Shown here piece by piece: positions 1-64,000 of a DNA stretch of 64,000 nucleotides. Under the pieces are notes generated by a model. It was not told the origin of the DNA and did no database searches. It saw only the letters and a program-made list of their open reading frames with translations. The DNA comes from Parvibaculaceae bacterium PLY_AMNH_Bact1. Its GTDB lineage: Bacteria; Pseudomonadota; Alphaproteobacteria; Parvibaculales; Parvibaculaceae. The number at the start of each line of letters is the position of its first letter. The first letter of the stretch is position 1. The DNA is taken from positions 2,852,001 through 2,916,000 of the forward strand of contig CP126168.1 in assembly GCA_032881465.1 (NCBI GenBank). Direction: 5' to 3'. A program made the position numbers and the translations under genes.

Positions 1-259
1 GCCCCATCGGCTCTAAAACATGAACGAGGGACTCCATCCCCAGTTCCTGCATTTGAGCTGCAATAATGAACCGGTGCTCCTCGTTAGAGATAATCATCGG
101 TGCCGCGAAAACCGTTCTGTCTGTCACCCGACCAGCGGTTTCCTGCAACATGGCGCGCTCTGACACCAAGGGAAGCAACTGCTTTGGGTAAAGTGCCCGT
201 GACGTCGGCCACAACCTTGACCCCACGCCCCCAGACAGAATGACCGGGAATACCTTCAT
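1..259 (-). CDS. manC: mannose-1-phosphate guanylyltransferase, N-terminal part (runs off left edge)
   Basis: The reading frame opens with ATG at 257-259 and is still open at base 1, so only about 86 N-terminal residues are present. It reads MKVFPVILSGGVGSRLWPTS and then a YPKQLLPL segment, the nucleotide-binding signature of GDP-mannose pyrophosphorylases (GTP + mannose-1-P to GDP-mannose, cytoplasm). GDP-mannose feeds surface polysaccharide and deoxysugar synthesis. The gene is divergent from galU, another sugar-nucleotide enzyme, which supports a role in envelope polysaccharide supply. Whether the missing part includes a phosphomannose isomerase domain, as in bifunctional ManC/AlgA proteins, cannot be seen. 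Confidence 0.88.
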   Translation of the reverse strand, partial: MKVFPVILSGGVGSRLWPTSRALYPKQLLPLVSERAMLQETAGRVTDRTVFAAPMIISNEEHRFIIAAQMQELGMESLVHVLEPMG

Positions 260-563
260 CGTCAGAACTCTCCAAATCGGACAGAAAACGGGCTCTCTCA
301 GCCGTTCGCGCACACTAGCCCATCCCTCGTGCAAACGTGAAGCCCCAGCTGCCATTCTGGCCTTGTTTGAGCTGCCGGTTCACAAATGTCGTTAATTCAT
401 GGGTTCATAGCTCCGATTTCGGTACATATTCTCCCTCAAAACCGCCAGAACACCCATTTCTGTCACAATTTGGTAGGTCGTTGATTGTAAAGTTCCAACA
501 ACCGTATGCGGCGGATATGCGAAACGACGCCGTCAGGCGACGCAGTGATATGAGGCCAGAGAA
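260..563. other. intergenic region between divergent manC and galU
   Basis: About 300 bases separate the two divergent starts and must hold both promoters. A 76-codon frame at 337-567 has no family resemblance and overlaps the galU start, so it is not called. A GAGG ribosome-binding site at 552-555 precedes the galU TTG start. No operator, riboswitch or terminator is convincing by eye. Confidence 0.6.
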
Positions 564-1448
564 TTGACGTCCAAGATTAGAAAAGTTGTCTTCCCGGTAG
601 CAGGGTTGGGCAGCCGTTTCCTGCCCGCCACAAAGTCAATCCCAAAGGAAATGCTCCCAATCGTCGATCGCCCCCTGATCGACTATGCAGTGGAAGAGGC
701 CCGTCAGGCCGGCATTGAGCATTTCATCTTCATCACAGGCCGCGGCAAAGGGTCAATTGAAGATTATTTCGACCACGCCTTTGAACTAGAGACAACGCTG
801 AGCGAGCGAAGCAAAAAAGAAGCGCTGGATGTTCTCTCATCAACTCAACTTCGGCATGGCGCAGCAAGTTTTGTACGCCAGCAACAACCACTCGGCCTTG
901 GACATGCAATCTGGTGCGCGCGCGACATTATTGGCGATGATCCCTTCGCTGTGATTTTACCTGATGAGATGGTCCGCCACGAACGTGGCTGCCTGGCTCA
1001 GATGGTGGACGCATGGAACGAAAAAGGCGGCAACATCGTCGCCGTCGCCGAGGTCCCAGATGACCAGACTTTTCAATATGGCATCGTCGCGCCAGGGTCC
1101 GACGATGGGCGGGTGGCCGAAGTAAAGGGCCTGGTAGAGAAACCCGCAGCGGGGACCGCCCCTTCAAACCTTGCAATGACAGGACGTTACATCCTCTCGC
1201 CAGAAGTTTTTGAAAAACTGAAAGAAGGAAACCCGGGTGCGGGTGGCGAAATTCAGTTGACCGATGCTATGGCGGAAACCATCGGCACCGTCCCGTTCCA
1301 CGCCGTACGTTTCGAGGGCGAACGCTTCGACTGCGGCGACAAGGCGGGTTACCTGGCAGCCAACCTAGCCTACGGGCTGGCAAGAGAAGACATCGGCCCA
1401 CGGCTCGTCGAGCTGATGCCTCAGATCAGGGGCGACTTAAAGCGCTGA
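564..1448 (+). CDS. galU: UTP-glucose-1-phosphate uridylyltransferase
   Basis: Makes UDP-glucose from UTP and glucose-1-phosphate in the cytoplasm, for exopolysaccharide, LPS and other glycosylation. The N-terminus reads VVFPVAGLGSRFLPATKSIP followed by KEMLPIVDRPLIDYAVEEA, the GalU nucleotidyltransferase signature; ILPDEMV, KGLVEKPA and GRYILSPEVFE blocks follow in family order. Its 294 residues match the usual bacterial GalU length. The start is a TTG at 564 preceded by GAGG eight bases upstream; no ATG lies in frame. The gene is divergent from manC, and its 3' end overlaps the convergent outer-membrane protein gene by 12 bases. Confidence 0.95.
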   Translation: MTSKIRKVVFPVAGLGSRFLPATKSIPKEMLPIVDRPLIDYAVEEARQAGIEHFIFITGRGKGSIEDYFDHAFELETTLSERSKKEALDVLSSTQLRHGAASFVRQQQPLGLGHAIWCARDIIGDDPFAVILPDEMVRHERGCLAQMVDAWNEKGGNIVAVAEVPDDQTFQYGIVAPGSDDGRVAEVKGLVEKPAAGTAPSNLAMTGRYILSPEVFEKLKEGNPGAGGEIQLTDAMAETIGTVPFHAVRFEGERFDCGDKAGYLAANLAYGLAREDIGPRLVELMPQIRGDLKR

Positions 1449-2726
1449 TCTCAGGCGGACACCCACCACTTCACGCGAGAAGCTGTCACCAGCAATGCTG
1501 GAGTCACGCTCTTCATAACCGGCGAATACACCAACCGAGAAAACCTGATCAATCAGGTAGTCAATGCCGACCTCCACCTCATAAATCTCGTCTTTGCGGG
1601 CCGAACTCGCAAAATCCTCTTCCGTATATTCAACGTCTAGACTGGCAACGAGATTGCGGAGGAATTCGTGATCAACCCCAACACCAACCGTTTGGCTTTC
1701 AAAGGCGGACGCACCGCCAGACGTTGTGTCTTCGATCGCGGTATCTGCGCTAAAGCGAAGGGTCGTGAGAGGTGTGACATACCAATCGACAGAGGCCCCA
1801 TAGGCGATACCCGACACGGAAGAGAAACTGGGATTATCGAAGGATTGTTCCTGGTACCCGGCAAACACCTCACCGGTGGCGAGGCTGCCTAGCTCAAATG
1901 AAGCCCCTGCAACGACTTCATAACCGTCGCTATCGCGATTGACTGCCACCGCAGGGATGTCCAGTTCATAATCTCGTTCATTGTAGGTGCCGCGTAGAAA
2001 GACGATCGTATCAGCAACCAGCTCATACCCGACTTCAACTGCAATCTCGAGCACGCTCCGGTCTCTATCATCATTCTCGTCAAACCCACCACCAATCAGC
2101 GGCGTGTCATCAAAATCCAATTCGGAATACTCCGCGCCAACATCAAAGGACAAACGGTTGAACCGTTGCGTCACGCCAGTAGAGACTTCAAACAGGCTAT
2201 AATCCGTCGGCTCAGCTGCGGCACCAATATCTTCTGGCTCGCCCCGGTCTTCCGTGAGCGATCCGTAAAGCACACCTGCCCGCAACTGCGTGTCATTGAG
2301 AACGTCAACACGGCCCGATACCCCAACGCTCCAGTCAGTGGAATCTTCGCTGTCTTCTGATGCATGTAAACTCTGTTCGAGATCGGCCTCAAACCGCAGA
2401 GAGTGGTTGGCCCAATCCGACTCAAAAACGACATTCGGATTGATCTCGGTTACGAAGTCACTCACTTCGTCCGTATCGGAGGCAAAGACGTTGCTGTCAT
2501 ACGTTTCTGAAACCGTAAGGGATGGGCGAAGAACAAAACTCCCTACCCGCACGCCTGGCGCCGTGTAGGCATCATATTGGCGCTCTGCAACTCCTTGGCC
2601 CCGAACGTCTTCTGCAAATACTTCACTGGTCAACACCATCACAGCGGCAATGGTGCCGAAAGCCGCCATCCTTAGGGGCCCGCTCGACATCGCGAAAAAC
2701 CGGCGATTTTCTGCTGCTTGGCGCAT
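1437..2726 (-). CDS. outer-membrane beta-barrel protein
   Basis: A 429-residue exported protein. Residues from about 20 to 38 form a hydrophobic signal sequence ending near VFAED. The rest alternates short polar and aromatic strands in the pattern of the outer-membrane beta-barrel family often found in alphaproteobacterial exopolysaccharide regions (DUF2320/BBP2-like). Blocks such as RPSLTVSETYDSNVFA and VGYELVADTIVFLRGTYNER are typical barrel strands. It converges on galU with a 12-base overlap. Sugar-nucleotide neighbours suggest a surface polysaccharide role, but that is inference. The start could also be the internal ATG at 2690; neither start has a good ribosome-binding site. Confidence 0.75.
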   Translation of the reverse strand: MRQAAENRRFFAMSSGPLRMAAFGTIAAVMVLTSEVFAEDVRGQGVAERQYDAYTAPGVRVGSFVLRPSLTVSETYDSNVFASDTDEVSDFVTEINPNVVFESDWANHSLRFEADLEQSLHASEDSEDSTDWSVGVSGRVDVLNDTQLRAGVLYGSLTEDRGEPEDIGAAAEPTDYSLFEVSTGVTQRFNRLSFDVGAEYSELDFDDTPLIGGGFDENDDRDRSVLEIAVEVGYELVADTIVFLRGTYNERDYELDIPAVAVNRDSDGYEVVAGASFELGSLATGEVFAGYQEQSFDNPSFSSVSGIAYGASVDWYVTPLTTLRFSADTAIEDTTSGGASAFESQTVGVGVDHEFLRNLVASLDVEYTEEDFASSARKDEIYEVEVGIDYLIDQVFSVGVFAGYEERDSSIAGDSFSREVVGVRLRSAL

Positions 2727-2772
2727 TCATTAATCATGGGCCCAAATGGTTACCGGAAAGCAAATGATGCAC

Positions 2773-2803
2773 TTGTGCAGCCCGCCCGCGTCTCTGCTAT
2801 AAG
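2773..2803 (+). promoter_or_regulatory. possible sigma-70 type promoter for kdsD
   Basis: TTGTGC at 2773-2778 and TATAAG at 2798-2803 are separated by 19 bases, about 90 bases before the kdsD start. The spacing is long for a housekeeping promoter, so this is tentative. Confidence 0.3.
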
Positions 2804-2891
2804 CCCCAGAGAGACGAAGACAACGGTGCCTCGCGCGCACCGACGGACAAAAACCGCAGAATAGGCCGACTTCGGCCCCGGACAGCAGACA

Positions 2892-3863
2892 ATGGCGAGC
2901 AAAGACCCACACCCCTACCTCAAGACGGCGCGCCGGACGCTAGAGCTGGAAGTTGAGGGTATTACCGCGCTCAATTCCTCTCTGGGTGAGCCGTTTATTA
3001 ACGCCGTTGAGACCATGGGCACTGCCACAGGACGCGTCATTGTTTCTGGCATTGGCAAAAGCGGTCACATCGGTAAGAAGATTGCCGCGACCCTCGCCTC
3101 GACCGGCACGCCGGCCAATTTTGTGCATGCAAGCGAAGCAAGTCACGGTGATCTAGGCATGATCACCAAGGATGATGTCGTGCTCGCTCTATCCTGGTCG
3201 GGCGAAACAGCCGAGCTCCGCGATCTCATCAGCTACACGAAACGCTTTGCGATCCCGTTGATCTCCATGACTTCCGGCACAGAGAGCGCATTGGCAGAAG
3301 CCGCAGATATTGCGCTTCTCCTACCCAAAGTCGCAGAAGCCTGCCCTAATGGTCTTCAGGCGCCGACAACATCCACCACAATGCAGCTGGCGCTGGGTGA
3401 CGCTCTGGCGACCGCCTTGTTGGAGCGAAATGGCTTCGACACCAATAACTACAAAGATTTCCATCCCGGTGGAAAGCTGGGCGCAATGCTGAGCCATGTG
3501 AGTGACATCATGCATAGCGGCGGCGAACTTCCGGTGACCTCCCCTGACACGCTTATGAGCGACGCGCTGGTCATCATGACCCGAAAAGGTCTTGGATGCA
3601 TTGGGGTCACCAATATTGAAGGTGCCCTTATTGGCCTTATTACAGACGGAGACCTACGCCGACACATGGGAGCAGATCTTCTCTCCAAGCCCGTATCGGA
3701 GATAATGACTTCTGATCCGAAGGTCCTCGCCCCCTCAACTCTCGCATCAGAAGCATTGAGCTTCCTGAACGAAAGCCAGATCACCAGCATCTTTATCGTT
3801 GATGATGGCAAACCGGTGGGACTGGTTCACATCCACGACTTCCTGCGCGCTGGCGTCATTTAG
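2892..3863 (+). CDS. kdsD: arabinose-5-phosphate isomerase (KdsD/KpsF family)
   Basis: Interconverts ribulose-5-P and arabinose-5-P, the first step to Kdo for lipopolysaccharide. An N-terminal SIS domain (about 30-190) shows VIVSGIGKSGHIGKKIAATL, ASTGTPANFVHASEASHGDLG and LALSWSGETAEL, all family hallmarks. The TTMQLALGDALA and KDFHPGGKLG blocks complete it. Two C-terminal CBS domains (about 205-320) include GLITDGDLRRHM. The 323 residues match KdsD. It stands alone after the divergent outer-membrane gene. KpsF-type paralogues that serve capsule synthesis are nearly the same in sequence, so exact pathway choice is inferred. Confidence 0.93.
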   Translation: MASKDPHPYLKTARRTLELEVEGITALNSSLGEPFINAVETMGTATGRVIVSGIGKSGHIGKKIAATLASTGTPANFVHASEASHGDLGMITKDDVVLALSWSGETAELRDLISYTKRFAIPLISMTSGTESALAEAADIALLLPKVAEACPNGLQAPTTSTTMQLALGDALATALLERNGFDTNNYKDFHPGGKLGAMLSHVSDIMHSGGELPVTSPDTLMSDALVIMTRKGLGCIGVTNIEGALIGLITDGDLRRHMGADLLSKPVSEIMTSDPKVLAPSTLASEALSFLNESQITSIFIVDDGKPVGLVHIHDFLRAGVI

Positions 3864-3961
3864 GACCTTCAAGCCCGGCTAAACCCCTGTTTTAATAGGG
3901 ATTTGTATGATTCGACGAGATGCGCGTCATAGGCATACGTCTCCGCGCTACAGGTGCATTG

Positions 3962-3980
3962 TAATTGACAATCATTCTTA
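3962..3980. promoter_or_regulatory. Fur-box-like operator upstream of bfd
   Basis: The stretch around ATTGACAATCATTCTT (3964-3979) matches about 12 of 16 positions of the classical Fur box core (AATGATAATCATTATC). It lies about 45 bases before the bfd start, where an iron regulator would act. Alphaproteobacteria may use Fur/Mur or RirA/Irr, so the acting protein is uncertain. Confidence 0.5.
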
Positions 3981-4023
3981 AAGTGCCTAAGACTCCTGTC
4001 AGACGAAAATGACAGGCATTCGC

Positions 4024-4236
4024 ATGTACGCATGTATTTGTAACGCTTTGAATGACGAGAAGGTGGATGACGCTCTAAGCCAGGGCGCGACAACCGTTTC
4101 TGACGTCTTCAAACATCATGGATGCGCACCGCGGTGTGGCTCTTGCGTCAATCACATGCGAGCCAAAGTTGGCGCCGCGTCGCAATTGCAGGCCATTGCA
4201 GCATCGTCTCCCGACCTTGCAATCGCGGCTGACTAG
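4024..4236 (+). CDS. bfd: bacterioferritin-associated ferredoxin
   Basis: A 70-residue [2Fe-2S] protein that reduces bacterioferritin so that stored iron can be released. It reads MYACICNALNDEKVDDALSQ and then has a GCAPRCGSC cluster: the CxC plus CxxC ligand set of the BFD-like fold. The start at 4024 is preferred over the upstream ATG at 4009 because an ACAGG lies seven bases before it and family members start at this residue. It sits 108 bases before bfr on the same strand and behind a Fur-box-like site. Confidence 0.9.
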   Translation: MYACICNALNDEKVDDALSQGATTVSDVFKHHGCAPRCGSCVNHMRAKVGAASQLQAIAASSPDLAIAAD

Positions 4237-4344
4237 CAAGTCATCTAAAGTCTTGTTTTCCTGAAAATATTTCGAGATTGTGCCGGTAAGACCCACCGTT
4301 ACAGATGTGGGTGACTAGGCACTTTCGTCGTGAAGGAGACCATC

Positions 4345-4821
4345 ATGCAAGGCGATAAAAAAGTTCTCGAGTTCCTAAATGGCGCCCTCAAGTTGGAACT
4401 GACAGCGATCAACCAATACTTCCTTCACGCACGCATGTTCGACAATTGGGGTCTTAAGCGCCTCGGCAAAGTCGAATACGAAGAATCCATCGATGAGATG
4501 AAGCATGCGGACACATTGATTGAGCGCATTCTCTTTCTGGAAGGCCTACCAAATCTGCAGGACCTCCACCGTCTGCGCATCGGCGAAGATGTAAAGGAAT
4601 GCCTGGAATCAGATCTCGCCGCAGAACATGACGGACACAAGTTCTACAAAGAAGCCATCGCCTATTGCGAGAGCGTTTCCGATTATGTGTCCCGCGAGAT
4701 TTTTGAGCGCATTTTAGAAGACGAAGAAGAGCATATCGACTTCCTGGAAACTCAGCTCGACTTGATCAACCGCGTGGGACTGGAAAACTACCAGCAATCA
4801 CAGATGGAAGCTGGCGAATAG
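4345..4821 (+). CDS. bfr: bacterioferritin
   Basis: Heme-containing iron-storage protein that forms a 24-subunit shell. The 158 residues carry the ferroxidase ligands in their usual positions: E18, Y25, E51, H54 and a late [11 protein letters not shown] helix with the last Glu/His pair. M52 is the expected heme ligand. The start at 4345 follows a strong AAGGAG (4333-4338); the GTG at 4330 is upstream of that site and is rejected. Together with bfd it forms an iron store and release pair. Confidence 0.96.
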
Positions 4822-4865
4822 AGCATTTCCAACAAAAGTTGCAGACTTTTGTGGTTCGGAAATGC
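4819..4865. repeat. TAGAGCAT-type intergenic hairpin after bfr
   Basis: Outer arms GCATTTCC (4823-4830) and GGAAATGC (4858-4865) enclose inner arms CAAAAGT (4833-4839) and ACTTTTG (4845-4851). It lies between the convergent bfr and rhomboid genes and could act as a transcript end, though there is no long T run. It begins TAGAGCAT, shared with another hairpin at 13765. Confidence 0.55.
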
Positions 4866-4890
4866 GGCTAAACAAAGGACCCAGCACCAT

Positions 4891-5715
4891 TTAGTCATCG
4901 CTTGTTCTGTCCCACGGTCCCCGCTTGCGGCGGCGTGGTACGTCGACGTCGCCTGTCGACATTTCCTGCTGCGCGCCGATGCGCGTCCAGGGGCCGGACA
5001 CCCGTCGTGTATCGATCACCTCAGCTGACGGTGACTGCCAATACGGCACGCCTTTTTGCTTGAAGAGAGGCAGCAGAACCATGCCCGCAACAAAGCCGCC
5101 CACATGCGCCCAAAAGGCAACGCCCCCGCCCTCAGTGGAGCTGTAGGCAGCGCTGACGAATTGAATGGCAAACCAGATCCCAAGCACAATGATTGCCGGA
5201 ACCGCAAAAATCTTGAAGAACGGAATGGGTAGAGGGAGAAACAATATCCGTACCCGCGCATGCGGGTAGAGCAAGAGATAGGCTCCCAAAACACCTGAAA
5301 TAGCGCCACTGGCCCCAATCATGGGAATCCCAGAGGCTTGCGCAAACGCACCATGGGTGAGCGCTGCGGCAATACCTGCAATCAGATAAAAAGCCAAAAA
5401 CCGCATGTGGCCCATGGCAGCTTCGACATTATCCCCAAAAATATAGAGATAGAGCATGTTGCCGCCCAGATGCATCAGTCCGCCATGGAGGAACTGACTG
5501 CTTACAAGAGTCATTTCAGGAGGAAATGGGAGGACGGCCCCTGTCGGGGTGCCAAAAATATTCGCCGGAACCGCCCCATATGTAATGAAAACAGTCTCAA
5601 TCGCGCTATTTGGTAACGAGGATTGCCACGCAAAAATTACGACGCATATGGCGATAAGAAACCACGTCACAATCGGCGAAGAATGGGTGGGGTTATCGTC
5701 AGCAATCGGAAACAT
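4891..5715 (-). CDS. rhomboid-family intramembrane serine protease
   Basis: A 274-residue polytopic membrane protein with six or so hydrophobic segments. The catalytic serine lies in GASGAISGVLGAYLLLYP and the catalytic histidine in FWAHVGGFVAGMVLLPL, so the Ser-His dyad is intact. The NMLYLYIFGDNVEAAMGHMRF block is typical of bacterial rhomboids. A short polar, Arg-rich tail follows the last helix. It cleaves membrane protein substrates that cannot be guessed here. It converges on bfr across the hairpin and is divergent from the TonB receptor. Confidence 0.9.
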   Translation of the reverse strand: MFPIADDNPTHSSPIVTWFLIAICVVIFAWQSSLPNSAIETVFITYGAVPANIFGTPTGAVLPFPPEMTLVSSQFLHGGLMHLGGNMLYLYIFGDNVEAAMGHMRFLAFYLIAGIAAALTHGAFAQASGIPMIGASGAISGVLGAYLLLYPHARVRILFLPLPIPFFKIFAVPAIIVLGIWFAIQFVSAAYSSTEGGGVAFWAHVGGFVAGMVLLPLFKQKGVPYWQSPSAEVIDTRRVSGPWTRIGAQQEMSTGDVDVPRRRKRGPWDRTSDD

Positions 5716-5832
5716 AAAGAAGGTCCATTAAGTGTCCTAATTGAAAAGAGTCCGCCGATCCTCTAACAAAAGGCAAGGATAAAGCTGTATCGGCCGGAAA
5801 ACCGCGCTTTTTGACAGCTTGGGGGAGAGTAA

Positions 5833-7902
5833 ATGTCATCAAAGTTGCGTTTGGGTGGACCTGCCACCGCTGTCAGTTTTCTTATCTCAGCGCTCATCCC
5901 TTTCGGGACCGCTGCAGCCGACGAACCAGTTCTCATGGATGAGTTGGTTGTCACCTCCACCGGCGAGGGGACCAGGCGAGCGACCCACCCCAGCAACATC
6001 AGCAAAATCAATACCGAAGACATTGAACTGCTCGCCCCAGACCACCCGAGCGAAGTCGTCAACCGGGCACCCGGTGTCTTCGTGCAACATGGATCGGGGC
6101 AGGAACATCTAACAGCGATCCGATCGCCTGTACTCACAGGTGGCGCGGGTGCCGGGTCTTTTCTCTATCTGGAAGACGGAATTCCCTATCGCGCACCAGG
6201 CTTTGCAAACGTCAACGGCCTCTTTGACAGTTTCATCGAGGCAGCCGATAGCGTGGAGATCGTCCGCGGCCCTGCCAGCGCGCGTTTCGGATCAAACGCC
6301 GTACACGGATTGATCAACGTACTATCAGCTGCACCGACCACTGAACCCGAGGGGGAGCTGCGGACCCGCGTCGGGCCGCATGGAATCCTGAATGTTTTTG
6401 GAACAGCAAGTGGCGGTGAAGGCAACCATGCCGCACGAGCCAGCTTTGAGCTGGCCGAAGATAGCGATGGGTTCCGCGCCAATTCCAGTTACGGGCAACA
6501 GAAATATCAGATGAGATATGACTACAGTGCTGCACAAGATTACATCCGCGCAACACTGTCAGGACAGAACCTCAATCAAGAGACTGCTGGTTTCGTTGAA
6601 GGCAATGACGCTTACAAGGTAGACGCCCTGCGCAAAACCAATCCAAACCCGGAAGCTTTCCGCGATACGTGGTCTTCCCGTCTGGCGGTACGTTGGGAGC
6701 GCGGCTTGGACAATGGCAACTCCATTGCCATCACACCTTATGCACGTGTGAATGATATGGATTTCCTCCTGCACTTCCTTCCAGGCGACGCGCTTGAAGA
6801 AAACGAGCATTGGAGCACGGGGGTCCAGTCAGCTTACTTCATGAACCTGGATGGGGGCCATCAGGTCATCTTCGGGACAGACCTGGAATATACGCAAGGG
6901 TCACTCCGCGAGTTTCAAACAGGCCCAACCGTCTTCGGGGCATTCGTTCAGGGACTTCACTATGACTATGACGTCGAAGCTCTGGTCACAGCACCCTACA
7001 TTCACTCTGTATGGTCATTGTCTGATGCAACAAAGCTGACCGCAGGTGCTCGACTGGAATACACGCGCTACGACTACACCAACAATGCACCCGACAACAC
7101 TGTTGGTCGCTTTCAGCGCACACCCGATCGGATTGATGAGTTTTTTGACGTAACACCCAAGCTCGGGGTCACACATGCGTTTAATGAAAGCATCACAGGT
7201 TTTGCAAACCTCGCGCGCGGCGCGCGGGCTCCCCAGACGACCGATCTCTATCGACTTCAGGACAATCAGATCCCAGGCCAAGTGGAAAGTGAACGCACCG
7301 ATAGCATCGAACTTGGCGCGCGCGGCAACCTTCATGGAGTGAGCTACGAACTTGCCAGCTACTATATGGAGAAGAGCAACTTCTTCTTCAGAGATTCTGC
7401 CCGCCTGAACGTACCAAATGGCGAAACAGAACATTACGGGATTGAGCTTGAAGCCTTCGCATCTCTGGGCGCTGGCTTTGATATTTCTGGTTCTGCCACC
7501 TACGCCGTCCACAAATATGATTTTAACCGCGCAGCGACGAATCCAGCCAATGCCATCACGTCGGGCTATGATATTGATTCAGCACCCAGAACGCTCGCCA
7601 ATGTGCGTCTTGGCTACACGTTCTTGGAAGGCAAAGCGCGCGCTGAACTTGAATGGGTTCATGTGGGAGAATACGCCATGGATTCAGGCCACACCGCTAC
7701 TTATGAGGGGCACGACCTTCTGAATCTGCGCGGCCAGTATGATGTAACCGACGCACTCGGTCTCTATGCACGCATCACCAATCTTGCTGATACCCGGTTT
7801 GCTGATCGCGCAGATATCATTGTGCGTGGGGGCAATGCGGTTGAACGCTTCTTTCCAGGCGAAGACCGTGCCGTCCAAATCGGCGCATCCGTGCGTTTTT
7901 AA
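5833..7902 (+). CDS. TonB-dependent outer-membrane receptor
   Basis: A 689-residue receptor. A signal peptide ends near residue 32 (AAADEP), followed by a TonB-box-like DELVVTS. The plug domain (about 45-165) holds the usual VEIVRGPASARFGSNAVHG block, and the barrel ends in ASVRF with the terminal aromatic residue required for assembly. A TonB3-style NLARGARAPQTTDLYR segment lies in the barrel. Energy for uptake would come from TonB-ExbBD elsewhere. The substrate is unknown: no clear Fur site or transport partner lies beside it. GGGGGAGAG precedes the ATG. Confidence 0.92.
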   Translation: MSSKLRLGGPATAVSFLISALIPFGTAAADEPVLMDELVVTSTGEGTRRATHPSNISKINTEDIELLAPDHPSEVVNRAPGVFVQHGSGQEHLTAIRSPVLTGGAGAGSFLYLEDGIPYRAPGFANVNGLFDSFIEAADSVEIVRGPASARFGSNAVHGLINVLSAAPTTEPEGELRTRVGPHGILNVFGTASGGEGNHAARASFELAEDSDGFRANSSYGQQKYQMRYDYSAAQDYIRATLSGQNLNQETAGFVEGNDAYKVDALRKTNPNPEAFRDTWSSRLAVRWERGLDNGNSIAITPYARVNDMDFLLHFLPGDALEENEHWSTGVQSAYFMNLDGGHQVIFGTDLEYTQGSLREFQTGPTVFGAFVQGLHYDYDVEALVTAPYIHSVWSLSDATKLTAGARLEYTRYDYTNNAPDNTVGRFQRTPDRIDEFFDVTPKLGVTHAFNESITGFANLARGARAPQTTDLYRLQDNQIPGQVESERTDSIELGARGNLHGVSYELASYYMEKSNFFFRDSARLNVPNGETEHYGIELEAFASLGAGFDISGSATYAVHKYDFNRAATNPANAITSGYDIDSAPRTLANVRLGYTFLEGKARAELEWVHVGEYAMDSGHTATYEGHDLLNLRGQYDVTDALGLYARITNLADTRFADRADIIVRGGNAVERFFPGEDRAVQIGASVRF

Positions 7903-7946
7903 CTCAACACATGACAGCGCCAGCGTCCGCCGCTTAAGTTAAGGGC

Positions 7947-9398
7947 ATGGAGCCACAAGCAAGTCTAGAATTATGGCCCGTCTTTCTCGGGCTCATCAAC
8001 CTGGCAGCAGCAATAGCCGCAGCGGGCCACGCACTTGTTACAAAACAAGATGTCCGGGCGGCGGTTGCGTGGATTGGCGTCATCATCCTGCTTCCTGTTT
8101 TCGGCTGGGCCATCTACCTCATTTTCGGCATCAACCGCATTGCCCGCCGGGCGGAAGAGCTTCGCGGCAGCGGACACATTACCGGCGATGTTGATATTGC
8201 TGACCATCGCGGGTTAGTTGGGCAAGAGCGTGATGGAAAAATCACAGAGCGGATTGTGGAGATGGCGCGGCTTGGTCAGCGCATTGCCAAAATCCCCTAT
8301 ACCGATGGCAATCACATTGAGGTGCTCCGGAATGGCGAAAACGCCTATCCGGCCATGGTTGCCGCGATTGAGCAAGCCGAGAGCAGCGTGGCTCTATCCA
8401 CCTACATCTTCAATAATGATGAAGCCGGACGTCAGTTCTTGGAGGTGCTCAGAAAAGCCCACGCACGGGGTGTCAAGATACGCGTCCTGATCGACGGCGT
8501 TGGCTCCTGGTATTCATTCCCTTCCATGATCAAAAAGCTGCGGGATGCAGACATTCCCCACGCCCGCTTCCTTCACTCATTCCTGCCCTGGCAAATGCCT
8601 TATCTCAATCTCCGCAACCACCAGAAAATCCTGGTGGTGGACGGCAAGGTCGGGTTTACAGGGTCCATGAATATTGCAGCGGGCAATTTGCTGCGTCCTG
8701 ACGCCAAACACCCGATCCGCGATATCCACTATGCGGTCGAGGGGCCAGTGGTCGCTCACCTCATGGCCGCCTTCGCGCACGAATGGCGCTTCAGCACTGG
8801 CGAGCTTCTGGTGGGCGAGTTTTGGCGACCGGAGCTAACAAGCAAGGGCGATGTCATTGCACGAGGTCTTCCGGCGGGCCCGGATATGAACCGCAACACC
8901 ATCCGGTGGACATTTCTTGGCGGTCTGTCCGAAGCACGGCAGCATATCCGTATCGTCACACCCTATTTCCTTCCAGACAGCGATCTCATCACAGCCCTGT
9001 CGCTGGCCGCCATGCGAGGGGTTACAGTCGACATTGTGCTGCCTCAAAAAAACAACCTGTTCTATATGGCCTGGGCAAGCCGAGCACTTTTAGACGAGCT
9101 GGCGGCAAGCGGCTGTCAAATCTGGATGACCGAAGGGCCATTTGACCACGCCAAGATGATGACGGTGGATGGCATATGGTGTTCCATAGGATCAGCGAAC
9201 TGGGATCCTCGCAGTCTGCGTCTTAATTTCGAATTTAATCTCGAATGTTTCAGCCCCGAACTCGTGGGAACTCTTGAAGCAATAATCGATAAGAAAATTG
9301 CAGCAGCCAGGCAAGAAACCGTTGCGACACTGCGTGGACGCCCGCTGTCCGTGAAGCTGAGAGACAATGCTGCACGGCTCCTCTCGCCTTATCTGTAA
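7947..9398 (+). CDS. cls: cardiolipin synthase-like phospholipase D family protein
   Basis: A 483-residue membrane enzyme. Two N-terminal helices (about 8-60) form the PLDc_N anchor. Two HKD motifs follow: HQKILVVDGKVGFTGSMN and HAKMMTVDGIWCSIGSANWD. This arrangement is that of ClsA-type cardiolipin synthases, which join two phosphatidylglycerols. Length agrees with ClsA (about 480). It follows the TonB receptor by 44 bases but is probably functionally separate. Some family members use other phospholipid substrates, so product identity is inferred. Confidence 0.9.
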   Translation: MEPQASLELWPVFLGLINLAAAIAAAGHALVTKQDVRAAVAWIGVIILLPVFGWAIYLIFGINRIARRAEELRGSGHITGDVDIADHRGLVGQERDGKITERIVEMARLGQRIAKIPYTDGNHIEVLRNGENAYPAMVAAIEQAESSVALSTYIFNNDEAGRQFLEVLRKAHARGVKIRVLIDGVGSWYSFPSMIKKLRDADIPHARFLHSFLPWQMPYLNLRNHQKILVVDGKVGFTGSMNIAAGNLLRPDAKHPIRDIHYAVEGPVVAHLMAAFAHEWRFSTGELLVGEFWRPELTSKGDVIARGLPAGPDMNRNTIRWTFLGGLSEARQHIRIVTPYFLPDSDLITALSLAAMRGVTVDIVLPQKNNLFYMAWASRALLDELAASGCQIWMTEGPFDHAKMMTVDGIWCSIGSANWDPRSLRLNFEFNLECFSPELVGTLEAIIDKKIAAARQETVATLRGRPLSVKLRDNAARLLSPYL

Positions 9399-9477
9399 GC
9401 CAACAAGGCAAGAAAACCCGATTGATGCTGGCACCTGCCGTTAGATATGCTGGATAAAGAAAACAGGGAGAAAAGAA

Positions 9478-10245
9478 ATGAGCTGGAAAACCGCCACTGT
9501 CGAGAAACAAGGGCCCGTCGCCCTGGTCCGTTTTGACCGCGGAGGCAATCTCAATGCCTTCAATGACCAGGCCATTTCGGATCTGACAGATATTGCCCGC
9601 CATTTTCAGGATGACCTGGAGACCCAGGCCGTCGTTCTCACAGGGACAGACAAAGCCTTTTCGGCAGGGATCGATCTAAAAGAGCGTCAACAACGGTTTA
9701 CCGGGCAACAATCAGATCTAGAACTCCGACGCACATATTATGCAGGGGTGCGGCTGTGCCAAGCCTGGGAAGATATGCCCCAGATCACCATCGCAGCTAT
9801 TGAACGCATGGCCGTTGGAGCAGGCGTCGCGCTGCCGATCTCCCTCGACTGGCGTGTTATGGGCCGCGATGCCTTTCTCTATGTCCCAGAGGTAAAGATT
9901 GGCATCAACCTTCAATGGGGCGCCCTACCACGTCTCATCACCCTTGTCGGGCCCGCCCGTGCCAAGCGCATCTGTATTCTCTGCGAACGCATGAGTGCAG
10001 ACCATGCCCTTGACTGGGGTCTCATCGAAGAGATTGCTGATGATGGTAATGTCGTAGAAGCAGCACTAGAAATGGCCCGCACAGCAGCTGGCATGCCTGC
10101 TCCCGCAGTCCGAATGGTCAAAGAGGCAGTCAATGCGACGGCAAATGCGCTCCATAGAGCCGTGAGCTATGCCGATGCGGACCAAAGTCAACTCTCCAGC
10201 AACTTCCAGTCCGCACAGGACGCTTCTAAAGATTTCAACTCATAG
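9478..10245 (+). CDS. enoyl-CoA hydratase/isomerase family protein
   Basis: A 255-residue crotonase-fold protein. The oxyanion-hole region reads AFSAGIDLKERQQ, and a second block AIERMAVGAGVALPISLDWR forms the conserved GxG turn. The usual catalytic Glu pair is not obvious in the second block, so it may be an isomerase or a side-branch crotonase rather than a standard hydratase. It acts on acyl-CoA thioesters in the cytoplasm. A strong AGGGAGAAAAGAA site precedes the ATG. It stands alone after cls. Confidence 0.85.
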   Translation: MSWKTATVEKQGPVALVRFDRGGNLNAFNDQAISDLTDIARHFQDDLETQAVVLTGTDKAFSAGIDLKERQQRFTGQQSDLELRRTYYAGVRLCQAWEDMPQITIAAIERMAVGAGVALPISLDWRVMGRDAFLYVPEVKIGINLQWGALPRLITLVGPARAKRICILCERMSADHALDWGLIEEIADDGNVVEAALEMARTAAGMPAPAVRMVKEAVNATANALHRAVSYADADQSQLSSNFQSAQDASKDFNS

Positions 10246-10365
10246 TCCATTAGGCTTGGCCCGATCCAAACCTTCTGCCTAACCACCTGATTCTCTTCAC
10301 GAACGAACATTTTATTAGCACTTCATCCTTACAAGTATCGCTAACCAGAAAGAGGGGATCTCTGG

Positions 10366-10746
10366 GTGGCGGGACACACAGGACATAGGCAAAAACACAA
10401 ACACGCGCGCGGAAGCGTGTCGGTTCCAAGCGTTATGGCGCTGTGTGGCCTTGCAGTGATCGGCGTCCTCCAAATACAGCCCGCCCCGACAGATCGCAAC
10501 GTGACAGCGGTCTTTGCCCCTCATGTTTCTTTCGACGAGGCAGCGGCCCGCGTGAACGATGCTGGCGCTGCGGTTTTGAACGTTGGCTTTGCCGGTAACG
10601 TGATCACTGCGCGTCTCGGTGCAAATTCTAAAACTCAATCACTCAAAGATGTCGGTGCGTGGCTCATTTTGTCTGCCACGCCACCAGAGCTCTGTACGGC
10701 TGGCGGGTGGACCAGAGGCCAGGGACTGACGACGGAAAATTCATAA
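10366..10746 (+). CDS. small single-pass membrane protein of unknown function
   Basis: A 126-residue protein with a basic N-terminus (GHRQKHKHARG), one hydrophobic helix at about 20-38 and an exported C-terminal part with a VSFDEAAARVNDAGAAVLNV block. I do not recognise the family. The GTG start at 10366 follows AGAGGGG at a suitable distance. It lies 15 bases before the chemoreceptor on the same strand, so the two are probably co-transcribed, and it may assist that receptor; this is inference. Confidence 0.6.
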   Translation: MAGHTGHRQKHKHARGSVSVPSVMALCGLAVIGVLQIQPAPTDRNVTAVFAPHVSFDEAAARVNDAGAAVLNVGFAGNVITARLGANSKTQSLKDVGAWLILSATPPELCTAGGWTRGQGLTTENS

Positions 10747-10761
10747 AGGCGGGATGAAAAA

Positions 10762-12219
10762 ATGAAAACGACGGACAAAATTCGGGAAAAATCATACCCT
10801 TACATGCTCCCCTATCTTTGGGCGCATGTACCGGTAATTGCTGCACTTGGCATATGGAGTGGGAATGGCTGGCTCATCGCGCCAGCAGCGGCAATCCTTT
10901 TTGCAGGCGCAACAACGGCTTTCTGGAAAACAGCTGGCAACTCGCCAATGGTGAGAAATGCGTTCGCCGTCTCCTTGATGATCATGGCAATGCTGTGCGT
11001 GGCTCAGCTTCAGGGCACAGCTTTGCAGATTGATGCCCACCTTTACTTCATGGCGTCATTAGCAACTCTTATTGTTTTTGTCGACTTCAGAGCGTTGCTC
11101 GCAGCCGCAGGAATTGTTGCCGTTCATCACGTTGGCTTCAACTTTTTTGTCCCAGAATTCCTGTGGGCAGGCGGTGCAGACTTCAGCCGCGTGGCCGTTC
11201 ACGCGGCCGTGGTTGTCATTGAGACGACCGTACTTGTGATGGCCGTGAAACAAATGCGCGACGCATTTGAAAGCGCCGACGCATCGTTAGAGAGAGCCGA
11301 AGAAGCTTTGGCTCAGACAGAACTCCTTTCCAATGAAGCTGAAAAACTTCAGCAGAAAAGCGAAGTTGAACGCGCCGAAGCCATGAGCCAGGTCGCAACC
11401 CGTTTTGAAGAAACAGTTGGCGGCCTTGTCGCCTCGGTCACCAAAGAAACATCTGCGATGGCAAATGTTGCGGGGATCATGAGCGACACAGCATCAGGGG
11501 CGGCTGAAAAGAGCGGCGCCGCAGCGCAGTCCTCTACAGCAGCCTCTGAAAACGTCACTGTTGTCGCATCAGCAGCCGAAGAAATGTCTGCCTCCATTCG
11601 TGAGATTGCGACACAGGTTGGTCATTCTACAGAGGTCGCTGAAACCGCCGTCGGCGACGCAGAAGAAGCCGACAGCCGGGTGCAGGAACTGGCGACAACA
11701 GCAAATAAGATCGGTGAGATCATCAGTCTCATCACAGACATTGCGGAACAGACCAATCTCCTGGCTCTGAATGCGACAATTGAAGCAGCCCGTGCCGGCG
11801 ACGCCGGCAAGGGATTTGCGGTTGTCGCCTCCGAAGTGAAGAGCCTGGCGAGCCAAACCGCAAAAGCGACTGAGGAGATCACATCGCAGATCAACTCAAT
11901 TCAAGCGGCAACGAATGGCACCGTAAGTTCCATCTCCGCGATCCGCGAACGCATCGACGAGATGCGCACTGTGAGTGGCGCCATTGCAGCGGCAATCGAA
12001 GAGCAATCAGCCGCCACCGCTGAAATCACACGGGCAACACAGCTTGCTGCCGACGGTGCTGAAGAGATGACCCGTCACGCAGGTGGTATCCAGACCGGGA
12101 TCACGGAAACCAGCGAAGCTGCAGAAAATCTGGTGCAAAACTTCCAGTCATTGAGCGGCTACACAGAAAACCTCGACGGCGAAGTACGAAGCTTCCTGGA
12201 GAGCATCCGCGCCGCTTAA
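10762..12219 (+). CDS. methyl-accepting chemotaxis protein with polytopic membrane sensor
   Basis: A 485-residue signal transducer. Residues 12-165 contain about six hydrophobic helices instead of the usual two helices flanking a periplasmic sensor. A charged coiled-coil (about 170-215) leads to a full MCP signalling domain whose hairpin tip reads [20 protein letters not shown], the CheA/CheW contact site. Pairs of Glu/Gln in [12 protein letters not shown] are likely methylation sites. It ends in a bidirectional terminator. The multi-helix sensor suggests it monitors a membrane state or hydrophobic signal; the ligand is unknown. Confidence 0.93.
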
Positions 12220-12245
12220 GGGGCGCACCAAACAGCATCCAATGA

Positions 12246-12273
12246 AAAAGCCCGGCGCATGCGCCGGGCTTTT
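12246..12273. terminator. bidirectional terminator between mcp and nfeD
   Basis: A 28-base perfect palindrome: AAAAGCCCGGCGCA followed by its exact complement and ending in TTTT. It sits between the convergent chemoreceptor and NfeD genes and supplies a GC-rich stem plus a T run in both directions. Confidence 0.93.
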
Positions 12274-12294
12274 GTTCACGTGGATGGGAAGTGG

Positions 12295-12741
12295 TCAGAC
12301 AGACTCAACAACCAGCATGGTCCCATCAACGTCGGTCACCCGTACCGACGCGCCAACATCTGCGTCCGATCCCGAGGCCACCCAAAGCGTATCCCCAACT
12401 TTTACCTTGCCACGCCCATTCTGAATGGCCTCCGCGACGACAAATGTGCGCCCAACATAAGACTGGCCGCGCATATTGAGATTGGGTTTGTCAGAGATCT
12501 GTTGACCCGGTTGGTTCGACCAACGGTAGCCAGCATAGGCAAAGAGAACTGAGAGCACGGCGAACAGTGCCACTTCTGCCTGCCAGCTAAGCGGCAGGAG
12601 AAGATCGACGAGGGCCACGACAAGGGCAGCACCTGCAAGCCAGATCAACAATATCCCTGGCACGACCATTTCAAGCGCAGCCAGACCAACCGCTAGAATT
12701 AGCCAGGTCCAGTTGCCCCAACTTGTAAAGAACTCCTGCAT
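12295..12741 (-). CDS. NfeD family membrane protein
   Basis: A 148-residue protein of the short NfeD type. It has two or three hydrophobic helices (about 13-80), then an OB-fold domain (about 85-148) including GQSYVGRTFVVAEAI and GKVKVGDTLWVASG. Short NfeD proteins pair with SPFH/stomatin proteins in membrane microdomains. It starts three bases after the stop of the SPFH gene, so the two form a tight operon. It lacks the serine-protease domain of long NfeD proteins. Confidence 0.9.
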   Translation of the reverse strand: MQEFFTSWGNWTWLILAVGLAALEMVVPGILLIWLAGAALVVALVDLLLPLSWQAEVALFAVLSVLFAYAGYRWSNQPGQQISDKPNLNMRGQSYVGRTFVVAEAIQNGRGKVKVGDTLWVASGSDADVGASVRVTDVDGTMLVVESV

Positions 12742-12744
12742 GGC

Positions 12745-13731
12745 CTATGCCCCCGGCGTGACACGAGGAACCGAGCCTGAACCGCCGCTGGAGCTGCCAC
12801 CACCAGAACCATCACTGTCCTTGCCAAACGCTTCTTTGGCGATTTCAGAGATACCGCCAATGGCGCCGATCAGACTTGAAGCCTCAAGAGGCATCATGAC
12901 CAGCTTCTGGTTCGGCGCCGCAGCAACAGCCTGCAGGGCCTCAACATATTTGGTCGCCACAAAGTAGTTGATTGCCTGAACATCACCGTCCGCAATGGCC
13001 TTACTCACATCAGCCGTTGCTTGGGCTTCGGCCTGCGCTTCCCGCTCCCGGGCTTCCGCATCGCGGAAAGCAGCTTCCTTGCGACCTTCAGCCTCAAGAA
13101 TGGCGCCCCGCTTCTGACCTTCAGCTTTCAGGATTTCGGACTGACGATCGCCCTCTGCCTCAAGGATCGTCGCACGCTTATCACGTTCCGCCTTCATCTG
13201 GCGTGCCATCGCATCGACCAAGTCACGCGGTGGATTAATATCCTTGATTTCGATACGGGTGACCTTCACACCCCAGGGGTTGGTCGCTTCATCAACCACA
13301 GCAAGAAGCTGCGCATTGATTTTGTCGCGTTGGCTCAGCAACTCATCAAGGTCCATGCTCCCCATCACCGTCCGCGTATTTGTCATGGTGAGGTTCAAGA
13401 TCGCATATTCGAGATCATTCACTTCGTAAGACGCCTGCGCCGCATCCATCACCTGAAAGAAGACAACACCGTCGGCCGTGACCATCGCATTGTCTTTAGT
13501 GATGACTTCCTGACTGGGCACATCAAGAACGCGCTCCATCACATTCACTTTGTTGCCAATGCGATTGATGAAGGGTGTGATGATGGAAAGACCTGGTTGA
13601 AGGCTCTTCGTATACCGGCCGAAACGTTCCACCGTGTAGACAAATCCTTGCGGCACCATAACAACCGCCTTGATCAGGATGACAAGCGCGAGAGCAAACA
13701 ACACAAGAACGAAAATTGTTCCACCGGACAT
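12745..13731 (-). CDS. SPFH/Band 7 (stomatin-like) protein
   Basis: A 328-residue protein with one N-terminal helix (about 4-22) and an SPFH domain beginning [20 protein letters not shown] long charged coiled-coil (about 175-235) with repeated EAEG and [15 protein letters not shown] segments follows, then a Gly/Ser-rich tail. It resembles QmcA/stomatin rather than HflK/C. It forms ring-shaped membrane scaffolds with NfeD. AAGGAGG precedes its ATG. The Ser/Gly tail ([15 protein letters not shown]) is a disordered linker. Confidence 0.94.
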
Positions 13732-13764
13732 GGGAGAGAACCTCCTTTTGATTATTGTTTCTTC

Positions 13765-13802
13765 TAGAGCATGTCATGTTTTATGGGATTCGTATGAATG
13801 CC
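13765..13802. repeat. TAGAGCAT-type intergenic hairpin
   Basis: Begins TAGAGCAT (13765-13772), like the element at 4819. Arms GCATGTCAT (13769-13777) and ATGAATGC (13794-13801) pair with one bulge. The rest of the 244-base gap (13732-13975) holds no gene I can support; a 74-codon frame there has no recognisable features. Confidence 0.4.
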
Positions 13803-13975
13803 AAAAAGCGCGTGAATTTGGCGCGTTCTTTGGTTCAAACTAAACGTGACTTGCTCTTATTGAATATAGGCGATGTGAAAGGCGCACGCGTGCCGAGATC
13901 ATGGCAAAAAAGCGGCGTAGCCCACAAATGGACCACGCCTGAACACCCTAACTCTTTGAATGTAATGAAGAAAAC

Positions 13976-15058
13976 CTAACGCCAGGGTTCGACCATGATT
14001 TTTGCGTGCTGCTCTGGATTGCCTAATTCTTCAAAAGCATTCTTAACCCCGTCAACACCAACCTTGTCGGTGATCAACGATTCTGCCTTGATTTTTCCCT
14101 CGGCCAGGAACCCGAGTGTTTCAGCAAATTCTTCCGGCGAATAGCCAAGTACAAATTGGACGTTCAGTTCCTTGTTGATCCCAAAGAAGGGCTCAAACTG
14201 ATCAGGCTCCATACAAACACCAACAACAACAATGCGGGCAGCCTTTGGTGCACCCTCGAGAATTTGTTGAATAATCCCAGGAACACCAACGCATTCAAAG
14301 ATCACACCAGGTCGTAGCTGCGGTCCAATCCCCATCATGGTCATCCAGTTTTTTGGATCATACCCTTCTGGTGCCGCTTCATCTTTCCAACGCTCGTAGG
14401 GCGATGTCTCTGCGGGGTCGAGCACAATGTCCGCACCCATTGTTTCCGCCAACTTGCGACGGGCGGGAGAAAAATCCGACGCAATGATGGGGCTGACGCC
14501 CGCGAGTTTTAGACCGGCAATGACTGCCAGACCAACCGGCCCACACCCGATCACCAACGCGACATCTTCTTCCGTAATGTTCGCCTTTTTGACGGCGTGC
14601 CAGCCAACGGCCATCGGCTCGGTCAGCGCCGCCTGCTCAGTCGGAAGACCATTTGGGACTTCCAGCAGCATCATTTCATTGAGAACCATCTGTTCGGCGA
14701 AACCGCCAGGGGTGTCGTTTGAATACCCGACCGTGCTGATACCATCCGCACCGATCGCTATCGGCATGGAACAAACCCGTGTTCCTGGTTTCAGTGTTTT
14801 TTGTGCGCCTGGTCCATAATCCAGGACCTCTGCGCAGAACTCATGTCCGAATACGATATCGCGCTTCAGATCCATTCCAAACCCACCACCAGACCGTTCT
14901 GCAATCTCCACCATCTTTGGGGCATGATGAAAGGCGTGAAGATCCGACCCACAGATGCCACAAGCCAGTGTTTTGACAACGACCTGCCCTTCACCAGGTG
15001 TTGGGTCCGGCAAAGTATCGACGACCAGATCGCCATCTCTGAATATAGCTGCACGCAT
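13976..15058 (-). CDS. zinc-dependent alcohol dehydrogenase (MDR family)
   Basis: A 360-residue oxidoreductase. Catalytic zinc ligands are visible in ACGICGSDLH (Cys36) and FGHEF (His), and the NAD(P) site is VIGCGPVGLAVIAGLKLAG. The four-cysteine structural zinc lobe found in many relatives is not evident. Its substrate is not predictable, although the family often acts on alcohols or aldehydes from catabolism. The start at 15058 is chosen because GGGAGGAAGAG sits just before it; an upstream TTG would place this site inside the gene. Confidence 0.88.
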   Translation of the reverse strand: MRAAIFRDGDLVVDTLPDPTPGEGQVVVKTLACGICGSDLHAFHHAPKMVEIAERSGGGFGMDLKRDIVFGHEFCAEVLDYGPGAQKTLKPGTRVCSMPIAIGADGISTVGYSNDTPGGFAEQMVLNEMMLLEVPNGLPTEQAALTEPMAVGWHAVKKANITEEDVALVIGCGPVGLAVIAGLKLAGVSPIIASDFSPARRKLAETMGADIVLDPAETSPYERWKDEAAPEGYDPKNWMTMMGIGPQLRPGVIFECVGVPGIIQQILEGAPKAARIVVVGVCMEPDQFEPFFGINKELNVQFVLGYSPEEFAETLGFLAEGKIKAESLITDKVGVDGVKNAFEELGNPEQHAKIMVEPWR

Positions 15059-15156
15059 ATCTCTTCCTCCCAAAACTAGACTTCGGTCTATTTTTCTTAG
15101 ACCTTAGCCTTAAGCGTCCGGGGAGAAAAGAACCAAGTTCGGGCGCTCAGGCTCTC

Positions 15157-16242
15157 TTACGCTGCCCAGCCTTGCAGGCGCGCAGCTTCTTCGCGCACCC
15201 TTTCCGGGCCACCAAGCAATTGCCGATCAAGGCCGATTCTTTTGAACCAGTAGTGAAGCCCCACAAGGTCCGTGAAGCCCATGCCGCCATGCACTTCCGT
15301 TGAGGTCCGCGCAACAAACCGCCCGACCTCAGAGAGGTGTGCTTTTGCATGACAGGACATAAGGGCTCCCTCTTCAGGGATAGCGTCTTGAGCGTAAGCC
15401 GCATACCAGACAAGCGACCGACAAGGCTCGAGCTCGGCAGCCATTTCCGCACAGAGATGTTTCACCGCCTGGAAGGAACCGATCACACGTCCAAACTGTT
15501 TTCGCTCCTTGGCATAGTCGACTGCCTTTTCAATCATCATCTGACCTGCACCCAGCGTGTCAGCAGCAATCACTGTCCGCCCAGCATCAATCATTTGCTG
15601 AACCGCCGCTGGATTGCTATTCGGCAACCGTTCAGCTGCAACATTTTCAAAGCGCAGCTCTGAAACCGGTCGTGTGAGATCAATTGTCGTGAGATCAATC
15701 CGCTCTAGACCCTTGGCCGATGCTTCGACCAGAAAGAGCGAACCCTCCTTGTCCGCCACGATAAAGATATCAGCGCCTGGGCCATCAATAACAAAAAGTG
15801 CGGAGCCCGACAGCACATCGCCTTGCGCGGTGACACTAGCACCATCACGCGCGCCGATGACTTCTGTTACCGCAACACCAGCAACAACCTCCCCGCTCGC
15901 GAGCCGTGGCAACCAGGCAGCTTTCTGCTCATCACTTCCCGCCAGGCGTAAGGCAAGAGGCGCCATCACGGCCGTCCCGATAAAGGGGATCGGCGCAACA
16001 TGTCGACCTGTCATCTCAGACATAAGCGCAGCCTCAAGCATACCAAGGCCCAATCCGCCATATTCTTCAGGAATGAGGATGCCCGCCACGCCAAGCTCCG
16101 CAAACCCTGTCCAAATTGTCTTGGAGAATGCTTCATGCGCCTCTGCGGATTTTCGGACTGTGTCCAGTTCAGACGCGTCTGCGAGAAACCGGCCCACTGT
16201 ATCCTGCAACATTCTTTGTTCTTCTGAGAGAGCGAATTCCAT
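15157..16242 (-). CDS. acyl-CoA dehydrogenase, short partner of a coupled pair
   Basis: A 361-residue flavoenzyme-fold protein. It starts with the acyl-CoA dehydrogenase N-domain (FALSEEQRMLQDTVGRFLAD), has an IPEEYGGLGLGMLEAALMSE block, and ends with the C-terminal four-helix domain containing ARTSTEVHGGMGFTDLVGLH. Its ATG overlaps the stop of the upstream acyl-CoA dehydrogenase by one base (TAATG), so translation is coupled. Pairs like this often form heteromeric enzymes, as known for sterol side-chain FadE pairs; that is inference here. Confidence 0.9.
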   Translation of the reverse strand: MEFALSEEQRMLQDTVGRFLADASELDTVRKSAEAHEAFSKTIWTGFAELGVAGILIPEEYGGLGLGMLEAALMSEMTGRHVAPIPFIGTAVMAPLALRLAGSDEQKAAWLPRLASGEVVAGVAVTEVIGARDGASVTAQGDVLSGSALFVIDGPGADIFIVADKEGSLFLVEASAKGLERIDLTTIDLTRPVSELRFENVAAERLPNSNPAAVQQMIDAGRTVIAADTLGAGQMMIEKAVDYAKERKQFGRVIGSFQAVKHLCAEMAAELEPCRSLVWYAAYAQDAIPEEGALMSCHAKAHLSEVGRFVARTSTEVHGGMGFTDLVGLHYWFKRIGLDRQLLGGPERVREEAARLQGWAA

Positions 16243-17447
16243 TATGCAGCTCCTTCTTTGCGGGCAGGTTTCGGTTCGCGGGGCATACCGAGCCCTCTTT
16301 CAGAGATGATGTTCTTTTGAATCTGCGCCGTTCCGCCACCAATGATGAGGCCGAGGTCAAACATGTAGGAGCGTTGCCAACGACCGCCCGAACGCAGATG
16401 CGGGCTGCGCTCATAAAGCACGCCCAGTTCGCCAAGCGCATCAATCGCAAGCGCCGCCAGCTGATGATTAAGCTCGCACCCCATCAATTTCACAACCAGC
16501 CGCGCAATACCCGGGTCTTCCTTCTTGGCACTTGCCGTAAGCAAACGCATCCCATGGAATTGCATCGCGGCCACACGTGCCTGCAACTGCACCAGTCGAT
16601 CCCGGAATAGGGGATTGTCGATCAGCCGCTCGCCTGACACCGTTTCGTCGTGCATCAAGTCGATAATCGCGGCTAGCCGCGTTCCGGCCTGATTGGGGTC
16701 CCCCAACATGCCACGCTCGTGTTTGAGTGTCGCATTGGCAACAAACCAGCCCTGCCCCCGTTCAGCGACAATCTGGTTTTTCGGAACGCGAACATCAGTG
16801 AAGAAGACTTCATTGAACTCTGCATACCCCGTCATGGTCATCAAAGGACGTACTTCAATCCCAGGCGTATCCATGGAGAAGATCAGATAGCTTATTCCTT
16901 CGTGCTTGCGGGCATCTGGCTCAGTTCGCACAAGGCAAAAAATCATGTCTGACACTTGAGCGGTACTCGTCCAGATCTTCTGACCATTGATGATGAAATC
17001 ATCACCGTCTTCCGTCGCCTTGGTTTGCAGGCTGGCAAGGTCAGACCCAGAGCCGGGTTCTGAATAACCCTGGCACCAAACAACCTCGCCGCGAATGGTC
17101 GGTTCGATCCATTGTTTCTTCTGCTCTTCAGTTCCCAACTCCAGCAAGGTTGGAACCAGCATGGACACACCCTGGCTGGCGAGCCCCAGAGGCAGCGAGG
17201 CCTTGGTAAACTCTTCAGCGATGATGCGGCTTTTCAGAATATCAGGCTCCGCGCCATACCCGCCATATTCAGAAGGGATCGTACGAGCGGCGTAACCATT
17301 CTTGATCAGAAGATCTTGCCACTTGCGCTGGTCAGCATTCGGACGACCTGTGCCGCTCTGTCGAGGCGACGCATCCTTATTCTCTTCAATGAACCGATTC
17401 ACATCCTCGCGAAACGCTTCATATTCCGCACCATATGCGAGATCCAT
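16242..17447 (-). CDS. acyl-CoA dehydrogenase, long partner of a coupled pair
   Basis: A 401-residue protein with N-terminal, central and C-terminal acyl-CoA dehydrogenase domains. The central beta domain shows GYSEPGSGSDLASLQTKA and QKIWTSTAQVSD, the flavin and substrate-binding signature. The C-terminal ISERGLGMPREPKPA tail is family-typical. The start at 17447 follows GGAGGG; the longer frame to 17480 would use a start lying before that site. It is the first gene of the coupled pair, consistent with a two-subunit dehydrogenase for a bulky acyl-CoA. Confidence 0.92.
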   Translation of the reverse strand: MDLAYGAEYEAFREDVNRFIEENKDASPRQSGTGRPNADQRKWQDLLIKNGYAARTIPSEYGGYGAEPDILKSRIIAEEFTKASLPLGLASQGVSMLVPTLLELGTEEQKKQWIEPTIRGEVVWCQGYSEPGSGSDLASLQTKATEDGDDFIINGQKIWTSTAQVSDMIFCLVRTEPDARKHEGISYLIFSMDTPGIEVRPLMTMTGYAEFNEVFFTDVRVPKNQIVAERGQGWFVANATLKHERGMLGDPNQAGTRLAAIIDLMHDETVSGERLIDNPLFRDRLVQLQARVAAMQFHGMRLLTASAKKEDPGIARLVVKLMGCELNHQLAALAIDALGELGVLYERSPHLRSGGRWQRSYMFDLGLIIGGGTAQIQKNIISERGLGMPREPKPARKEGAA

Positions 17448-17563
17448 GAAACACCCTCCAAGCAAAGCGGCGCTGAACATAAGGCCGCTATCGTTGAGAC
17501 AATTTGGAGGATGTACTAGCAGCCCGAGAGGCTGTCGTCATCTGGCGTCGAGAGAGCGGCAGA

Positions 17564-19699
17564 TTACGCGACGGAAACAGGAAGCGGAGATTCGGAAGGC
17601 TCAGCCACTTTGTTTTCCCGGGGAAAACAAACCTCGTCTGCGATCATCTCGACAAATGCGTCTGACGCCACCGGCGGACTGAACAGATAGCCTTGAGCCT
17701 GACCGCAGCCCATAGACAGGAGAAGCTCTCGCTGTTCTTCGGTCTCAACGCCTTCGGCAATCACGCTGACACCCAGGTTGCGGGCAAGGTCGACAATCAG
17801 TTGTGGAATGGCATGACTGTTTAAGTCATCTGTCATATCTGACACAAAGCTGCGATCAATTTTCAGGGTTTGAACCGGGAATTGCTTCAGATAAGCAAGC
17901 GAGGAATAGCCGGTGCCGAAATCATCAATGCTGATGCTGACGCCAAGCGCCCGCAGACGCCGAAGAGTACCGATCACCTGATCAACATCATGCATCACGG
18001 TGCTCTCAGTCACTTCAATCTCAAGGTATTTCGGAGAAACGCCCGCCCGAACAAGGGTCGCAGCGACCTGGTCTGTAAAATCTGGGCGCCGCAGGTCAAG
18101 CGCGGACACATTCACAGCCACGCTCACTGGTGGTAGCCCCATATCCATCATACGCCGGATCTCAGCGCAAGCTTCAGCAAGCACCCAATCGGTGAGCTTG
18201 CAGATGCTGCCGTTCTTTTCTGCAACAGGAATAAAGACATCCGGCGGGATCATGCCCCGTTCAGGATGGCGCCAGCGAATGAGTGCTTCAGCACCGACAA
18301 TACCACCCGTTTCGGTATCAACTTTTAGTTGGTAGTAGAGAACGAACTGATTTTCCGCGATAGCTGTGCGCAGGTCTCGCTCAATAGCATTGCGTTCAAT
18401 GACCTTCAGGTGCAGCTCATGACGGTAAAGCTGAATGTTCCCGCGGCCTTCCGCCTTGGCGCGGTAAAGCGCTAGGTCGGCATTCTTTAGGAGAACTTCA
18501 GGGTCCCGTGCATCCTGCGGATAGCTCGTAATACCAATACTGACACCAGGGTGCACTTGATGCCCATTGATTGTTTGCGGCTCAGACAGAGCTTCCAAAA
18601 TTCTGTTGGCATGAACAAGGACACCATCGATCCGGTCAAGATCATCGGCAATGATAGCAAACTCATCGCCGCCCAAACGAACAACCGTGTCTACTTGCCG
18701 CGAGCTCTCTTTAAGGATCGTCGCAACGCGTTGAAGAAGTTGGTCACCCACATCGTGCCCAAGCGTGTCATTCACATCTTTAAAGTTGTCCAGGTCGAGG
18801 ATCATCAAAGCGACAACCTTGCCCGATCTTTCTGCATGCGCGAGCGCCAAATGCAGACGCTCTTTAAACAGGACTCGATTGCCGAGGCCGGTCAGACTAT
18901 CGCTCTGCGCTTGCAGTTCAAATCGGTTGGCATTTTCCCTGGCTTCCGTAAAAGACTGCAGGACACTACGAGAAAGCTCACCAAATTCATCAAGTCGGCG
19001 CGTAAAGGGAGCCATTGTCTCTGGATCGACCGTGCGCGTTTGCGCGATCGCTGACAATTTGGACAGTGGCGAGATCACCAGGTCATAGAGAAGTTTTGAT
19101 ACAACAAGCATCGCCAACGCCAGAGCGGCAAGCAATCCGATCGCTAGTTGCTGAGCCATACTACTTGATTGAGCTATCACATTGCTGGTCTTCAAGCGAA
19201 CAAAGACGAGCACTTCGCTAGGGGCAACATCTTTCTCCAGAAGGCGCGGTGCCATGACGGCATAACTCGCTGTCATATCGCCCCACATCACCGCCGCGCG
19301 GGAGGTTGGAGATTCAAGGCCCTCCCGAATTTCCAAAGCCAACGCAAGGTCAGCCAAATCCTCAATCGAGGCACCTCGGAACATACCACGACTGCTTACC
19401 AGCACTTCACTCGACAGAGGGTCAACAACCAGCAAAAGGGCAACATCTGCATCCGCGCCGACGATCGAAACGTACCGCTCCAGCTCGCTATGGTGCTGCA
19501 TCGTCTCCAACGCATACACAATGCTGTTTGAGAGATACTTTGCCCGGTCTTCAACGACAGCGTCCTGATAGCGACCGAAGGCGATAAAGAAAAGGACGAT
19601 GAGTGAAAGGCCAACAACACCTGCGAGGAAACTAAAAGGTGCCAGGATCTTCCATTTTACCGACAAATTTTCGAGCCAGTATTTTCCATATGTGTCCAT
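17564..19699 (-). CDS. membrane-bound GGDEF-EAL cyclic-di-GMP enzyme
   Basis: A 711-residue protein. Two transmembrane helices (about 17-40 and 186-208) flank a 145-residue periplasmic sensor; a HAMP-like linker follows. The GGDEF domain has DSLTGLGNRVLFKERL and an intact RLGGDEFAI. The EAL domain has AEALIRWRHPERGMIPPDVF and DDFGTGYSSLAYLKQFPVQ, with the metal ligands present. Both activities therefore look possible. It begins four bases after the stop of the binding-lipoprotein gene, which strongly suggests the lipoprotein presents a ligand to the periplasmic sensor. Confidence 0.94.
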   Translation of the reverse strand: MDTYGKYWLENLSVKWKILAPFSFLAGVVGLSLIVLFFIAFGRYQDAVVEDRAKYLSNSIVYALETMQHHSELERYVSIVGADADVALLLVVDPLSSEVLVSSRGMFRGASIEDLADLALALEIREGLESPTSRAAVMWGDMTASYAVMAPRLLEKDVAPSEVLVFVRLKTSNVIAQSSSMAQQLAIGLLAALALAMLVVSKLLYDLVISPLSKLSAIAQTRTVDPETMAPFTRRLDEFGELSRSVLQSFTEARENANRFELQAQSDSLTGLGNRVLFKERLHLALAHAERSGKVVALMILDLDNFKDVNDTLGHDVGDQLLQRVATILKESSRQVDTVVRLGGDEFAIIADDLDRIDGVLVHANRILEALSEPQTINGHQVHPGVSIGITSYPQDARDPEVLLKNADLALYRAKAEGRGNIQLYRHELHLKVIERNAIERDLRTAIAENQFVLYYQLKVDTETGGIVGAEALIRWRHPERGMIPPDVFIPVAEKNGSICKLTDWVLAEACAEIRRMMDMGLPPVSVAVNVSALDLRRPDFTDQVAATLVRAGVSPKYLEIEVTESTVMHDVDQVIGTLRRLRALGVSISIDDFGTGYSSLAYLKQFPVQTLKIDRSFVSDMTDDLNSHAIPQLIVDLARNLGVSVIAEGVETEEQRELLLSMGCGQAQGYLFSPPVASDAFVEMIADEVCFPRENKVAEPSESPLPVSVA

Positions 19700-19703
19700 G
19701 GTT

Positions 19704-20690
19704 CTATTCCGTCCCGCCCCAGGCTACTTTTGCGCGGCGCGAAAAGAACTTGTCCGCCCAATCAGCCTCTTCATATCGGTCATCCGGCCACAAGATTTCA
19801 CTTAACGTGTGGAATCCATCAACCAACGGTCCATTCGGGCTCACAAACTGGGCTTCCCGGTCAGCAGAGATGATTTCAATACCTTCATAGGTGGTAGCCA
19901 GCTCGTCAGGGCTCATGTCAATGTGACGACTTACCAGCGCATAGGCCGCCTCTGGTTCTGCCCTCACATACTCAACCACCTGTCCCCATGCGCGGGAGAA
20001 AGCAGCGATATCAGCGGACCTGGTTGTAAAAAGCTCTCGGTCAAACGACACGACATCCGCCACTTCGCCCGGTATCTCCGCGGAGGAAAAAACCGGACGC
20101 ATCAAATTCGAGCGCTCAATCTCGGTTGATACCGGAGGATAGGTGACCAGCGCATCCACCTTCCCCATTGCCGCGACTTCAACCATCGCCTGTTGAGGAA
20201 TGTTAACCACTTCTACATCATCAATCCTCAGGCCCGCCTTTTCCAATGCCCGGGTCAAAACAAACCGGTTCAATGTTCCAGGTTCAATGCCCACACGCCT
20301 GCCTTTGAGAGAAGCAGTGTTATCTATGCCGGTTGACGCAAGAACGACATCTCCACCATTGGAATAATCCGTCATAAGGGCAATAACGGGATTTCGGGGT
20401 CCGTTTCGCGACGCCTCCAGCACCTCGATAAGGCTTGTGGCCATTCCATCAATCTGACCGCGCTCAAAGGCTCGGCGCACGTCGGCCAACGAGGAAAGCT
20501 CCACAAGCTCCACTTCCACGCCTTGCTCTTCAAAAAAACCTTTGTCTTGAGCAATGAAGAGCAAAGCGAAACCAGGCCACGCATCCAGACCGACGCGCAG
20601 TGGCCGACTTGGCGCTTCTGAGCATGCGGTCAAGACAAATGCAGCCAGAAACCCAACGAAAGCTATGTAGTATGCGCGCGTTCCGGACAT
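19704..20690 (-). CDS. NMT1/SsuA-like substrate-binding lipoprotein
   Basis: A 328-residue periplasmic binding protein. The signal peptide ends in a lipobox (VLTACSEAPS), so it should be lipid-anchored. The body has RVGLDAWPGFALLFIAQDKG, GIDNTASLKGRRVGIEPG and VDALVTYPPVSTEIERS, the two-lobe pattern of NrtA/SsuA/ThiY-type binding proteins. No permease or ATPase gene accompanies it; the partner is the GGDEF-EAL gene four bases downstream. The start at 20690 follows GGAGGGGGACAAGG. A sensory rather than transport role is inferred. Confidence 0.87.
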   Translation of the reverse strand: MSGTRAYYIAFVGFLAAFVLTACSEAPSRPLRVGLDAWPGFALLFIAQDKGFFEEQGVEVELVELSSLADVRRAFERGQIDGMATSLIEVLEASRNGPRNPVIALMTDYSNGGDVVLASTGIDNTASLKGRRVGIEPGTLNRFVLTRALEKAGLRIDDVEVVNIPQQAMVEVAAMGKVDALVTYPPVSTEIERSNLMRPVFSSAEIPGEVADVVSFDRELFTTRSADIAAFSRAWGQVVEYVRAEPEAAYALVSRHIDMSPDELATTYEGIEIISADREAQFVSPNGPLVDGFHTLSEILWPDDRYEEADWADKFFSRRAKVAWGGTE

Positions 20691-20859
20691 TCCTTGTCCC
20701 CCTCCATGCCAACTGCTGGACATTTGGATCTGATTTTCATCAGTTTTGAGGGACCTGATCTAAAACTTCGTTACACCATGCAAGAAGGCTCTAAACACTT
20801 GTCGAAACGGTTAAACACTCCTTAATACGCAACCCTCATTGGCACATTCTGGAACAAAA

Positions 20860-20885
20860 AAAGGGCGCCCCGAGGGGCGCCCTTT
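20860..20885. terminator. rho-independent terminator after the aldehyde dehydrogenase
   Basis: A 12-base arm AAAGGGCGCCCC (20860-20871) pairs with GGGGCGCCCTTT (20874-20885). On the minus strand the stem is followed by the T run complementary to the A run at 20856-20862, so it ends the leftward aldehyde dehydrogenase transcript. The 170 bases between it and the lipoprotein start should contain that gene's promoter. Confidence 0.92.
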
Positions 20886-20907
20886 CCAAATCTATCCAGC
20901 GCTAAGG

Positions 20908-22338
20908 TTAAGCAGCTGTGTAACCCATGACTGCTTTGATTTCGAGGAAGTCTTCAAAACCAAACTCACCCCATTCGCGACCATTACCTGACTGCTTGTA
21001 GCCACCAAATGGTGCATTGAAGTCCGGGCCTGCGCCGTTCAGATGAACATTACCGGTCCGCAGCTGCGAAGCGACGTCACGCGCATGATCAATTGAGCCA
21101 GAAGACACATAACCGGAAAGGCCATAAACAGTGTCATTGGCAATCGCGATCGCCTCTTCTTCGCTCTCATAAGGCATGATCGCAAGCACAGGACCAAAAA
21201 TCTCTTCCCGGGCAACCGTCATGTCGTTGGTAACCCCACCAAAGACGGTTGGACGCACATAGTAGCCTTTGTTAAGGCCTTCTGGGCGACCTGTACCACC
21301 AGCAACCAGCTCAGCACCTTCATCAATACCCTTTTGGATCAGATCCTGGATCTTGTTGAACTGCACTTCGCTGACAACGGGGCCAATCTTCGTATCTTCA
21401 GCAGCGGGATCACCCACCTTGACCTCTGCAGCGGCAGCCGCAGCAATCTTCAGAGCCTCGCCATGCTTGGACGCCGGAACCAGCATACGTGTTGGCGCAT
21501 TACAGGATTGACCTGAATTGTTCATGACACCCTGAACACCGCCAGAGACAGCTGCTGTGAGATCAGCATCTTCCAGAATAATGTTTGCTGACTTGCCACC
21601 CAGTTCCTGAGCAACACGCTTAACCGTTGGAGCAGCCGCTTTAGCCACTTCAACACCCGCGCGGGTCGAACCAGTAAACGACATCATGTCAACGTCTGGA
21701 TGAGAAGAAAGCGGGGCACCGACTTCAAGGCCATCGCCATCCACCAGATTAAACACACCCGCAGGAACGCCTGCTTCGTCAAAAATCTCAGCAAGAAGGT
21801 GCGCATTGAGCGGCGCAACTTCAGAAGGCTTCAGGATCATTGTGCAGCCAACTGCGAGTGCTGGAGCAACTTTACAAGCGATCTGATTGACCGGCCAGTT
21901 CCACGGCGTGATGAACCCACACACACCAACAGGCTCTTTCACAATGCGCGTTGCGCCACGGTCTTCTTCAAAATCATACTTCTTAAGGATTTCAAGAGCC
22001 GTCGCGAAATGCGCTGGCCCCATTGCCGCCTGAGCGATTTGGGCAAGCCATGCCGGCGCGCCCATTTCCTTCGAAATAGTTTCAGCGACTTCAGCATAAC
22101 GGCCTTTATAGACCTCGATAATTTTTTCCATGAGCGCAATCCGCTCGTCGCGGGATGTGCGAGAGAATGCAGGAAACGCTGCTTTCGCAGCAGCGACAGC
22201 TTTGTCCACATCCGCAGCGCTACCCATTGAGATCGTCGCAAATGCTTCTTCTGTCGCCGGGTTGATCACATCCATTGTCTTTGGCGTGGTTGGGGCAACC
22301 CACTCACCGTTGATGTAGAATTTTGTTGTGTCTTTCAT
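20908..22338 (-). CDS. aldehyde dehydrogenase family protein
   Basis: A 476-residue NAD(P)-dependent enzyme that oxidises aldehydes to acids. The catalytic glutamate is in QELGGKSANIILEDAD and the nucleophilic cysteine in NSGQSCNAPTRML. The cofactor region PWNWPVNQIACKVAPALAVG and the C-terminal block FGGYKQSGNGREWGEFG are complete. The start at 22338 (MKDTTKFYINGEWV) follows GGAGGAAGCC; the frame extends 40 residues further upstream but those have no family match. It is a single gene with its own terminator. Substrate unknown. Confidence 0.94.
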   Translation of the reverse strand: MKDTTKFYINGEWVAPTTPKTMDVINPATEEAFATISMGSAADVDKAVAAAKAAFPAFSRTSRDERIALMEKIIEVYKGRYAEVAETISKEMGAPAWLAQIAQAAMGPAHFATALEILKKYDFEEDRGATRIVKEPVGVCGFITPWNWPVNQIACKVAPALAVGCTMILKPSEVAPLNAHLLAEIFDEAGVPAGVFNLVDGDGLEVGAPLSSHPDVDMMSFTGSTRAGVEVAKAAAPTVKRVAQELGGKSANIILEDADLTAAVSGGVQGVMNNSGQSCNAPTRMLVPASKHGEALKIAAAAAAEVKVGDPAAEDTKIGPVVSEVQFNKIQDLIQKGIDEGAELVAGGTGRPEGLNKGYYVRPTVFGGVTNDMTVAREEIFGPVLAIMPYESEEEAIAIANDTVYGLSGYVSSGSIDHARDVASQLRTGNVHLNGAGPDFNAPFGGYKQSGNGREWGEFGFEDFLEIKAVMGYTAA

Positions 22339-22617
22339 GGCTTCCTCCGTTGAGGCCTTCCTGAGATAAGGCAGGCCCCAGAGAACCAGGGCCCATTTCA
22401 CATTATTTAAGCGGAGTAGCTCTCCGCATTTGGCGGACATCATAAGGGCCTGAGCCACTATGTGAACAGGGTATCAGCGGAATATTTGGCAAAATTGGAC
22501 ACGTTTTCGAGGGTTCCCCGCCATGCGCCTTGGAGCAGAAGCAGCCACCTCGCCAACAGATACCCGCAGCACGCATTTTAAGACAGGGAACCGCCCTTTA
22601 CAGCCAAAAAAGCCCTC

Positions 22618-25600
22618 TTACGCAGCGACAGACGCAGGGGAGCCCCCCTCATCAGACCGGGCAAAATCAAAAAATAGCGAATAGAGGACCGGAACGACAC
22701 CGAGCGTGAGCACCGTCCCTGCCGCCAGGCCGAACATAATGACAATGGTCATCGCAAACCAAAGTTCGCCACCAAACAACATGAGCGGCATCAGACCCAA
22801 GATCGTTGTGAGCGTCGTCATGATAATGGGCCGTGCCCGCACAAGGGCAGATGAAACGACAGCGTCATGCACAGACTTACCAGCCGCCCGGTCTAGATCG
22901 ATCCGTTCAATCATCACAATGCCATTGTTGATGATAATCCCCCCAAGGCTGAGAAGCCCGAGCATGGCGTTAAAATCAAGAAAGGCCCCGGTAAGCAATA
23001 GGCCAGACGTAGCGCCGATCATGATCAGCGGAATAGTGAGAAGGATCACCGCAGGACGGCGGTACGAGTTAAACTGCCAAACAAGCAGCACCAATATGGC
23101 GGCTGCACAATGTGGCAGGTAGGCAAAGAGCGCACCGGTCGCCTCACCAGAATCCTTCAATTCCCCTTGAACCTCAATCGCGTACCCCCGCGGCAGCTCA
23201 ATCGCACCAAGCGCTGGCTGCAAGGCAGCATAGAACTCAGAAGCCTGACGCCCAGGCAGAATGGCAGAGGCCTTGAGGCCGCGCTCCTGATTGAACCTGT
23301 GGATTTCAAACGGCTCCAGCACACCGTCAATGTCCGCAATCTGAATGAGCGGCACAGCTACATTGCTAGCAGAAGAGTACACCGTGATCGAACGGAGTTT
23401 ATCCAGCTCATCTCGCTGATCTTCTGCTGCCCGCATCTTAATTGGGATCACGGTATCCCCATCTCTGAAGTCGGTCACCGGCAGACCATCAAAGTAGCTG
23501 GCAAGAGAATTCGCGACATCTTCACTCGACACACCTGCGCGCCTAGCCCGCTCTTGATCAATTTGAACCAGCACCTTCACGACCGGGGAACCCCAATTCG
23601 TTCGGATATTCGCGGAGCCAGGTACGCTGCGGAAGACTTCTTCAACCTCATGCCCAAGCAGGTAGAGCTGTGCAATTTCAGGGCCGGTGATTTGGATATC
23701 GACAGTCCCAGGTGGCGTCGCGCCGAAGAACAATGTCTCGGGCCGGCCTTGCGCTTCGGGCACTTCGTCTCTGAAATAGGCCGATGACTTCGCCATCATA
23801 GGTCCAACAACATCCAGGGCCGTCACGTCAATCAGAACAAATGCCTTATGGGGCACGGGATCGACGGGTGACATTGCAAGAAAGAAACGCGGGCCACCAT
23901 CAGCAATATAGGCAGCGTGTTGCACCACATCTGGATTGATCTCTTTGTCTGAAAGCCACGCAAGAAATCCATCTGTCACGCGAATGGTCTCGTTGACGTC
24001 CGCCCCGGTTGGCAACTCAATATGCACAACGAACTGCGCTCGGTCTGATGGCGGCATCAGTCGGGAGGTGACAAACCCCATCCCAAGAATTGCCACTACA
24101 AGCAGGCCGACCATCGCCGCGATGAAAAGAAGGCGTTGAGCCAAAATGAAAGACAAAATTTGTCTGTAGAAACGATAGGGAGCACTGTCATAAACGTCAG
24201 TACCCTCGCCTCGCTTAAGATCACCATCAAGCAACCAGAAGCAGAGCGTCGGTGTGATTGCTATAGAAAGAAACCAGGAGGCGATCAGAGCAAGAAAGAG
24301 CACCTGCGCTAGCGCGCCTACATATTCCCCAGTCACATCTTCAGCAAGATAGAGAGGCATAAAGGCCAGGATCGTTGTCAGGGAAGAGGACAGCAACGGC
24401 ATCCCCAACTCTCGGGGTGCGCCCACGCACGCCTCCAACCTATCAACGCCGTCTTCCATCCGCCGTTTGATGTCTTCAGCAATTACGATTCCATTGTCGA
24501 CCAGAAGACCGAGCGCAATGATGATGGCTGCGATCGAAATTCGGTGAAGAGGTATTTCCCACAAGCTCATACCGACAAGCGCAGCCAGAATGGCGAGCGG
24601 CACAATAGAGCCAACAATCAATCCCGTGCGGACGCCGAGAAACAAAATGACCACAACCAGCACAGTCGCAATGGTCTGGAGAAGGTTGTTCGTCGCATCA
24701 CTCACTGCAGCTGCCACCAATGGTGGTTGATACGTGGCAAACTCGAGCGCCATACCCAAAGGCAGGTCTTCTTCTAGGTCAGCCAACAATGCTTCCAGCG
24801 CAACACCAAATTCTGCGATGTTGGATCCGTTCACCATCGCAACACCCAGCATCAAAGACGGAACGCCATTAAATTGGGTCGGGCGGCTGGGCGGGTCCAC
24901 ATACCCCCGCTCCACGTCAAAAATATCTCTGATGTAAACGATCCCGCCTTCAGGAAGCTCTAGTGGCAGATCGCGGATTTCATCAACGGAGGTAAAACTG
25001 CCCGACGGCTCAATAGTAATTCTCTGTCCGTTGGCCGCAATGGAGCCCCCTGGCAGGATGACATTCTGGCCGGTCAGCGCCGCAATAACCGCCTGCTGAG
25101 AAAGACCCAGTTGATCCATGTAGGTCTGGTCGGCGGTGAGCCAGATTTGTTCATCCTGGATACCGTATAGATCTACCTGGCTGACGAGTGGCAAAGCGCC
25201 AATGGCATCTCGCAGATCGCGCGCAACCTGACGCAGCTCCGCCATCGAGTAGTCAGCCCCTGTAAGAGCAAGGGTCGCAACGGCAACACGTCCAAAGTCA
25301 TCATTCACATAGGGACCGGACGTTCCAGATGGCAGACTTGGCGTGAGATCATTCATCTTGTTGCGAAGATCTGTCCAGATGGGGTCCAAGTCGAAGTACT
25401 TGTCGCCGACTTCCACTTTCACCATTGCCGCCCCCGTAGAAGCGGTTGAAGTCATATCCGTGACTTCTGAAATCTGTTTGGCTGTTTCTTCAATCGGCTT
25501 AACAATCAGCTGTTCAATACGTTCCGCCGACATGCCCGGAAAATAGGCCGTAACCACCGCAGTCCGAATCGTTACCTCCGGATCTTCCTGACTCGGGTGG

Positions 25601-25695
25601 CTGAAATAGATTGCGATCCCCGTCGCCGCGAGGGCGATCAAAGCAAAAAGTGTGAAGCGGCCATTCCGGATGGCGTAAGCAGCGATGTTTCCCAT
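22618..25695 (-). CDS. RND-family efflux pump inner-membrane transporter
   Basis: A 1025-residue proton-driven exporter. It has twelve expected transmembrane helices in two halves. Helix 4 carries LLVDNGIVIAEDIKRRMEDG and a second-half equivalent reads IINNGIVMIERIDLDRAAG. The first periplasmic region starts PEVTIRTAVVTAYFPGMSAE. Overall it fits the AcrB/MexB-like hydrophobe efflux family, closer to the DUF-type acr members of alphaproteobacteria than to metal pumps. It follows its adaptor gene by nine bases. No outer-membrane TolC-type gene is nearby. Confidence 0.93.
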   Translation of the reverse strand: MGNIAAYAIRNGRFTLFALIALAATGIAIYFSHPSQEDPEVTIRTAVVTAYFPGMSAERIEQLIVKPIEETAKQISEVTDMTSTASTGAAMVKVEVGDKYFDLDPIWTDLRNKMNDLTPSLPSGTSGPYVNDDFGRVAVATLALTGADYSMAELRQVARDLRDAIGALPLVSQVDLYGIQDEQIWLTADQTYMDQLGLSQQAVIAALTGQNVILPGGSIAANGQRITIEPSGSFTSVDEIRDLPLELPEGGIVYIRDIFDVERGYVDPPSRPTQFNGVPSLMLGVAMVNGSNIAEFGVALEALLADLEEDLPLGMALEFATYQPPLVAAAVSDATNNLLQTIATVLVVVILFLGVRTGLIVGSIVPLAILAALVGMSLWEIPLHRISIAAIIIALGLLVDNGIVIAEDIKRRMEDGVDRLEACVGAPRELGMPLLSSSLTTILAFMPLYLAEDVTGEYVGALAQVLFLALIASWFLSIAITPTLCFWLLDGDLKRGEGTDVYDSAPYRFYRQILSFILAQRLLFIAAMVGLLVVAILGMGFVTSRLMPPSDRAQFVVHIELPTGADVNETIRVTDGFLAWLSDKEINPDVVQHAAYIADGGPRFFLAMSPVDPVPHKAFVLIDVTALDVVGPMMAKSSAYFRDEVPEAQGRPETLFFGATPPGTVDIQITGPEIAQLYLLGHEVEEVFRSVPGSANIRTNWGSPVVKVLVQIDQERARRAGVSSEDVANSLASYFDGLPVTDFRDGDTVIPIKMRAAEDQRDELDKLRSITVYSSASNVAVPLIQIADIDGVLEPFEIHRFNQERGLKASAILPGRQASEFYAALQPALGAIELPRGYAIEVQGELKDSGEATGALFAYLPHCAAAILVLLVWQFNSYRRPAVILLTIPLIMIGATSGLLLTGAFLDFNAMLGLLSLGGIIINNGIVMIERIDLDRAAGKSVHDAVVSSALVRARPIIMTTLTTILGLMPLMLFGGELWFAMTIVIMFGLAAGTVLTLGVVPVLYSLFFDFARSDEGGSPASVAA

Positions 25696-25704
25696 GATCC
25701 CGGC

Positions 25705-26835
25705 CTACTGGTTCTGTTGCCAGGGACGCGCCGCCATGCCGTCATGCAGAAAAGCAACACCCGCTGTTACAATCTGTTCTCCTTCAGCTAGGCCTGAGAA
25801 CACTTCAATGTCGTTGCCACGAACATCCCCCAGACCAACAAACCGCTTGAAGACGGCCTCCTTCTCAGGGTCATAAACAAAGACAGGGGCCTTATTCTGG
25901 TCCGCCGATTGAACGCCTTGAGCACCAAGGTCAGCATCCTTGATGGAGATCGCGGTCAACGGAATAAGAAATGCTTCCCGCCCGTTTAGGTAAGACTGAA
26001 AGTTGAACGTCACTTTCGCCGTCATGCCGGTTCGAATATCCGCATCGCCAAGCTCCACAAGAGCCACTTTCACAGCGAAGGCGTTTCCAGCCTCCGCACG
26101 AGACGCAATCTCTGAAACGGTTCCCCCAAAAAGTTCACCCTTCAATGTTGGAAAAGAAACGGACACGGGCTGTCCATAATCCACTTCACGGATGATGGTC
26201 TCTGGCACCAGAACGCGGACTTCCAAATCTCCCGCTGACTGAATTTCAAAGAGCGTTGTCCCGACAGACACTTCCACAAATGGGTCAATCTCCCGGCTGG
26301 AAATCGTGCCCGCAAAGGGTGCGGAGAGGATTGTGCGATCAAGATCTTTCTGAGCACGCTCCACATCACTCGTCGACACGCTGACACTAGCGGCAGCTGC
26401 ATCATATGCGGCCTGGGCACTGTCAACAGCGGCCTGGGTCACAAAACCTTTGTCAATGAGAGCAAGCTTACGGTCCAGATCCTCTTTCGCTTCAGAGCGC
26501 TTTGCCCGCGCGCTGCTGAGCTGAGATCGCGCGCTATCGAGTGCTATCTGATAGTTGGTGCGATCCAAAAGTGCCAGCACCTGCCCCGCAACCACAGTCT
26601 CACCCACTGTGACATTTACTTCTGTTACACGTCCACCAACCTGGAAGCTCAACGCGGAACGATCCGACGCTTCGACAACGCCAGAGATACTGCGCACCTG
26701 TCCGGTAGCCCGTTCACTCACCGTCTCAAGCTTGACGACCGGCGGGGGCGCAACAGCTACTTCTTCGACATCCCCGTCGCATCCTGCAAGACCCAGTGAC
26801 AACACAATCGGAACCAGAAGTGACCAGCTTCGCAT
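25705..26835 (-). CDS. RND efflux periplasmic adaptor lipoprotein
   Basis: A 376-residue membrane-fusion protein. The N-terminus (VLSLGLAGCDGD) is a lipoprotein signal. A lipoyl-like half motif (LSFQVGGRVTEVNVTVGETV), a helical hairpin (about 100-165) and a second lipoyl half (ILSAPFAGTISSREIDP) are followed by beta-barrel and membrane-proximal domains. It links the RND transporter to an outer-membrane channel. The ATG follows GAGGGTATGAG. It is first in a two-gene operon and divergent from the MFS gene. Confidence 0.93.
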   Translation of the reverse strand: MRSWSLLVPIVLSLGLAGCDGDVEEVAVAPPPVVKLETVSERATGQVRSISGVVEASDRSALSFQVGGRVTEVNVTVGETVVAGQVLALLDRTNYQIALDSARSQLSSARAKRSEAKEDLDRKLALIDKGFVTQAAVDSAQAAYDAAAASVSVSTSDVERAQKDLDRTILSAPFAGTISSREIDPFVEVSVGTTLFEIQSAGDLEVRVLVPETIIREVDYGQPVSVSFPTLKGELFGGTVSEIASRAEAGNAFAVKVALVELGDADIRTGMTAKVTFNFQSYLNGREAFLIPLTAISIKDADLGAQGVQSADQNKAPVFVYDPEKEAVFKRFVGLGDVRGNDIEVFSGLAEGEQIVTAGVAFLHDGMAARPWQQNQ

Positions 26836-26935
26836 CTCATACCCTCATTTTAGCCCGCAGATTCGCGAGACTTAGACTGAAAGGACTGTGACTCGGGACC
26901 GATCAGGGTACAAGCACCCCAACCGCCCGGGGATA

Positions 26936-26953
26936 AAGTTTTGGCCAAAATTT
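26936..26953. promoter_or_regulatory. palindromic operator candidate between the RND operon and MFS gene
   Basis: TTTTGGCCAAAA (26939-26950) is a perfect 12-base palindrome with partial AA/TT extension on both sides. It overlaps or abuts the -35 position of the MFS promoter candidate and lies about 100 bases before the adaptor gene, so one regulator could control both directions. Confidence 0.45.
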
Positions 26954-26980
26954 CAGACTTATGTGAAGTCCGCCTATAAT
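26952..26980 (+). promoter_or_regulatory. candidate sigma-70 promoter of the MFS gene
   Basis: TATAAT at 26975-26980 is a perfect -10. TTCAGA at 26952-26957 is a weak -35 with a 17-base spacer. The start codon lies about 60 bases downstream. Confidence 0.5.
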
Positions 26981-27044
26981 GACCACTCAGACATTCAACC
27001 CCATTCGCTTTTGACCGCCCTCACCGGCGGCCACCGGAGTATTT

Positions 27045-28325
27045 TTGACAGAAGCCGCCCCCGAAAAGTCCCTCGCCGAAGCCGAAAGAGCCTTTGATGA
27101 GCAGGTCCGTCGTGACCTGCCTCGAAACTACGCCGTTAACATGGTGCATGGCCTGCTGGGCCAGACGGGCTTCCGTCTCGTACAAGCACCAACCTTTGTT
27201 CCCGCTTTCATATACCTCCTCTCAGGGTCCGAACTGGCAGTAGGTCTCGCCCTCGCTGCGCAGCATTTTGGCGCAGCCAGTTCATCCCTTTTGGGCGCGA
27301 CCCTTATTGAGCATCGTAAGAAAGTCATCCCCATCGGGTTTGTAATTGGCGGCCTTATGCGCATCCAAGTGTTAGGCTTGGCACTTGCTGGCCTTTTTTT
27401 GGATGGTGAAGTCGCCCTGATAGCAGCCTGCCTCTTCTTATGTCTTTTCGGTTTTTTCAATGGCATGCAGGCGGTTGTTTTTAACTACATGATGTCCAAG
27501 GTGATCCCGGTGAACCTGCGTGGCCGTCTGACGGGCTTACGCAACTTCATGGCGGGCCTTACAGCATCGGGTGTCGCTTATCTCGGCGGTCAATATTTCA
27601 TTGAAACGAATGCGCTCGGAAACGGATATTCCGCAACTTTCCTCACCGCCTTCATCCTAACCAGCATCGGTCTTGGGCTTCTCGCCTTCATCCGCGAGCC
27701 TGTGCCGCCGGTCATCCGTGCGCAGGCAAGCTTCTTTGGCCGTATGAAGGAGATCCCAGCCCTCCTCCGCGCCGACCCAGGCTTTACGAGGTTCTTCATC
27801 GCAAGATCCCTGGGCGCGCTGGGCACCATCGCCGTACCTTTCTATGTGCTCTACGCAGGTGAGGTAGTAGGCCTGAGTGGCACCAATCTCGGCATTCTCT
27901 CTCTCGCCTTTTTGCTAAGCCAAACAGCCACCAATCTGGGCTGGGGGGCCTTAGCAGACAAGACTGGTAACCGTTTCGTCTTTATGGCAACCCTGGTCAC
28001 CTGGATTCTCTCAACAGTTCTGTTGTTTTTCGCAACCGACATCATCCTGTTGGGCCTCGTCTTCGCAGGCCTCGGCGCAGGTCTGGGCGGCTTTCAGATC
28101 TCATCGCAAAATATGGTGCTGGAATTTGGCGATCGACAGGATCTGCCCATGCGGATCGCAATCTCCAATATGGGCAACTCCTTCATGATGGGACTTGGGC
28201 CCCTCATGGGAGGGTTCGTTGCGCTCTGGTTTTCCTACACAGCGGTCTTCTGGTGCGCCATGGTGTTCATGGGCGTTGCATTCGCGATGGTTCTCCTCTT
28301 CATCGACGAACCACGCCATCGTTGA
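27045..28325 (+). CDS. major facilitator superfamily transporter
   Basis: A 426-residue polytopic protein with about twelve hydrophobic helices. The segment VIPVNLRGRLTGLRNFMAG corresponds to a cytoplasmic loop typical of MFS carriers, and paired Gly/Ala-rich helices continue to the end. Substrate cannot be predicted. Its start is a TTG at 27045 preceded five bases earlier by GGAG; no ATG lies nearby in frame until residue 32. It is divergent from the RND operon across a region with a palindrome and a good -10. Confidence 0.85.
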   Translation: MTEAAPEKSLAEAERAFDEQVRRDLPRNYAVNMVHGLLGQTGFRLVQAPTFVPAFIYLLSGSELAVGLALAAQHFGAASSSLLGATLIEHRKKVIPIGFVIGGLMRIQVLGLALAGLFLDGEVALIAACLFLCLFGFFNGMQAVVFNYMMSKVIPVNLRGRLTGLRNFMAGLTASGVAYLGGQYFIETNALGNGYSATFLTAFILTSIGLGLLAFIREPVPPVIRAQASFFGRMKEIPALLRADPGFTRFFIARSLGALGTIAVPFYVLYAGEVVGLSGTNLGILSLAFLLSQTATNLGWGALADKTGNRFVFMATLVTWILSTVLLFFATDIILLGLVFAGLGAGLGGFQISSQNMVLEFGDRQDLPMRIAISNMGNSFMMGLGPLMGGFVALWFSYTAVFWCAMVFMGVAFAMVLLFIDEPRHR

Positions 28326-28361
28326 ATGAGCCAACGGCCATGCCCAGACAACCTAAGAAGA

Positions 28362-28628
28362 TTATGCCTGAAAATATTTGTCGACCTTATCGATCTTGGC
28401 TTTGATCAATTCAGAGTTATGAGCATGGGCTAAAGCACACTCATCATTCAGCATCGCCACAATTGCCAGAAGATCCGTCAACTCTCCACACAAACGTTCC
28501 CGGTTGGTATGGGTTTGTGCCGGTTCAGTACTATCGAGCCCAAACCGAATTGCTTTCGAAGCACGTTGAATAACTTCAGCGGCTTCTTCTGATAGACAGG
28601 TGAGAAGATATTCTTCGCGACTTACCAT
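28362..28628 (-). CDS. MazG-like small protein
   Basis: An 88-residue alpha-helical protein. The segment EEYLLTCLSEEAAEVIQRAS followed by GELTDLLAIVAML resembles the EExxE...ExxD metal site of MazG-like all-alpha NTP pyrophosphatases. If active it would hydrolyse non-canonical or excess nucleoside triphosphates. Its ATG overlaps the TGA of the dipeptidase gene (TGATG), so translation is coupled. Phage-encoded relatives exist, but no other phage genes are close. Family assignment is moderate because only half of the fold is obvious. Confidence 0.6.
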   Translation of the reverse strand: MVSREEYLLTCLSEEAAEVIQRASKAIRFGLDSTEPAQTHTNRERLCGELTDLLAIVAMLNDECALAHAHNSELIKAKIDKVDKYFQA

Positions 28629-29893
28629 CACCCGCCTGCTCTCTGTAGACGTGCTGCAACAGCGTCAACTTCCGCCCAGACCCGCAGGAAATTGCCACTC
28701 CAGAGTTTTTCAATCTGCTCATAGGTGTAGCCACGCTTGAGGAGCTCGGCGGTGACATTGGCCGTCTCTGACGCATCGTCCCAACCGATCACACCGCCGC
28801 CACCATCAAAGTCAGATGAAATACCCACATAATCGATTCCCATCACTTTGACGGCATGGTCAATGTGATCAACGAACTGAGCGAGCGTCGCGCGCGGGTA
28901 GAGACGATTGATCTCGGCCATCCCCTCGCGGAATTCCGGCAGCTTGCCATGAGCGAGATAGCTGAACCGCGCAGCGCCCTGCTCCTGTGCAATGCGATTG
29001 CGCAGAGCCATACCAGCCGCTGTTCGGCCAGGGTCCGCCTTCACATAGGTTGAGAATGCAACAATCTGCGCAATGCCACCTTTGGCGGCAAGGGCTCGCA
29101 TCTGATCATCAGAGAGGTTTCGAGGATGATCTGCCAATGCCGTGGTAGCTGAATGAGAGGCAATCGCCGGTGCCTCGGAAAGCTCAACCGCCTGCATCAT
29201 GGCATCGTGCGAGATGTGAGAAATATCAACCATCATGCCAAGGCGGTTCATCTCATTCACCACCTCGCGCCCAAATTCGCTCAAGCCCCCGTGCTCAGCA
29301 GGGGCGTCGCCCAGATCAATGCGCGGCATGGAACTATCAGAAATATCATTATGACCCACATGGGCCAGTGTCATGTAGCGCGCGCCGCGCTCATAATACT
29401 CCGCAACCAGCGACAGGTCTTGGCCGATCACATATCCGTTCTCAATCCCGATCATGGCGACCTTACGCCCCGACCCGTGAATATCGACCACATCAGCTGG
29501 CGTCAGCGCAAGACCGATGCGGCTTGGATAAAGCGCATCCGTCATCGCGTGAATGGCATTGAATTTAACAAGGGCAGCCTCTCTGGCAGCCGCATAATTG
29601 TCTTCCGTCCGCGCCGTCTGCCCCACATAGACGATGAAGAAGGCGGCATCGAGCCCACCTCTTTCCATTTTCGGCAGGTCCACTTGAAGCCTTGTCTCCA
29701 GACCAGGGTCAACTTCCGGCATGGTTGTGTAGGTCGGAGGAATATCAACATGTGTGTCCAGCGTCAGCACAGGACCATGAACCCTGGCGAACCCTTTATT
29801 CTCCGCAGCGTCGTCCACCAGTTCAAAGGCCAGCCAGCCCAGGCCGACGAGAATAGCGACTACAGCAATGATGAGAAAAGTGGGTCGTGACAT
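28628..29893 (-). CDS. membrane dipeptidase (peptidase M19)
   Basis: A 421-residue zinc dipeptidase related to renal dipeptidase. One N-terminal helix (about 5-25) anchors it. Zinc ligands appear in TLDTHVDIP, and in AHVGHNDISDSS, VDISHISHDAM and ASHSATTAL, with DYVGISSDFDGGGG near the end. It should act at the periplasmic face on dipeptides, possibly D-amino-acid containing. The start at 29893 follows CAGGAGACG; the longer frame to 29962 lacks any support. It is coupled to the MazG-like gene. Confidence 0.92.
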   Translation of the reverse strand: MSRPTFLIIAVVAILVGLGWLAFELVDDAAENKGFARVHGPVLTLDTHVDIPPTYTTMPEVDPGLETRLQVDLPKMERGGLDAAFFIVYVGQTARTEDNYAAAREAALVKFNAIHAMTDALYPSRIGLALTPADVVDIHGSGRKVAMIGIENGYVIGQDLSLVAEYYERGARYMTLAHVGHNDISDSSMPRIDLGDAPAEHGGLSEFGREVVNEMNRLGMMVDISHISHDAMMQAVELSEAPAIASHSATTALADHPRNLSDDQMRALAAKGGIAQIVAFSTYVKADPGRTAAGMALRNRIAQEQGAARFSYLAHGKLPEFREGMAEINRLYPRATLAQFVDHIDHAVKVMGIDYVGISSDFDGGGGVIGWDDASETANVTAELLKRGYTYEQIEKLWSGNFLRVWAEVDAVAARLQRAGG

Positions 29894-30021
29894 GTGTATT
29901 CGTCTCCTGTTTTCGGGACGCTGGCACAGCAATCTGCGTCTTGCAAGGGGTTCTGCAAGCAACAGTCTTGTAAGTCATGGCCACCTCCCTACATTGGGCT
30001 GAACCAAAAGGGAGAGATCAC

Positions 30022-30765
30022 ATGACCGCAGAAAACGCAGTACAGGGCCTCAGCATTATCATCGGCGTCGGTGCGTCAAATGGAGTTGGCGGTGCCCTTG
30101 TTCATCGTTTTGCCAAAAGCGGCGGGCCGATCCTCGTCGTTGGGCGCACCGCTGAGAAGATTGAAGCTGTGGCGGAAGAAGTAAGAGCGAATGGCGGTAC
30201 GGCCCATACGCAGGTCTGCGATGTCACGAGCCCTGATCAAGTCGCAGCCCTTTTTGACGTTGCCAAGGAATACGGACCTCTCGGGTCTGTCCTCTACAAT
30301 GCGGGCAACAATGCCATCATTCCCTTTGAAGAGGTAACGCCGGAGCAGTTTGAACAGTTTTGGCGAACAGGGGCCTATGGCGCCTTTCTCGTGGCCCAGC
30401 AGGCACTGAAGGTCATGGCGGCTCAAGGGTCGGGATCATTTCTCGTCACAGGCGCATCCGCTTCTATGCGCGGCAAACCAAACTTTGCGCATTTCTCGTC
30501 CGCAAAGGGCGCACTCAGAAACCTAACACAGTCCCTCGCGCGGGATTATGGCCCCAAAGGAGTTCATGTGGGCCACGTCGTCATCGACGGGGTCGTGAAT
30601 GGAGATATGGTACGCAGCCGCTTTGCAGACTATCTCGACGCCAAAGGCAATAACGGCGCCTTGGAACCTAGCGCGATTGCAGAGGCGTTCTGGCAACTCC
30701 ATGTGCAGCACCCGAGTGCCTGGACACATGAACTCGACCTACGACCCTTCAAAGAGGAATGGTGA
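30022..30765 (+). CDS. short-chain dehydrogenase/reductase with altered active site
   Basis: A 247-residue Rossmann protein. The nucleotide site GVGASNGVGGALVHRFAK matches TGxxxGxG, and YNAGNNA stands for the NAG motif. The catalytic position reads NFAHFSSAKGAL: the Tyr of YxxxK is replaced by Phe, while Lys and the upstream Ser (TGASASM) remain. Ordinary SDR chemistry may therefore be lost or changed. The start at 30022 follows GGGAGAGATC. It converges on the threonine aldolase gene. Confidence 0.88.
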   Translation: MTAENAVQGLSIIIGVGASNGVGGALVHRFAKSGGPILVVGRTAEKIEAVAEEVRANGGTAHTQVCDVTSPDQVAALFDVAKEYGPLGSVLYNAGNNAIIPFEEVTPEQFEQFWRTGAYGAFLVAQQALKVMAAQGSGSFLVTGASASMRGKPNFAHFSSAKGALRNLTQSLARDYGPKGVHVGHVVIDGVVNGDMVRSRFADYLDAKGNNGALEPSAIAEAFWQLHVQHPSAWTHELDLRPFKEEW

Positions 30766-30774
30766 GCTGTTACC

Positions 30775-31809
30775 TCATAAGGCATTGGCCGCAATAGAGA
30801 GGAACTCTTCTACCTCTTCTGCCGGCGTGCAAAAGGATGTGACCAGGCGGACAGAAATGCCGTCTGGTTCGCGTTCCCACGGATAGTAGGCGGCACCCGC
30901 AGCAACAAGCGCTTTGTGAGCAGGTTTGGGAAGCACAGCAAACAGCTGATTGGCCTGCACCGGATGCCGGAGACGCGCACCCGGCAGCTTTTCGATGCCA
31001 GCAGCCAGCAAGGCCGCCATCGCGTTCGCATGGCCCGCCATGTTGAGCCAAAGATCGTCTGTAAGGTATGCGGCCATCTGCGCGCCGAGAAACCTGCCCT
31101 TGGACAGAAGCTGGCCGGCCCGTTTGCGCATGAAGGGCAGGTCTGCGGCGAGACCTTCATCGAAGACGATCACAGCTTCCACACCCATCGCGCCGTTCTT
31201 CGTCGCACCGAAAGAAAGCACATCCACCCCCGCCTTCCATGTCATCTCAGCAGGGCTGCAGCCCAGCGACACCAACGCATTGGCAAAACGGGCACCATCC
31301 ATATGCACGCGAAGTGAATGGCTCTTGGCCAGGGCGGTCAGAGCTTCAATCTCCGCCACCGAATAGACCGTTCCGCATTCCGTCACCTGAGACAGGCTGA
31401 CGGCTTGAGCCTGCGGATGATGCACAATCCCCTGAGCGAACCCGTCCAGACCTTGTTCAACTGCAGCTGGGGTCAGCTTTCCATGCTCTCCTGCAAGCGG
31501 CAATAGTTTCGCTCCATGCATGAAAAACTCAGGTGCCCCGCACTCGTCCGTATGAACATGCGCCCGTTCATGGACAAAAACGGCACCATGAGGTTGTGTG
31601 ATCGCGGCAAGATTGAGCGCATTAGCAGCGGTGCCTGTCGCCACCAAAAAGACCGTCACATCTCTTTCAAAGACATCCGAAAGCCGGTCACATGCTTCTT
31701 GGGTATATGCATCCGCCCCATACCCCGGAACCGCGCCGTCATTTACGGCGGCAAGTGCCGACATAATCTCCGGTGCAACGCCACTGCCATTATCACTCGC
31801 AAAATTCAT
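30775..31809 (-). CDS. low-specificity threonine aldolase family protein
   Basis: A 344-residue PLP enzyme that would cleave threonine or related beta-hydroxy amino acids to glycine and an aldehyde. The cofactor lysine lies in LSFGATKNGAMG. MDGARFANALVSLGCSP and FVHERAHVHTDECGAPEFF are hallmark blocks. Length matches LtaE. CAGGGGAATTTC precedes the ATG. Beta-eliminating lyase relatives have the same fold, so exact reaction is inferred. Confidence 0.9.
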   Translation of the reverse strand: MNFASDNGSGVAPEIMSALAAVNDGAVPGYGADAYTQEACDRLSDVFERDVTVFLVATGTAANALNLAAITQPHGAVFVHERAHVHTDECGAPEFFMHGAKLLPLAGEHGKLTPAAVEQGLDGFAQGIVHHPQAQAVSLSQVTECGTVYSVAEIEALTALAKSHSLRVHMDGARFANALVSLGCSPAEMTWKAGVDVLSFGATKNGAMGVEAVIVFDEGLAADLPFMRKRAGQLLSKGRFLGAQMAAYLTDDLWLNMAGHANAMAALLAAGIEKLPGARLRHPVQANQLFAVLPKPAHKALVAAGAAYYPWEREPDGISVRLVTSFCTPAEEVEEFLSIAANAL

Positions 31810-31898
31810 GAAATTCCCCTGAGACGTCCCGCCACATGCAAAGAAACAGATTTCCCTCTATATGCTAATAGTCGTTCCGTCTTCAGGAAACCAATTCT

Positions 31899-32339
31899 AT
31901 GTCCGAGCAGCGCAAACCATTTCGAGAACCTCTTCACCCCTCAATCGATGAGGCGTTGATTGAGAAACTCGTACGCACGTTTTATACAAAAATCCGCGCA
32001 GACGAGGAACTCGGACCGATTTTTGGGAAGGTGATTACCGGAGACTGGGAGCCTCATCTTCAAAAAATGTTCGCGTTCTGGTCATCGCTCACCATGCTGT
32101 CGGGCCGATACAAGGGTCAGCCCATGGTAGCCCACATGAAACTCAAAATGGTCGAACCACAACATTTCGATAGATGGCTGTCTCTTTTTCGTGAGACCGC
32201 AGGCGAGGTCTGTCCGCTGCCAGCCGCTACAATCTTCATCGACAAAGCAGAGCGTGTTGCCGAAAGCCTGAAGCTCGGCATGTTTTTCAAGCCAGAGGAA
32301 GCGGCAGCGAAAAGTCCGCTGCCACCGACATCTGCCTGA
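31899..32339 (+). CDS. group III truncated hemoglobin
   Basis: A 146-residue globin. The body IDEALIEKLVRTFYTKIRAD, ELGPIFGKVI and HLQKMFAFWSSLTMLSGRYK matches group III truncated hemoglobins; the proximal His should be in HMKLKMVEPQHFDRWLSLF. These proteins bind oxygen or NO and are often linked to redox or microaerobic life. It converges on the MAPEG gene with ten bases between stops. No regulator site is obvious, although a CAGGAAAC ribosome site precedes the ATG. Confidence 0.9.
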   Translation: MSEQRKPFREPLHPSIDEALIEKLVRTFYTKIRADEELGPIFGKVITGDWEPHLQKMFAFWSSLTMLSGRYKGQPMVAHMKLKMVEPQHFDRWLSLFRETAGEVCPLPAATIFIDKAERVAESLKLGMFFKPEEAAAKSPLPPTSA

Positions 32340-32348
32340 ACGCTCCTC

Positions 32349-32747
32349 TCAAACAGCATTTACAAAGATCATCACTCCATAGACCCCAAACGCCGCCATT
32401 GAAATGGTCGTGAAAGCCATGCCAATCGCACGTCCAGCGCCAACACCACCGCCGGAGCCCACAAAATTGATGGCGTGGACCAGACGTCCAAGAACCAGGC
32501 TCGCACCACCGGCAAGCATGAGCCAGGAAGGTGCCCCAGCCAGTTCGGCCAGCGCCATCGCAATCAAGACAATCGGCACGGTTTCCGTAAAGTTGCCGTG
32601 GGCCCGCATGCGCCGCAGCAACACATCATCATCGCCGTGCATAAAGTTGATCCCGACTTTGCCGCGATACACGCCAACCAGCGTGGTCAACGCAATCTGA
32701 ATGAAGATCAACACGCCTGCAAACAAGGCTGTGAGGTGAAGGGTCAT
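32349..32747 (-). CDS. MAPEG family membrane protein
   Basis: A 132-residue four-helix membrane protein. RMRAHGNFTETVPIVLIAMA is the MAPEG signature (family of membrane-associated eicosanoid and glutathione metabolism proteins). Bacterial members are poorly characterised. The start at 32747 follows TAAGGAGACT; the longer frame upstream is Arg-rich and without meaning. A second MAPEG gene of a different subtype lies at 37085. Confidence 0.88.
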   Translation of the reverse strand: MTLHLTALFAGVLIFIQIALTTLVGVYRGKVGINFMHGDDDVLLRRMRAHGNFTETVPIVLIAMALAELAGAPSWLMLAGGASLVLGRLVHAINFVGSGGGVGAGRAIGMAFTTISMAAFGVYGVMIFVNAV

Positions 32748-32820
32748 ATCAGTCTCCTTAAAAGCGCGTAGAAGTAGGCGCAGCAGCGCGCACGCCCTTG
32801 GCGGAAAGCCACGAAACGGC

Positions 32821-33207
32821 TCAGCCCTGAGGGGCTTCATACGAGATGAAAGCAATGCTCGCACCGAAAGGGTCACGGATCGTCGCCATACGTCCAACAC
32901 CCGGCGCATCTGCCGGCGCACTCACCTCCTCAGCACCGGCTTTCACCGCCGCGTTGAAGCGCTGATCCACATCATCAACGGTGATGTAAACAACCCAGAC
33001 CGGATCGTTGGAAGGTGTATTGGGAATGCCTCCGATTGGGCCGTCGCCCACCATAATGCCGGGATAGCTCGAACCGTCCTGCATGGGCATGTCGACAACA
33101 TTCCATCCAAGAACACTTTCATAGAATTTCCTCGCAGCCGCGGGGTCAGTGCTGTTATGGGCAATCCAGCTTGGCATGCCATGGGTTATTGTGGGGTTCG
33201 CTGTCAT
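32821..33207 (-). CDS. VOC family (glyoxalase/bleomycin-resistance-like) protein
   Basis: A 128-residue protein with two beta-alpha-beta-beta-beta units: FYESVLGWNVVDMPM, GGIPNTPSNDPVWVVYITVDD and MATIRDPFGASIAFISYE. These match the VOC metal-enzyme fold. Substrate is unknown. It starts 82 bases after the ECF42-type sigma gene on the same strand, with GGGAGAGAAAC before its ATG; VOC genes are frequent in such clusters, so it may belong to that operon. Confidence 0.87.
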   Translation of the reverse strand: MTANPTITHGMPSWIAHNSTDPAAARKFYESVLGWNVVDMPMQDGSSYPGIMVGDGPIGGIPNTPSNDPVWVVYITVDDVDQRFNAAVKAGAEEVSAPADAPGVGRMATIRDPFGASIAFISYEAPQG

Positions 33208-33288
33208 GTTTCTCTCCCTGGTTGGTTTCGAGCCTGTGCCCGATCCCCCCAAGGACGCGTGGGCAAAGCCCAACCCGACAAGCACAAA

Positions 33289-34530
33289 CTACTTTTTCAG
33301 AGAGGAAAGACGGGCTTGAATAAAGGCTCGCTCGGCATCTGACGGCCCAAGTGAGAGCGCTTTCTTATAGGCCTCCCGGGCACCAGTCTCATCGCCCAGT
33401 TCTGCGTAGAAGGCCGCAGCTGTCGAGTGAAAGTAGAGATATCCCTGTAATTCCGGCGTCAAACTCTCCATGCCCTTAAGTGCCTCTGCTGCTCCACGCA
33501 CTTTCGAGACAGCAACCAATCTGTTCAGTGTCACCACCGGAGACGGCTGCACCTGTTCCAACACTCGGTAGAGACGTTCAATCTCCGACCAGTCTGTAAC
33601 CTCTGGACTAGGCGCTGCACAATGGACTGCGGCGATCGCAGCCTGGATTTGAAAAGCGCCCGGACGGCCGCGACGCAGTGCCTTTTCCACAAGAACCTGA
33701 CCCTCAGCAATCGCGGAACGATCCCACAAGCTTCGGTCTTGTCCATCCAGTGGCACCAGAGTTTCTGATGCATCCTGCCGCGCTGAACTACGTGCATTGT
33801 GCAAGAGGCAAAGGGCGAGCAGTCCCATCACTTCTGGCTGCGCAGGAAAAAGCTGCAACAACAGCCGCGTGAGGCGGATCGCCTCTTGGCAGAGCGCAGG
33901 TCTTATATGATCTGACCCACTATGAGAGGAATATCCTTCATTGAACAATAAGTAGAGCATCACCAAAACCGCGTTCAATCGGTTGGCGCGCTCTTGCGGA
34001 GAAGGCGTCTCAAGAGCAGCAGCAACCGCAGCTGCCTTCTTCTTGGCCCGCGTAATTCGCTGCTCCATGGATTTCGGTTTCACAAGAAAGGCCCGAGCGA
34101 TCTCGTCAACGGAAAAGCCGACAACCACTTTCAATGCCAGCGCCAACTGATCCTGGACCGACAACTCATCATGACAACACATGAAAAGAAGCCGGAGGAC
34201 ATCGTCGCGATAATCAGACATGTCAATGGCATCTGCATATTCTGCTTCAACATCGCCCAGATCAGACTCTATCCCGCTCCCCTCAATCACGGTCCGTTGG
34301 GTTTCGCGTCGCCGCAGCGCGTCAACGCCAGCATTTCGCCCGACCAGAATAAGCCAGGCTGTGGGGTCTTTTGGCACACCGTTGCTCGCCCATGCCTTGA
34401 CCGCCCTCATGCAAGCGTCCTGATAGGCATCCTCAGCCAAATCAACGGTTCTGAAATAGCGCGTAAGCGCAGCCATTGCCCGCGGACGCGCCGCGGTAAA
34501 GTGCCGAGCGAGAGGCGATGATTTAGTCAT
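33289..34530 (-). CDS. ECF42-type RNA polymerase sigma factor with C-terminal TPR-like extension
   Basis: A 413-residue protein. The sigma region 2 (about 10-85) includes LAEDAYQDACMRAVKAW and PTAWLILVGRNAGVDALRR. Region 4 (about 110-165) includes GFSVDEIARAFLVKPKSMEQ. The remaining 240 residues (FNEGYSSHSG, RLLLQLFPAQPEVMGLLALCLL) form the long C-terminal domain (DUF6596 plus TPR-like repeats) known in ECF42 sigma factors, which lack a normal anti-sigma partner. It overlaps the upstream DGPF/YCII gene by eight bases. Confidence 0.9.
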   Translation of the reverse strand: MTKSSPLARHFTAARPRAMAALTRYFRTVDLAEDAYQDACMRAVKAWASNGVPKDPTAWLILVGRNAGVDALRRRETQRTVIEGSGIESDLGDVEAEYADAIDMSDYRDDVLRLLFMCCHDELSVQDQLALALKVVVGFSVDEIARAFLVKPKSMEQRITRAKKKAAAVAAALETPSPQERANRLNAVLVMLYLLFNEGYSSHSGSDHIRPALCQEAIRLTRLLLQLFPAQPEVMGLLALCLLHNARSSARQDASETLVPLDGQDRSLWDRSAIAEGQVLVEKALRRGRPGAFQIQAAIAAVHCAAPSPEVTDWSEIERLYRVLEQVQPSPVVTLNRLVAVSKVRGAAEALKGMESLTPELQGYLYFHSTAAAFYAELGDETGAREAYKKALSLGPSDAERAFIQARLSSLKK

Positions 34531-34900
34531 CTTCAGAGGCAGTCACCTGCCCCGGGCCGAACCAGCTGATCGGGCGCACTTCGATAGACGCAATATCCAG
34601 CGGCAACAGTTTTGCAGCCTCAATTGCTTCCTCGATCGTGTCACACTCAATGGTGTAAAACCCGAGTAAGTGTTCCTTGGTTTCCACGAACGGTCCATCG
34701 GTCACGACGGGCACGCCCCCTTGTTCACGCAGGGTTACGGCAGTTGCCGTCGCATGGAGCTTAGCCGCTGGTCCGTTTTGCTTTCCGTCAGTGAGGCGGT
34801 CTTGAAGAGCGTAGTGCTTGCTCATCACCGCCGCCTGCTCCTCTTCCGACAGCTGGTCGAACGTCCCATCATCCCCAAATATCAAAATCGAATACAGCAT
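34523..34900 (-). CDS. YCII/DGPF-family protein
   Basis: A 125-residue protein of the YCII-related family. It contains the name-giving DGPF motif in VTDGPFVETKEHLLGFYTIE and starts MLYSILIFGDDGTFDQLSE. DGPF proteins are the standard genomic partner of ECF42 sigma factors. Biochemical role is not established. The start at 34900 follows GGAGGGACC. It is first in the operon DGPF-sigma-(VOC) and divergent from the DUF2147 gene. Confidence 0.92.
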   Translation of the reverse strand: MLYSILIFGDDGTFDQLSEEEQAAVMSKHYALQDRLTDGKQNGPAAKLHATATAVTLREQGGVPVVTDGPFVETKEHLLGFYTIECDTIEEAIEAAKLLPLDIASIEVRPISWFGPGQVTASEDD

Positions 34901-34910
34901 GGTCCCTCCA

Positions 34911-35001
34911 AAAATGGCCAGCTCATAGGACGGGCGGACAGGGTGAAATCCGACATCACAGCGGACTTCGCAGGCAAGCCGCCCAAACATATGGCCATTT
35001 T
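34911..35001. repeat. inverted repeat in the divergent promoter region of the DGPF operon
   Basis: AAAATGGCCA at 34911-34920 and TGGCCATTTT at 34992-35001 are perfect 10-base inverted copies 71 bases apart. The left copy abuts the DGPF gene start, the right copy lies mid-way to the DUF2147 gene. They could be paired regulator sites or a chance match. Confidence 0.4.
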
Positions 35002-35110
35002 CTGAAAAAGCTGAGCGTTTTCACAGGTTTCGGTCGCCTCACAGAAATCGGCAAGATCTTAGGCGAAAGCACCTCCACCTTTGAGCGTAACATCAAAGGA
35101 GGTTCCCCCC

Positions 35111-35611
35111 ATGCTCAAAAAAGCGCCCTGGCTCCCCTGCTTAACGGCTCTCAATCTATTGTTCTCACCCCCCGTTTTTGCAAATCCGCACAGCGCCGAC
35201 GACTTGATCGGCACTTGGGCCACTCAGGGATATGGCGCACAAGTTCTCATCACACCGTGCGGCAACGCCCAGGAACAGGTCTGCGGACATATCACCTGGC
35301 TCTGGACGGACCGTGATGTTGAGGGGCGGTTGCTGAGGGACGAACAGAACCCCACTGCCAGGCATCGGGATCGACCGCTTGTCGGCATACCGATATTTCG
35401 AAATTTCACCCGCAATGGCGACGGATACTGGCAGGGCGACGGAATTTACAATCCAGAAGACGGCAATACATATGCCGCTTCGTTAAAGCCACACGCAGAT
35501 GGAACCTTGAATGTGACCGGCTGCGTGCTGGGCATATTTTGCCAGACCCAGGTTTGGCGGCGACCGCAATCGGTCTGTCCCGCGAGTCTCCCTCTAACCC
35601 CTCGGAAATAG
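35111..35611 (+). CDS. DUF2147 family exported protein
   Basis: A 166-residue protein with a signal peptide ending near VFANPHS. The body DLIGTWATQGYGAQVLITPC and CGHITWLWTD match DUF2147, small periplasmic proteins with a lipocalin-like barrel and unknown function. Two or three cysteine pairs suggest disulfides. The start at 35111 follows AAAGGAGG. It lies nine bases before the methyltransferase gene, so they are probably co-transcribed. Confidence 0.85.
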   Translation: MLKKAPWLPCLTALNLLFSPPVFANPHSADDLIGTWATQGYGAQVLITPCGNAQEQVCGHITWLWTDRDVEGRLLRDEQNPTARHRDRPLVGIPIFRNFTRNGDGYWQGDGIYNPEDGNTYAASLKPHADGTLNVTGCVLGIFCQTQVWRRPQSVCPASLPLTPRK

Positions 35612-35620
35612 GAACATAGG

Positions 35621-36256
35621 ATGAAGAAGTCACAGCTTATTGCCCGCCAGGGCCGCCAACCATCAGGCATGTTAGGAGCAGTGGTCGGTCGCATCATGTC
35701 GAAAGAGACGGCAGCAGCAAACGAAATAGCCATTGCGCTATTAAACGTGGCACCCGGTGATCGGGTGCTGGACGTCGGCACCGGGCACGGCGCCGCACTC
35801 GCCACCCTTGCGGCGCTTAACGATCCAGGCCCTCTGGACGGTCTAGACTTCTCTGCCACCGCCTTAAAGATCGCCCGAAAGAAAAACAGATCGCTCCTAA
35901 AAGCCGGCCGCCTGCATCTGCACCAAGGCACAAGTGATGCCATGCCCTATGCTGACCGGAGTTTCGACAAAATATTGACCATGCATACGATCTATTTTTG
36001 GGACGATATCATCACCCATCTCTCAGAGGTTTTTCGTGTCCTCGCGCCCGGTGGACGCTTCGTGATCGGCTTTCGTCCTGGAGATGATCCCCGTGCAGCA
36101 ACAACCTTTCCCAGCAACGTCTATACCTTCCACGCCATCGCAGACGTAAAGCAGCTGCTTGAGAAAGTGGGGTTTCGGATTGCCGAGACAGAACGACGCG
36201 ATGACCAAAAATCAATCCTCAGTTGGATTGCCGCTGAGCGACCAAGCTCTACCTAG
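35621..36256 (+). CDS. class I SAM-dependent methyltransferase
   Basis: A 211-residue protein. The SAM site reads RVLDVGTGHGAALATLAAL, followed by the acidic GLDFSATALKIA and a later DAMPYADRSFDKI block: a Methyltransf_11-type fold. The HTIYFWDDIITHLSEVFRVL region and RVLAPGGRFVIGF are typical of small-molecule methyltransferases related to UbiE. The acceptor is unknown. It converges on the DUF2461 gene with 12 bases between stops. Confidence 0.9.
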   Translation: MKKSQLIARQGRQPSGMLGAVVGRIMSKETAAANEIAIALLNVAPGDRVLDVGTGHGAALATLAALNDPGPLDGLDFSATALKIARKKNRSLLKAGRLHLHQGTSDAMPYADRSFDKILTMHTIYFWDDIITHLSEVFRVLAPGGRFVIGFRPGDDPRAATTFPSNVYTFHAIADVKQLLEKVGFRIAETERRDDQKSILSWIAAERPSST

Positions 36257-36268
36257 AAAAATCGCTCC

Positions 36269-36940
36269 TCAAAGTTCGATCAGAAAATCATGGAGCGGGC
36301 GAACGGTCATGAAAGCGGAGACAGCCTGTTTGACAGCATCCTGGCCTGTTGCCTTGCTGTGCCCTCTATGGTCGATCCACGCAGCAAGCCCCTTATATTG
36401 CAGCAGGTGAGCATAGGCCGGGTCGGCATCATAGCCGGTCGGTACCCGTTTCAAATCAGGCTCACCCAACCGGCATCCTTTTTTGGTGAGCCCCTTCATC
36501 AGTTTTTCCAAAGTACCCGCATGCGCTTCATCGCATACCGCCAAGCGATAACGCTCGAGCGCCTGCTTGTCCAAATTCATCACCCCCGCCCCATAGACGA
36601 CCCCCTTCGTATCGAGGGAAAAATAGAAGCCGGAATGTATGCCTTGTCCCTTCTCCCCCGACTGTCCGAAAAACACCATGCGCACATGGGTGTTGTACGG
36701 CGTCTTGTCTTTGGAAAACCGAACATCGCGATGAATACGGAAAAGCTTGGGAACAACTTCTCCGCCCAGCTTTTTCTCAAGCGCCACCTGAACCTCGCTC
36801 AAGAAATGCTCTGCGGGGGCTTTCACGCTCTGGTCGTAGGTCTTTTTGTTGTCATTGAACCAGTCGCGCGAATTGTTCTTCTCCAGGTCTTTCAGAAACT
36901 TGACCCCGGTCTTTGGAAACCCTTCAAATCCGCCACCCAT
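36269..36940 (-). CDS. DUF2461 family protein
   Basis: A 223-residue protein reading FLKDLEKNNSRDWFNDNKKT, KLFRIHRDVRFSKDKTPY and HSGFYFSLDTKGVVYGAGV, all signature blocks of DUF2461. Function is unknown. The start at 36940 follows GGGAGG at five bases; a GTG two codons upstream overlaps that site and is rejected. It is not clearly linked to any neighbour. Confidence 0.9.
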   Translation of the reverse strand: MGGGFEGFPKTGVKFLKDLEKNNSRDWFNDNKKTYDQSVKAPAEHFLSEVQVALEKKLGGEVVPKLFRIHRDVRFSKDKTPYNTHVRMVFFGQSGEKGQGIHSGFYFSLDTKGVVYGAGVMNLDKQALERYRLAVCDEAHAGTLEKLMKGLTKKGCRLGEPDLKRVPTGYDADPAYAHLLQYKGLAAWIDHRGHSKATGQDAVKQAVSAFMTVRPLHDFLIEL

Positions 36941-37032
36941 ATGCACCTCCCGATCTCAGCAGAACCATCTTTCACTTAAAGACGCTGCCGTCATCTGAAA
37001 TCCGACAAACGGGTGTGATTGCTTACCAAAAC

Positions 37033-37064
37033 AAAAAAGGCCTGGTGGGGCGGCCCCACCAGGC
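37033..37064 (-). terminator. rho-independent terminator after the MAPEG gene
   Basis: Arms GCCTGGTGGGG (37040-37050) and CCCCACCAGGC (37054-37064) enclose a three-base loop. On the minus strand the stem is followed by a T run (complement of the A run at 37033-37038), ending the YHS-VOC-MAPEG transcript. Confidence 0.93.
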
Positions 37065-37084
37065 TTGCCGTCACGTCGGCCGAT

Positions 37085-37492
37085 CTACAGCAGAACTTCA
37101 GCTCCGATCAATAGGATCGCCGCCCAGGACACCAGGTAAACCGGCGTCCGGAGGTAGGGCACACCTGCAATATAGACAATTGCATGCAGAACCCGGGCGT
37201 AGAAGAACAGAGCTGCCCATTTAGCAACCGCCTCAGCAGAGCCCGTCTCCAGCAACGCCGCCGCAACAACAACAGCGATGAAGGCTGGCATGGTCTCAAC
37301 CATATTGAGATGCGCGCGCTGCGCACGCTGTGCCCAAAGCGGTGGCTCAGGTTGGTTCGCCGGGAAGCCTTCTGGATAGTTGTTCAGGAAGGTGGGGAGT
37401 CCCCAAACAAACAGCCGTGCCAGAATGTATGGCGTCCACAAAAGCACCGTGAGGACACCACTCAAGGCGAGATAGATGAATACGTCTTGCAT
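37085..37492 (-). CDS. MAPEG family membrane protein
   Basis: A 135-residue protein with four hydrophobic helices. AQRAQRAHLNMVETMPAFIA corresponds to the MAPEG signature, and the C-terminal helix ends VSWAAILLIGAEVLL. It belongs to a different subtype from the gene at 32349. The start at 37492 has a modest GGAAAAG site; a TTG four codons upstream is possible. It is last in a run YHS, VOC, MAPEG that ends in a strong terminator. Confidence 0.87.
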   Translation of the reverse strand: MQDVFIYLALSGVLTVLLWTPYILARLFVWGLPTFLNNYPEGFPANQPEPPLWAQRAQRAHLNMVETMPAFIAVVVAAALLETGSAEAVAKWAALFFYARVLHAIVYIAGVPYLRTPVYLVSWAAILLIGAEVLL

Positions 37493-37519
37493 GATCTTTT
37501 CCAAGATTAGTGGATGAAA

Positions 37520-37909
37520 TCAGGAGGCGAAGCCGCCAGCGATCACTTCGAGCTTGTTGCCGAAAGGATCACGAACGAAACCTGTGTAAACATCCGGCAT
37601 GGGATAGTCAGGCCGCGGACCAGGCTCACCGGCACAAACACCACCGGATTTCACAGCTGTCGCATGAAACGCATCAACAGCTTCCTTTGAATCCGCCTTA
37701 AAGCAGATATGCACACCATTTCCCGCCGTCGCAGCCGCACCATCGTTTGGCCGCATGATGAGAAACTGGACAGCGCCATTACCATAGGCGGCAAAGCCGT
37801 CGGTCGCGGCGAGACATGTGCAATCAATGGTTGCCATCACGGCATCGTAGAATTTTTTGCCTTGATCAATGCTGGGCACGCCAACACTAAGGTGGTCGAT
37901 AATGTTCAT
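37520..37909 (-). CDS. VOC family (glyoxalase-like) protein
   Basis: A 129-residue protein starting MNIIDHLSVGVPSIDQGKKF, with FLIMRPNDGAAATAGNGVHI and FVRDPFGNKLEVIAGG at the end. These match the VOC superfamily of metal-dependent dioxygenases, isomerases and resistance proteins; substrate unknown. The longer frame upstream has no family features. It lies between the YHS and MAPEG genes with short gaps, so the three are probably one transcript. Confidence 0.88.
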   Translation of the reverse strand: MNIIDHLSVGVPSIDQGKKFYDAVMATIDCTCLAATDGFAAYGNGAVQFLIMRPNDGAAATAGNGVHICFKADSKEAVDAFHATAVKSGGVCAGEPGPRPDYPMPDVYTGFVRDPFGNKLEVIAGGFAS

Positions 37910-37973
37910 TGAATTATTCCTGAAGTAAAAATGGGGAGTGGTGAGGAACAGCGACACCGCTCCTCGAAAACTC

Positions 37974-38456
37974 TTAAAGGTCAGCGGCAGCCGTATGCTC
38001 GATCTTGGTCCAGTTGGTGGCAGCCTTAGAGATCGTGCCAGCACGATCCTTGTTGAACGCCTGAAAGATTTCTTCGTTCAAAAAAACGTAGAGCTTGTCC
38101 TCAACAACGGCGGCGAACTGTGGGTCACCGTCAAACTTCTTGCCGACAGAAACACCGAACGTGCAGAAGCCACCATTCTGAGGCACGTATTTCTCAGGGC
38201 TGGCTGTGAACCTGTTCATATTGGCTTCAGAAGAGAAGTAGTAGGCAACGCCATCATGAACAGCCGTATAGGGTGCTGCACCCTCCAACCGGTTGCCGAG
38301 CTCGATGAAGGCAACAGGATCAACACCGTGAAGGCCGAGCGGCGCCCCGGCAGCGGTGAGGCCAGCAGCAACATTGTTTTCGTCTGCAGCAAGTACAGGG
38401 GCCGTCGTGGCCATGGCAGCCAAAGCAATGGCTGCAAGCGTGAGTGATTTAGACAT
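37974..38456 (-). CDS. exported YHS domain-containing protein
   Basis: A 160-residue protein with a signal peptide (SLTLAAIALAAMATTAPVLA). The body GLHGVDPVAFIELGNRLEG, YYFSSEANMNRFTASPEKY and VPQNGGFCTFGVSVGKK is the YHS domain, associated with metal or copper-related functions. A cysteine is present in the GGFCTFG turn. The start at 38456 follows AAGGAG. The AraC gene lies upstream, and direct repeats sit between them, so regulation by that AraC protein is plausible. Confidence 0.9.
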   Translation of the reverse strand: MSKSLTLAAIALAAMATTAPVLAADENNVAAGLTAAGAPLGLHGVDPVAFIELGNRLEGAAPYTAVHDGVAYYFSSEANMNRFTASPEKYVPQNGGFCTFGVSVGKKFDGDPQFAAVVEDKLYVFLNEEIFQAFNKDRAGTISKAATNWTKIEHTAAADL

Positions 38457-38512
38457 CCCAGAATCTCCTTGAATGGGTTTCGACATCAACGAGGATCTAG
38501 GTGCGCCCGCCA

Positions 38513-38576
38513 GGACGGATTATCAATCGAACCGATGAAATCCGGGAGCAACCGCAAATCACTTGGGACGGATTGT
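38513..38576. promoter_or_regulatory. direct-repeat operator candidate upstream of the YHS gene
   Basis: GGACGGATTAT (38513-38523) and GGACGGATTGT (38566-38576) match at 10 of 11 positions and are 53 bases apart, close to five helical turns. They lie between the AraC-family gene and the YHS gene it may control, as expected of AraC-type binding sites. Confidence 0.5.
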
Positions 38577-38616
38577 AAAAAAGAAGACAAATTGGGAAGA
38601 AAGAAGGCCCAGCGAC

Positions 38617-39543
38617 CTAAGCCTGTGCACGCCGATAAGCACTTGGCGCAACACCAAATTTGCCAGAGAAAGCACGACTGAAGGCAGCTGACGATTGATA
38701 GCCAGAGCGGTTTGCGACTTCCTGCATGCTGCATTGCGACCCCTCAAGAAGGGACAGCGCTTTTTGCAACCGCCAGTCGGAGAGATAGGCCATGGGCCCC
38801 GTGCCCATCAGTTGCCTGAAGCGTTCCGCAAAACGACTGCGGGACATGCCGACTTCTGACGCGAGCCGTTCAACAGTCCAGGTCTCCGCAGGTGCGCCAT
38901 GAATGACCTGCAAAGCTCGGCCAATCTGTTTGTCCTGGAAAGCTTCGAGCACCGCAGCCAGATGCGGGCTCTGGTTAACCCCAACCCGCAAGAGCTCAAT
39001 AAACACAATTTCCGAAAGCCGCGTAACAGAGGCCGCCGATCCCATATCAGCGGAAAAGGCTCGCCGCACAAGCACGCGCAGCATTTCATCGAGCCAGGGT
39101 TCGCGCGCCCGCATTGACGCCGTCATCACAAGATAGTCAGGCAGGGCTCTGAGCAAGGGATGGTCTGCCCCAGGCCGAAAAACAAAATGGCCGCAGACCA
39201 TCTGTGTGGAGGCGTCTTTGTCGCCTGCACCGACAGATAAAACACCCTGCCCGTCATATCCGACATCGCTTAGAACTGTTTCCAGATCAGGGGCAGACGC
39301 GCAGGCTTGATCGGCAAGAATATGAGAGCGCCCGCGGGGAATGAGAACCAGGTCGCCTGGACCCAGCGTGACGGATGTGCCGTTGGAAAACTGCACATGG
39401 GTGTTTCCCTGCACAACAAGATGGAACCGCGCCGCCTGCTCGAGATCTGGCACAGTGACCGCCCACGGATCCGAAAAGTCCGTTCGAAAATAGAGCACAC
39501 CCTTCAGGTTGAGCGTATCCAGGATGTCATCAAGAATGTCCAT
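38617..39543 (-). CDS. AraC family transcriptional regulator with cupin sensor
   Basis: A 308-residue regulator. The N-terminal half is a cupin-like sensor of the AraC_binding_2 (cupin_6) kind (GVLYFRTDFSDPWAVTVPDL, PGDLVLIPRGRSHILAD). The C-terminal part has two HTH motifs: ERLASEVGMSRSRFAERFRQ and SMQEVANRSGYQSSAAFSRA. It probably controls the YHS-VOC-MAPEG genes downstream. The ATG at 39543 has no strong ribosome site; a TTG 13 codons upstream is an alternative. Confidence 0.9.
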   Translation of the reverse strand: MDILDDILDTLNLKGVLYFRTDFSDPWAVTVPDLEQAARFHLVVQGNTHVQFSNGTSVTLGPGDLVLIPRGRSHILADQACASAPDLETVLSDVGYDGQGVLSVGAGDKDASTQMVCGHFVFRPGADHPLLRALPDYLVMTASMRAREPWLDEMLRVLVRRAFSADMGSAASVTRLSEIVFIELLRVGVNQSPHLAAVLEAFQDKQIGRALQVIHGAPAETWTVERLASEVGMSRSRFAERFRQLMGTGPMAYLSDWRLQKALSLLEGSQCSMQEVANRSGYQSSAAFSRAFSGKFGVAPSAYRRAQA

Positions 39544-39625
39544 GAGTGCAATGTTGCTTGTCGGCCAAGCCGTTGCAACCAACCAGGCAGATCACATTTC
39601 CGCGAAGAGCTGGGCCACACCGGTC

Positions 39626-39952
39626 CTATTTGGGTGGCAGACCACCTGCGAACCTTGCCGCAAAATCAATCCAGTCTTTAAGGCCCGTCTCCAGGCAGGC
39701 ATCCGCCTCCACCCAGATCATGCCGCCCATGCGGCGGCCGTTAAAGTCGATGACCTCAGCGCCTGGCCGTGTCAGTGCCTCCACTTCAAGATCTTTACCG
39801 ACACGAAACATAAACCGCCCCACTTCCACGCCACACAGCATATTGCCGTTCAACATCCAGCAATAGCCGCCAAACATCTGCTTTTCGGAAATACCCTTTC
39901 GGCGCTTTAACGCATCGCGCATCAGCTCTGCAAGATGGGGATCATGAGGCAT
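39626..39952 (-). CDS. TfoX N-terminal domain protein
   Basis: A 108-residue protein with the TfoX_N domain only: ISEKQMFGGYCWMLNGNMLC and RPGAEVIDFNGRRMGGMIWV. Full-length TfoX/Sxy controls competence, but single-domain members are widespread and unassigned. The start at 39952 follows AAAGGAAG. No competence genes are near. It lies 80 bases from the alkyltransferase-like gene on the same strand. Confidence 0.88.
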   Translation of the reverse strand: MPHDPHLAELMRDALKRRKGISEKQMFGGYCWMLNGNMLCGVEVGRFMFRVGKDLEVEALTRPGAEVIDFNGRRMGGMIWVEADACLETGLKDWIDFAARFAGGLPPK

Positions 39953-40032
39953 GAGACTTCCTTTCGCACGTAAGAGACTATGCCTAGGACGTGCGCCCCG
40001 CCAATAATCCGACACTGAAAGGCAACTGCCCT

Positions 40033-40359
40033 CTACCGCCACGCATCCGGATCAAACGGTCCCGCCCAGCCATAGGTTTTAAGATCAATCCGCCCACTCG
40101 CACGCCAGATAATGCCCTCTTTACGCAAAAGGTCGCCTTGCAGCGTTTCGCCGCCGCCTTCCGCACGAACGCTGATTTTCCCTTGCGAATTCACCACTCT
40201 GTGCCAAGGTACTTTCTTGGCCTTCTTCACATCAAGAGCGCCCAGCGCGTGTCCCACTTGCCGTGGGCCGCACCCGACTATCTTGGCGAGTTGCCCATAG
40301 GTCGCAACCTGACCCGCAGGAATTTCGGCAATGAGTTCATAGAGACGCGTATAGTCCAT
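40033..40359 (-). CDS. alkyltransferase-like protein (MGMT family, Trp in place of catalytic Cys)
   Basis: A 108-residue DNA-binding protein of the MGMT fold. GQVATYGQLAKIVGCGPRQV is the HTH and VPWHRVVNSQGK is the active-site region. The alkyl-acceptor Cys of PCHR is replaced by Trp, the hallmark of ATL proteins, which bind O6-alkylguanine and flag it for nucleotide excision repair. It follows the TetR gene by about a dozen bases on the same strand. Confidence 0.92.
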   Translation of the reverse strand: MDYTRLYELIAEIPAGQVATYGQLAKIVGCGPRQVGHALGALDVKKAKKVPWHRVVNSQGKISVRAEGGGETLQGDLLRKEGIIWRASGRIDLKTYGWAGPFDPDAWR

Positions 40360-40371
40360 CACCTACCGACG

Positions 40372-41013
40372 CTATCGCAACAACCCGTTCAAAGCCATGT
40401 CCACATGCGCCTCCATAAATGTTTCGAGGTCGAGTGGCGCAACGGGCTCAAAGGTCATTTTCCAGACAGCAGCAAAAATCGCCGGCCCCATAATGATAGT
40501 AGGTGTCTTGCTCATAGGGCCGTCTTGAAACTCACCCTGCTCAATACCTCGCTGCACAATTCGCTCAATCAGAGCCATGCCTTTCGAAATTGAATCACGA
40601 TAATAGTTTGCAGGGATATCGGGAAAGCGCGCGCCCTCTGCAATAATGATCCGCAGTAAAACACGTGCATCAGACGCAACGATTTTCTCATAAATGACCT
40701 TGAGCACGAGCTTCAATAGTTCATCAGTAGGACCTGGGTAGCTCTCGACCAACTCCTCGACATTATCGAGAGTTGAAACAATGCGGGATGTCACCGCCGC
40801 CTGAAAAAGCGCCTCTTTGTTTTCGAAGTAACGATAGATCGTCCCCTTCACCACGCCGGCACGCGCTGCCACGTCAGAAAGACGAGCCCCTGCAAATCCC
40901 TTCTCCGCAAATTCAGCGAGTCCAGCCTCAATAATCTCCGCCGGGCGAGCGTCTTTTCGTCTTTGCCTCTTCTTCGGTGCTGTCTCTTGGGAAACGCTTG
41001 CAGATTTTGTCAT
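40372..41013 (-). CDS. TetR family transcriptional repressor
   Basis: A 213-residue regulator. The N-terminal HTH reads GFAGARLSDVAARAGVVKGT and then IYRYFENKEALFQA. The C-terminal part is a ligand-binding helical domain of unknown ligand. A Lys/Arg-rich leader (KKRQRRKDARP) precedes it. It is divergent from a DevBCA-type exporter, and a perfect dyad lies between them, so it very probably represses that operon and itself. The ATL gene is directly downstream. Confidence 0.93.
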   Translation of the reverse strand: MTKSASVSQETAPKKRQRRKDARPAEIIEAGLAEFAEKGFAGARLSDVAARAGVVKGTIYRYFENKEALFQAAVTSRIVSTLDNVEELVESYPGPTDELLKLVLKVIYEKIVASDARVLLRIIIAEGARFPDIPANYYRDSISKGMALIERIVQRGIEQGEFQDGPMSKTPTIIMGPAIFAAVWKMTFEPVAPLDLETFMEAHVDMALNGLLR

Positions 41014-41050
41014 ATTCAGGTCTGGATTCTCATCAACACTTCACCTATAT

Positions 41051-41074
41051 ATTAATGACCAAAAAGTCATTAAT
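41051..41074. promoter_or_regulatory. TetR operator between tetR and the exporter
   Basis: Perfect inverted repeat ATTAATGAC (41051-41059) and GTCATTAAT (41066-41074) separated by six bases, giving a 24-base dyad. It sits in the 104-base divergent intergenic region about 45-65 bases before the exporter start. Confidence 0.85.
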
Positions 41075-41117
41075 AGTCAAGAATGCAGATCGAAAGCCAA
41101 ACACAGGGATGAAGACG

Positions 41118-42359
41118 ATGGCGCAACCGCCTCAAGACCCAACAGATGCTGATGACCTGCCCCTAAAAGCCGTGGATCGGTCCAGAGAAATTGAAGCGCC
41201 CGGATTCAGCGCGTTCTGGGCCAAAATCAAGGGCCTTCGGATCATTCCCATTCTTATGCTCTGCGTCGCATTCGGCGGCATCATGGGGTTGTACTTTCAG
41301 CCTCCCAGCCTCCAGCTTGCCATGCGAACCCTGGGCCTGGAGCCAGGCGCTGGCACCTCAAGTCCAATCGCGGTCCCCCTCAATCACACAGTCATTGCGG
41401 AAATTGATCCTTCGGCCACCCCAGGCCCCAATACAGTCATTGGCCTGGGCGCCCTACTACCTGATGGAGATGTTGCAACAATCGCCCCGCCCTTTGGGTC
41501 GGGCGATGCGCGCGTAGCAACGTTGGCCGTAGATGAGGGAGACCAGGTAACGATCGGCGACACGCTCGCCGTTCTGGACAATGAAGCCCAGTACAAGGCA
41601 GCGCTTGAAGCTGCGGAGGCGAACGTCGCGCTCCGGCAGGCAAACCTGGAACAAACGCGCACCTCCATTGAAGCCAGCCTGAAAGAGGCGCGCGCAAGCC
41701 TCGGTAGTGCCGAGGCGGCAGCTTTGAACGCGCGCAAAGACTATGAACGCGCGCAGTCCCTCATCCAGCGTGGGAGCATTTCAGAAGCCGTGCTAGATCA
41801 GAGGCGGGCGACCAGTGACCAGGCAGCCCGGACTGTCGACCAGGCGCGCGCCACACTCTCCCGCTACGACGTGGGTGAGATAAACACCCAAGTCGACGTT
41901 GTGGTCGCTGCGCGAAGTTACGACGCTGCACAGGCGGCCCTCACACAGGCTGAGCGTGACCTGGAAAAAGCCCATGTCCGCGCGCCCATCACCGGCACAG
42001 TCCTCAAAATTCACGTTCGCCCAGGAGAAAAACCAGGCGCTGAAGGTGTCATGAATATTGGCAATATTGAGCGCATGACTGCGGAGGTTGAGATTTATCA
42101 AACCCAGATTGGCGATGTCGCACTCGGTGACCCTGTCAACATCACGGCCAACGCCCTGCCCACGCCTTTGCAGGGCAGCGTCTCCCATATCGGCCTGGAA
42201 GTGGAACGCCAGACATTGATTGACGATGACCCGGCAGCCAACACAGATGCACGCATCGTTGAAGTGACTGTATTGCTCGACGAAGCATCATCTGAAATCG
42301 CCGCGCGATATACAAACCTGCAGGTCGTTGCGACCATACAAACTGCGAACGGCTCATGA
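41118..42359 (+). CDS. DevB-like membrane fusion protein (HlyD family)
   Basis: A 413-residue adaptor. One inner-membrane helix (about 40-62) is followed by a lipoyl half (VATLAVDEGDQVTIGDTLAV), a long alpha hairpin (about 150-260, rich in Ala, Gln and Glu) and a second lipoyl half (KAHVRAPITGTVLKIHVRPG). It resembles DevB of the cyanobacterial heterocyst exporter. The start at 41118 is preferred over ATG 41109 because AGGG and GAAG precede it at proper spacing. It is first in an operon with permease and ATPase. Confidence 0.9.
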   Translation: MAQPPQDPTDADDLPLKAVDRSREIEAPGFSAFWAKIKGLRIIPILMLCVAFGGIMGLYFQPPSLQLAMRTLGLEPGAGTSSPIAVPLNHTVIAEIDPSATPGPNTVIGLGALLPDGDVATIAPPFGSGDARVATLAVDEGDQVTIGDTLAVLDNEAQYKAALEAAEANVALRQANLEQTRTSIEASLKEARASLGSAEAAALNARKDYERAQSLIQRGSISEAVLDQRRATSDQAARTVDQARATLSRYDVGEINTQVDVVVAARSYDAAQAALTQAERDLEKAHVRAPITGTVLKIHVRPGEKPGAEGVMNIGNIERMTAEVEIYQTQIGDVALGDPVNITANALPTPLQGSVSHIGLEVERQTLIDDDPAANTDARIVEVTVLLDEASSEIAARYTNLQVVATIQTANGS

Positions 42360-43531
42360 CAGCGCTGCTCACAGCTCTCCTTGGCAGACTGCCCATTGGC
42401 TGGTTGCAGCTGAAACACAACAAGTCCCGCCTGGCTGCCGCAATTGCCGGTGTGGCGTTTGCCAACATATTGATCTTTATGCAGCTGGGCTTTCTGGGGG
42501 CGCTGGTTGAGACCACCAAACTCCCTTACCGGCCCATGGTGGCCGACATTCTGATCTCCGCATCCGACGCAAACACGCTATCGGATGGCAGTAACGTGGC
42601 CCGCCAACGGCTTTACCAGGCACTGGCTGTTCCTGGCGTCGCCAACGCGAGCCCCTTCTATCTCGGGAAATTTGATTGGCAGCGCGACAATGGAACGACC
42701 GTCAACTTTCAGGTCTTTGGTATTGATCCCACCAAACAGATTTTCAGCGATCCGGAGATCGACAAGGCTCGCACCCAATTGCAGCTTCTCGACACAGCAC
42801 TGCTCGACAGATCAGCACGCAACATTGAGTCAGAACTCGCCACCACCATTGATAGCGGCATGCCCCATCGGTTTGAGGCCAATGGAAGAACACTAAACGC
42901 TGTAAGCACATTCTCTATCGGGGCAGGGTTTGAAGCAGACGGCTATCTCATAGTGTCAGATCAGACCTTCCTCAAAATGTACCCAGGACGCACGGCTGGC
43001 GCGCCAACCCATATCCTCGTCACCGTAGAGCCTGGCGTATCACCACAATCCATCGTGCAAAATCTGCAGAACACGATCCCGGAAAAGGACGTGATCATTC
43101 GAACGGTAGAAGAGGCGGCAGCCGCTGACGAGGCCTATCAGACGACCGAACGCCCTGTCGGGGTAATCTTTGGCTTCGGCGTAATCATTGGCGTGCTGGT
43201 AGGGCTGATTATCGTCTATCAGGTTCTCTCAACGGACGTGGCCGATCATTTGAGCGAATACGCGACCCTCAAAGCGGTTGGCTACAAGCAGAGCTTCTTC
43301 CTCAGCATCGTCTTTGAAGAGGCTATTATCCTGGCAATCTTTGGTTTCATACCGGGGGTCCTCTTCGCTCTAGGGCTCTACGACATCCTGACCAGCGCGA
43401 CGGGTCTCCCCGTAGAGATGACAGCAACGAGGGCCATAACCGTCTTGCTTGGGACCAGCGCCATGTGTCTTATCTCAGGGGCAATCGCCACCAGAAGACT
43501 GGCCGGGGCCAACCCTGCCGACCTGTTTTGA
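42356..43531 (+). CDS. DevC-like ABC transporter permease
   Basis: A 391-residue permease. It has one N-terminal helix (VAFANILIFMQLGFLGALVE), a periplasmic domain, and three C-terminal helices (GVIFGFGVIIGVLVGLIIVY; FLSIVFEEAIILAIFGFIPG; AITVLLGTSAMCLISGAIAT), the FtsX/MacB plan. It overlaps the adaptor gene by four bases (ATGA) and precedes the ATPase gene by seven. The substrate may be a lipid-like molecule by analogy with DevC, which is inference. Confidence 0.92.
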   Translation: MTALLTALLGRLPIGWLQLKHNKSRLAAAIAGVAFANILIFMQLGFLGALVETTKLPYRPMVADILISASDANTLSDGSNVARQRLYQALAVPGVANASPFYLGKFDWQRDNGTTVNFQVFGIDPTKQIFSDPEIDKARTQLQLLDTALLDRSARNIESELATTIDSGMPHRFEANGRTLNAVSTFSIGAGFEADGYLIVSDQTFLKMYPGRTAGAPTHILVTVEPGVSPQSIVQNLQNTIPEKDVIIRTVEEAAAADEAYQTTERPVGVIFGFGVIIGVLVGLIIVYQVLSTDVADHLSEYATLKAVGYKQSFFLSIVFEEAIILAIFGFIPGVLFALGLYDILTSATGLPVEMTATRAITVLLGTSAMCLISGAIATRRLAGANPADLF

Positions 43532-43538
43532 GGGCCGC

Positions 43539-44288
43539 ATGAAGCTATTCAATAAGGACCCCGCCCCGACTTCGATAACCAATGTGCTGAACGGCCCGCA
43601 AAGCCCCATTCACATCAAAGGGCTCAATCACTGGTTTGGGTCTGGCGAAGCCCGCAAGCAGGCTCTGTTCGACATCAACCTGACCATAGAGCGTGGATCG
43701 CTCGTTATCCTCATGGGCGCATCAGGCTCTGGCAAGACCACCCTGCTCACACTCGCAGGATGCCTCCGGGACGTACAAGATGGAAGCGCGCAACTTCTAG
43801 GCCAGGAACTAAATGGAGCAGGCGACGACGTGCTCGTTGCCTGCCGTCGGCGCCTCGGTTTCATCTTCCAGGCGCACAATCTTCATGAAAGCCTGACAGC
43901 AATGCAGAATGTCCGCATGGGTCTGGATGTACATGGGCCCCAGGCGCGCAAAGACTGGAAGGCACCTGCCACGCATCTCCTCAATCTGGTAGGGCTCGGA
44001 GACAGGCTCGACTATCTGCCGGGAAACCTGTCCGGTGGGCAGAAACAGCGCGTCGCGGTTGCGCGCGCCCTAGTTGGAAATCCGGACATTGTCTTCGCAG
44101 ACGAGCCCACAGCCGCCCTCGACAAGGAGAGTGGGCATCAGGTGGTGAGCCTCCTGAAACGCCTCGGTACAGAGCGCAACACCACCACCTTGATGGTCAC
44201 CCACGACAATAAGGTACTTGAAATGGCCGATCGCATCATCACCATGGAGGATGGGCGCATTGTGAAGGATGAGGACACACACCGCTAA
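43539..44288 (+). CDS. DevA-like ABC transporter ATP-binding protein
   Basis: A 249-residue ATPase. Walker A is [11 protein letters not shown], the signature is LSGGQKQRVAVARAL and Walker B is DIVFADEPTAALD. The MacB/LolD-type H-loop reads VTHDNKV. It completes the adaptor-permease-ATPase set. The start at 43539 follows GAGGG. The expected outer-membrane channel must be elsewhere. Confidence 0.93.
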   Translation: MKLFNKDPAPTSITNVLNGPQSPIHIKGLNHWFGSGEARKQALFDINLTIERGSLVILMGASGSGKTTLLTLAGCLRDVQDGSAQLLGQELNGAGDDVLVACRRRLGFIFQAHNLHESLTAMQNVRMGLDVHGPQARKDWKAPATHLLNLVGLGDRLDYLPGNLSGGQKQRVAVARALVGNPDIVFADEPTAALDKESGHQVVSLLKRLGTERNTTTLMVTHDNKVLEMADRIITMEDGRIVKDEDTHR

Positions 44289-44384
44289 ATCTGGCGGTTT
44301 TTTTTGAGTTCCAGGCTGCCTAAGGCGCCGGACTTTTCATGTGGTCGCTTCAGCGCTAACCTTTCCCTAAACGGGGGAAAAAAT

Positions 44385-45578
44385 ATGACATATGCACAAG
44401 GCCGCTTCATTCACGACGCCGACAGCCACTTGATGGAACTCAGTGACTGTCTGGATCCCTATTTCGAAAAAAGGCTCCTGCAGCGGTTTCACGATACGCC
44501 CGCCTACAAAGCAAAACTAGCTCAAGAGACATGGGCGGAAACGGCACGCGCGAAACACCAAGACCCCGAATTTCGTGCAGACATGGGCGATGAGATCATG
44601 TTGCGCAAAGATTTTGATGCCCAAGGCTCTTTCCTGGCAGCTGATCGCCCGGCGGCCCTTGATGCCATGGGGTTTGCGAGCCAGCTTGTCTTTACGACTT
44701 TCTGCCTGGGAAATTTCGGCCTGGATCAGGGACGTGACATGGAGCTTTGTTATGCGGCCGCTGATGCACACAACCGCATGATGACCGATTTTTGTTCTAT
44801 CGATCCGCGACTGCTTGCAACGGCTTACATCCCATTAGAGGACTTCGATCGAGCGAAGGCCTCCACAGCGGAGGCGCTCAAGATGGGAACCAAAGCGCTC
44901 ATGGTCCCCTCCCTCTGTCCGCAAAACCATGGCCCTAGCCACATCGCCCTTGATCCCGTATGGGCGATGGCCGAAGAGGCGGGCATTCCCGTTCTCTTCC
45001 ATGTGGGCGGGGAGGAAAAGCTCAACCTGACCTACAAGGAAAACGGTCTGCCGCCGGTTCCAGACTTTCATGGCGGCGACGATAACTTTACATCCGTGAG
45101 CTACCTGCCCATTCCCAACGCCGTCATGCAGACCCTCGCTACGCTGATCTTTGATGGAGTCTTTGACCGTTTTCCAAAACTAAGATGGGGTGCGATTGAA
45201 CTCGGTGCGTCCTGGTTGCCGGGCTGGATGAAGGCCATCGATTCTGCGGCCCATGCTTTCGTTCGCAACGAAGACCGCCTGCAGAAACTATCAGACAAGC
45301 CATCTGCCATAGCACGGCGACAACTTCGTGTGGCCCCCTACCCTCATGAAGACGCAGGTTGGATCATTGAAAACTCCGGCGAGGACATGTGCCTCTTCTC
45401 CTCCGACTTCCCTCATGTCGAGGGCGGGCGCAATCCCCTGAAACGGTTTGATCAAAGCCTCGCAAACGTCTCAGCCGATGCCCGCGACCGGTTCTACATC
45501 GACAACTTTGTCGATCTGATGGGCGAAGGTCTGCCGCAAAACCTGCGCCGCCCAGAAGAATTAGACGCCGCATCCTGA
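44385..45578 (+). CDS. amidohydrolase family protein
   Basis: A 397-residue metal-dependent hydrolase of the Amidohydro_2 family. The metal site begins FIHDADSHLMELSD; an HVGGEEK block and SSDFPHVEGGRNPLKRFDQS near the end complete the barrel. This family often works as decarboxylases or hydrolases in aromatic or cyclic compound breakdown. The start at 44385 follows GGGGGAAAA. It is on the same strand as the exporter but separated by about 100 bases and a TTTTTT stretch, so probably a separate unit. Confidence 0.9.
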   Translation: MTYAQGRFIHDADSHLMELSDCLDPYFEKRLLQRFHDTPAYKAKLAQETWAETARAKHQDPEFRADMGDEIMLRKDFDAQGSFLAADRPAALDAMGFASQLVFTTFCLGNFGLDQGRDMELCYAAADAHNRMMTDFCSIDPRLLATAYIPLEDFDRAKASTAEALKMGTKALMVPSLCPQNHGPSHIALDPVWAMAEEAGIPVLFHVGGEEKLNLTYKENGLPPVPDFHGGDDNFTSVSYLPIPNAVMQTLATLIFDGVFDRFPKLRWGAIELGASWLPGWMKAIDSAAHAFVRNEDRLQKLSDKPSAIARRQLRVAPYPHEDAGWIIENSGEDMCLFSSDFPHVEGGRNPLKRFDQSLANVSADARDRFYIDNFVDLMGEGLPQNLRRPEELDAAS

Positions 45579-45768
45579 GCTGCGTGCAGCAAAGGCACTA
45601 CCGGGGCCTCAGTCAAAAATGATTGCGGGGTTTATCCAGTCTCGCCTTGATTTTCGACCCAACTCTTAGATAGTCGCCTTATAAAGACACTAAGCGCTCT
45701 CCCTACGGAAGATAGAGCGCCAGCATTGCACACGCCTGACGCGAGAGGCGGTGTAAGAGGAAATGCAC

Positions 45769-46770
45769 ATGTGGACCATAGCTCTTGTTGTAATCGCCGC
45801 GTTGCTAGTCTGGCATCTCTGGGAACTGCAGCATCGCAAAACCCGAGCTATGTCCGGCGGGTTCCATGCTGACATCATGCTGCCTCATGAACAGGAGTGG
45901 GAGCTTTATCACAATGACTTCTCACTTTGCTCGAAGAAGAGCCGTGTGTGCCTCGCCGAACTTGGCATTCATTACAAACCCCATCACATCGACCTGATCG
46001 AAACAGGGTCTTATGAAACACTCTCCCGACATTACCTCAAGGTGAATCCCAGCGCGGTTGTTCCCGTTCTGGTTCACGACGGGCACCCAATCTACGAGTC
46101 GCATGATCAGCTTGAATATGCGGCAGCCCACTCACCCAATCCCAGCCTTCTCGTGCCACAGGATGCTGCGAAGCGAGCGTTAATGGACCATTGGGTTCAT
46201 AAGTCATCTCTCATCGGAGACAACCCAATCGACGCCGTCGACGAAACAGCGGGCAATGCGGTACCGGGGCTCACGACACCCATTTTTGCTGCAATGGTGA
46301 CGCACATCCCAACACGGCGAATTCTGACCGGGCTGCTGTTTCATAGACTGAAAGTACGCGCCGTGTTCTTCCTCGCCCTCAAACTTTTCGGCCTCAAAAA
46401 TCTCCCCAAGATGAAGCCTGTTATCGCACTACTTCATAGCTCCAAGAAAGCAATGCAGACCCATTTTGACGAGCTGGAAACAGCCCTGGAAAAGTCCGGT
46501 GGTCCTTGGGTTGTTGGCGATCAGTTCACACTAGCCGATGTCGGCATCATGGTGATCTTCGACCGTCTGCGCGAGGGGGATTGGCTGGACGAGTTCCTCA
46601 TTGATGCCCGGCCTAATATCCGTGCCTATTGGAAGGCGCTTCAAGAGCGACCCAGCTATCAGGCAGGCATCGCGGACCACATGCACCCAATGGTGACACA
46701 GGGCACGAACGACATCATCGATCTAAAGCAGAACGACCAGAGCTTCAGTGCTGCGATGTCAGGATCGTAG
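45769..46770 (+). CDS. membrane-anchored glutathione S-transferase-like protein
   Basis: A 333-residue protein. Residues 1-20 (MWTIALVVIAALLVWHLWEL) form a membrane anchor, which is unusual for this fold. The GST N-domain follows (LYHNDFSLCSKKSRVCLAEL, PSAVVPVLVHDGHPIYESHD), then an alpha-helical C-domain containing WVVGDQFTLADVGIMVIFDR. A Cys/Ser catalytic residue is in DFSLCSKKS. The start at 45769 is preferred over ATG 45763 because GAGG (45757-45760) is too close to the latter. A GCGCTCT/AGAGCGC dyad (45694-45720) lies in the upstream gap. Confidence 0.88.
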   Translation: MWTIALVVIAALLVWHLWELQHRKTRAMSGGFHADIMLPHEQEWELYHNDFSLCSKKSRVCLAELGIHYKPHHIDLIETGSYETLSRHYLKVNPSAVVPVLVHDGHPIYESHDQLEYAAAHSPNPSLLVPQDAAKRALMDHWVHKSSLIGDNPIDAVDETAGNAVPGLTTPIFAAMVTHIPTRRILTGLLFHRLKVRAVFFLALKLFGLKNLPKMKPVIALLHSSKKAMQTHFDELETALEKSGGPWVVGDQFTLADVGIMVIFDRLREGDWLDEFLIDARPNIRAYWKALQERPSYQAGIADHMHPMVTQGTNDIIDLKQNDQSFSAAMSGS

Positions 46771-46862
46771 CGACGGTCTATTGGCGCGGAGCCTCCTGGA
46801 CAGCTAGTCTCCTCTCAAACACCCTCAGCTGATAGGGTGAGGGAAAACCGGGGAGAGAAACC

Positions 46863-47861
46863 ATGTCCATGTGGAAGAACGATGAATGGCTGAGCCAACG
46901 AACGGAAGACATCATCGACCCTGGGCGTGAAATCGTCGATCCGCACCACCACCTCTGGCATCAGGAAGCAACGCTCTACGACCTTGAAGACTTATGGGGC
47001 GATACAGACAGTGGGCACAACATCACCCAAACCGTCTTTGTCGAGTGCGGCTCAAGCTACCGCGACACGGGTCCTGAGCACCTCAAGCCGGTGGGTGAAA
47101 CCGAATATGTCACGGCCCGCGCAAAGCACTCCGCCAAGACAATAGGCAAAGCAACCATCTCCGGAATTGTTGCACGCGCCGACCTCGAACATGATGACCT
47201 TGACGATATTCTCGACGCCCACAAAGAGGCGGGAGGCGACCTTTTTAAAGGCATTCGCCACGCGGGCGCACACGCTCATCACCCTGAAGTGCTCTCCATC
47301 CCGGGCGGCGCACCGGCTGATCTCTATGAACGCCCGGCATTCAGACAGGGGGTCGACCGTTTAGGCCAACGTGGCCTCACCTACGATACATGGCACTACC
47401 ACTACCAGAACAAAGCATTCCTTGATCTTGCCAAAGCAGTGCCGGGCACGACCATGGTGCTCGATCATTTTGGCACGCCGCTGGGTGTTGGGCCCTACGA
47501 AGAACAACGCGAAGAGATATTCGCCATCTGGAAGGATGACGTCGCCGCCATCGCGGACTGTCCAAACGTTGTCGCAAAAATCGGCGGGCTTGCCATGCCC
47601 GATAATGGCTTTGGGTGGAACACACGAGCGACCCCGCCACCATCTGACGAATTCGTGGAAGCGCAATCCCGCTATTACCAGCACATGATTGCGTGCTTTG
47701 GTCCACAGAGATGTATGTTCGAAAGCAACTTCCCTGTTGATCGCCTGTCAATCAGCTATCCCATTCTTTGGAACGGCCTTAAGAAGATTGCAAGCGGCTT
47801 CAGCGATGCCGAGAAAGACCAGATGTTCTCCGGCACCGCAAAGCGCATCTACCGTCTTTAG
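46863..47861 (+). CDS. amidohydrolase family protein
   Basis: A 332-residue TIM-barrel hydrolase of the predicted-metal-dependent TIM-barrel group (COG3618). It starts with DPHHHLWHQEATLYDLEDLW, and later shows TWHYHYQNKAFLDLAK and RCMFESNFPVDRLSISY, matching lactonase-like family members. It likely opens lactones or related intermediates in catabolism. The ATG follows GGGAGAGAAACC. It overlaps the convergent enoyl-CoA hydratase gene by four bases. Confidence 0.9.
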   Translation: MSMWKNDEWLSQRTEDIIDPGREIVDPHHHLWHQEATLYDLEDLWGDTDSGHNITQTVFVECGSSYRDTGPEHLKPVGETEYVTARAKHSAKTIGKATISGIVARADLEHDDLDDILDAHKEAGGDLFKGIRHAGAHAHHPEVLSIPGGAPADLYERPAFRQGVDRLGQRGLTYDTWHYHYQNKAFLDLAKAVPGTTMVLDHFGTPLGVGPYEEQREEIFAIWKDDVAAIADCPNVVAKIGGLAMPDNGFGWNTRATPPPSDEFVEAQSRYYQHMIACFGPQRCMFESNFPVDRLSISYPILWNGLKKIASGFSDAEKDQMFSGTAKRIYRL

Positions 47862-48580
47862 TGCGAAAACTTTCCCGAATTTTTGAGCATGTAAGCAGCA
47901 CCATGTGGCAGATTGAGTGCGGCATTTTCGCCGAACAGACGCTCCTTCTGTCCACCATAGATCTCTCGGTTCGCACCTAGTGGCGCAAGCTCTTGCGCCT
48001 TTTTCATTGCAACCGGAAGCAGTTCATCCAATTCAACAACTTGCTGAACAATACCTGCTTCAAGCGCCTGCGGCCCTGCCCAACGCCGCGCCAACTGCAC
48101 GGTCTCAAAGAACGCATTTGCCGGTATTTTGTGCCGGAAGAGTGCGAGCTCTGGCTCGGGAATTTTCATGCCGAGCTGCACTTCATTAGCGCACACGAAC
48201 CCGCGATCCACCCGCATCACACGAACATCATGGCAGAGCGACGTCATGAAGCCTGCGCCAAAGGCATGCCCATTAATCGCACAAACAGTCGGAACAGGAA
48301 GCGTGATGATACGCCCCATAAGCGCCATAAATTCGCCACCAAAAACTTGCCTGTCACCGCCCTGAGGATGGTCATCCGGCGCCTGCACCCAATCGAGATC
48401 AAGACCGTTGGAAAAGAACTTCTCGTCTGCCGACCGAGTAACAAGAGCTGCGGCACCGTCAGAAGCCTCAACTTCATCAAGCGCCCGAGCAATCTCGCGC
48501 ACGAAAGTTGTATTCCATCGGTTTTCCCCAGCATCCATTGTCAGGATAAAAACGTCTGCATCCCGTTCCAACTCAATCAT
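47858..48580 (-). CDS. enoyl-CoA hydratase/isomerase family protein
   Basis: A 240-residue crotonase-fold protein. KFFSNGLDLDWVQAPDDHPQ is the oxyanion-hole region and AINGHAFGAGFMTSLCHDVR the glycine turn. The EVQLGMKIPEPELALFR block is typical of delta3,delta2-enoyl-CoA isomerases (ECI-like) rather than true hydratases, which is a tentative refinement. It is convergent with the amidohydrolase gene. Confidence 0.87.
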   Translation of the reverse strand: MIELERDADVFILTMDAGENRWNTTFVREIARALDEVEASDGAAALVTRSADEKFFSNGLDLDWVQAPDDHPQGGDRQVFGGEFMALMGRIITLPVPTVCAINGHAFGAGFMTSLCHDVRVMRVDRGFVCANEVQLGMKIPEPELALFRHKIPANAFFETVQLARRWAGPQALEAGIVQQVVELDELLPVAMKKAQELAPLGANREIYGGQKERLFGENAALNLPHGAAYMLKNSGKFSH

Positions 48581-48767
48581 CCAAACTGCTCCTGCGCATC
48601 ATTCTTGGTGGTAGCTCTGTGAACGTGAGCTTCCAACAAGCCGCCAGGAACAGCAACCCAAGAATACGCACACCGGTCACATCAAAAACCAACAGACACG
48701 GCAGAGCGGCGGGGAAAGGGCCTAAACAAGAGACACCAACAATAACCGCTACCTGGCTGCCACTACC

Positions 48768-48965
48768 TCAGAAACCTGGCTCATCTTGGGAAGCAACCAG
48801 GGTGTCCACTGGCAAGGCAAATGCGCTGACCAGAATAAAAACAGCGTACACAAAAACCCCGACGATCAGATATGACGCGATTAGGAGCCCGATAAGATAG
48901 AGTATTGGCTCGAAAGCACGGCCCCGCGTGCCCACGTCGTGCTGCTGAAAATCTTCCTCACCCAT
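48768..48965 (-). CDS. small membrane protein of unknown function
   Basis: A 65-residue protein with a polar start (GEEDFQQHDVGTRGRAFEP) and two hydrophobic helices around ILYLIGLLIASYLIVG and YAVFILVSAFALPV. A strong AAGGAGGGGGC precedes the ATG, which argues that it is a real gene. No family is recognised. It lies alone between the enoyl-CoA hydratase and the Crp/Fnr regulator, divergent from the latter. Confidence 0.65.
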   Translation of the reverse strand: MGEEDFQQHDVGTRGRAFEPILYLIGLLIASYLIVGVFVYAVFILVSAFALPVDTLVASQDEPGF

Positions 48966-49320
48966 GCCCCCTCCTTGCCGGTAAAAACAGCGCGGCGTGA
49001 CCTAGCTGAAGTCAGGCATGCGAGTCCGTACGACGATCACAGGAAGCAGAAAATAGCAGACGGAATAAAACCGTTCTGTCATCTGGGCGACATTAACCGT
49101 CTTACAGAGACACACTTTATTGAGTTGGTTAATCTCATCATCACCCGGTGTAGAAAAACCCAGCCCACAAAGAGAGGTGAGGTGAGCCGAATTATTTTTC
49201 TCACCACTCCCAATGCTTAAACGAGTGTGCGATTGTCCCAAATGTATTTTCGCCAAATAGGAATGGAGTGACCGATTAGGCAGAAGAGTCACAAACCAAT
49301 CAGATATCATCACCTCGACC
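48966..49320. other. divergent intergenic region before the Crp/Fnr gene
   Basis: About 355 bases without a supportable gene. Several frames open here but overlap each other and have no features. A weak dyad GGTGAG (49181-49186) / CTCACC (49200-49205) follows a GGTGAGGTGAG direct repeat. No canonical FNR box is visible. Confidence 0.55.
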
Positions 49321-50094
49321 TTGAACCAGGTTTCGTTCTTCGCGTCATGGCCTGCCGAGACAATGGATGTCTTATGCGATGCCGCAGCGCTATGGCGTTT
49401 TGACAAGGGTGAGGCTCTCCTTACCGCCGGACAAGAAGTGGACGCAGTGATCGTGCTCGCAAAAGGGTCGGTCACCAATGAACGCACCTGGCCGAATGGC
49501 AAGCACATGATGACCGCTGTCTTGCGAACACATTGGCCGCTCAAAATACACGCCGTGTGGGACGGCCTGGAAGCCCCCTATGGCTTAACAGCAAGAGAAA
49601 AATGCGTTGCGGTTCTCATTCCACGATCAGTCTTCCTGGAAGTTGTGAGCCAAGACGTACATCTGCTAACGCAAGTGATGAACTTAATCTGCAACCAGCT
49701 TCGTCAGGAGGTGATTGCGGTACAGATGAAGACTGTCTTCTCGCTTAGGTGTCAACTGGCCCTCTACCTTTTCTACCACGCCCAAACGTCCTTCCACACC
49801 ATCACGACTGACGAGATGAGCGCCGAGACCGTGTCGATGGACGTTACCCAAGACGAATTCGCGGCGATGCTTGGCTGTTCACGGCAAAAAGTAAATGGCC
49901 TGATGAAGACAATGGAACGGGAAGGGATCATTCGGCGGCACGGGCGCCTGGTTGAAATCGCCGACCCTCTCCTCCTCATGGACGCCATGGAGGAAGATGA
50001 ACCCCTCTCTCTTGAACTGCGCATCTTAATCGCTGAACAACGCGCGCTCATCTTAAAGAATCGAGTCAGCTCGCCTTCTGATCAGAAGCCTTGA
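49321..50094 (+). CDS. Crp/Fnr family transcriptional regulator
   Basis: A 257-residue regulator. The cyclic-nucleotide-binding-like domain (about 1-120) includes FDKGEALLTAGQEVDAVIVL. The HTH reads TQDEFAAMLGCSRQKVNGLM and then EGIIRRHGRLVEI. It lacks the N-terminal FNR cysteines, so it is not an oxygen-sensing FNR; the effector is unknown. The TTG start at 49321 has no clear ribosome site; an ATG at 49363 is an alternative. The end overlaps an antisense LysR relic. Confidence 0.88.
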   Translation: MNQVSFFASWPAETMDVLCDAAALWRFDKGEALLTAGQEVDAVIVLAKGSVTNERTWPNGKHMMTAVLRTHWPLKIHAVWDGLEAPYGLTAREKCVAVLIPRSVFLEVVSQDVHLLTQVMNLICNQLRQEVIAVQMKTVFSLRCQLALYLFYHAQTSFHTITTDEMSAETVSMDVTQDEFAAMLGCSRQKVNGLMKTMEREGIIRRHGRLVEIADPLLLMDAMEEDEPLSLELRILIAEQRALILKNRVSSPSDQKP

Positions 50095-50176
50095 GCACCG
50101 CACAAATTCCGAGCACCTCGTTTCGCAACCATGTGCGCGCCGGGTCATCATGATTGTCTTCGTGCCAGACAATGTA
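50066..50176 (-). pseudogene. LysR-family regulator C-terminal relic
   Basis: Read on the minus strand, the last 36 codons before a TGA at 50066 give YIVWHEDNHDDPARTWLRNE and then VLGICAVLKASDQKAS, which resembles the C-terminus of GcvA-type LysR regulators. Immediately upstream the frame hits TAA. A different frame up to about 50345 gives a further coding-like stretch, suggesting a frameshifted and truncated gene. There is no N-terminal HTH anywhere near, so it is a relic. It overlaps the Crp/Fnr 3' end by about 29 bases. Confidence 0.45.
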
Positions 50177-50437
50177 CCATTAGTGCATAGGCGACCGAAG
50201 GCCAGATCGCTGGCTTCAATGACGCCAATGCAAATGGCTTCTTCGCCGATCTCCGCGCAGCCTGGGGGCGCTCCAGCAATGACGGTCTTTATTCGAACGG
50301 GTCTCTCGCGCGTGAAGTTCAGGGACTGCGAGGACGGATAGGTTGCGGCCTGAACCTCGCAAGAACCAGCGTCAGACCTATAGAAAGAGAGACGACAAGC
50401 TGGGGCTATTCAGTTTGTATACCAAAGACACCCACAC

Positions 50438-50495
50438 TATCTCATTGATTTACAAAAAGGTATTCAGATCAAAAGTGCGACTGTGTAGAAAAGTG
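50438..50495. repeat. two-part motif, copy A (possible attachment-site arm)
   Basis: TATCTCATTGATTTACA (50438-50454) and ACTGTGTAGAAAAGTG (50480-50495) match the segments at 56260-56276 (15 of 17) and 56302-56317 (15 of 16) with the same 42-base offset. The rest of the 495-base gap (50095-50589) holds the LysR relic and the promoter region of the AraC gene, with no other supportable gene. Confidence 0.6.
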
Positions 50496-50589
50496 CAAAA
50501 ATATTGGGCCACGTCATCCCGATTGTAGGAACCACATTATTCTTCTACTTTTATTGAGATAGTTTCCCGCGTGAGGCAAGATTCTTCAG

Positions 50590-51684
50590 ATGATGGATTT
50601 ACATCTCTTCCTATTTGCGATCGATGTCGTTGCCTTTGTCACCATCACCTTGATGGGAATAAACTTCCTCGTTTCACAACCTAGGAATTTAAATGCAAGA
50701 CTGCTCACGCTCATTTCATTTAACACTGCGTGCTACATCATCTTTACCCGATACATTTACTCAAACCTGATCCCCGCTCCCTATCAGGTTGACCCGGGTG
50801 GTTTTCTCATCCTGCTGCGCTTCGTCATGAACCTCACTCCAGGGCTGTTCATGATCCTCGCGCACTCTCTATTCCAGGATGACAAAAGGTTCCCACGCTG
50901 GCTTTTTGCCGCCTTTGCCGTGCAAGTTTTGCTTGAAGAACCAATTCCGGTGGCATTGTCAATTGATGTGGCTCTAGGCGACTTCCTGTTCGAGACAGTT
51001 CCGGCCGTCTTGCAACTTATCTTTACAGGGCTCGCCATGGCCTGGACGATCAGAAACTGGCGAGCAGATATGGTCGGAGAACGCAGAAAGTTGCGCATTC
51101 TCTTTCTCCTGGTCATTGGGATCATCATCATTTTTTCAGTGCTGGCGCGGATTTTGGTTCCGCTTGGCATCATCACGCCCCTCGCGACCTACCTATCGTC
51201 CAGCATCTCATACGCACTTCTAGGGGTCATCGGAGTATTGACAGCCCTTCGCGACGGCACGCATTTTTTTACTGAACCTGGCCAACGCACACCGTCGGCT
51301 CCGACCGTTTCTAAGGAAGATGCTCTTTCGGAGCAGGATGTTGCGACTATCCGCGATGCGTTTGAGAAGAACCACATTTACCGGGAAGGTGGTCTCTCTA
51401 TCGGGTCCTTGGCGGCCAAACTAGCGATCCCCGAATACCGTCTCCGCAAGATCATTCATAGAAAGCTAGGCTACCGAAACTTCAACGCCCTTGTTCATCA
51501 CTACCGTATTGAAGAAGCAGCAGAGCGACTGATTTCAGAAAATGAACGACATCTGCCTATCCTCACCGTTGCACTTTCTGTGGGCTACCAGTCGATCAAT
51601 CCTTTCAATAGGGCCTTCCGCGAGCTCAAAGACATGAGCCCGTCGGAATATCGCACTCAGTACAGCCCGAGCAATCCCGGCTGA
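50590..51684 (+). CDS. membrane-bound AraC family regulator with seven-helix sensor
   Basis: A 364-residue protein. Residues 5-225 form about seven transmembrane helices (for example DVVAFVTITLMGINFLV and LFLLVIGIIIIFSVLARILV). The C-terminal AraC domain (about 250-360) has LSIGSLAAKLAIPEYRLRKI and LTVALSVGYQSINPFNRAFR. It therefore senses something at or in the membrane and acts on DNA directly. The exporter genes downstream on the same strand are the probable targets, helped by operator-like repeats at 51709-51771. Confidence 0.9.
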   Translation: MMDLHLFLFAIDVVAFVTITLMGINFLVSQPRNLNARLLTLISFNTACYIIFTRYIYSNLIPAPYQVDPGGFLILLRFVMNLTPGLFMILAHSLFQDDKRFPRWLFAAFAVQVLLEEPIPVALSIDVALGDFLFETVPAVLQLIFTGLAMAWTIRNWRADMVGERRKLRILFLLVIGIIIIFSVLARILVPLGIITPLATYLSSSISYALLGVIGVLTALRDGTHFFTEPGQRTPSAPTVSKEDALSEQDVATIRDAFEKNHIYREGGLSIGSLAAKLAIPEYRLRKIIHRKLGYRNFNALVHHYRIEEAAERLISENERHLPILTVALSVGYQSINPFNRAFRELKDMSPSEYRTQYSPSNPG

Positions 51685-51708
51685 CCATTCAAAAAAACAC
51701 GAAAAACT

Positions 51709-51771
51709 GCGTCAATCACTTCAAAACCTCCCCATTTTTTGAAATTGACCAACACTTACAATCATTGACGC
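51709..51771. promoter_or_regulatory. repeated ATTGAC sites upstream of the HlyD-type exporter
   Basis: GCGTCAAT (51709-51716) and ATTGACGC (51764-51771) are perfect inverted copies 47 bases apart. A third ATTGAC lies at 51744-51749, and TTCAAAA/TTTTGAA (51720-51726 and 51737-51743) nest inside. They lie between the AraC gene and the exporter, fitting regulator sites; a hairpin ending the AraC transcript is an alternative. Confidence 0.45.
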
Positions 51772-51845
51772 GCGGGCAGATGCCTCCCGTGACAGCTTTA
51801 GCTTCTGGCCCACACACCCGTGGACCAGATAGCTGAGAACCCGTC

Positions 51846-52931
51846 ATGGTTGATGTACAAATCGAAAAACGTGCCCTACTTGATGAACTAGCAAGTCCCA
51901 GATCAGCTCAAGGGTCGCATCAAGGTTTTTCGGCGCCAAAAGCGTCCGGCGGCGCCGGGCGATATGTGTTCGCGATCACCGTTCTTGGCGCGATTGTGGC
52001 GCTTATCGCTTGGCAAATTGTGCCGGGAAAACAACTTACCGGTGCGGAAGAAACTGCTGGAGCTGACGTCGAACCTGGTCCTGCACCCGCTTGGCAAACT
52101 GTCACAGATAGCACTCCCTCAGCACCTCTCCTGCCAGCCATTACCAGTGTTCTGGATGCAACCGGTTATGTCGTCGCGAGGCGCCAGGCCGCCGTTAGTT
52201 CCAAGATAACGGGCAAGGTCGCTGAAATACTGATCGAAGAAGGCATGCTCGTCGAGGAGGGGCAACTACTCGCGCGGCTGGATGATCTCATTCCTCGCGC
52301 TGAATACAATCTGGCGATTTCCGAACTTGAGGGCACGAAGCTTGCCGTCAATGAACTCAGAATCTCCCTCGTACAAGCTCAGCGGGACCTCAAACGTGTG
52401 GAAACCCTTGCCGAAAGCGAGTTTGCAAGCCGCGCCATGCTGGAACGTGCGGAAACCAAGGTCGCTGAGTTGCGGGCTCAAATCTCAAGTGCGCGACAGA
52501 GCGTCAATATGGCCGACCGGAGAGCGGCCGTTCGGGCCCAGGTACTAGCAGATACAGAGATACGTTCCCCCTTTACCGGCATCGTAACAACCAAGTCTGC
52601 CCAGCCAGGAGAAATGATCTCACCTGTGTCAGCGGGCGGCGGCTTCACCCGCACTGGAATTTGCACCATTGTCGATATGAGCTCACTCGAGGTGGAAGTC
52701 GATGTGAATGAAGCCTTTATCGACCGGGTTTATGGCGCGCAGCCCGCGCAAGTGCTGCTGAACGCATACCCTGACGATCCATTCCCTGCAGAAGTCATCG
52801 CCATCATACCCGCCGCCGACCGTAACAAAGCGACAATCCGCATCAGAATTGGTTTCCTTGAAAGAGATGCACGTGTCCTGCCCGGCATGGGTGTGCGTGT
52901 GTCATTCAGAACAGAACCAAAACTCAATTAA
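51846..52931 (+). CDS. HlyD/MacA-type membrane fusion protein
   Basis: A 361-residue adaptor. One inner-membrane helix (about 38-58) is followed by a lipoyl half (VSSKITGKVAEILIEEGMLV), a coiled-coil hairpin (about 150-225), a second lipoyl half (TEIRSPFTGIVTTKSAQPGE) and a barrel domain. It pairs with the ATPase and two FtsX-type permeases downstream, a MacAB-like export system with an expanded permease set. The substrate is unknown. Confidence 0.9.
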   Translation: MVDVQIEKRALLDELASPRSAQGSHQGFSAPKASGGAGRYVFAITVLGAIVALIAWQIVPGKQLTGAEETAGADVEPGPAPAWQTVTDSTPSAPLLPAITSVLDATGYVVARRQAAVSSKITGKVAEILIEEGMLVEEGQLLARLDDLIPRAEYNLAISELEGTKLAVNELRISLVQAQRDLKRVETLAESEFASRAMLERAETKVAELRAQISSARQSVNMADRRAAVRAQVLADTEIRSPFTGIVTTKSAQPGEMISPVSAGGGFTRTGICTIVDMSSLEVEVDVNEAFIDRVYGAQPAQVLLNAYPDDPFPAEVIAIIPAADRNKATIRIRIGFLERDARVLPGMGVRVSFRTEPKLN

Positions 52932-52953
52932 GTCGACAATCAAGGAGGTTCCT

Positions 52954-53652
52954 ATGTCAGATAGTACCGCTGCTCTGATGAGCTGTCGCAACATCGAGAA
53001 GACCTACATAAAAGGCCGAGAGAAAGTGAATGTCCTGAGCGGCATCAATCTAGATATCACTGAGGGAGAGTTTCTCGCGCTTATGGGGCCTTCGGGCTCG
53101 GGCAAGACAACCCTGCTCAACCTCATGGGCGGGCTTGACCATCCAACATCAGGCGAGATCTTGATGAACGGGCGGGCCTTGCAAGACCTTTCTTCCAACG
53201 AGCTTGCCCGCTGGCGGTCTGAATATGTCGGCTTTGTCTTCCAGTTCTACAATCTTTTGCCTGTTCTGAGCGCTCGAAACAATGTGGCCCTGCCCCTTCT
53301 GCTCACGACCCTCTCCGCTTCCCAGCGGAGGAAAAAGGCGATGACGGCGCTCAAGATTGTCGGCCTTGAAGCCCGGGCGAAACATAAACCTCGCGAACTG
53401 TCTGGTGGCCAACAACAGCGTGTCGCCATTGCCCGCGCCATTGTCAGTGACCCCAAGCTTATTGTTTGCGACGAGCCAACCGGTGACCTGGACAGGGCAA
53501 CCGCAGATGAAATTCTCGATCTTCTGCAGGCCCTCAACCGTGATTTCGGCAAGACCATTATCATGGTCACTCACGATCCGAAAGCTGCGGAGCGAGCGGG
53601 CCGACTTCTCCATTTAGATAAGGGCCAGTTGGTTGGGGAGTTGGTGTCATGA
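52954..53652 (+). CDS. MacB/LolD-type ABC ATPase
   Basis: A 232-residue ATPase. Walker A is [13 protein letters not shown], the signature is [15 protein letters not shown] and Walker B is [13 protein letters not shown]. An H-loop VTHDPKA completes it. The start at 52954 follows AAGGAGG; the longer frame overlaps the adaptor gene. It serves the two FtsX-type permeases that follow, the first overlapping it by four bases. Confidence 0.95.
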
Positions 53653-54815
53653 TTCCCCTAAGTCTCGGGAGGCTCGCCGCCGCAAACCTGTTTCGCCACC
53701 CAACACGTACCCTTCTCTCCTTCACGTCTCTTGCAATCGCATTTTTGCTTTTCATGTTGTTAAACGCGATCACCGCTGCCTTTTCCAGCGGTCCTTCTGA
53801 GGGGGCCGTCAACCGCCTTGTCGTCGACGCAAAATATTCCATGACGGACAATTTGCCGGTCACCTACCTCCAGCAGATACGCGCGCTGGACGGCGTAGAT
53901 AATGCCGCAAGCGTCAATTGGTTTGGTGGCTACTATCGCGATCCGAAGGAAACGTTCACGACGCTTGCAGTCAATCCGGTCGAATATTTTGAAATTCTCA
54001 GCGACTATGACATTGCGCCAGAGGCGCTCGCTCGCTTCGAGGCCACACGTGCAGGTGCTGTTGTCTCCACATCCCTTGCAGAGAAATACGGATGGCGCAT
54101 CGGAGATCGCATCACCTTACGCGGCAACATCTGGCCAATGGAGAATGGATCCTGGGACTGGGAGTTTGAAATTGCCGGCACATTCAATGGCAATGCCTCC
54201 CAACTCTCAGACACACTCTTTCTTCTTCGCCAAGACCATTTTGACGATGCCGTCGCGAGCTGGGCCAAAAACCAGGTAGGGTTCATTCTTCTAACCGTCG
54301 CGAAAGGTCATAAGCCCGAAGACATCGCCAACGCCATAGACAAGCTTTATGAAAACTCCTCTGATCCAACCAGAACAGCCAGCGAAGACCAATATGCCAG
54401 GCAGTTTGTCAGCCAGCTTGGAGACATAGGTTTGATGAGCACGGCTATACTAAGTGCGGTTTTCTTCACCATCCTGCTCCTAACAGGCAACACTGCGTCT
54501 CAGACATTTCGGGAGCGCGTGCCCGAGCTTGCCGCGATGAAAACCTTGGGTTTTACAGACGCTTCCGTTGCTGCACTCGTACTCGGTGAAGCTGTGGTCT
54601 TGTGTGTGGCGGGTGGCGCATGTGGCATCTCCGTCGCTCTTTTTCTGGAACCAGCTCTCAATGACAGTATCGGCGCGGTGCTCGGTGGCCTTGAAATGAA
54701 CTTGGTAAGCGCACTCCTGGGCCTAGCCCTTGCAGCTGGCATTGGCCTTCTGATCGGCATCCAGCCCGCATGGTCTGCAAAACGTCTCAGCATCGCCGAT
54801 GCGCTGCGAGATTAG
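53649..54815 (+). CDS. FtsX/MacB-type ABC permease (first of two)
   Basis: A 388-residue permease. One N-terminal helix (LLSFTSLAIAFLLFMLLNAI), a large periplasmic domain with WGFQ-like content, and three C-terminal helices (STAILSAVFFTILLLTGNTA and following) form the FtsX plan. A conserved FRERVPELAAMKTLGFTDAS block links helices. It overlaps the ATPase gene (ATGA) and precedes the second permease gene by 12 bases, suggesting a heterodimer. Confidence 0.92.
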   Translation: MIPLSLGRLAAANLFRHPTRTLLSFTSLAIAFLLFMLLNAITAAFSSGPSEGAVNRLVVDAKYSMTDNLPVTYLQQIRALDGVDNAASVNWFGGYYRDPKETFTTLAVNPVEYFEILSDYDIAPEALARFEATRAGAVVSTSLAEKYGWRIGDRITLRGNIWPMENGSWDWEFEIAGTFNGNASQLSDTLFLLRQDHFDDAVASWAKNQVGFILLTVAKGHKPEDIANAIDKLYENSSDPTRTASEDQYARQFVSQLGDIGLMSTAILSAVFFTILLLTGNTASQTFRERVPELAAMKTLGFTDASVAALVLGEAVVLCVAGGACGISVALFLEPALNDSIGAVLGGLEMNLVSALLGLALAAGIGLLIGIQPAWSAKRLSIADALRD

Positions 54816-54827
54816 GTGGAGAACAAC

Positions 54828-55988
54828 ATGCTTGCTCAAACAAAGGCAATTACGACTATGAACCTGCGCAACATCGTGCAGCGGCCAGGGACAAGTATTG
54901 TCGTCGTGGTTGGCATTGCCGGTGTTGTTGCGGTCCTTGTCGGTCTGCTTGCAATGGCCAAAGGTTTCAATGCCGCGCTTACCACCACAGCAGCACCCGA
55001 CCGAGCCATTGTGCTCGGGCACGGCAGTCGCAACGAAATGAATTCCTGGCTCACCAATGAAGAGCTCAACATCATGTCGCAACTAGAAGGTCTTGAGATG
55101 ACGAGTGGTGAGATGTACGCCGTTGTCGACCTCACGCAACGCACCAGCGGCGAACAGGCTTACGTTGTTGGGCGTGGCATCACCCCTGCTGCCTACACCG
55201 TGCGGCCAGAGCTCACGCTGGCTTCTGGTCGTTTTCCGCAAGCTGGCCGTGCCGAATTATTGGTAGGTGCGACGGCGGCACGAGAATATCTCGGGCTTGC
55301 CGTCGGTGATGACGTCAAGCTGCGCGACAGTATCTGGCGGGTTGTTGGCCATTTCGATACGGGCGGCACGGCAAACGATTCCGAGATTTGGATGGATCTA
55401 TCGCTTGCTAAGTCCGTATTCCGTCGCAATGGCGTCAGCACCATGCGGGTACGCCTCTCTGACACAAACGATATGGCCGCGATCCAGGACAGAATTGCGC
55501 GAGATCCACGTCTCAATATCTCTCTGGTAAGGGAGGACGAATTTTATGCATCTCAGGCAGAAGCACGGACCAGCCTGATAGAAACATTCACCTACTTCAT
55601 CGCGAGCATCATGGCTGTCGGGGCGATCATCGCCGCACTCAACTCCATGTATGTCGCAGTTGAATCTCGCAAAGTAGAGATCGCCACGCTACGCGCGTTG
55701 GGGTTTGGGCAGGCACCCATCATTTCTTCAGTAATGGCGGAGGCACTCTTCCTTTCCGCTATTGGCGGAGTTGCTGGCGCCACCCTCGTCTATTTCGCGA
55801 TGAACGGCTATACAACCTCAACGCTCAACGGTGCCTCTAACACGCAAATAGCATTTAGTTTCATGGTCTCGCCCAGGCTTATCAGCTTGGGACTCAGTTG
55901 CGCTTTGATGCTAGGGCTTATCGGCGGGCTGGCGCCAGCCATCCACGCAGCCCGTGCGCCAATCACGACGGCCCTTTTGGGGAAGTAG
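54828..55988 (+). CDS. FtsX/MacB-type ABC permease (second of two)
   Basis: A 386-residue permease with the same plan: one helix near the start (VVVVGIAGVVAVLVGLLAMA), a periplasmic domain containing TSGEMYAVVDL, and three C-terminal helices. SRKVEIATLRALGFGQAPII corresponds to the coupling block of its partner. The start at 54828 follows GGAG; the GTG at 54816 is before that site. It ends the operon. No other gene follows before the tRNA remnant. Confidence 0.92.
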   Translation: MLAQTKAITTMNLRNIVQRPGTSIVVVVGIAGVVAVLVGLLAMAKGFNAALTTTAAPDRAIVLGHGSRNEMNSWLTNEELNIMSQLEGLEMTSGEMYAVVDLTQRTSGEQAYVVGRGITPAAYTVRPELTLASGRFPQAGRAELLVGATAAREYLGLAVGDDVKLRDSIWRVVGHFDTGGTANDSEIWMDLSLAKSVFRRNGVSTMRVRLSDTNDMAAIQDRIARDPRLNISLVREDEFYASQAEARTSLIETFTYFIASIMAVGAIIAALNSMYVAVESRKVEIATLRALGFGQAPIISSVMAEALFLSAIGGVAGATLVYFAMNGYTTSTLNGASNTQIAFSFMVSPRLISLGLSCALMLGLIGGLAPAIHAARAPITTALLGK

Positions 55989-56159
55989 ACTAGATAGACG
56001 GGATTATGTGTAGGATGTGTGTAGTGCGGCCAACACAAGAAGCTCGACCCTTCTGATCTGGATAAGCGCGCAAATTCAATTGAATAGACAGGTTGTGAAA
56101 ACCTACAAACCTGCGACCATGAGGTTTTTCACTCGATGGTCGCTCTGGCCTCAAAAGCA

Positions 56160-56194
56160 AAAAGCCCCTGATGCTTGAAGCACCAAGGGCTTTT
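56160..56194 (-). terminator. terminator of the tRNA-fMet remnant
   Basis: AAAAGCCC (56160-56167) and GGGCTTTT (56187-56194) form a stem with an inner GCTTGAAGC mini-hairpin. On the minus strand it follows the tRNA 3' end by a few bases, as native terminators of tRNA genes do. Confidence 0.8.
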
Positions 56195-56197
56195 CAA

Positions 56198-56244
56198 TGG
56201 TTGCGGGGATAGGATTTGAACCTATGACCTTTAGGTTATGAGCC
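56198..56244 (-). pseudogene. 3' remnant of initiator tRNA-fMet (CAT)
   Basis: On the minus strand the segment reads GGCTCATAACCTAAAGG and continues with a perfect T-arm (ATAGG-TTCAAAT-CCTAT) and the acceptor end CCCCGCAACCA, matching the anticodon loop to CCA of initiator tRNAs. The CCCCGCA arm would pair with a C1-mismatched GCGGGG as in fMet. The expected 5' half (D-arm, acceptor 5' strand) is absent; unrelated DNA starts right of the anticodon loop. This is the usual scar of an element inserted in a tRNA gene. Confidence 0.88.
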
Positions 56245-56259
56245 GAAACGCACTCAGGC

Positions 56260-56317
56260 TATCACTTTGATTTACATGGGTTATCGGGAACAAGAAACAA
56301 AACTGTGTAGCAAAGTG
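56260..56317. repeat. two-part motif, copy B (possible attachment-site arm)
   Basis: TATCACTTTGATTTACA (56260-56276) and ACTGTGTAGCAAAGTG (56302-56317) repeat the copy at 50438-50495 with identical spacing. It lies just inside the sequence that replaced the tRNA 5' half, where integrase arm sites would be expected. A second TGTGTAA follows directly. The remaining bases to 56491 hold no supportable gene. Confidence 0.6.
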
Positions 56318-56491
56318 TGTAAGTTTATGTCGTTTGGTGCGTTCAACAACCAAAGCTTCAGACCCTCGAATACTCGGCAGAATATTCCGGCGTCCGCGGC
56401 GTGGTTTTCACGAAATTTGGCGACCTTCCATAGCGGATTGTACCCGAGGAACTATCATAGGGATCTCCATCAGCAGACCCAGACCAGCTGA

Positions 56492-57268
56492 TTAGGAAGC
56501 AACGATGCGGTTTCCCGCAATCTCACAATCTACACCTCTATTCCCAACATTGAGCCCTTCGAACACTTTGCCTATGGCAATCGTCACGGGGCCGTTGCCA
56601 TCACACGCTACCAGTAGGCGATCCAAGTCAACTAACCGCCCGGCTACCGATTTTTGCGTATCGCGAGAGACGTCTTTGACGACTACGACGGACGTTGTCC
56701 CCGGCCGGCCATGCTCTATGAGCTTTTGCGCAAGTTCACCCCCGGTCCGCCCCCCCATATAGACAATCAGCGTCGTTGTTTCATGCGCAAGGCCGGACCA
56801 GTCCAAATCCGGCGGCAGTGTGCCTTTCGCCCCATGCGCGGTAACGAAGCGCAAGGACTGCGCGCAGGCACGGTGCGTGAGGGATACATTAAGACTGGCC
56901 GCCAATGCCGACGCGGTTGTTATGCCTGGTACCACGGTTACGCCGACACCTGCTGCTGTAAGAGCGGCAATCTCTTCGCCTGAACGCCCAAATACAGACG
57001 GATCGCCAGACTTCAAACGCACCACCTGCCGACCCTCTCGCGCCAAGCGGATCATCAGCTCGTTAATATCCCCTTGGGCCCAGCTGGGCCGTCCTGCCCG
57101 CTTGCCAACGCCAATCGCAGTAGGGCCCGGACCGATCACTTCAAGGATCTGGCGGCTAACCAGATCATCAAAGAGGATGACATCAGCTTCACGTAAAACA
57201 CGTAGTGCTTTGATGGTCAGAAGCTCGGGATCGCCCGGGCCAGCGCCCACAAGAATGACTTGCTTCAT
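56492..57268 (-). CDS. cobA: uroporphyrinogen-III C-methyltransferase
   Basis: A 258-residue SUMT that adds two methyl groups to uroporphyrinogen III using SAM, making precorrin-2 for siroheme (and cobalamin). VILVGAGPGDPELLTIKALR and LVSRQILEVIGPGPTAIGVG are signature blocks, and VYMGGRTGGELAQKLIEHGR lies in the C-half. It lacks the oxidase/ferrochelatase domain of CysG. It follows nasA directly and supplies siroheme for NirB, so it belongs to the nitrate operon. Confidence 0.95.
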   Translation of the reverse strand: MKQVILVGAGPGDPELLTIKALRVLREADVILFDDLVSRQILEVIGPGPTAIGVGKRAGRPSWAQGDINELMIRLAREGRQVVRLKSGDPSVFGRSGEEIAALTAAGVGVTVVPGITTASALAASLNVSLTHRACAQSLRFVTAHGAKGTLPPDLDWSGLAHETTTLIVYMGGRTGGELAQKLIEHGRPGTTSVVVVKDVSRDTQKSVAGRLVDLDRLLVACDGNGPVTIAIGKVFEGLNVGNRGVDCEIAGNRIVAS

Positions 57269-57269
57269 C

Positions 57270-59927
57270 CTAAACCGCCTCTCGCATGTCAGCCGCTACA
57301 AGAAGGCGCCCAATCTCTGAGCGGCAGGACCCACAATTGGTTCCCGCATTAAGTGCGGCACCCACAGCATCAATCGTGTGCGCCCCCTCCCGCATAGCCT
57401 GCGTAATTTGGTTTGCGCCGACGTCAAAACAGGAACAGACAATAGCGCCAACATCTGGTTGGTCAGCGCCTGCGCGACCCGCAAGCAGCGTACAACGCGA
57501 TCCAGGGTCCTGCTCTCGGCCCAACTGATCAACCAGCCAGGCGCGCGCCACCTCGACCGGCTTGCCAGACCAAAAGACGGCGTGCGAGAGCTTACCGGAA
57601 GTGCACTGCATGTAACTGCCGCCGCCCTTCCCATCGTCGTATGAGAATGGTTCGGTACCCGGCACACCCATGCCAAAAAGGTTTCCGGCCTCTTCAGAGA
57701 ATGAAGCAATCGGACGGTCACCTGCGATCTCCGCGCGCCAACCGCTTTTGGTGCGCGCCAGGGCCCAATAAGGAAAAGCGTCAAGATCTGGTTTATGAAC
57801 GGAGACAAGAAAGGCATGCCATGTCATCGGCGCTCGCTCAGCGCGTACCGGCGTGAATTTGAGCTCAGGCTGGCCAGACACAGGATCTGTGTTGGAGGCG
57901 ACCAAGGCGTCGACTTCTGCGCAAGTTGAATAGGGCGCCGTCCAATGAATGGGCACAAAGACAGCGCCTTTGGACTGACGGTGTGTCACAGATGCTCTTG
58001 CGAGAATAGACCCTCGTGCGCTCTCTATGCGAACCACATCGCCGGTCCATATTCCGGCTGACCTTGCATCGTCGGAGTGCATCTCAACGAATGGCTCCGC
58101 AATATGCGACGACAGGCGAGCGGACTGCCCGGTTCGGGTCATAGTGTGCCACTGATCCCGTATGCGCCCCGAGTTAAGGATCAATGGATATGTCGCACAC
58201 GTCTCAGTTGCGGGAGGCTTTTGCGACACGGCAACAAAGTTTGCTTTCCTCGATTTTGTATAGAAGCCCCCTTTTTCAAAAAGGCGTTTTGTCCCCTTTT
58301 CCGCGCCTTCACGAACAGGCCATTGAATGGGCTTCAAGGCCTCATAACCCTCGTCACTCAGTTCCAAGAGACCAGACAGATCAAAGTCCCGGTTTCCATC
58401 ATTCTCAAATGCGGACAAAGCGGCATGTTCGCGGAATATCTCCGCGGGGTTCTCATACGAAAACCCGTAGAATCCCATCCGTTGCGCCACTTCGGAGATG
58501 ATCCACCAATCTGGTTGAGAAGATCCGGCCCCTTCCACAAAGGACCGCTGCCTTGAGATCCGCCGTTCCGAGTTTGTCACCGTCCCATCCTTCTCACCCC
58601 AGCCCATCGCTGGAAGAAGGACATGCGCCAGGGCCGCCGTTTTTGTTGTGTCGGTTACATCTGAAACCACAACAAAGGGACAGGCTTCTATTGCGGCCAA
58701 CACCCGGTCGGCATCAGGCATGCTCGCGGCAGGGTTGGTTGCCATTATCCAGAGAGCCTTGATGTCCCCGCTCGCCACGCGGTCAAAAAGATCAACCGCT
58801 TTCAGACCTGGCTTCTTCGCCAAATTCGGTGCGTCCCAAAACCGCCCCACCATGTCTCGATGGTTCTGATCTTCAAAACTCATATGAGCGGCAAGTTGGT
58901 TCGCCAGGCCGCCCACTTCCCGCCCACCCATGGCATTCGGCTGGCCGGTTATGGAAAAGGGGCCCATCCCTTCACGACCAATCCGCCCGGTAGCGAGGTG
59001 GCAATTGATAATCGCGTTGACTTTGTCTGTTCCCACGCTCGATTGATTGACGCCTTGGGAATAGACCGTCACCACCTTCTCAGTCTCGCAAAACGCCTGA
59101 TAAAACTGAGTAAGACGGATCGGATCGAGATGCGTCGCTTCAGCAACCGCCGCAAGGTTCATTGCCTTTGCACTGTCCAGAGCGACATCAAAGCCTTCTG
59201 TGCGCATTGAGATATAGGACGCGTCGAGCGCCTCCTTGTCTGCAAGGTAGCCAAGGAGACCATTGAACAGTGCAACATCTGATCCCGGGTGCAACGGCAA
59301 ATGCATGTCCGCCATCTCGGTCGTCGCTGTTTGCCTTGGGTCAATGACGACAATACGGCTTCCACGATCCTGTTTCGCCGCTACCAGCCGCTGAAACAGA
59401 ACCGGATGACACCAGGCGAAGTTGGACCCGACCAGCACGACAAGATCCGCTTCGTCCAGATCTTCATAGGCACCCGGTACCGTGTCACTGCCGAAGGCGC
59501 GTTTGTGGCCAGCAACTGAAGATGCCATGCAGAGTCTGGAGTTCGTGTCGATGTTCCCAGAGCCGATGAAGCCCTTCATTAGCTTATTGGCGACATAATA
59601 ATCCTCGGTGAGCAACTGGCCGGACACGTAGAAAGCAACAGAGTCGGGGCCATGATCGCGAACGGCCTGCGAAAAGCCTTGAGCCACCCTATCCAATGCA
59701 CTGTCCCAGTCGGATGCTTGACCCCGAACCGTCGGCGTTAACAGCCGGTCCTCGAGAGAAAACGTGTCCCCCAATGCTGAGCCTTTGGAACAGAGCTTTC
59801 CGAAGTTCGCAGGGTGATCCGGGTCACCAGAAACCTCCACCCCGCCATCGTCATTTTGTCGAGCAATAACACCACATCCCACACCGCAATAGGGACACGT
59901 TGTCTTCACGCTGACGCCAGCTGTCAT
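57270..59927 (-). CDS. nasA: assimilatory nitrate reductase catalytic subunit
   Basis: An 885-residue molybdopterin enzyme reducing nitrate to nitrite in the cytoplasm. The N-terminal [4Fe-4S] ligands are C11, C14, C18 and C46 (TTCPYCGVGC, KLCSKG). Molybdopterin-guanine-dinucleotide binding spans the middle, with a C-terminal barrel (about 590-720). The end carries a BFD-like [2Fe-2S] unit: IVCSCFDVG and NCGSCRSEIG. This fused unit suggests electron input by a ferredoxin or flavoprotein. It lies between nirD and cobA in a leftward operon. Confidence 0.95.
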   Translation of the reverse strand: MTAGVSVKTTCPYCGVGCGVIARQNDDGGVEVSGDPDHPANFGKLCSKGSALGDTFSLEDRLLTPTVRGQASDWDSALDRVAQGFSQAVRDHGPDSVAFYVSGQLLTEDYYVANKLMKGFIGSGNIDTNSRLCMASSVAGHKRAFGSDTVPGAYEDLDEADLVVLVGSNFAWCHPVLFQRLVAAKQDRGSRIVVIDPRQTATTEMADMHLPLHPGSDVALFNGLLGYLADKEALDASYISMRTEGFDVALDSAKAMNLAAVAEATHLDPIRLTQFYQAFCETEKVVTVYSQGVNQSSVGTDKVNAIINCHLATGRIGREGMGPFSITGQPNAMGGREVGGLANQLAAHMSFEDQNHRDMVGRFWDAPNLAKKPGLKAVDLFDRVASGDIKALWIMATNPAASMPDADRVLAAIEACPFVVVSDVTDTTKTAALAHVLLPAMGWGEKDGTVTNSERRISRQRSFVEGAGSSQPDWWIISEVAQRMGFYGFSYENPAEIFREHAALSAFENDGNRDFDLSGLLELSDEGYEALKPIQWPVREGAEKGTKRLFEKGGFYTKSRKANFVAVSQKPPATETCATYPLILNSGRIRDQWHTMTRTGQSARLSSHIAEPFVEMHSDDARSAGIWTGDVVRIESARGSILARASVTHRQSKGAVFVPIHWTAPYSTCAEVDALVASNTDPVSGQPELKFTPVRAERAPMTWHAFLVSVHKPDLDAFPYWALARTKSGWRAEIAGDRPIASFSEEAGNLFGMGVPGTEPFSYDDGKGGGSYMQCTSGKLSHAVFWSGKPVEVARAWLVDQLGREQDPGSRCTLLAGRAGADQPDVGAIVCSCFDVGANQITQAMREGAHTIDAVGAALNAGTNCGSCRSEIGRLLVAADMREAV

Positions 59928-59929
59928 GC

Positions 59930-60274
59930 TCAGGCAACCTTCTTTTGCTTGAGTGCACTGACGTCAAGCAGTATCCGGTCTCCTTGCACGTCGGTCGGAT
60001 AGGTCCTCACGCATCCTCCGTCCGGCCCCAGCCCCTCACCGCTTGCAAGGTCAATGATCAGATTGTGCAGCGGGCAGGTCACCCGCTGGTCGTGCACAAT
60101 ACCTTGAGACAACGGGCCGCCGAGATGCGGGCAGCGATCATCAATTGCAAAGATAGAATCATCGCTTGTACGAAACACCGCCACCGCACCGCCCGCCACC
60201 TGTATAAGGCGCGACCCGCGGACGGGCACATCGGACACCTTTCCTATTTCGACCCATTTTTCTGTTTTGCTCAT
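59930..60274 (-). CDS. nirD: nitrite reductase small subunit
   Basis: A 114-residue Rieske-fold protein. Both halves of the Rieske motif are present: RCPHLGGPLSQG and TCPLHNLIIDL. Some NirD homologues have lost these ligands, so a real [2Fe-2S] cluster is possible here. It partners NirB for NADH-dependent reduction of nitrite to ammonium. It overlaps nirB by four bases and precedes nasA by two. Confidence 0.94.
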   Translation of the reverse strand: MSKTEKWVEIGKVSDVPVRGSRLIQVAGGAVAVFRTSDDSIFAIDDRCPHLGGPLSQGIVHDQRVTCPLHNLIIDLASGEGLGPDGGCVRTYPTDVQGDRILLDVSALKQKKVA

Positions 60275-62742
60275 TCGGCAGCCTCAAGTGTGAGATCCGC
60301 CATTGGCCGGAAGGCATGAGCCTCTGCGCCCTGCGCGCGTTCAGCCCAAGGGTCGGTTTGCGAGAATTTCTGGGAGAATACAAAACGGTCAAACAGTGCA
60401 GCCCGTTGATCTGCGTCTTCGACAATCACTTTTCGGATTGTCTCCACACCAACCCGCCGGGCCCACTTGTATATGCGTTCCAGATAGTAACCCTGCTCTC
60501 GGTAAAGCTGAACCACAGCAACGATCATCTCTAGAGCGTCATCTTCCGTCGCAGCATGCCCAAGCACCTCCGTGCCTTTAATGTCGAGGCCAGCAGCACC
60601 GGCAAAATGAATCTCGTAGCCGGAGTCCACACAGATGACGCCTACATCCTTGCAGGTAGCCTCCGAGCAGTTTCGCGGACAGCCTGAGACCGCCATCTTC
60701 ACTTTGGCCGGAGTCCACGACCCCCACATGAAGCGTTCAATCCGAATGCCGAAACCAGTTGAGTCTTGCGTTCCAAAGCGACACCAGTCCGTACCAACGC
60801 AGGTTTTGACGGTACGCAACGCTTTGCCGTACGCGTGACCTGAAACCAGACCCGCCTGATTTAGGTCCGACCAAACCTCAGGGAGGTCTTCTTTTTTGAT
60901 ACCGAGGAGGTCAATGCGCTGTCCCCCGGTGACCTTTACGGTTGGGACAGAGAACTTGTCGGCGACATCGGCAATCGCGCGAAGTTCGTCCGCACTTGTA
61001 ATGCCACCCCACATGCGCGGCACCACCGAATAGGTGCCGTCTTTTTGGATGTTTGCGTGAACACGCTCATTCACAAACCTTGATTGCGCATCGTCCACAT
61101 ACTCGCCGGGCCAGGTTGCCAGCAGATAATAGTTCAGCGCCGGACGGCATTTCGCACATCCACAGGAAGTCTTCCACTCCAGTTCCTGCATCACGTCCTC
61201 AAGTGTTTTGAGCTCCTTGGCAACAATCAGTCGACGCACATCACCGTGCCCGAGGTCTGTACAGCCGCACATGGACGGAATGGCCGTCGGGTTAAACGCA
61301 TCACCGAGCGACAGAGTCAGCAGCTGCTCTACCAGCCCGGTGCAAGAGCCGCAGGACGCAGATGCTTTGGTATGCGCTCTGACGTCCTCAACATCGCTGA
61401 GCTTTTGCTCGCCAATTTCCGCGAGAATTGTTCCCTTACAAACGCCGTTACAGCCGCAGATTTCTGCATCATCGGGCAAGGCTGCAACGGCCACCATAGG
61501 GTCCAGAGGGGCACTCCCAGCAAAGGCCTGACCGAATATCAGCGTATCTCTCATCTCGCTGACATCTGTCCCACTTTTAATCAGATCAAAGAACCAGGCG
61601 CCGTCGGTCACATCCCCATAAAGAACGGCACCGATCAACTTATTGCCCTCGACCACCAGTCGTCGATAGACACCCGCCTGAGCATCTCGAAGAACAATTT
61701 CTTCCCGGCCTGCCCCTTCTGTAAAGTCACCTGCAGAAAAAAGGTTGATCCCGGTGACTTTCAACTTTGTTGCCGTGGCACTATCGGCAAATGTCGCATC
61801 TCCACCGGTGAGGGTTGCCGCTGCCACTTTTGCCATCTCATAAAGGGGCGCTACTAGGCCATAGGTCGCCCCATCCACTTCGGCACACTCACCAAGCGAC
61901 AGAATGTCTGGATCGCTAGTCTCCATCCGGCCGTTGACAACAACACCCCGGTTGACCGTCAAATCTGCATCTTCGGCAAGCTTCGAACTTGGGCGAATAC
62001 CCGCGGCCATGACCACGAGGTCAGCTGGAAGAACCGTGCCGTCCGCAAGATGCACTCCAGATACCCGACCGTTCCCTGCAATTTCCGTTGTATTCGCCCC
62101 TGTGACAACGGCGATGCCTCGCGCTTCGAGTTCACGTTGCAGCAAGCGGCCTGCGGCGGCATCCAGCTGACGTTCCATCAAGGTTGGCATTAGGTGCACA
62201 ACTGTCACTTTCATGCCCTGCGCAAGCAAACCTGCCGCAGCTTCCAACCCCAAAAGCCCGCCACCTATGATGACGGCATTGCCTCCTGCTTTTGATGTTA
62301 GGATCATCGCCTCCACATCATCTAGGTCACGGTAAGTAAGTACTCCCGCAAGGTCTTTTCCTGAAACTGGAATAACGAAAGGTGTTGACCCCGTAGCAAT
62401 AACGAGCTTGTCGTAATTCTCTACGACACCTTGGTCGGAGCGAACCGTCTTCTTTTCGCGATCAATCTCGACAATTTTGTGCCCCTTGTAGAGAACAATG
62501 TTCCGGTCGATGTACCAACCGTCACCGTGGATCACAATTTCATCAAAACTCTTCTCTCCAGAAAGAACTGGAGAAAGCATGATCCGATCATAGTTCACGC
62601 GCGGCTCTGCGTTAAAGATGATCACGTCGTATGTGCTCGGTGCGAGCTTGAACAACTCCTCAAGCATGCGCCCGGGCGCCATGCCATTGCCAACGACGAC
62701 GAGCCGCTGTCGCTGAGGAAGCTCTGTTGCATCAGGTGACAT
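60271..62742 (-). CDS. nirB: nitrite reductase large subunit
   Basis: An 823-residue siroheme enzyme. The N-terminal FAD/NAD domain (about 10-300) includes AVIIGGGLLGLEAAAGLLAQ. Two BFD-like [2Fe-2S] units follow (EICGCNGVCKG, SCGSCTGLVE and a second MCGCTDLG...SCGCAKC). The C-terminal sulfite/nitrite reductase domain has the [4Fe-4S]-siroheme ligands in TCVGTDWCRFG and SGCPRNCSEATC. It reduces nitrite to ammonium. It starts nine bases after the ABC gene stop. Confidence 0.96.
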   Translation of the reverse strand: MSPDATELPQRQRLVVVGNGMAPGRMLEELFKLAPSTYDVIIFNAEPRVNYDRIMLSPVLSGEKSFDEIVIHGDGWYIDRNIVLYKGHKIVEIDREKKTVRSDQGVVENYDKLVIATGSTPFVIPVSGKDLAGVLTYRDLDDVEAMILTSKAGGNAVIIGGGLLGLEAAAGLLAQGMKVTVVHLMPTLMERQLDAAAGRLLQRELEARGIAVVTGANTTEIAGNGRVSGVHLADGTVLPADLVVMAAGIRPSSKLAEDADLTVNRGVVVNGRMETSDPDILSLGECAEVDGATYGLVAPLYEMAKVAAATLTGGDATFADSATATKLKVTGINLFSAGDFTEGAGREEIVLRDAQAGVYRRLVVEGNKLIGAVLYGDVTDGAWFFDLIKSGTDVSEMRDTLIFGQAFAGSAPLDPMVAVAALPDDAEICGCNGVCKGTILAEIGEQKLSDVEDVRAHTKASASCGSCTGLVEQLLTLSLGDAFNPTAIPSMCGCTDLGHGDVRRLIVAKELKTLEDVMQELEWKTSCGCAKCRPALNYYLLATWPGEYVDDAQSRFVNERVHANIQKDGTYSVVPRMWGGITSADELRAIADVADKFSVPTVKVTGGQRIDLLGIKKEDLPEVWSDLNQAGLVSGHAYGKALRTVKTCVGTDWCRFGTQDSTGFGIRIERFMWGSWTPAKVKMAVSGCPRNCSEATCKDVGVICVDSGYEIHFAGAAGLDIKGTEVLGHAATEDDALEMIVAVVQLYREQGYYLERIYKWARRVGVETIRKVIVEDADQRAALFDRFVFSQKFSQTDPWAERAQGAEAHAFRPMADLTLEAAE

Positions 62743-62751
62743 TCTTTCTCC

Positions 62752-64000
62752 TTATGCGATGGCCGCTTCGGCGGCTGGTTTGGTGTCTGGTTTTGTGACC
62801 GGCTTGGCGCCATGTTCATATTCTTCAAGGAAGGACAGAACTTCTTCACGGTACCGGTAGTAGTCTGGGTGCTCCAACAGCGCGGCTCGTGTTCGAGGGC
62901 GCGGCAGATCAATGTCCACGATTTTGCCAATGGTGGCGTTCGGACCGTTGGTCATCATGACAATGCGGTCACCTAACAGGATCGCTTCGTCAACATCATG
63001 GGTCACGCAGATCGCCGTGACCTGCGTCCGTTTCCAAACATCCATGAGGACTTCCTGCAGCTCCCAGCGCGTCAGGCTGTCGAGCATGCCGAAAGGCTCG
63101 TCCAACAAAAGCAGCTTTGGAGAGAGGGCAAACGCCCGCGCGATGCCAACACGCTGTTTCATGCCATTCGACAATTCCGCAGCTTGCTTGTGCATGGAGT
63201 CGCCAAGCCCCACCCGCTCCAGATAATACTCCACGACTTCACGGCGTTCAGCGGCAGAGGCTTTTGGGTAAACCCGATCTACACCCATTGCCACATTCTC
63301 CCGAGCGGTCAGCCAAGGCATGAGGGATGGAGCCTGGAAGACCACCGCCCTGTCGGGGCCCGCACCAGAAATCTCATGATTGTCTAAAACAACCCCGCCA
63401 CCGGAAATCTCGTTGAGACCGGCGACCATCGACAGGACTGTGGACTTGCCGCAGCCTGAATGTCCGATGAGTGAAACAAACTGCCCCTTATCCATTTTCA
63501 GATTGAAATCTTCCAACACCGTCAGTGGACCCTTTGGCGTGGGATAGATTTTCTTCAACTCAAAGAGTTCAACGAACCGGTTTTCTGTTTTGGTTCGAGC
63601 GGCGTCCAAATAGGCCCGCGGCGGCGTCTTTTCGATACGCGCGGTTGGCTTGAGGTCGGGAGCCGCCCGTTCAGCTGACTTTCTGGCTTCCCTTTCCATT
63701 TTGCTTGCGTCCAACAGGTAGCCTGTCACCTCCGCTCGCAGTGCCTTAAACATCGGATTGCTATTCACCGCCGTTCGGTCTCTCGGACGGGGCAGATTGA
63801 CATCAAAAGAGGGGCCCAATGTCGCGGAGGGACCTGGGGTCAGGGGGATGATCCGATCCGCGAGAAGAATTGCTTCATCAACATCGTTCGTGATCAAGAT
63901 CACTGTCTTGCGGTCTGCTTCCCAGATCGCTTCAATCTCATCCTGCAGGTTTGCACGGGTCAGCGCATCGAGCGCTGACAACGGTTCATCGAGCAAGAGG
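62752..64000 (-). CDS. tandem ABC ATPase for nitrate uptake (runs off right edge)
   Basis: Open to the window edge, so the N-terminus is missing. The visible 416 residues hold the end of one ATPase (LLLDEPLSALDALTRANLQD, then VILITNDVDEAILLADRII) joined by a linker to a complete second ATPase: Walker A GHSGCGKSTVLSMVAGL, signature ELSNGMKQRVGIARAFA, Walker B LLLLDEPFGMLDSL. A single chain with two ATPase domains of the NrtC/NrtD type suggests a fused nitrate/nitrite importer ATPase. Its position upstream of nirB, in the same direction, supports that. The signature LSNG in place of LSGG is normal for this subfamily. Confidence 0.92.
   Translation of the reverse strand, partial: LLLDEPLSALDALTRANLQDEIEAIWEADRKTVILITNDVDEAILLADRIIPLTPGPSATLGPSFDVNLPRPRDRTAVNSNPMFKALRAEVTGYLLDASKMEREARKSAERAAPDLKPTARIEKTPPRAYLDAARTKTENRFVELFELKKIYPTPKGPLTVLEDFNLKMDKGQFVSLIGHSGCGKSTVLSMVAGLNEISGGGVVLDNHEISGAGPDRAVVFQAPSLMPWLTARENVAMGVDRVYPKASAAERREVVEYYLERVGLGDSMHKQAAELSNGMKQRVGIARAFALSPKLLLLDEPFGMLDSLTRWELQEVLMDVWKRTQVTAICVTHDVDEAILLGDRIVMMTNGPNATIGKIVDIDLPRPRTRAALLEHPDYYRYREEVLSFLEEYEHGAKPVTKPDTKPAAEAAIA

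Follow-up and report, generated by a model that had tools for sequence, protein, structure and literature searches.

A tRNA-fMet scar beside the nitrate genes

The window analysed here is a 64,000-nucleotide stretch (C1:2852001-2916000) of the 3.74-Mb, single-contig genome of Parvibaculaceae bacterium PLY_AMNH_Bact1 (G000). On its minus strand, at 56198-56244, lies the scar F1, which consists of the 3' 47 nt of a tRNA-fMet, from two bases 5' of the anticodon loop through the CCA. In a search of its own genome F1 matched positions 31-77 of an intact tRNA-fMet (C1:2945326-2945402) with 98% identity over 47 nt, a single mismatch and an E-value of 8.4e-17, which is far above chance level. This bears out an earlier sequence-only reading, which had recognised here an initiator tRNA reduced to the part between anticodon loop and CCA. 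Neither ARAGORN nor Rfam at its gathering threshold called a tRNA in the window, as is to be expected because F1 is a fragment. The resemblance to the tRNA ends at 56245, where, as had also been read beforehand, other sequence replaces the 5' half. From its likeness to the arm of a second scar, F2, and to arms in related genomes, the sequence at 56245-56335 (minus strand) was assigned to the right-hand segment as its integrase arm; TTACACA/CTACACA repeats occur in it at about 56301-56327. F1 and F2 are 87% identical over 174 nt covering arm, tRNA part and terminator, and related arms are present in the relatives G001, G002 and G004. The TTACACA..CTACACA repeats of the F1 and F2 arms also occur directly upstream of the integrase gene described below. 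The arm-motif pattern was found in 50 of 78 loci compared with 2 of 1560 mononucleotide shuffles, a count that is no independent test because the pattern had been fitted by eye to the same sequences.

A terminator-like hairpin (56160-56197, minus strand), made up of an inverted repeat at 56160-56194 and a T-run, follows the fragment on its 3' side. The sequence-only reading had taken it for the tRNA's own terminator and had concluded that the foreign DNA should lie to the right. The hairpin is there, but it is not unique to F1: it is present at the other compared junctions too, and the terminator together with the stretch past it is repeated behind F2 and, in several relatives, behind tRNA fragments or tRNAs. 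Because of this repetition the terminator alone is no guide to which side is host. The left neighbour of F1 is array cargo as well (see below).

The genes to the right of F1 are all encoded on the minus strand. They comprise a cobA/cysG-type uroporphyrinogen-III methyltransferase (56492-57268; Pfam TP_methylase, TIGR01469 over cut-off), a NasA/NasC-like assimilatory nitrate reductase (57270-59927; molybdopterin oxidoreductase domains, the listed NCBIfam matches including NasC all being below their cut-offs), the nitrite reductase small subunit nirD (59930-60274; TIGR02378 over cut-off) and large subunit nirB (60271-62742; TIGR02374 over cut-off), and the start of a nitrate-type ABC transporter ATPase (62752-64000; Pfam). 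These domain matches agree with the cobA, nasA, nirBD and nitrate ABC genes named earlier, with the reservation on NasC. The segment continues past the window with a BPD_transp_1 permease, an NMT1_2 binding protein, a porin-like protein, a second NMT1_2 protein and an ANTAR regulator before it reaches F2. The second fragment lies 14.8 kb to the right of F1, so that the nitrate genes sit in a 14.8-kb segment with an attachment-site scar on either side and no integrase. Between F1 and F2 no match to the integrase family model was obtained, and among the larger reading frames Pfam and NCBIfam gave no integrase or transfer genes, but nitrate, transport and regulator genes instead; a 94-aa reading frame had no match of any kind. 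The statement that no integrase is visible in the window was likewise supported for the one family found later, whose model gave no match in a six-frame search.

An array of four tRNA-fMet copies

A genome search found four tRNA-fMet copies in G000 (E 2e-34 to 8e-17), two intact and two 3' fragments, which share the minus strand and span no more than 37.2 kb; the match ranked after them has an E-value of 0.04. F2 (C1:2923041-2923087) is a 47-nt 3' fragment with 100% identity to the intact gene. F3 (C1:2943684-2943760) is a complete tRNA-fMet with 86% identity that folds in ARAGORN and, by eye, keeps the C1:A72 pair. F4, the intact gene to which F1 was matched, is located 37 kb to the right of F1 in the same orientation, at the side where the sequence-only reading had proposed to look for it. 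An integrase gene of 391 codons (C1:2944013-2945188; Pfam) lies between F4 and F3 and starts about 140 bp behind F4. Thus a displaced 3' fragment is found downstream of an intact tRNA on the same strand and, when the array is taken as a whole, an integrase gene lies between the two. A search with the family model found no further member of the family within the array. A whole-genome rRNA search, which matched in 9 of 14 controls, gave no 16S match in G000, and the rRNA context of the tRNA was not used.

The contents of the F2-F3 stretch include a PF03432 relaxase, a NikA/MobC protein and a T4SS coupling protein (Pfam), as well as a 203-aa integrase of a different kind, a HipA-like kinase, a pentapeptide protein and a fatty-acid-desaturase-like protein. 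The segment from F2 to the intact tRNA therefore holds both an integrase and a relaxase, the combination that is looked for in an integrative and mobilisable element. As a separate observation, the part that adjoins the nitrate genes (C1:2923647-2930943; L005, L221) carries the HipA-like kinase and a 1577-aa protein, which matches the candidate defence NTPases PDC-M54A (E 1.1e-13) and Avs2 (E 0.0015). The order of an integrase followed by a complete tRNA-fMet is common to the modules of G000 and G002 (second copy at C1:2497029-2497105 in the latter), though F4 is intact, and the compared hotspot regions of G001, G003, G005 and G006 each contain one tRNA-fMet only. The simplest reading of F3 would be a spare tRNA-fMet copy.

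To the left of F1, at a distance of 5.7 kb, a third and decayed scar was detected at 50411-50510 (minus strand), in which the arm is recognisable and the tRNA part is eroded (nhmmer E 1.1e-9 to 1.4e-9, with a model built from five junctions including F1 and F2). The genes between it and F1 (50590-55988, plus strand; Pfam) encode an AraC-type regulator, a HlyD-like protein, an ABC ATPase and two MacB/FtsX-like permeases. Host collinearity with G001 and G002 ends at C1:2902042 and 2902065, i.e. at 50.04-50.07 kb of the window and just left of the third scar; with G003 it ends at C1:2900675. The exporter genes are collinear at 81% identity within the variable region of G002, and blastn gave no match for them in the variable region of G001 or G003. 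Because a decayed arm lies to their left and they belong to the variable region of G002 while being unmatched in G001 and G003, the left neighbour of F1 (about 50.6-56.0 kb) is itself array cargo and not simply host DNA. A single island bounded at F1, as pictured in the sequence-only reading, is thus replaced by a stack, with a further scar on either side of F1.

The integrase and its family

The integrase of the array has a weak match to PF13102 (Phage_int_SAM_5; E 9e-6), which is above the cut-off and concerns the SAM-like part only. For comparison the best 80 of 215 confirmed relatives were used; four of the 80 were left out of the residue alignment because of stops. R231, R327, H328 and Y359 are invariant in 77 of 77 aligned family proteins and would be candidate catalytic residues of a tyrosine recombinase. 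In 43 of the 80 loci a tRNA gene is situated 87-229 bp upstream of the integrase on the same strand: Met(cat) in 24, Phe, Lys and Arg in six each, and Asn in one. The initiator mark C1:A72 is present in 21 of the 24 tRNA-Met(cat) genes and absent in three. Nine further loci have, by eye, the end of a tRNA-fMet upstream of the integrase. Within flanks of up to 10 kb, and at the chosen mismatch limit, the 3' half of the tRNA was not found a second time in any of these 43 loci.

A tree of 78 integrase proteins tends to group rows of like target: the seven labels change 11 times over the 76 labelled rows, a number obtained with labels given partly by eye, SH-aLRT support only and no shuffle control. 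The G000 integrase is sister to that of G002 and belongs to a set of 28 rows that are all labelled fMet, while two more fMet-labelled rows, L066 and L083, fall outside it. None of the fMet-type loci among the 80 relatives has a second same-strand tRNA within 700 bp behind the integrase; one locus (L087) has a tRNA-Met(cat) within that distance on the opposite strand.

The same tRNA in related genomes

Over six relatives (G001 to G006), the nitrate cluster is at this tRNA in one and elsewhere in another; three have no nirB match and one has a distant nirB. A nirB was found in G000, as a single copy at the nitrate segment, and in G001 and G003; the copy of G005 is 61% identical, and no match at E 1e-50 was obtained in G002, G004 (88% complete) or G006. 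Between the shared flanks, the intact tRNA of G001 is followed by a 3.3-kb segment and then by an F2-type junction and the nitrate cluster, which is 80% identical to that of G000 over 14 kb; more genes and a degenerate junction complete the interval. In G002 the interval begins on the left with about 6 kb of different genes, after which come the exporter genes and two junctions, the first decayed and the second of the F1 type; a different 32-kb segment and a module with the order F3-integrase-F4 make up the rest. The same interval in G003 measures 13.8 kb and contains one decayed junction and no nirB. Its nitrate cluster lies on a different contig at a distance of 2.3 kb from a tRNA-Ala, with flanks that match G000 at places about 3 kb apart; a self-comparison found no copy of the tRNA-Ala end on the far side of the cluster. 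G005 and G006 have one intact tRNA and share the right flank, the left flank being unmatched in the 38 kb and 19 kb compared. None of the relatives compared has a cleanly empty site in which the two host flanks meet at an undisturbed tRNA.

With an F1-type junction beside other cargo in G002 and a relocated cluster in G003, F1 is not permanently tied to the nitrate genes. The sequence-only reading had named two observations that would speak against an island boundary, namely conservation of the right-hand DNA beside the remnant in all relatives and lack of an intact tRNA-fMet within island distance. Neither was found, the right-hand DNA not being conserved beside the remnant and the intact tRNA lying within 37 kb. 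The idea that an integrase made the junction is supported by these data, given an intact tRNA-fMet on the same strand, an integrase gene closely behind it and right-hand DNA that varies among relatives.

Some other features of these regions were recorded. A mosaic junction in G001 (C58:62303-62523; L042) has an interrupted tRNA fragment followed by another T-arm. A permease-like gene (by eye) of G003 (C2, near 2724597-2726003) is 91-94% identical to copies in G001 (C16:115167-116656), G002 (C1:2488854-2490320 and 1431434-1432905) and G004 (C67:15528-17138), which exceeds the identity of the left flank (80% to G001 and 88% to G002); the gene adjoins the nitrate cluster in G003 and sits inside the tRNA-fMet island in G002. 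Beside the nitrate cluster of G001 (C58:52.5-62.2 kb; L041, L042), urea carboxylase-, allophanate hydrolase- and ABC transporter-like genes were recognised by eye. In view of these urea-type genes, the tRNA-fMet site may gather nitrogen-acquisition genes.

Family members at tRNA-Leu genes with a group I intron

Twenty-six of the 80 loci were labelled by eye as Leu-type. A tRNA-Leu 5' half that extends to the anticodon loop precedes the integrase in 21 of them according to a sequence pattern, and by eye also in L058, and a tRNA-Leu gene follows behind the integrase. This gene contains a group I intron motif in 18 of the 26 loci and in one element of G000. ARAGORN predicted a complete intron-bearing tRNA-Leu(UAA) in 15 of the 18 and in G000; L051 and L106 were given other isotypes and L054 is at a contig edge. 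The remaining eight loci include L047 and L052, where the contig stops within the intron or ahead of it, five with an intronless tRNA-Leu(CAA) and one with tRNA-Leu(UAG). Rfam called the intron over threshold in three of the eight loci scanned and in G000.

A host 3' half at the far end was accepted if all 7 positions of its acceptor strand were complementary to the 5' half and the anticodon stem had at least four of five Watson-Crick pairs. Six of the 19 intron-bearing cases had one, with loop-to-loop lengths of 27,543 bp in G000, 29,852 bp in L058, 6,216 bp in L070, 14,036 bp in L071, 32,120 bp in L079 and 27,146 bp in L102; the other 13 had no matching pair of halves in the sequence compared. 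L110 has a 3' half; the left junction there resembles an arm and lacks a 5' half. The matches listed by one pattern search were used for L071, L079 and L110 only.

The Leu-type element of G000 occupies 27.5 kb (C1:2131497-2159126; L180-L182), with the 5' half starting at 2159126. Inside it are an integrase with an open frame (C1:2157754-2158944) and an intron-bearing tRNA-Leu(UAA) (C1:2157379-2157694). The overlap CTTAAAA begins at C1:2159094 and again at 2131551, and the halves joined through it give exactly the intact 87-nt intronless tRNA-Leu(UAA) of G001, G002, G003 and G005; that of G006 differs, and the match in G004 is cut by a contig end. Because the joined halves are letter-identical to the intact gene of four relatives, a tRNA-Leu(UAA) gene of G000 has been broken by the element in its anticodon loop. 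Presumably its function has passed to the intron-bearing copy of the element.

Group I introns were surveyed with strict filters in 289 genomes of the same class, all with a completeness of at least 90 and G000 among them. Twenty-eight matches were listed, in 26 of the genomes. Eight of the 28 introns are in a tRNA-Leu(UAA) according to ARAGORN, and three of these eight, G000 included, have an integrase of the family directly upstream, which leaves five intron-bearing tRNA-Leu(UAA) genes without such a neighbour. No family integrase was found upstream of the other 20 introns in flanks of up to 1.5 kb. It is quite conceivable, and is put forward here tentatively, that the integrase family carries whole tRNA genes as insurance. 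Leu-type elements would break the intronless tRNA-Leu(UAA) of the host and install a copy in which the intron, placed in the loop that is cut, confers immunity and so protects the new tRNA-Leu; the integrase would stand in for a homing endonuclease of the intron, and F3 would be the same arrangement without an intron.

Probable repeated integration and alternative explanations

The scars with their arms and common orientation, the intact tRNA, the integrase, the cargo that varies among relatives and the exact split of a tRNA-Leu loop are direct observations. They make it very probable that the integrase family uses the anticodon loop of tRNA-fMet for recombination and that F1 is one of its attachment-site junctions, that repeated integrations have stacked segments at this tRNA, and that the nitrate segment resembles a cis-mobilisable passenger. 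Weighing against this picture are the lack of a clean empty site in the relatives compared, the lack of a second 3' half in the flanks of the 43 tRNA-linked loci, the two fMet-labelled integrases outside the set of 28 rows and the weak Pfam match of the integrase. The integrase would bind its arms at the TTACACA repeats and recombine within the 7-bp anticodon loop, in which the likely crossover is placed. Since the element would keep the tRNA 3' half, every integration would restore a complete tRNA on one side and leave a 3' remnant on the opposite side. The stack would then read host, decayed scar, 5.5 kb of exporter genes, F1, nitrate segment, F2, mobilisable segment, spare tRNA-fMet, integrase and intact tRNA-fMet. 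The nitrate segment would be moved in cis when the integrase of its neighbour recombines its two sites, and the attachment sites may still be active.

As an alternative, the nitrate cluster may be an old one, inherited vertically in the family, that was never an island and was enclosed by scars through flanking insertions or rearrangement. Its identities for the pairs G000-G001, G000-G003 and G001-G003 (79.8, 81.2 and 82.1%) are similar to those of the left host flank (80.4, 82.0 and 80.2%) and above those of the right flank (76.4, 77.0 and 74.2%), and its GC content (0.553-0.565) is like that of the left flank (0.552-0.557; right flank, 0.570-0.579). In a tree of 13 nirB proteins the copies of G000, G001 and G003 make up a single clade with 100/100 support, next to genus g5 of the same family, and that of G005, which belongs to the same genus as G000, branches elsewhere. 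Against uninterrupted descent stand the displaced copy in G003, the missing nirB matches and the distant copy of G005. Site patterns favour G001 with G003 within the cluster and not within the flanks, a weak conflict that a faster rate in G000 could cause, and no transfer is claimed from it. An RpoB tree (RpoB found in 14 of 16 genomes) was tried for ordering the genus and rejected, being too conserved and having long-branched rows that probably come from picking the longest frame. We regard a cluster that was never part of an island as possible but doubtful. The cluster itself appears to be old, patchy and relocating, and the data do not support a recent import, since the cluster is about as diverged as the left flank and closer between the genomes than the right one, which vertical descent with relocation explains as well as transfer does. 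The suggestion that nitrate assimilation is a transferred island can be kept as far as the cluster is patchy, relocated and flanked by scars, and the comparison with relatives that had been proposed for it did show changing DNA beside the remnant; the identity, GC content and nirB grouping give no support to a recent foreign origin, the cluster being about as diverged as the left host flank.

The finding of only one family integrase in the array would fit a single insertion of one 37-kb island from F1 to the intact tRNA, with F2 produced by a later internal duplication. Yet F2 has an arm and a terminator of its own, an F2-type junction adjoins the nitrate cluster in G001 also, and further junctions exist in G001, G002 and G004, which makes this explanation highly improbable. 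Still less credence can be given to the idea that a tRNA was duplicated without any integration and that F1 was left over from this by chance or gene conversion. Fragments of tRNAs can have other origins, CRISPR spacers being one example (PMC9897764, in the part of the text available), but against such a relic stand the repeated unit of arm, core and terminator, the shared orientation and the integrase next to the intact copy. F1 is thus best understood as one junction among several left by repeated integration at tRNA-fMet.

Relation to known elements

As a junction, F1 itself is of a textbook type. Islands at tRNA genes, tandem arrays and passengers without an integrase are known already (PMC4383910, PMC3146451, as far as the available portions of these papers go). 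In the accessible text on Islander, 2083 of 3919 islands have an anticodon-centred site (PMC4383910), and the present array resembles those islands in having an intact tRNA at one end, a displaced 3' fragment in the same orientation at the other, a putative tyrosine integrase by the tRNA and an anticodon-centred site. The per-member test for tandem arrays asks for an integrase in each member; the nitrate segment, which has its own fragment and in which no integrase was found, would fail it. Another parallel in the sections available is provided by the ssrA islands of Dehalococcoides (PMC3146451), which stand in tandem behind one RNA gene, carry metabolic cargo and include members without an integration module, regarded as possible cis-mobilizable elements. 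Those islands use a tmRNA target and a serine recombinase, in contrast to the tRNA-fMet and predicted tyrosine recombinase here.

The tRNA-proximal segment, with integrase, relaxase and mobilisation protein, is similar to integrative and mobilizable elements as outlined in the available part of PMC5704250, a likeness at the level of genes only, and it has a coupling protein too. The Leu-type elements are reminiscent of IStrons, in which, according to the part of PMC4227781 available, a DNA-moving enzyme is coupled with a group I intron; there the intron belongs to a transposon, whereas here it interrupts a tRNA gene that is carried behind an integrase linked to a tRNA. Among the open-literature matches listed, judged by titles and the first lines of abstracts, none described the replacement of a whole tRNA-Leu gene by an intron-bearing copy. 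Nor did any match listed in the open literature on cis-mobilizable elements, tRNA-fMet islands and nitrate islands, in the portions available, describe the elements reported here. The array is a new example of its kind, and its cargo is unusual.

A full nitrate-assimilation segment between two attachment sites, without an integrase and at a tRNA with variable cargo, offers a testable case of metabolic passenger genes. The same integrase family ties site-specific integration to the replacement of tRNA genes and to group I introns. If the carriage of tRNA genes as insurance is true, it would explain the spread of tRNA introns that lack homing enzymes, which becomes directly testable.
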